Of a stretch of DNA of 15,655 nt, positions 1 through 15,655 are shown in pieces. The notes beneath the pieces were generated by a model. The model did no database searches and was not told the DNA's origin. It saw only the letters and a program-made list of their open reading frames with translations. The stretch spans positions 1 through 15,655 of the forward strand of contig JAGOGU010000015.1 in assembly GCA_017996515.1 (NCBI GenBank). The letters run 5' to 3'. A program made the translations under genes and the position numbers. The stretch comes from Allobrachymonas sp. (GTDB taxonomy: Bacteria > Pseudomonadota > Gammaproteobacteria > Burkholderiales > Burkholderiaceae_C). Every line of letters begins with the position of its first letter. Position 1 is the first letter of the stretch.

Positions 1-2168
1 CGTACGGTCTGATCCGTTGTGCGGGTGCCCTCAGTAGCCTGCTCGGTAACCGAGAAGATTTCCTGAATGTTGTTGGCAACCAAACCGGCCTGGTTGGCTT
101 CTTCACTGGTAGTGGCAGAAATTTGCTGAATCAGATCCGACAGGTTGTTGGATACGCGGTCGATTTCTTCCAGTGCCTTACCCGCATTATCTGAAAGTTG
201 CGCACCGTGCACCACTTCCTGGGTAGAGCGCTCCATGGCGGCAATGGCGTCGTGGGTGTCGCTTTGAATGGTTTTAACCAGTACAGAGATCTGTCGGGTA
301 GCCTCGGCAGAGCGTTCGGCCAAGCGCTGCACCTCTTCCGCCACGACAGAGAAGCCGCGCCCCGCGTCGCCAGCAGAAGCCGCTTGAATGGCGGCATTCA
401 AAGCCAGAACGTTGGTTTGCTCGGTAATGTCGGAAATCAGCTCGGTGATCTCGCCAATTTCTTGCGACGATTCACCCAGCCGCTTGATCCGTTTGGCGGT
501 GTCCTGAATCTGGTCGCGGATCAGGTTCATACCGTGCATGGAGTCTTACACGGCTTTGTGGCCGTCAACTGCGGCTTGGCGTGCCCGCAGCGCTACCAGC
601 GCAGAATCTTTGGCCTGGTAAGAGGCGGAGTTGATCCGCTTGGCCATTTCCAAAACGGACTGCCCTGCATGGCGGATGGAGAGCAACTGCTCGTTGGATG
701 CCTCTTGCAGCACGGCAGAGGTCAACTCCACATCGGCTGTGGTTTGCACCACTTTATCCACCATGTTTTGTGCGTTACCGATCAAGCCACGCCACTCTTC
801 GATCGTGTTGTTGACCGAGTCGGCAATGGCACCGGTAATCTCTTCTGTTACGGTAGCATCACGGGTCAGATCGCCTTCTGCAATGTTTTGCAGTTCGTCC
901 ATCAGCAGCAAAATGGCAGACTGGTTGCGGCTGTTTTCTGCTTCAGACAAACGTTGCATCATCTGCATCCGGCGCGCATCAGCGCGCGAGATGTAAACGA
1001 TGCCATATACAGCGAGCAAGGCAAGCAGACCGCAAACGATGGTACCTGCGTAAATGCCCCATCGGATGACAGGATTGACGTTTTGTGGAGTGCCCAATAG
1101 TTGGCTTAATGCCATGATGTTGGGCATGGCGCTTTCTACGCCGGTCGTGATGCGGTCATGTGCCTGGCGCAAGACGAGCAAGTCTTGCTCGTGCGCTGCC
1201 AAGGGCGCAATTTTTGTTTTGAGCGGTGCGTAGGCTTGGCCAATCTTTTCCAGGAGGATCTGCTCACCAGGTTGAAGGGGCACAACCCCCAATGTGTTGT
1301 CACCTGTGGAAAGGGTTTTCAACAAAGCGTCGATGGTCGTCAGATCTTTACCCAACTGCTGGGATACTTCCTGAGTGGCGCTCGGCGCGGTCAGAAGTTG
1401 CTGAGCAGATTTTTCGAGACGCTCTACGAGCATACCGATATCGCCTACAGCCAGAGTTTGACTGGCAGGCGCATTGCGTTGTGCCAAGGTGTTTTTAAGG
1501 ACATCGACCTGTTCTTGCACAGCGCGGGCATCGGAAGAAGTGTCGCGCGCGGCTGCGAGCAGGGGTTGCAGAGTTTTTTGTTGGGCGACAACAGTTTCCA
1601 CTTCTGGAGCCAGGCTGCTGCCCAGGTTTTGCTCAATCAGGGCCACGCTGTTGCGATCCGCGTTGCCGAGTTGTGCCATGCTGTTGCTGATGTTTTGATA
1701 GTTTGTTTTGACTTCGGCAAAAGCGGATTCGCTGCCTGCCATGGCGGCGTGGGTGTTGCGAGATAGTCGAGCGGCATTCAGTTGCAGCGCGCCTGTAGCG
1801 GTTAACGCCGCCTGCTTGTGCGAATCGTCCAGCGTTTGCAGAGAATACAGATTCAGCCCGATCGGTATCAACAGGAACAAGACGACCAGGATGGACAACG
1901 TACGCCGATGCGTGGCAACCGGCTTGGTTCCCAGCAGCGGAACGTGCACGCTGTCAGGCATGTCTTTTTGTTGATAGGTTTCGAGGTACTGCTGTTCGTC
2001 CAGCGAAGGGTGTGCGGGCGCACTCGATGTTGTCTCTTCAGCGCGGAAAAGCACTTCTTCGTTGCCGTCTTCAGGAAGAACGCTGCTGATAATCGTATCG
2101 GAGTGATCAGGCTGGTCTTCTGTCAGGAGTAGATCTTGCGGATTGTTGTTTGGGGTTGTTTCTTTCAT
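1..2168 (-). pseudogene. pilJ: Type IV pilus chemoreceptor PilJ, interrupted by an in-frame stop, 3' end off the window
   Basis: PilJ is the inner-membrane methyl-accepting receptor of the Pil-Chp system, which signals through CheW-like proteins and the kinase PilL/ChpA to control type IV pili. The chosen ATG ends at 2168, with AAGG 8 bases upstream; an upstream in-frame ATG (2210) would overlap pilI. Residues 1-89 are a long acidic cytoplasmic head. A first membrane segment lies at about 90-110, a helical periplasmic sensor region follows, the second membrane segment is at about 370-393, and a HAMP-like region comes next. The frame stops at TAA (546-548) after residue 540. Immediately beyond, the same frame is open to position 1 and encodes the classic signalling hairpin, including [46 protein letters not shown] and TRQI. 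The product as written keeps the sensor but lacks the CheW/CheA-binding tip. The identity is certain; whether the stop is real or an error cannot be told from sequence alone. Confidence 0.88.
546..548 (-). other. In-frame ochre (TAA) codon inside pilJ
   Basis: On the minus strand the codons read GAC GGC CAC AAA GCC GTG TAA GAC TCC ATG CAC GGT ATG. In the PilJ family this position lies in the helix before the signalling tip, where sequences like VQD are common. A CAA glutamine codon changed to TAA by one C-to-T transition would restore V-Q-D-S-M-H-G-M-N. No frameshift is needed, because the frame is the same on both sides. Confidence 0.9.
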
Positions 2169-2176
2169 GGACAGTA

Positions 2177-2180
2177 CCTT
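2177..2180 (-). promoter_or_regulatory. Ribosome binding site that sets the pilJ start
   Basis: AAGG on the minus strand, 8 bases before the ATG at 2166-2168. It favours this start over the in-frame ATG at 2208-2210, which lies inside the end of pilI and would add 14 residues unlike the rest of the protein. Confidence 0.5.
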
Positions 2181-2193
2181 GTTCCAATACGGC

Positions 2194-2760
2194 TCAGTGC
2201 GGGAGGGCATGCTCTGTCGGCGTCATGACGGCAGCGATGTCGAGAAATTGCGGATCTTGTATCAGGGCTTGCAAGTGGACTTCTTGCCAGGCGGTGTTGT
2301 TGCCGTCGAAAAAGACAGTTCCCAGATGCGCGGGGGCATTCGGCAGCGTTTCGGAGCGGGTAAAAGCGTCGGGGCTGCGTAAGCCTTCCAGCCCATCTAC
2401 GCGAAAGACCACGTTCAGACCAAACGCATCGTTGATGCCGATCAGGTTCGATCTGGCACGATCAATCGGTGGCGCAACAGCTGCTTGTGAGGTGGAAGGG
2501 ATAAAAGCACCTAATTCGATGACGCCATAAATGTTGCCGCGCAGGTGTGCCACACCCAGAAACCAGGGTTTGGTATAGGGCAAGGGCTGTACAGCGGTCA
2601 TGGCATAGATTTCGCCAGATTGCTGCAAGGGCAACAGCAATTTTTGTTCACCCAAACGCACGCCCAGCCAAGAGGCAGTTAAGCCTGTATCGCTGCTGGC
2701 TTGTTGTAGTAGCTTGGCAATACGTTCTTGCAGTTCGCGTAGCGCCTTTTTCTTGGACAT
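2194..2760 (-). CDS. pilI: CheW-like adaptor PilI of the twitching-motility chemosensory system
   Basis: PilI is a soluble CheW-domain scaffold that couples the PilJ receptor to the histidine kinase PilL/ChpA. The 188-residue protein begins MSKKKALRELQERI and has the expected features: an N-terminal amphipathic helix, then a CheW fold with WLGVRLGEQKLLLPL, the proline-rich PLPYTKPWFLGVAHLRGNIY segment typical of PilI, and a core with RSNLIGINDAFGLNVVFRVD. The open frame extends upstream to 2916, but that part overlaps pilH and has no family similarity, so the ATG ending at 2760 is chosen. Its ribosome binding site is weak (CGGAAC). pilI lies 35 bases after pilH and its stop is 25 bases before the pilJ start, consistent with one operon. 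The assignment rests on CheW-like sequence plus context. Confidence 0.88.
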   Translation of the reverse strand: MSKKKALRELQERIAKLLQQASSDTGLTASWLGVRLGEQKLLLPLQQSGEIYAMTAVQPLPYTKPWFLGVAHLRGNIYGVIELGAFIPSTSQAAVAPPIDRARSNLIGINDAFGLNVVFRVDGLEGLRSPDAFTRSETLPNAPAHLGTVFFDGNNTAWQEVHLQALIQDPQFLDIAAVMTPTEHALPH

Positions 2761-2795
2761 GTTTGCGTTCCGTGGTGCTGTGTGCGCAAGAGCGC

Positions 2796-3161
2796 TTAGC
2801 CGAGAGCCTTGATTTTTTCCAGCAATTCGCTGGGGTTGATGGGTTTGGTGACGTAGGCGCGGGCGCCTTGGCGTATGCCCCATACCTTGTCGGTTTCCTG
2901 GCTTTTGCTGGTACAAATGATGATGGGGATGTCGGCAAAGCGCTCGTCTTTGCTGATTTGGCGGGTGAGCTGAAAGCCGTTTTTGCCCGGCATGATGACA
3001 TCCATCAGGATCAGATCGGGTTTTTGGCGCTCCAGTTCGGCCAGAGCCGCTTCGCCATCATTGGCTAAAGCAACGGTCATGCCGTTTTTTTGCACGATGG
3101 TGGATATGAACATCTGCTCGGTTTTGGAATCGTCAACAATCAGCACGTGCTGAATAGGCAT
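2796..3161 (-). CDS. pilH: Twitching-motility response regulator PilH
   Basis: A single-domain CheY-like receiver of 121 residues with no output domain. The acidic pair is D10-D11, the phospho-acceptor is D54 (in LILMDVIMPGKNGFQ), the conserved switch residue is T84, and the invariant lysine is K106 (in YVTKP). In the Pil-Chp pathway PilH receives phosphate from the kinase and is linked to pilus retraction or phosphate removal. It is called PilH rather than PilG because it comes second, starts MPIQHVLIVDDSKTEQ and carries the PGKNGFQLTR loop. The start has AAGGAG at 3171-3176, overlapping the pilG stop codon, with only 6 bases between pilG and pilH, which suggests translational coupling. All catalytic residues are present. 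Confidence 0.93.
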   Translation of the reverse strand: MPIQHVLIVDDSKTEQMFISTIVQKNGMTVALANDGEAALAELERQKPDLILMDVIMPGKNGFQLTRQISKDERFADIPIIICTSKSQETDKVWGIRQGARAYVTKPINPSELLEKIKALG

Positions 3162-3167
3162 GGTGAT

Positions 3168-3539
3168 TTACTCCTTGGGCGAGAAAGAATCGACTGCGGC
3201 AAGCAGCTCGGTCTTGGTAAATGGCTTGGTCAGGTACTGATCAGATCCCACAATGCGGCCACGCGCCTTGTCGAATACGCCGTCTTTGGATGACAGCATG
3301 ATGACCGGGACATGGGCAAATCTCTGGTTGCGCTTGATGATGGCGCAAGTTTGGTAACCATCGAGCCGCGGCATGAGAATATCGCAGAAAATGATGTCGG
3401 GATGTGTGTCGTTGATGCGGGAGAGGGCATCAAATCCGTCTTCTGCCAACAGCACTTCGTGTCCGCCCTGTTTCAGAAAAATTTCTGCGCTACGTCGAAT
3501 GGTATTGCTGTCGTCGATTACAAGTACTTTCAATCTCAT
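3168..3539 (-). CDS. pilG: Twitching-motility response regulator PilG
   Basis: A single-domain CheY-like receiver of 123 residues and first gene of the pilG-H-I-J operon. Visible key residues are D9-D10, phospho-acceptor D53 (in PDIIFCDILMPRLDGYQT), switch serine S83 (in VIMLSSKDG) and K105 (in YLTKP). The segment VFDKARGRIVGSDQYLTKPF is characteristic of PilG, which promotes pilus extension and cAMP signalling in the family. The ATG is preceded closely by GAGGGAG (3541-3547). All conserved receiver residues are intact, so the pathway downstream of the receptor appears functional even though pilJ is interrupted. Confidence 0.93.
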   Translation of the reverse strand: MRLKVLVIDDSNTIRRSAEIFLKQGGHEVLLAEDGFDALSRINDTHPDIIFCDILMPRLDGYQTCAIIKRNQRFAHVPVIMLSSKDGVFDKARGRIVGSDQYLTKPFTKTELLAAVDSFSPKE

Positions 3540-4060
3540 GCTCCCTCATAGCGTACGCGGATAGTACAACAGCATGCGTACTGCCTGCTCGCACAAACTA
3601 TGTGATGCAGTTGAACACACAAACCCAAGAATGCCATTGTGGCACCCGTATGCCGTGTGAATGGATCAACTTTTGATAAGGCATCAAATTGTTACGTCTG
3701 CTCACCATTCTACACATGGGGTGTGGCGACGGGATTGGTTTTTACAAAAATCAAGTAGAAGTTTGCCAAAGTTGTGGACTATTTATCCATTTTTGTTTGC
3801 GAACGGCCAAGTTGGTAAAACGGCGCGTGCGATGGAGGCTACGGAAGCATGCATCTTTGCCACCTAAACCTCAACTTTTTCTGCTCGCTCGTGCCGATAT
3901 GCCAGAGGGCAATGGCAAACAACTCAACTGATGACATATGGGTTGTTGGCGTAGTTGTCTAAATTGTCAGCGGTGGGCTGCAAGTTTTGAACATAGAGCA
4001 ACAGATGCCGTCTTGTTTTCAATAGGTTTAAATACGCTTTTAAACATTCAAACATCAATC
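3540..4060. other. AT-rich intergenic stretch between divergent pilG and hemL
   Basis: This 521-base stretch must hold the promoters of the divergent pilG and hemL genes, but I could not identify a convincing -35/-10 pair for either. It is visibly richer in A and T than its flanks, especially 3661-4060. It contains short open frames on plus. One, from an ATG at 3716 to a stop at 3931, would encode 71 residues rich in basic residues and cysteine (VEVCQSCGLFIHFC). It lacks a clear ribosome binding site and resembles no family I know. The frame that becomes hemL is open upstream to 3938, but this extension has no HemL similarity. As I recall, a rubredoxin gene precedes pilG in many Burkholderiales; no rubredoxin CxxCG/CPxC signature is visible here on either strand. 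Confidence 0.55.
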
Positions 4061-5365
4061 ATGCCATTCACACTTCCGCCGAACCATCCCAACCGCATAT
4101 TGTTTGAGCGCGCCCAGAAAGTCATTCCCGGGGGAGTGAATTCGCCCGTGCGGGCTTTCCGCGCTGTAGGGGGCACGCCCCGATTCATTCAAAAAGCGCA
4201 GGGCGCCTATATATGGGACGCTGCCGGGCAGCGCTATATCGATTACATCGGCTCCTGGGGGCCGATGATTCTGGGGCACGGGCACCCCGCCGTGCTGGAA
4301 GCCGTGCAGCAAGCGGTGCAAGAAGGTTTTTCATTCGGTGCGCCGACTGAGCGCGAAATCGAATTGGCAGAAGCCATCACCCGGCTGATGCCCAGCATCG
4401 AGATGGTGCGGCTGGTCAGCTCGGGAACCGAGGCGGCCATGAGCGCCATTCGGCTGGCGCGAGGGGCAACGGGGCGCAAACTGCTCATCAAGTTCGAGGG
4501 GTGCTACCACGGCCATGCCGATGCTCTTTTGGTCAAGGCGGGGTCGGGGCTGGCCACTTTGGGCACGGCAACCAGCGCTGGCGTAGCGCCCGAAGTGGTG
4601 CAGCACACGCTGGTGCTGGAATACAACAATGTGGAGCAGCTGGAGCAGACCTTTGCCTTGCACGGGGCGGATATTGCGTGCCTGATTATCGAGCCCATCG
4701 CCGGCAATATGAATTTTGTGCGGCCAACGCCTGCGTTCATACAACGTTGCCGCACCTTGTGCACACAGCATGGCGCGTTGCTGATTCTGGATGAAGTGAT
4801 GACGGGCTTTCGCGTGGGGCTGGGCGGTGCGCAAGCCTTGCTGGGGGTGCAGCCCGACCTGACCGTGCTTGGCAAGGTCATCGGCGGTGGCATGCCGTTG
4901 GCGGCGTTTGGCGGCAAGCGCAACATCATGGAGCACATTTCGCCGTTGGGGGCGGTGTACCAGGCGGGTACCCTTTCGGGTAACCCCGTGGCAACCGCCT
5001 GCGGGCTGGCCACTTTGCGCGAAATACAAAAGCCCGGTTTTTATGAACAACTGGCGCAGCGCACCCGCCGCCTGGTGCAAGGGCTGCAAGCCGTGGCTGG
5101 TGCGCAGGGCGTGCCCTTTGCCGCCGATAGTGAAGGAGGCATGTTCGGCTTCTTTCTGCTGCCGCAATTGCCACAGCACTACCAACAGGTCATGCAAACG
5201 GATGCCGGGCGCTTCAACCGCTTCTTTCACGGCTTGCTGCAACGCGGGGTCTATATGGCGCCCGCCCTGTACGAAGCGGGTTTTGTCAGCGCGGCGCATA
5301 CCGATGCCGATGTGGATGAAACCCTGGCCCATGCCGAGCAGGCGTTGCGCGAGGCATTGGCCTGA
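4061..5365 (+). CDS. hemL: Glutamate-1-semialdehyde 2,1-aminomutase
   Basis: A PLP enzyme that converts glutamate-1-semialdehyde to 5-aminolevulinate in the C5 route to haem and other tetrapyrroles; it is cytoplasmic and dimeric. The 434-residue length is normal for the family. Signature blocks are [12 protein letters not shown] near the N-terminus, [67 protein letters not shown], the PLP-binding lysine K272 in [16 protein letters not shown], and [10 protein letters not shown]. The ATG at 4061 is chosen because family similarity begins at once ([15 protein letters not shown]); the upstream open extension to 3938 does not match. No clear Shine-Dalgarno precedes it; the leader is AT-rich. No other haem gene is adjacent. 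The gene is complete. Confidence 0.97.
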
Positions 5366-5823
5366 CCTGAACGGCTTGTGTGGCGTGCCTCATGCATGGG
5401 GGCGCTGTTCAGGGATCCGGGATCGTTTGGCGGATTGGCGAAATGGGCTTGAAACAAGGTCTGGCAGGTCGATTTCGTAGCCAATGGCCCTCTCCTCTTC
5501 CCCAGCACGCGGGGGAAGAAACTGCTTATGTTGGGGCCATCAAAGACTGGATCTGCTCTTTCATTTCCAGTGAGGGAAGGAGCATATTGCTGAAGAAATG
5601 GGGGGGCGAAAATTCATTCCAAACTGCGACCTGGCCGGATGCGGGAATGGGCGCGGTCAGTGTGATGGGATGAGACGAACGGCTGTTGCTTGGCCAATCT
5701 CCATACAAATAGCTCATGGATTCATCGCAGCCGATTGGAATGCCGAGCGATATCCTTTACAGTTTCGCATTTGTGCGTTCGAACTTGTGCGCCCAAGCAA
5801 ACAGAATAACCAGCCGGTCAGCC
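5366..5823. other. Intergenic region without a recognisable gene
   Basis: This 458-base stretch contains the repeat-like hairpin at 5496-5519 and the conserved block at 5567-5595, both listed separately. A weak 7-base inverted repeat (CCTGAAC at 5366-5372, GTTCAGG at 5407-5413) lies just after hemL but has a long loop and no T-run, so it is not a convincing terminator. Short open frames are present (for example 5380-5673 plus and 5526-5717 minus), but they span the repeat and match nothing I recognise. Confidence 0.6.
5496..5595. repeat. Dispersed intergenic repeat, copy A
   Basis: Part one is a hairpin, TCTTCCCC (5496-5503) against GGGGAAGA (5512-5519). It is the CT-rich/GA-rich inverted repeat style common between genes in Burkholderiales. 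Part two (5567-5595) resembles 6917-6944: after one gap, about 20 of 25 positions agree, ending in ATTGCTGAAG versus ATTGCCGAAG. Both parts occur in the same order and orientation in copy B, on the other side of the acyltransferase gene. Confidence 0.5.
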
Positions 5824-6675
5824 ATGTCTGTTCTCAAATTACTTGCCTCTGCTCTTTTTTATGTGTTGACTATCGTCGTCATCTTCTGTCTGATGTTGCC
5901 GTTCATGGTGCTCAAGCTCTTGCCCATCCCGTCCTTGCGCGTGTTGTGTAGCCAGGCATTGACGGCGGTGGCCGATGCCTGGTGCGTATGCAGCCAGAGG
6001 TGGATTGACTGGGTCAACCCTGTGCATTGGCGCGTGCAGCTGCCCGAAGGGCTGGAGCGGCAAAACTGGTATCTGGTGATAGCAAACCACCAAAGCTGGG
6101 TGGATATTATGGTGCTGCAAAAAGTGTTCACCAACCGCATACCTTTTCTGAAATTTTTTCTCAAGCAGCAGCTGCTCTATATCCCACTGCTGGGCATCGT
6201 CTGGTGGGCGCTGGATTTTCCTTTCATGCGCCGCAGCGGTGGCGAAAATACCAAAAAAGATTTGGCAACAGCGCGCGCCGCTTGCGAAAAATTTCGCATC
6301 GTACCCACTTCGGTCATCAGCTTCATCGAGGGCACACGCTTTACCGCCGACAAACACCGCGAAAGCAAATCGCCCTATACCCGTCTGCTGCCACCCAAAG
6401 CGGCAGGCATTGCGGTCACGCTCGAAACCATGGGCAGCACTTTTGCCAGCTTGCTGGATGTAACGATTGCTTACCCGCAGGGCGTGCCGACTTTTGTCGA
6501 TGTGATGGCGGGCAGGCTCAAGGAGGTGATCGTGCACGTGCGCGCCATGCCTGTGCCACAAGAGCTGTTGCCGCAAGAAGGCCACCCCCCTGCATCGCGC
6601 ACGCGGGTGCAACGCTGGATCAATGGTCTTTGGCAAGAAAAAGACGCCGAACTGGCGCGCATGCTGGAGCCGTAA
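5824..6675 (+). CDS. YihG-like PlsC-family lysophospholipid acyltransferase
   Basis: A membrane-bound acyltransferase of the PlsC/LPLAT superfamily that transfers an acyl chain to a lysophospholipid such as lysophosphatidate. The 283-residue protein has an N-terminal hydrophobic segment (about residues 8-36), the catalytic HX4D motif at H89 to D94 (NHQSWVD), the YihG-type block FLKQQLLYIPLLGIVWWALD, and the substrate-binding motif FIEGTR at 167-172. LLPPKAAGIAVTLE and the ending INGLWQEKDAEL also match E. coli YihG well. The ATG at 5824 is chosen because the hydrophobic helix starts there. The frame is open from 5716, but the 36 extra residues have no family counterpart. No good Shine-Dalgarno is visible. 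It stands alone between two copies of an intergenic repeat. The family call is firm; the exact lipid substrate is not known. Confidence 0.9.
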   Translation: MSVLKLLASALFYVLTIVVIFCLMLPFMVLKLLPIPSLRVLCSQALTAVADAWCVCSQRWIDWVNPVHWRVQLPEGLERQNWYLVIANHQSWVDIMVLQKVFTNRIPFLKFFLKQQLLYIPLLGIVWWALDFPFMRRSGGENTKKDLATARAACEKFRIVPTSVISFIEGTRFTADKHRESKSPYTRLLPPKAAGIAVTLETMGSTFASLLDVTIAYPQGVPTFVDVMAGRLKEVIVHVRAMPVPQELLPQEGHPPASRTRVQRWINGLWQEKDAELARMLEP

Positions 6676-6863
6676 AGGTGCATGCTCATGCACTGCTTTC
6701 GATATGTTTCAGTATGGTGGAGGCTTCAGCGGTTCTCGAAATGCGTGAACCCCCTTCCACTCTACAACTGCCGAGAAAGAGGCAGGCTGAGGACTGTTGC
6801 ATTCGTTCAAGGAAATCGACAATAACTTGAGCAAAAAGCCCTTTTCACCCCCAACCTAACCAA

Positions 6864-6895
6864 CCTTCCCCCGCGCGAGCGGGAAGGGATTTTTT
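6864..6895 (+). terminator. Rho-independent terminator after the acyltransferase gene
   Basis: CCTTCCC (6864-6870) pairs with GGGAAGG (6881-6887); an inner GC pairing with a two-base bulge extends the stem. Six T residues follow at 6890-6895. It lies about 190 bases past the acyltransferase stop. The hairpin is also the first part of repeat copy B, so it may be a repeat used as a terminator. On the minus strand no T-run follows it, so it is a poor terminator for purH. Confidence 0.55.
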
Positions 6896-6944
6896 GATGA
6901 AAATCAGTCCTTGTCACCATTGGGGAAGGGGCAGATTGCCGAAG
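6864..6944. repeat. Dispersed intergenic repeat, copy B
   Basis: The second copy has the same two-part layout as 5496-5595: a CT/GA-rich hairpin (6864-6887), then a block at 6917-6944 reading CCATTGGGGAAGGGGCAG and ending ATTGCCGAAG. The spacing between the parts is shorter here (29 bases against 47). The pair forms direct repeats flanking the acyltransferase gene. Confidence 0.5.
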
Positions 6945-6960
6945 CAGTCAGTAGCGCAAA

Positions 6961-8562
6961 TCAGTGGCGGAAATGTCGCACGCCGGAAAACACCATGGCG
7001 ACGCCGCGTTCGTTGGCGGCGTCGATTACTTCCTGGTCGCGCATGCTGCCACCGGGTTGGATGACACAGGTGGCGCCGTGGTCAATTACCACATCCAACC
7101 CGTCGCGGAAGGGGAAGAAGGCATCGCTGGCCACCGCCGTGCCTTGCAGGCTCAGTTGGGCGTGTTCGGCCTTGATGCTGGCAATGCGGGCCGAGTCCAG
7201 TCGGCTCATCTGGCCTGCGCCTACGCCCATGGTCATGCCGTTTTGGCAGAACACGATGGCATTGCTTTTGACGAATTTGGCTACTTTCCAGGCAAAGAGC
7301 AGATCCTGCATTTGCTCGGGCGTAGGCTGCTTGTGGGTAACGACTTTCAGGTCGTTCAGCGCCAGTTCGTGGTTGTCGGCCGTTTGCAGCAACAGGCCCG
7401 AGCCGATGCGCTTGGCGTCCATGGCGTTTTGGCCTTTGTCCCAGGGGCGGTCGCCGCCGGGCGGCAGGGCGATTTTCATCAGGCGCACATTGGTCTTGGG
7501 TTTGAAAATCTCCAGCGCCTCGGGCGTGAAATCGGGCGCCATCAACACTTCGACAAACTGTTTGACGATCAGCGCGGCGGCAGCGCCATCCAGCGGGCGG
7601 TTGAGTGCGATGATGCCGCCGAAGGCGCTGGTAGGGTCGGTCTGGAAGGCTTTGGCATACGCCTCGGTGGCGTCTTTGCCCACGGCCACGCCGCAGGGGT
7701 TGGCGTGCTTGACGATGACGCAGGCCGGCGCGTCGAACTGCTTGACGCATTCCCAGGCCGCATCGGCGTCGGCAATGTTGTTGTAGCTCAGCTCTTTGCC
7801 TTGCAGTTGCTGGCCGGTCACGATGCTGCCGGGCGCAGGGTGCAGGTCACGGTACAGCGCAGCGTGCTGGTGGGCGTTTTCTCCGTAGCGCAAGTCTTGC
7901 ACCTTGACAAACATGCCGTTGCTTTGCGCAGGGAACAGGGCGCGCTCGGGCGTGCCGTTGATCTGCGCTTCGTCAAAGACGATGGAGGACAGATAGTCGC
8001 TGATGGCGGCGTCGTATTGCGCGATGCGGTTGAATGCGGCCACCGACAACGCAAATTTCGTTGCCAGGCTGACGCTGCCGCTGATTTTGAGTTCTGTTAC
8101 CACCTTGTCGTATTGGCTGGCATCGGTCAGCACGGCCACGTCTTTCCAGTTCTTGGCGCCAGAGCGCACCATGGCCGGGCCGCCAATGTCGATGTTTTCG
8201 ATGGCATCAGCCAGCGTGCAGCCGGGCTTGGCTACGGTGGCTTCAAAGGGGTAGAGGTTCACGCACAAAATGTCGATGGTGGCAATGTCGTGCGTGTTGA
8301 GCGCCGCGACGTGCTCGGGCAGATCGCGCCGCGCCAGCAGGCCGCCGTGGATTTTGGGGTGCAGGGTTTTGACGCGGCCGTCGAGCATTTCGGGGAAGCC
8401 GGTATGGTCGGCCACCTCGGTGACAGGCAGGCCACTGTCGGCCAGCAGCTTGGCCGTTCCGCCGGTCGAGAGCAGCCGCACGCCCAAGGCATGCAGGTCT
8501 TGGGCCAGTTCGACGATGCCGGTTTTGTCAGAGACGGAGAGCAGGGCGGTAAGCTGAGGCAT
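6961..8562 (-). CDS. purH: Bifunctional AICAR transformylase / IMP cyclohydrolase
   Basis: Catalyses the last two steps of de novo purine synthesis: formylation of AICAR by 10-formyl-tetrahydrofolate, then ring closure to IMP. The 533-residue length is typical. The N-terminal MGS-like cyclohydrolase domain shows [51 protein letters not shown] and [17 protein letters not shown]. The C-terminal transformylase shows [14 protein letters not shown], the catalytic lysine-histidine pair K285-H286 in [20 protein letters not shown], and [11 protein letters not shown]. The ATG has AAGGAA 5 bases upstream (8568-8573). It is the last gene of dusB-fis-purH, 116 bases after fis. No frame damage is seen. 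Confidence 0.97.
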
Positions 8563-8678
8563 GGCAGTTCCTTTTTGCGGGGAGGGGTAAGTCAGGCAGA
8601 TTCAGAAAGGAGCAGTATTCGGATGAATAACAGATAGGAGGCAAAAGGCGAGTGGGCGCATGGTTGCGAGCCTGCGGC

Positions 8679-8936
8679 TTATCCGGTACGTTCGCCGCCG
8701 GGCGACAGCAGCCCGTGTTGCAGCAGCAGCTTGCGCAGGGTGTTGCGGTTGATGCCCAGCCATTGGGCGGCTTTGCTCTGGTTGCCGCGCGTGCGCTGCA
8801 TCACCAATTCCAGCAGGGGCTTTTCTACCACGCGCAGCAGCATGTCGTACATGCCCGAAGGCTCTTGTCCTTGCAGGTCGTTCAGGTACGTTTCCAGATT
8901 TTTGTGGATGCAGGCTTGTAGTTGTTCTTTGGACAT
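8679..8936 (-). CDS. fis: Fis-family nucleoid-associated DNA-binding protein
   Basis: A small (85-residue) homodimeric nucleoid protein that bends DNA and regulates growth-linked promoters. The C-terminal helix-turn-helix is clear: GNQSKAAQWLGINRNTLRKL at residues 51-70, preceded by the dimerisation helices (YDMLLRVVEKPLLELVMQRT). The N-terminus is MSKEQLQACIHKNLETYL, and the protein ends shortly after the recognition helix, as Fis does. Sitting directly after dusB is the conserved dusB-fis arrangement of proteobacteria and supports fis itself over an isolated NtrC-type HTH fragment. No strong Shine-Dalgarno is seen, so translation may depend on dusB, 47 bases upstream. Confidence 0.93.
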   Translation of the reverse strand: MSKEQLQACIHKNLETYLNDLQGQEPSGMYDMLLRVVEKPLLELVMQRTRGNQSKAAQWLGINRNTLRKLLLQHGLLSPGGERTG

Positions 8937-8983
8937 GAAAGGTTCTCGTTGTGGTTATCAGGAAAAAATGGAATCCGTGCTGC

Positions 8984-10036
8984 TCAAGCGGCCAGTAAGT
9001 CAGCCTGATCGGCATCTGCAGTATCTTCAGTGGGCGTTAGTGTGGGCAGGCGCATATGTTCGGCTTGCAGGCGGGCAAAAAAGGCATCAATGGCCCGCAT
9101 TTGCGCATCGGCCGATTCGGTGCCGTTGATGTGTTGGCGCAGGGCGTCGCCACCGGGCAAACTGGCCGCATACCAGCCGATGTGCTTGCGTGCGCTGCGC
9201 ACGCCGGTGTATTCGCCATACAGGGCGTAATGGTCTTGCAAATGGTGCTGCAAGGCGGCGTGCGCCTCGGCCACTGTGGGCGGCGGCAGCAGTTCGCCGG
9301 TTTGCAAATAATGGGCAATTTCGCGAAACAGCCAAGGGCGGCCCATGGCGGCGCGGCCAATCATCAACGCATCGGCGCCAGTGGCAGCGCGCACAGCGGC
9401 TGCTTTCTGCGGGCTGTCAATATCGCCATTGGCAACGACCGGAATGCCAACGGCGGCTTTGACCGCCGCAATGGTGTCGTACTCGGCCAAGGCTTTGTAG
9501 CCCTGCTCGCGTGTGCGCCCGTGTATGGCCAGCATGGCAACGCCGGCGCTTTCGGCTTTTTGTGCCAGTTGCACAGCATTGCGGCATTGCGCAGACCAGC
9601 CGGTGCGCATCTTCAGCGTAACGGGCACCCGCTGCGGCAGGCAAGCTGCGACAACGGCTTCGATGATCTGCAAGGCCAGCGTTTCGTTTTGCATCAAGGC
9701 CGAGCCGGCCCATTTTTTGCACACTTTTTTGGCCGGGCAGCCCATGTTGATATCGATGATTTGCGCGCCCCGATCGATGTTGTAGCGGGCGGCTTCGGCC
9801 ATCTCAGTGGGGTCGACGCCTGCAATCTGCACGGCGATGGGGCCGGGTTCGCCTGCATGATCGGTGCGGCGCGAGGTTTTCAGGCTGTGCCACAAATCGC
9901 GGCGGGAAGTCACCATTTCGCTGACGGCATAGCCTGCTCCAAAGCGGCGGCACAGCTGCCGAAACGGCCGATCCGTCACCCCTGCCATAGGGGCGACAAA
10001 CAGCGCGTTTTCAGGAAAGAAATGACCGATTTGCAT
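8984..10036 (-). CDS. dusB: tRNA-dihydrouridine synthase B
   Basis: A flavin enzyme that reduces specific uridines to dihydrouridine in the tRNA D-loop. The 350-residue protein begins MQIGHFFPENALFVAPMAGV. It carries the FMN-barrel motif MAGVTDRPFRQLCR, the Dus signature INMGCPAKKVCKKWAGSALM with catalytic cysteine C100, TLKMRTGW, AIHGRTREQGYKALAEY, VVANGDI and DALMIGRAAMGRPWLF. The frame extends upstream to 10150 but runs back through the putative promoter, so the ATG ending at 10036 is chosen. Its Shine-Dalgarno is poor. It is the first gene of dusB-fis-purH and diverges from the DksA-like gene. The conserved DusB form NMGCPAKKV supports B rather than A or C. Confidence 0.94.
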   Translation of the reverse strand: MQIGHFFPENALFVAPMAGVTDRPFRQLCRRFGAGYAVSEMVTSRRDLWHSLKTSRRTDHAGEPGPIAVQIAGVDPTEMAEAARYNIDRGAQIIDINMGCPAKKVCKKWAGSALMQNETLALQIIEAVVAACLPQRVPVTLKMRTGWSAQCRNAVQLAQKAESAGVAMLAIHGRTREQGYKALAEYDTIAAVKAAVGIPVVANGDIDSPQKAAAVRAATGADALMIGRAAMGRPWLFREIAHYLQTGELLPPPTVAEAHAALQHHLQDHYALYGEYTGVRSARKHIGWYAASLPGGDALRQHINGTESADAQMRAIDAFFARLQAEHMRLPTLTPTEDTADADQADLLAA

Positions 10037-10062
10037 GAGGCGGAAAAGGACAAAAGCGCGAC

Positions 10063-10068
10063 ATTGTA
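10063..10068 (-). promoter_or_regulatory. Candidate -10 element of the dusB-fis-purH operon
   Basis: TACAAT on the minus strand (5 of 6 to the sigma-70 consensus), about 27 bases before the dusB ATG, giving a very short leader. A good -35 is not obvious: AACTTG is at 17-base spacing and TTGTTT at 14. The -35 zone falls inside the palindrome at 10069-10089, so the promoter may depend on a bound regulator. Confidence 0.4.
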
Positions 10069-10089
10069 CTTGCTTAAATTTTAAACAAG
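10069..10089. promoter_or_regulatory. Palindromic operator-like site upstream of dusB
   Basis: Two 10-base arms, CTTGCTTAAA (10069-10078) and TTTAAACAAG (10080-10089), flank a single central T. Nine of ten arm positions are complementary. The site directly abuts the candidate dusB -10 on its upstream side, where an activator or repressor would act. I do not recognise the motif as a named regulator's site. Confidence 0.45.
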
Positions 10090-10253
10090 TTGCGCAGTAG
10101 CGGGCCAAATGGGGGGATAGCCATTTTGCAGCGCAAAGGCTTGCCTGCAAGGCTCAGGTACAGGACAATCAAAGCTTGTCCGCGTTCTCGAAAAGAGAGC
10201 GAATAAGCTCTAAACTATTACTCTGTCATTTACTGTTTTATTGCCGTTACGGC

Positions 10254-10260
10254 AGGAGGA
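10254..10260 (+). promoter_or_regulatory. Strong ribosome binding site of the DksA-like gene
   Basis: AGGAGGA, 6 bases before the ATG at 10267. It is a near-perfect Shine-Dalgarno and the strongest in the window, so this small regulator is probably well translated. Confidence 0.8.
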
Positions 10261-10266
10261 GTTTTC

Positions 10267-10662
10267 ATGTCCACCCGTTTGAACGCGGCTCAGTTGGCCG
10301 AATTGCAGGCCGTATTGTTGCAGCGCAAGGCCGATATCGAGCAGAGGCTGGAGGAGGCACACGAGGGTAAAACACGTGCCGAACATGCGCGCACGGTTCT
10401 TTTGCAAGACGGCGATGATGCGCCCCAGCGCAACTCGGATCGCGAAGTAGATATGGCCTTGAGCGACTTGGGTGTGTTTGATTTGAACCGAATCCAGGTT
10501 GCCTTGGATCGTATCGCAGCGGGCACATACGGGCTGTGCGACGAGTGTGGAGAAGACATTGGATTTGCCCGGCTGCAACTGGAGCCGCAGACTTCGCATT
10601 GTGTCAACTGCAAGTCCCGTTGGGAAAAAGAAACCGGCAAGGCGACTTTCCATCGTATGTGA
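10267..10662 (+). CDS. DksA/TraR-family zinc-finger transcriptional regulator (short form)
   Basis: DksA-family proteins bind the secondary channel of RNA polymerase and, with ppGpp, alter initiation at stringent-response promoters. This 131-residue protein has an N-terminal coiled coil (about residues 7-84), an acidic tip (D48, D50, D51), a four-cysteine zinc site C91-x2-C94 and C112-x2-C115 (GLCDECGEDIGFARL, SHCVNCK), and a basic C-terminal tail. It is shorter than E. coli DksA (151 residues). The tip reads DGDDA rather than the classic DxxDxA, so I treat it as a DksA-like paralogue, not dksA proper. It is alone in its transcript: upstream is the divergent dusB operon, and a strong terminator starts 36 bases after its stop. 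Confidence 0.88.
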   Translation: MSTRLNAAQLAELQAVLLQRKADIEQRLEEAHEGKTRAEHARTVLLQDGDDAPQRNSDREVDMALSDLGVFDLNRIQVALDRIAAGTYGLCDECGEDIGFARLQLEPQTSHCVNCKSRWEKETGKATFHRM

Positions 10663-10698
10663 TGCATGTGCTTTGCCTGAAGCATGCTTGAAACCAAC

Positions 10699-10735
10699 AA
10701 AAAACCGCTGCATGGGAAACATGCAGCGGTTTTTT
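10699..10735. terminator. Strong bidirectional intrinsic terminator
   Basis: CCGCTGCATG (10705-10714) pairs perfectly with CATGCAGCGG (10720-10729) across a five-base GGAAA loop. Six A residues precede the stem and six T residues follow it, so it should act for the DksA-like gene on plus and for the BON lipoprotein gene on minus, whose stop is about 50 bases away. Confidence 0.95.
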
Positions 10736-10781
10736 CATGCGTGGCAGGTCACGTCCATGCGACCAAAGGGTTGGTGGTCGC

Positions 10782-11549
10782 TTATGGCGTCGTGCTGCCA
10801 GGCGCAGTGGGTGTTGCAGGCGCAACTGGAATCAGTTGTGGATTGGCGGGCACGTTCGACGGGTAAGGAGCCGCAGGCGCTACCGGTGTGGCATGGGTTG
10901 GCACAGCATTCATGGGCAAAGAGTTGTTAATGGCTGCATCGCCCACGATCTCGAATACCTTGACGACTTTCTGCACGCCACTGACACCGCTGGCAACAGC
11001 AGCCGCGCGATCGCTCTCTTGTTGCGTGACGATGCCCATGAGGTAAACCACGCCGTTTTCCGTGGTGACTTTGACGGCATTGGATCGCACGTTGCGGCTG
11101 CCTACCAGCGCGGTTTTCACGCGCGCGCTGGTCAAGGCGTCGTTCGGCGTGCTGGCGGCAAGGTTGCCCACACTCACTTCATTCACGATGTAGCGTGCAT
11201 TGGGCAGTGTTCGGGCGGTGTTTTCAACCAGATCACGATCAGCCTGTGTAAAGACCTGGCCGGTCAGTAGCACCACGCGGTTGTAGCTGGTCACGCTAAC
11301 CGAACCGCGATTTTGCAACGCGGTGCTGATACGGCTGCTGCCGCGCATTTCGATGGCTTCGTCGTCCAGCTGGGCGCCCGAGCTGCGGCGATCGGTCGCC
11401 AGCAGCAAGCCACCGACAACGCCGGTAACCATCAGCGGAACACAGGCGCTCAGGCTGCCGGCCAACACGCCACTCAACACCACGGTGCGCAGCAGGGCAG
11501 GCCAACGACGGGGCGTTGCAGAACGGGAAGCGGAAAAAGACAAAAGCAT
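10782..11549 (-). CDS. dolP: BON-domain outer-membrane lipoprotein, DolP/YraP-like
   Basis: DolP-type lipoproteins sit in the outer membrane facing the periplasm, where the E. coli homologue supports envelope integrity and BAM function. The 255-residue protein has a basic signal peptide and lipobox LSAC with the lipidated cysteine at C36. Two BON domains follow: about residues 75-133 (VSVTSYNRVVLLTGQV, RYIVNEVSVG) and 140-205 (VKVTTENGVVYLMGIV, GVQKVVKVFEIVG). A proline/alanine-rich tail of about 45 residues (VAPATPTAPGSTTP at the end) is longer than in E. coli DolP. The ATG ending at 11549 has AAGGAG 7 bases upstream (11557-11562); the open extension to 11597 has no function. Proximity to yraN and rsmI is the YraP neighbourhood. 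Confidence 0.85.
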   Translation of the reverse strand: MLLSFSASRSATPRRWPALLRTVVLSGVLAGSLSACVPLMVTGVVGGLLLATDRRSSGAQLDDEAIEMRGSSRISTALQNRGSVSVTSYNRVVLLTGQVFTQADRDLVENTARTLPNARYIVNEVSVGNLAASTPNDALTSARVKTALVGSRNVRSNAVKVTTENGVVYLMGIVTQQESDRAAAVASGVSGVQKVVKVFEIVGDAAINNSLPMNAVPTHATPVAPAAPYPSNVPANPQLIPVAPATPTAPGSTTP

Positions 11550-11675
11550 GGCAAAACTCCTTGAAAACTGCGGCCAACCGCGTGTGCAATTGACCACTAA
11601 TGGTAAACGGAAAGAATCGCTTGCAAACAGCGTGATGATACAGACAGCGATAGGCCGTGCAAGCCTGCCTCTGTA

Positions 11676-12146
11676 TCAAGCTGCATCAAAAGCGGCCACC
11701 AGCCATGTCCAGTGCCAAGGCGGGCCAGGCTGGTCGCAGGCCATCACGTCGAAGCGGCAGGCGGGCAGGTGCTCGAGCTGTTGCAGATAGTGTTGCGCGG
11801 CGTGGATGATGCGGCGCTGTTTCAAGCCTCCTACGCTGGCGGCCGCGCCGCCGTGGCTGCTGCCCGAGCGCAGGCGCACTTCCACAAAAACCAGGGTGCC
11901 ATCGGCTGCGCGCATAATGGCATCAATTTCTCCGCCGCCGCGCCCGGGTGTTTGGTAGTTGCGCTCCAGCAGGGTCAGGCCCTGTTGCTGCAGCCAGGCA
12001 ATGGCAGCGGCCTCGGCCGCATCGCCCGCTTGTTTGCGGCTGGCCGTTTGGCGGGCAAGCGCATCCTTTGGCGCAGACGCTGCCTGCTGCGGGTTGGCGC
12101 GGCGTTCGGGGGCAATGAATTGATTGATACGTCGAAAGAAACCCAT
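11676..12146 (-). CDS. yraN: YraN family (UPF0102) endonuclease-like protein
   Basis: A 156-residue UPF0102 protein with a restriction-endonuclease-like fold; its biological role is not settled. The conserved core starts at about residue 37 (RKQAGDAAEAAAIAWLQQQG) and contains GRGGGEIDAIM with E73 and D75, then LVFVEVRLR (87-93), matching the GEIDLI...VFVEVK motif, with arginine in place of the usual lysine. The C-terminus CRFDVMACDQP also fits. The first 36 residues form a variable extension. The ATG ends at 12146 and is preceded by GGGAGGG about 11 bases upstream, which lies inside the rsmI coding region. The dolP gene follows after 126 bases with no diaA between. Confidence 0.9.
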   Translation of the reverse strand: MGFFRRINQFIAPERRANPQQAASAPKDALARQTASRKQAGDAAEAAAIAWLQQQGLTLLERNYQTPGRGGGEIDAIMRAADGTLVFVEVRLRSGSSHGGAAASVGGLKQRRIIHAAQHYLQQLEHLPACRFDVMACDQPGPPWHWTWLVAAFDAA

Positions 12147-12154
12147 TGGTGAAT

Positions 12155-13105
12155 ATGCCCTCCCAGACTGGCTTGAGCAATGCCCTGCAGGTGGCAGCGG
12201 CGGTGGCTGGCAATCAATCTTATCCGCAAGGCTGCCTGTATCTGGTGGCCACGCCCATCGGCAACCTGGCCGACATCAGCCTGCGCGCCTTGCATGTGCT
12301 GCATATGGCCGATGTATTGGCCTGCGAAGACACCCGCCACACGCAGGCGCTGCTGCGTGCCTGGGGGATGCAGCGCCCATCCGGCGAATTGTTGGCCCTG
12401 CACCAGCATAACGAACAACAGGCCGCACAGCATGTGGTGCAGCGGCTGCAGCAAGGGCAGCGGGTGGCCTATGTGAGCGATGCGGGCACGCCCGCCATCA
12501 GCGACCCCGGGGCACGCCTGGTGCAGGCGGTGCAAGCGGCGGGTTTGCGCGTGATGCCGATTCCCGGTGCCAGCAGTGTGATTGCTGCCTTGAGTGCCAG
12601 CGGGGCGGATACGGTAGAAGCCGCCAGCGGCGTGGCTGGGGTGGACGGTGGCTGGGTGTTTGCAGGTTTTTTGCCTGCCAAGGGGCGCGAGCGCCAGCAA
12701 GCGTTGCAGGCCTTGCAGGCGGAGCGCCGCACCGTGGTGCTGTTGGAGGCGCCGCACCGTATCACTGCGTTGTGTGCCGAATTGGCGGCTTGCGGCGATC
12801 GCACCGTGACGCTGGCGCGTGAGCTGACCAAACAGTTTGAAAGCATCGTGACCCTGCCTGCGGCTGAACTGCCTGCGTGGATGCAGGCCGCGCCTGAGCA
12901 CAGCAAGGGGGAATTTGTGGTGGTGCTGCATCCCCTGCGGCCAACCGCGGCGGCGGAGGCCCATTTGCAGCCAGAGCAGGAAAGGGTGCTGCGCCTGCTG
13001 TTGCAAGAGTTGCCCACCAAGGCCGCAGTCAAATTGGCGGCCGAGATCACAGGCGCTGCGCGCAATGATCTGTATGCATGCGCTTTGCGCATCAAAGGGG
13101 AATAA
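12155..13105 (+). CDS. rsmI: 16S rRNA (cytidine-1402-2'-O)-methyltransferase
   Basis: RsmI uses S-adenosylmethionine to methylate the 2'-O of C1402 in the ribosomal decoding centre. The 316-residue protein carries the tetrapyrrole-methylase fold motifs of RsmI: LYLVATPIGNLADISLRAL near the N-terminus, ACEDTRHTQALL, AYVSDAGTPAISDPGARLV, PIPGASSVIAALSASGA, GFLPAKGRERQQAL, VLLEAPHRI and RELTKQFESIV. The ATG at 12155 is chosen; TTG (12146) and GTG (12149) lie in frame just upstream, and no clear ribosome binding site favours one. It starts only 8 bases from yraN, head to head, so their promoters must overlap each other's reading frames. Length and motifs are normal. Confidence 0.95.
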   Translation: MPSQTGLSNALQVAAAVAGNQSYPQGCLYLVATPIGNLADISLRALHVLHMADVLACEDTRHTQALLRAWGMQRPSGELLALHQHNEQQAAQHVVQRLQQGQRVAYVSDAGTPAISDPGARLVQAVQAAGLRVMPIPGASSVIAALSASGADTVEAASGVAGVDGGWVFAGFLPAKGRERQQALQALQAERRTVVLLEAPHRITALCAELAACGDRTVTLARELTKQFESIVTLPAAELPAWMQAAPEHSKGEFVVVLHPLRPTAAAEAHLQPEQERVLRLLLQELPTKAAVKLAAEITGAARNDLYACALRIKGE

Positions 13106-13121
13106 GGGCTTAAAAAAGCCC
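13106..13121 (+). terminator. Weak hairpin just after rsmI
   Basis: GGGCTT (13106-13111) pairs with AAGCCC (13116-13121) across an AAAA loop, immediately after the rsmI stop codon. Only a short AT-rich run (AAATTTT) follows, several bases away, so it is at best a weak terminator between convergent rsmI and coaX. Confidence 0.3.
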
Positions 13122-13193
13122 TGAGAAATTTTGGCTTATTAGGGCGGAGCGGGCAGTGTCTGCGGCTGTGAGCCTGTGGCGCAGCGCGCGGCT

Positions 13194-13973
13194 TTACAGC
13201 CCCTGTTCCGCCGCCAGCACCAGCAGGCCGTCAAAAATCAGCGATTCCACCAATTCGAACGGCGTTTCCATATACGGAGCCAACTTCCAGCCTGCGCCAC
13301 CCGTCATCAGGCACATGGGAGCAGCGCCACAATGGGCATGCACATGGCGCACCATGCGCTGCACGGCGCCAACCAGGGCAAAGGTGCCGCCGCTGGTCAG
13401 GGCGTCGCTGGTATTGGTGGGAAACGGTGTCACCTGCCCCGTTGGCAGATGTTGCAGGCCGGCTGTGCCGATTTCCAGCGCGTGCAGCATGATGCCGTGG
13501 CCGGGCAGGATGTATCCGCCCAGAAATTTGCCGTGTGCATCAATGGCTTCAATCGTCACGGCCGTGCCCACCATGACAACCACCAGCGGGCTGGGTGCCG
13601 TGCCGGCAGTGGCTTGCAGCATGTGGCGGCGGGCGCCGATCATGGCGACCCAGCGATCTGCGCCCAAGCGGTCGGGAATATCGTAGCCATTGAGCAGGCC
13701 CGCACCTTCGCTGCGGGCCACCACCCAGCGCGGTTGCAGATCGGGCCAAATTTCCATCTGCTCTTCGATGCGGTGTTTGAGCGCATCGCCCGCTACCACG
13801 CAGCCCAGCATGCAGGTGGGCGGTGCGAGATTTTTCCACGCCGTGTCGGCCAGGGTGTCGATCTGCTCCAGAAAATGCGCGTCGTGCGCCAGCATGTGCG
13901 CGCCGGGCTGCGGTTTGTTGTAGCAGGCCCACTTCAGGCGGGTGTTGCCAATATCGATGGCCAGAAAGGTCAT
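13194..13973 (-). CDS. coaX: Type III pantothenate kinase
   Basis: CoaX phosphorylates pantothenate, the first step of coenzyme A synthesis. The 259-residue protein of the acetate/sugar-kinase fold opens with [16 protein letters not shown] (D7 and N10 of the phosphate-binding loop), then [14 protein letters not shown] (D106, R107), [10 protein letters not shown] (136-145), GGYILPG (152-158), [15 protein letters not shown] and [14 protein letters not shown]. The ATG ending at 13973 is chosen over one at 13997 because family similarity starts there. The ribosome binding site is weak (AAGG 11 bases away). In many relatives birA precedes coaX on the same strand; here there is no room for it, since a divergent gene starts within 300 bases. 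A valine (V135) stands where some family members have an acidic residue before GTA. Confidence 0.93.
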
Positions 13974-14092
13974 GTTGGGATCGGCCTTGCCACCCATCCA
14001 GCAGACGGGCTAGGCGAAAGAAGTGAAGAAACGGGTGGCATTATCTGCTGCTCTGTGCCTATTTAGAGCCTGCGCCCATTTTTTCGTGTGTA

Positions 14093-14118
14093 CGCGTGTA
14101 GCGCGTGTAGATCACGCG
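14093..14118. promoter_or_regulatory. Tandem and inverted repeat between divergent coaX and PAP2 genes
   Basis: CGCGTGTAG occurs twice back to back (14093-14101 and 14102-14110). The second copy starts a perfect inverted repeat, CGCGTG (14102-14107) and CACGCG (14113-14118), around a 5-base spacer. It sits in the roughly 300-base divergent intergenic region, a plausible place for an operator. I do not recognise the site. Confidence 0.35.
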
Positions 14119-14270
14119 GTGGTAGCCTGGGCATGTTTCCCACCCTTTTCAGGCCGATGGTGTGAGTGGCCGAGCGGGTATCGCATGGATGTCGTGTTGG
14201 CGTTGAGGCGCTTGCTGCTTTTGCCCAAGCGGCGAGAGGGCGTGTGGCTTTGTATCATCTGCAAAGTGCA

Positions 14271-14945
14271 ATGGATGTGATGTGGTGGTGGATGTTGGGC
14301 TTTTCCATGGATGGCAAGCGAGTGAAAGCGTATGCACGCTTTCTCGTGTGTTTTTGTCTGCTCTTTTTCCCGGTGTACGGTGGGGCTGGGTACTGGGCCG
14401 CGCATCATGCGCCGCGCCTGTATGCCTTGTACTTGCCATGGGAGCGGGCCATTCCTTTGGTGCCATGGATGATCTGGCCCTATCTCAGCTTGTATATGTT
14501 GTTCGTTTTGCCGTTGCTGGTTTTGACGCCGGAGCAGCTGAAGGTGTTGTCCCGGCAATCAACCGTGTGCTTGTTGCTGGCAGGGGCAGCTTTTGTGCTG
14601 GTGCCGGGGCGCAATGGCTACGCCCCTGAATCGCTGGCGGGCTTTTACGGCCATATGTATCAGGTGCTGCATGTGGTAGATGCGCCGTCCAATCTGGTGC
14701 CGTCTTTGCATGTGGTTTTCAGCGCCCTGATTTTGTGGGCTTGTGCAGAGCAGGCCCACTGCCGCCATGTCACCCCGATTTTTGCCATCTGGTTGCTGGT
14801 GCTCTGCGCGTCCACGTTGCTCACCCACCAACACCATCTGCTAGACGTGGTCAGCGGGTTGTTGCTGGCGTGGGGCGTGCGCCGCGCTTGGCCCTTGCCA
14901 AGTGGTTCGGCGCGAAAAATTAAGCCGCCCGCTTCGGGCGCTTGA
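14271..14945 (+). CDS. PAP2-superfamily integral membrane phosphatase/transferase
   Basis: A polytopic membrane protein with the vanadium-haloperoxidase/PAP2 catalytic motifs used to hydrolyse or transfer lipid-linked phosphate groups. With the start at 14271 (MDVMWWWMLGF) it is 224 residues. It has several hydrophobic helices, the PSLH motif at about 144-147 (LVPSLHVVFSALILW) and the second active-site motif TLLTHQHHLLDVVSG with H188 and D192. The PSLH plus T-x4-H-x3-D pattern, with no clear KX6RP motif, is like the AUR1-type PAP2 subgroup rather than classic PAP2. The frame extends back to a GTG at 14166; that part is arginine-rich and lacks a membrane helix. The substrate is unknown. Its last 26 bases overlap the convergent downstream gene. 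Confidence 0.8.
   Translation: MDVMWWWMLGFSMDGKRVKAYARFLVCFCLLFFPVYGGAGYWAAHHAPRLYALYLPWERAIPLVPWMIWPYLSLYMLFVLPLLVLTPEQLKVLSRQSTVCLLLAGAAFVLVPGRNGYAPESLAGFYGHMYQVLHVVDAPSNLVPSLHVVFSALILWACAEQAHCRHVTPIFAIWLLVLCASTLLTHQHHLLDVVSGLLLAWGVRRAWPLPSGSARKIKPPASGA
14915..14943 (-). terminator. Intrinsic terminator inside the overlapping 3' ends of two convergent genes
   Basis: On plus, AAGC-C-GCCCG (14922-14931, one bulged C) pairs with CGGGCGCTT (14935-14943) around a CTT loop. On minus the stem is followed within two bases by five T residues (14915-14919). The stop codon of the minus-strand gene (14920-14922) touches the stem, and the plus-strand gene's stop (14943-14945) closes it. It should end transcription of the NTF2-like gene; on plus it has no T-run. 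Confidence 0.6.
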
Positions 14946-15582
14946 CCAGCCAGCCCAGCGCGAAGCCCAATATCAACCCAACGGCTGCGCCGCCCGCAGC
15001 AAACCAGGTGATGCTGCGCTCAATGGCGTTGATGACGGGGTTGTCCAGAAAATTCACGCCCATGTGCACCGCCAGCAGCTTCCAGCTGCCGTCAGGTTGC
15101 TGGATGGAGGTGGCCGTCCACCGCCCCTGCATATCGAACTGGCGGCCGTCGGCCAGTTCGTAATGTTCATGGGTTGTGCCGCGCGTGATGGCAAATGTGC
15201 CGGTATAAATTTGCGAAAGCTCATCGGCCTCTGGCTGGATGGAGATTTTGTTCATGCGCAAGGTGCTGCGGGTGAACAAGTCGTCGTAATACTGTTTGAG
15301 CGCAGGCAAGCCATTGAAGCTGTCTTGGGTGTTGACGGTGGCGACGAACGACGGGTGCAGCAACTGCCCAACGGCATCAAAGTCGGGCTTGGAGATAGCC
15401 TGGGCCATATCGGTTTTGAGGGCGCGCAGCGCGTCGTGCTCTGCATCCAGATGGGCGCTTGCTGCCGAGGCGGGCGCCGTAGGTTGTGCCTGGGCGTGCA
15501 GCAAGGGCAACGCAAACAAGGTGCAAGCCAGCATGCGGCGTAAAGCGGGGCGCAAAAAAGGGCGTAGAACGAGGTGCGTCAT
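14920..15582 (-). CDS. Secreted NTF2/SnoaL-like protein with C-terminal membrane anchor
   Basis: A 220-residue protein of unknown specific function. An N-terminal signal peptide (basic start, hydrophobic ACTLFALPLL, likely cleavage after HAQA) directs export. The middle (about residues 45-165) looks like a DUF4440/SnoaL-type NTF2 fold: MAQAISKPDFDAVGQLLHPS, LPALKQYYDDLF, then GRWTATSIQQPDGSWKLLAVHMG. A C-terminal membrane segment follows (FAAGGAAVGLILGFALGWLV), with a basic tail KRPKRAA that would lie in the cytoplasm. The domain would thus sit in the periplasm on the inner membrane. The ATG ending at 15582 has AAGGAAG 6 bases upstream (15589-15595), better than the ATG at 15600. The family assignment is by pattern only. 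Confidence 0.75.
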   Translation of the reverse strand: MTHLVLRPFLRPALRRMLACTLFALPLLHAQAQPTAPASAASAHLDAEHDALRALKTDMAQAISKPDFDAVGQLLHPSFVATVNTQDSFNGLPALKQYYDDLFTRSTLRMNKISIQPEADELSQIYTGTFAITRGTTHEHYELADGRQFDMQGRWTATSIQQPDGSWKLLAVHMGVNFLDNPVINAIERSITWFAAGGAAVGLILGFALGWLVKRPKRAA

Positions 15583-15610
15583 GGTGTGCTTCCTTTCCAA
15601 AAAAGAAGGG

Positions 15611-15655
15611 TCAGGGGTTTCGTGTGGACGTCTGCTGCTCCCACTCTTGCAGGGG
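15611..15655 (-). CDS. Possible 3' end of an upstream gene, cut by the window edge
   Basis: The minus strand reads PLQEWEQQTSTRNP and then TGA at 15611-15613, 28 bases before the NTF2-like gene start. Such spacing would suit an operon. Fourteen codons are too few to identify a family, and another frame is also open here, so this is only a possibility. Confidence 0.25.
   Translation of the reverse strand, partial: PLQEWEQQTSTRNP

Follow-up and report, generated by a model that had tools for sequence, protein, structure and literature searches.

The pilus chemoreceptor gene pilJ of a Brachymonas-like species is interrupted by an in-frame TAA at 546..548 on the minus strand, and we consider it probable (roughly 60%) that this is a recent nonsense allele in one strain or population. 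The window, that is, the whole stretch of 15,655 nucleotides analysed here, is the entire contig C122 of a MAG of 1.59 Mb in 252 contigs that is 62% complete. Because the genome is a MAG, its consensus may stand for a population and not for the single strain implied by "this strain" in the initial annotation. The gene is a known one, and the lesion, whether a commonplace nonsense allele or a wrong base, reveals no new system.

The interrupted pilJ reading frame

The minus strand of the window carries pilG, pilH, pilI and pilJ, with hemL adjoining. The TAA is in frame with the ATG at 2168, from which it is preceded by 540 codons, or with the ATG at 2210, from which it is preceded by 554; the annotation of the near-identical protein P0001 starts at the 2210 ATG, and the position of the 2168 ATG is where P0002 starts, as do the other aligned proteins with an N-terminus. 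The part before the stop (549..2168, minus strand) covers the sensor part, the HAMP-side and the first half of the signalling coil. When this 540-residue part was searched in 60 genomes, including the window's own, 41 of them matched. It scored 22.3 bits against the Pfam PilJ model PF13675, under the cut-off of 26.6, and this model was also absent from the domains of full-length P0001 at E 0.001.

Beyond the stop, the frame remains open for 181 codons (1..545, minus strand) up to the contig end and codes for the receptor's MCP signalling hairpin, in the same frame as the sensor part at the DNA level. This piece matches MCPsignal (PF00015) with an E value of 2.2e-41 over profile positions 17-172 of 172, is 90% identical to its counterpart in G005 of the same genus, and differs from the latter by 64 synonymous and 17 non-synonymous codons in 179. 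These three results rule out an open frame that exists by chance. A Pfam search of the 540-residue product translated up to the stop did not find PF00015. Both elements of the initial description, a TAA after residue 540 and an open frame with a conserved hairpin running to the edge, are therefore borne out. Since a single frame spans both sides, a frameshift in place of the stop is ruled out. Position 1 of the window is the end of the contig, which stops within pilJ, so that about 20 last codons of the gene and its downstream neighbour fall outside. Across the 721 sense codons, 195 of the 6,489 possible single-base changes (3.0%) would create a stop.

The stop among relatives and its age

The stop was compared with the corresponding column in 29 relatives' loci (L004-L032), L001-L003 being left out of the count as they come from the window's own genome. 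All 29 have a sense codon there, which is glutamine in 26 and another residue in 3, among them G005, the closest genome of the genus. In the protein alignment, the column holds glutamine in 15 of 18 sequences and leucine in the other 3. Two proteins are nearly identical to the window and run through the stop position unbroken. P0001, a protein of 756 residues whose cluster has 109 member sequences, agrees with the window at 539 of the 540 residues before the stop (99.8%) and at 179 of 179 after it; for P0002, the corresponding figures are 518 of 540 (96%; eight mismatches and a 14-residue gap) and 179 of 179. A split gene as the normal state, which the initial annotation had named as a finding that would overturn its reading, is ruled out, as none of the 29 loci is split and P0001 and P0002 are unsplit. 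Its proposal that a single substitution explains the stop, and its expectation of glutamine at this position in relatives, agree with the intact near-identical proteins and with the counts above. We found no second sequence carrying the truncated form of pilJ.

At the amino-acid level, the 3' part is the same as in both intact copies; therefore, the change is either a very recent mutation, in line with the recent event envisaged initially, or a wrong base in the consensus. In the 170 codons before the stop, the window differs from G005 by 61 synonymous and 32 non-synonymous codons. These differences and those of the 3' part accumulated between species and are mostly older than the stop, and they show, as judged by codon comparison, that pilJ was under constraint until very recently.

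A real allele or a base error

The second of these possibilities, a consensus or assembly error, would mean that low coverage, a mixture of strains or DNA damage introduced a wrong base and that the gene is intact in the organism. We hold this to be quite possible. The MAG lies in 252 contigs, one of which ends inside pilJ only about 550 bases from the stop, and near-identical intact proteins exist, one of them within a 109-member cluster; if P0001 and P0002 are other assemblies of the same sample, which they could be, error or strain mixture would be favoured. However, the window and P0001 cannot share one consensus, because besides the stop column one residue separates them, and the genes checked elsewhere in the window are unbroken. 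With regard to readthrough or a changed code, all 15 genes other than pilJ have ordinary table-11 frames; they match homologues or families and show no sign of a break, the models of small proteins (for example, Fis-like and PAP2-like) giving only partial coverage. In-frame stops are also rare in the families that were sampled across the MAG: none in 38 ABC, 11 receiver and 3 PilT-like matches, and one each in 12 MFS rows and 11 matches to the end of ChpA. These samples do not support the idea that the MAG is of poor quality throughout and that the stop stems from this, although the last two matches do contain a TGA. The case illustrates how a trait can seem lost through a single base of an assembly, a loss that only reads can confirm.

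The MFS match with a TGA lies on C147 and overlaps an unbroken match, and the ChpA-end match with a TGA lies on C72, where a shorter match at the same place has none. Within the window, a DksA-like protein at 10267-10659 scores under the curated cut-offs of the DksA models (at best, 80.3 versus 105 bits).

A doubtful restart after the stop

An ATG at 537..539 (minus strand), six bases after the stop, is a doubtful candidate for a restart. The initial annotation suggested that the 3' part may have been kept by selection through readthrough or restart, and a working receptor in two pieces would arise if translation resumed at this ATG to yield the hairpin as a separate soluble protein. The position of the ATG directly after the stop and the undecayed state of the 3' part speak for such an arrangement, which we nevertheless regard as very unlikely. 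Of the 18 aligned proteins, 16 have isoleucine at this column, whereas P0001 and P0002 have methionine although their frames are intact, so that the methionine did not arise with the split; no clear ribosome site was seen by eye before the ATG; and the loci of all 29 relatives are unsplit. None of the 120 matches listed of 1,596 is a near-identical 3' half standing alone (the best reaches 85% identity), although one might be concealed in a cluster of longer proteins. These results thus lend no support to selection on the 3' part through readthrough or restart. It is similarly improbable that the stop and the ATG act as a coupled pair, producing a sensor stub in the membrane and, free in the cytoplasm, a signalling hairpin that still drives the kinase without input; if this were true, receptor output would have been locked by one base change. 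The preferred reading remains a recent nonsense allele of pilJ.

Neighbouring pil genes and chpA

The genes next to pilJ appear intact, as first annotated, with homologues covering PilG, PilH and PilI fully or nearly so. On the minus strand, pilI (2194..2760) encodes a CheW-like protein (PF01584, E 4.6e-12) that aligns over residues 1-188 of 188 to its G005 counterpart; pilH (2796..3161; PF00072, E 1.6e-30) and pilG (3168..3539; PF00072, E 2.9e-26) encode receivers with 91% and 93% identity, respectively, to those of G005. The order hemL-pilG-pilH-pilI-pilJ is common to G003, G005 and G008, the comparison for G007 being limited to the short contig that carries its pilJ. The window shares with PilJ of the Pil-Chp system this gene order and a hairpin that is 72-90% identical to relatives' PilJ, but its frame is cut before the hairpin and its N-terminal part falls under the Pfam PilJ cut-off.

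In G005, pilJ is followed by a CheA-like frame of 2,372 residues that is under the cut-offs of the CheA models. The start of ChpA had no match in the window's own genome, which means little at 62% completeness, and the end of ChpA had only a 32% match there, from another CheA-like frame. The chpA of G003 (L036:6309-13498) is split into overlapping frames at 6309-10559 and 10556-13498, by a frameshift, a genuine gene split or an assembly error.

Expected effect on Pil-Chp signalling

An MCP receptor without its hairpin tip is expected to be uncoupled from the kinase. In the present case, translation would stop at residue 540 and leave out the tip to which the kinase and the CheW-like protein bind, and PilG, PilH and PilI would lose control by the receptor. 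The cell would then behave as on loss of pilJ, twitching little if at all and keeping pilus signalling low. We infer all three elements of this scheme: a genuine base, an inactive truncated protein and a phenotype like that of pilJ loss.

In P. aeruginosa, Pil-Chp is described as having PilJ as its sole assigned receptor, and cells from which it is deleted twitch barely or not at all (PMC12632253); pilJ mutants are also reported to have lower cAMP and fewer surface pili (PMC13170266). A loss of receptor function like that of these mutants would be expected here. In contrast to those laboratory mutants, the window holds a natural, or only apparent, allele that is known from sequence.

As a cause within the favoured explanation rather than a rival to it, the allele may have been favoured since loss of pilus signalling protects from type IV pilus phages. 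Mutations in pilJ are indeed reported in phage-resistant P. aeruginosa (PMC13170266, PMC9603268). However, the screen of PMC13170266 itself found no Pil-Chp mutations, the window holds nothing that relates to phages, and drift suffices for the loss of a dispensable gene; we therefore think a role of phages unlikely. If real, the stop adds one more natural lesion in a pilus chemosensory pathway, of little significance alone.

Distribution of the pathway and of pilJ lesions

The pathway is patchy in the genus. Matches to pilJ together with strong matches to ChpA occur in four of the eight other genomes (G003, G005, G007 and G008), three of which also have a close PilG, the exception being G007 (76% complete). 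In the other four (G001, G002, G004 and G006; 94-100% complete), the search with the 540-residue part did not find PilJ, the search with the 3' part gave no match at E 1e-50, and no close PilG was found, the matches to the PilG query being at most 40% identical. Their matches to the start of ChpA are weak (30-39% identity, E 1e-16 to 1e-23), and those to its end are almost only receiver domains. No PilT above the cut-off was found in G002 or G004. Brachymonas chironomi is non-motile by description, yet pilus genes including pilT are reported for it (PMC4511610). Because of its patchy occurrence, the pathway looks dispensable in the genus, and a broken pilJ is unsurprising. With the pathway seemingly missing from some species of the genus, the allele, if real, may mark a step in the repeated loss of pilus signalling.

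In the wider family, the 3' part was searched in 399 genomes, of which 344 matched, with at least 150 match rows. Besides that of the window, 4 of the 149 matches listed lie in open frames shorter than 700 residues; two of these frames reach a contig end (G401 and G027), and for the one in G352 the 5' part does not match. The pilJ of G369, a genome from another genus of the family that is 100% complete, has a single TAA about 510 codons in (L054, minus strand, about 1705-1707). It resembles that of the window in this single in-frame TAA with an open homologous frame on either side, and is 71% identical to a relative along the gene. The G369 stop lies further upstream than that of the window and, going by the sequences, is independent of it.

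A different change affects the PilJ of G008 (L034 / L006) and the proteins P0016 and P0017, from which the whole periplasmic ligand-binding part is missing in frame, leaving 482 residues. These proteins resemble the laboratory pilJ-deltaLBD receptor, which is reported to allow twitching without steering (PMC12632253, PMC10896506). Towards its end, P0016 no longer resembles PilJ, perhaps as the result of a chimeric assembly. P0017 represents 173 member sequences, and the similar P0013, of 735 residues, retains the ligand-binding part.
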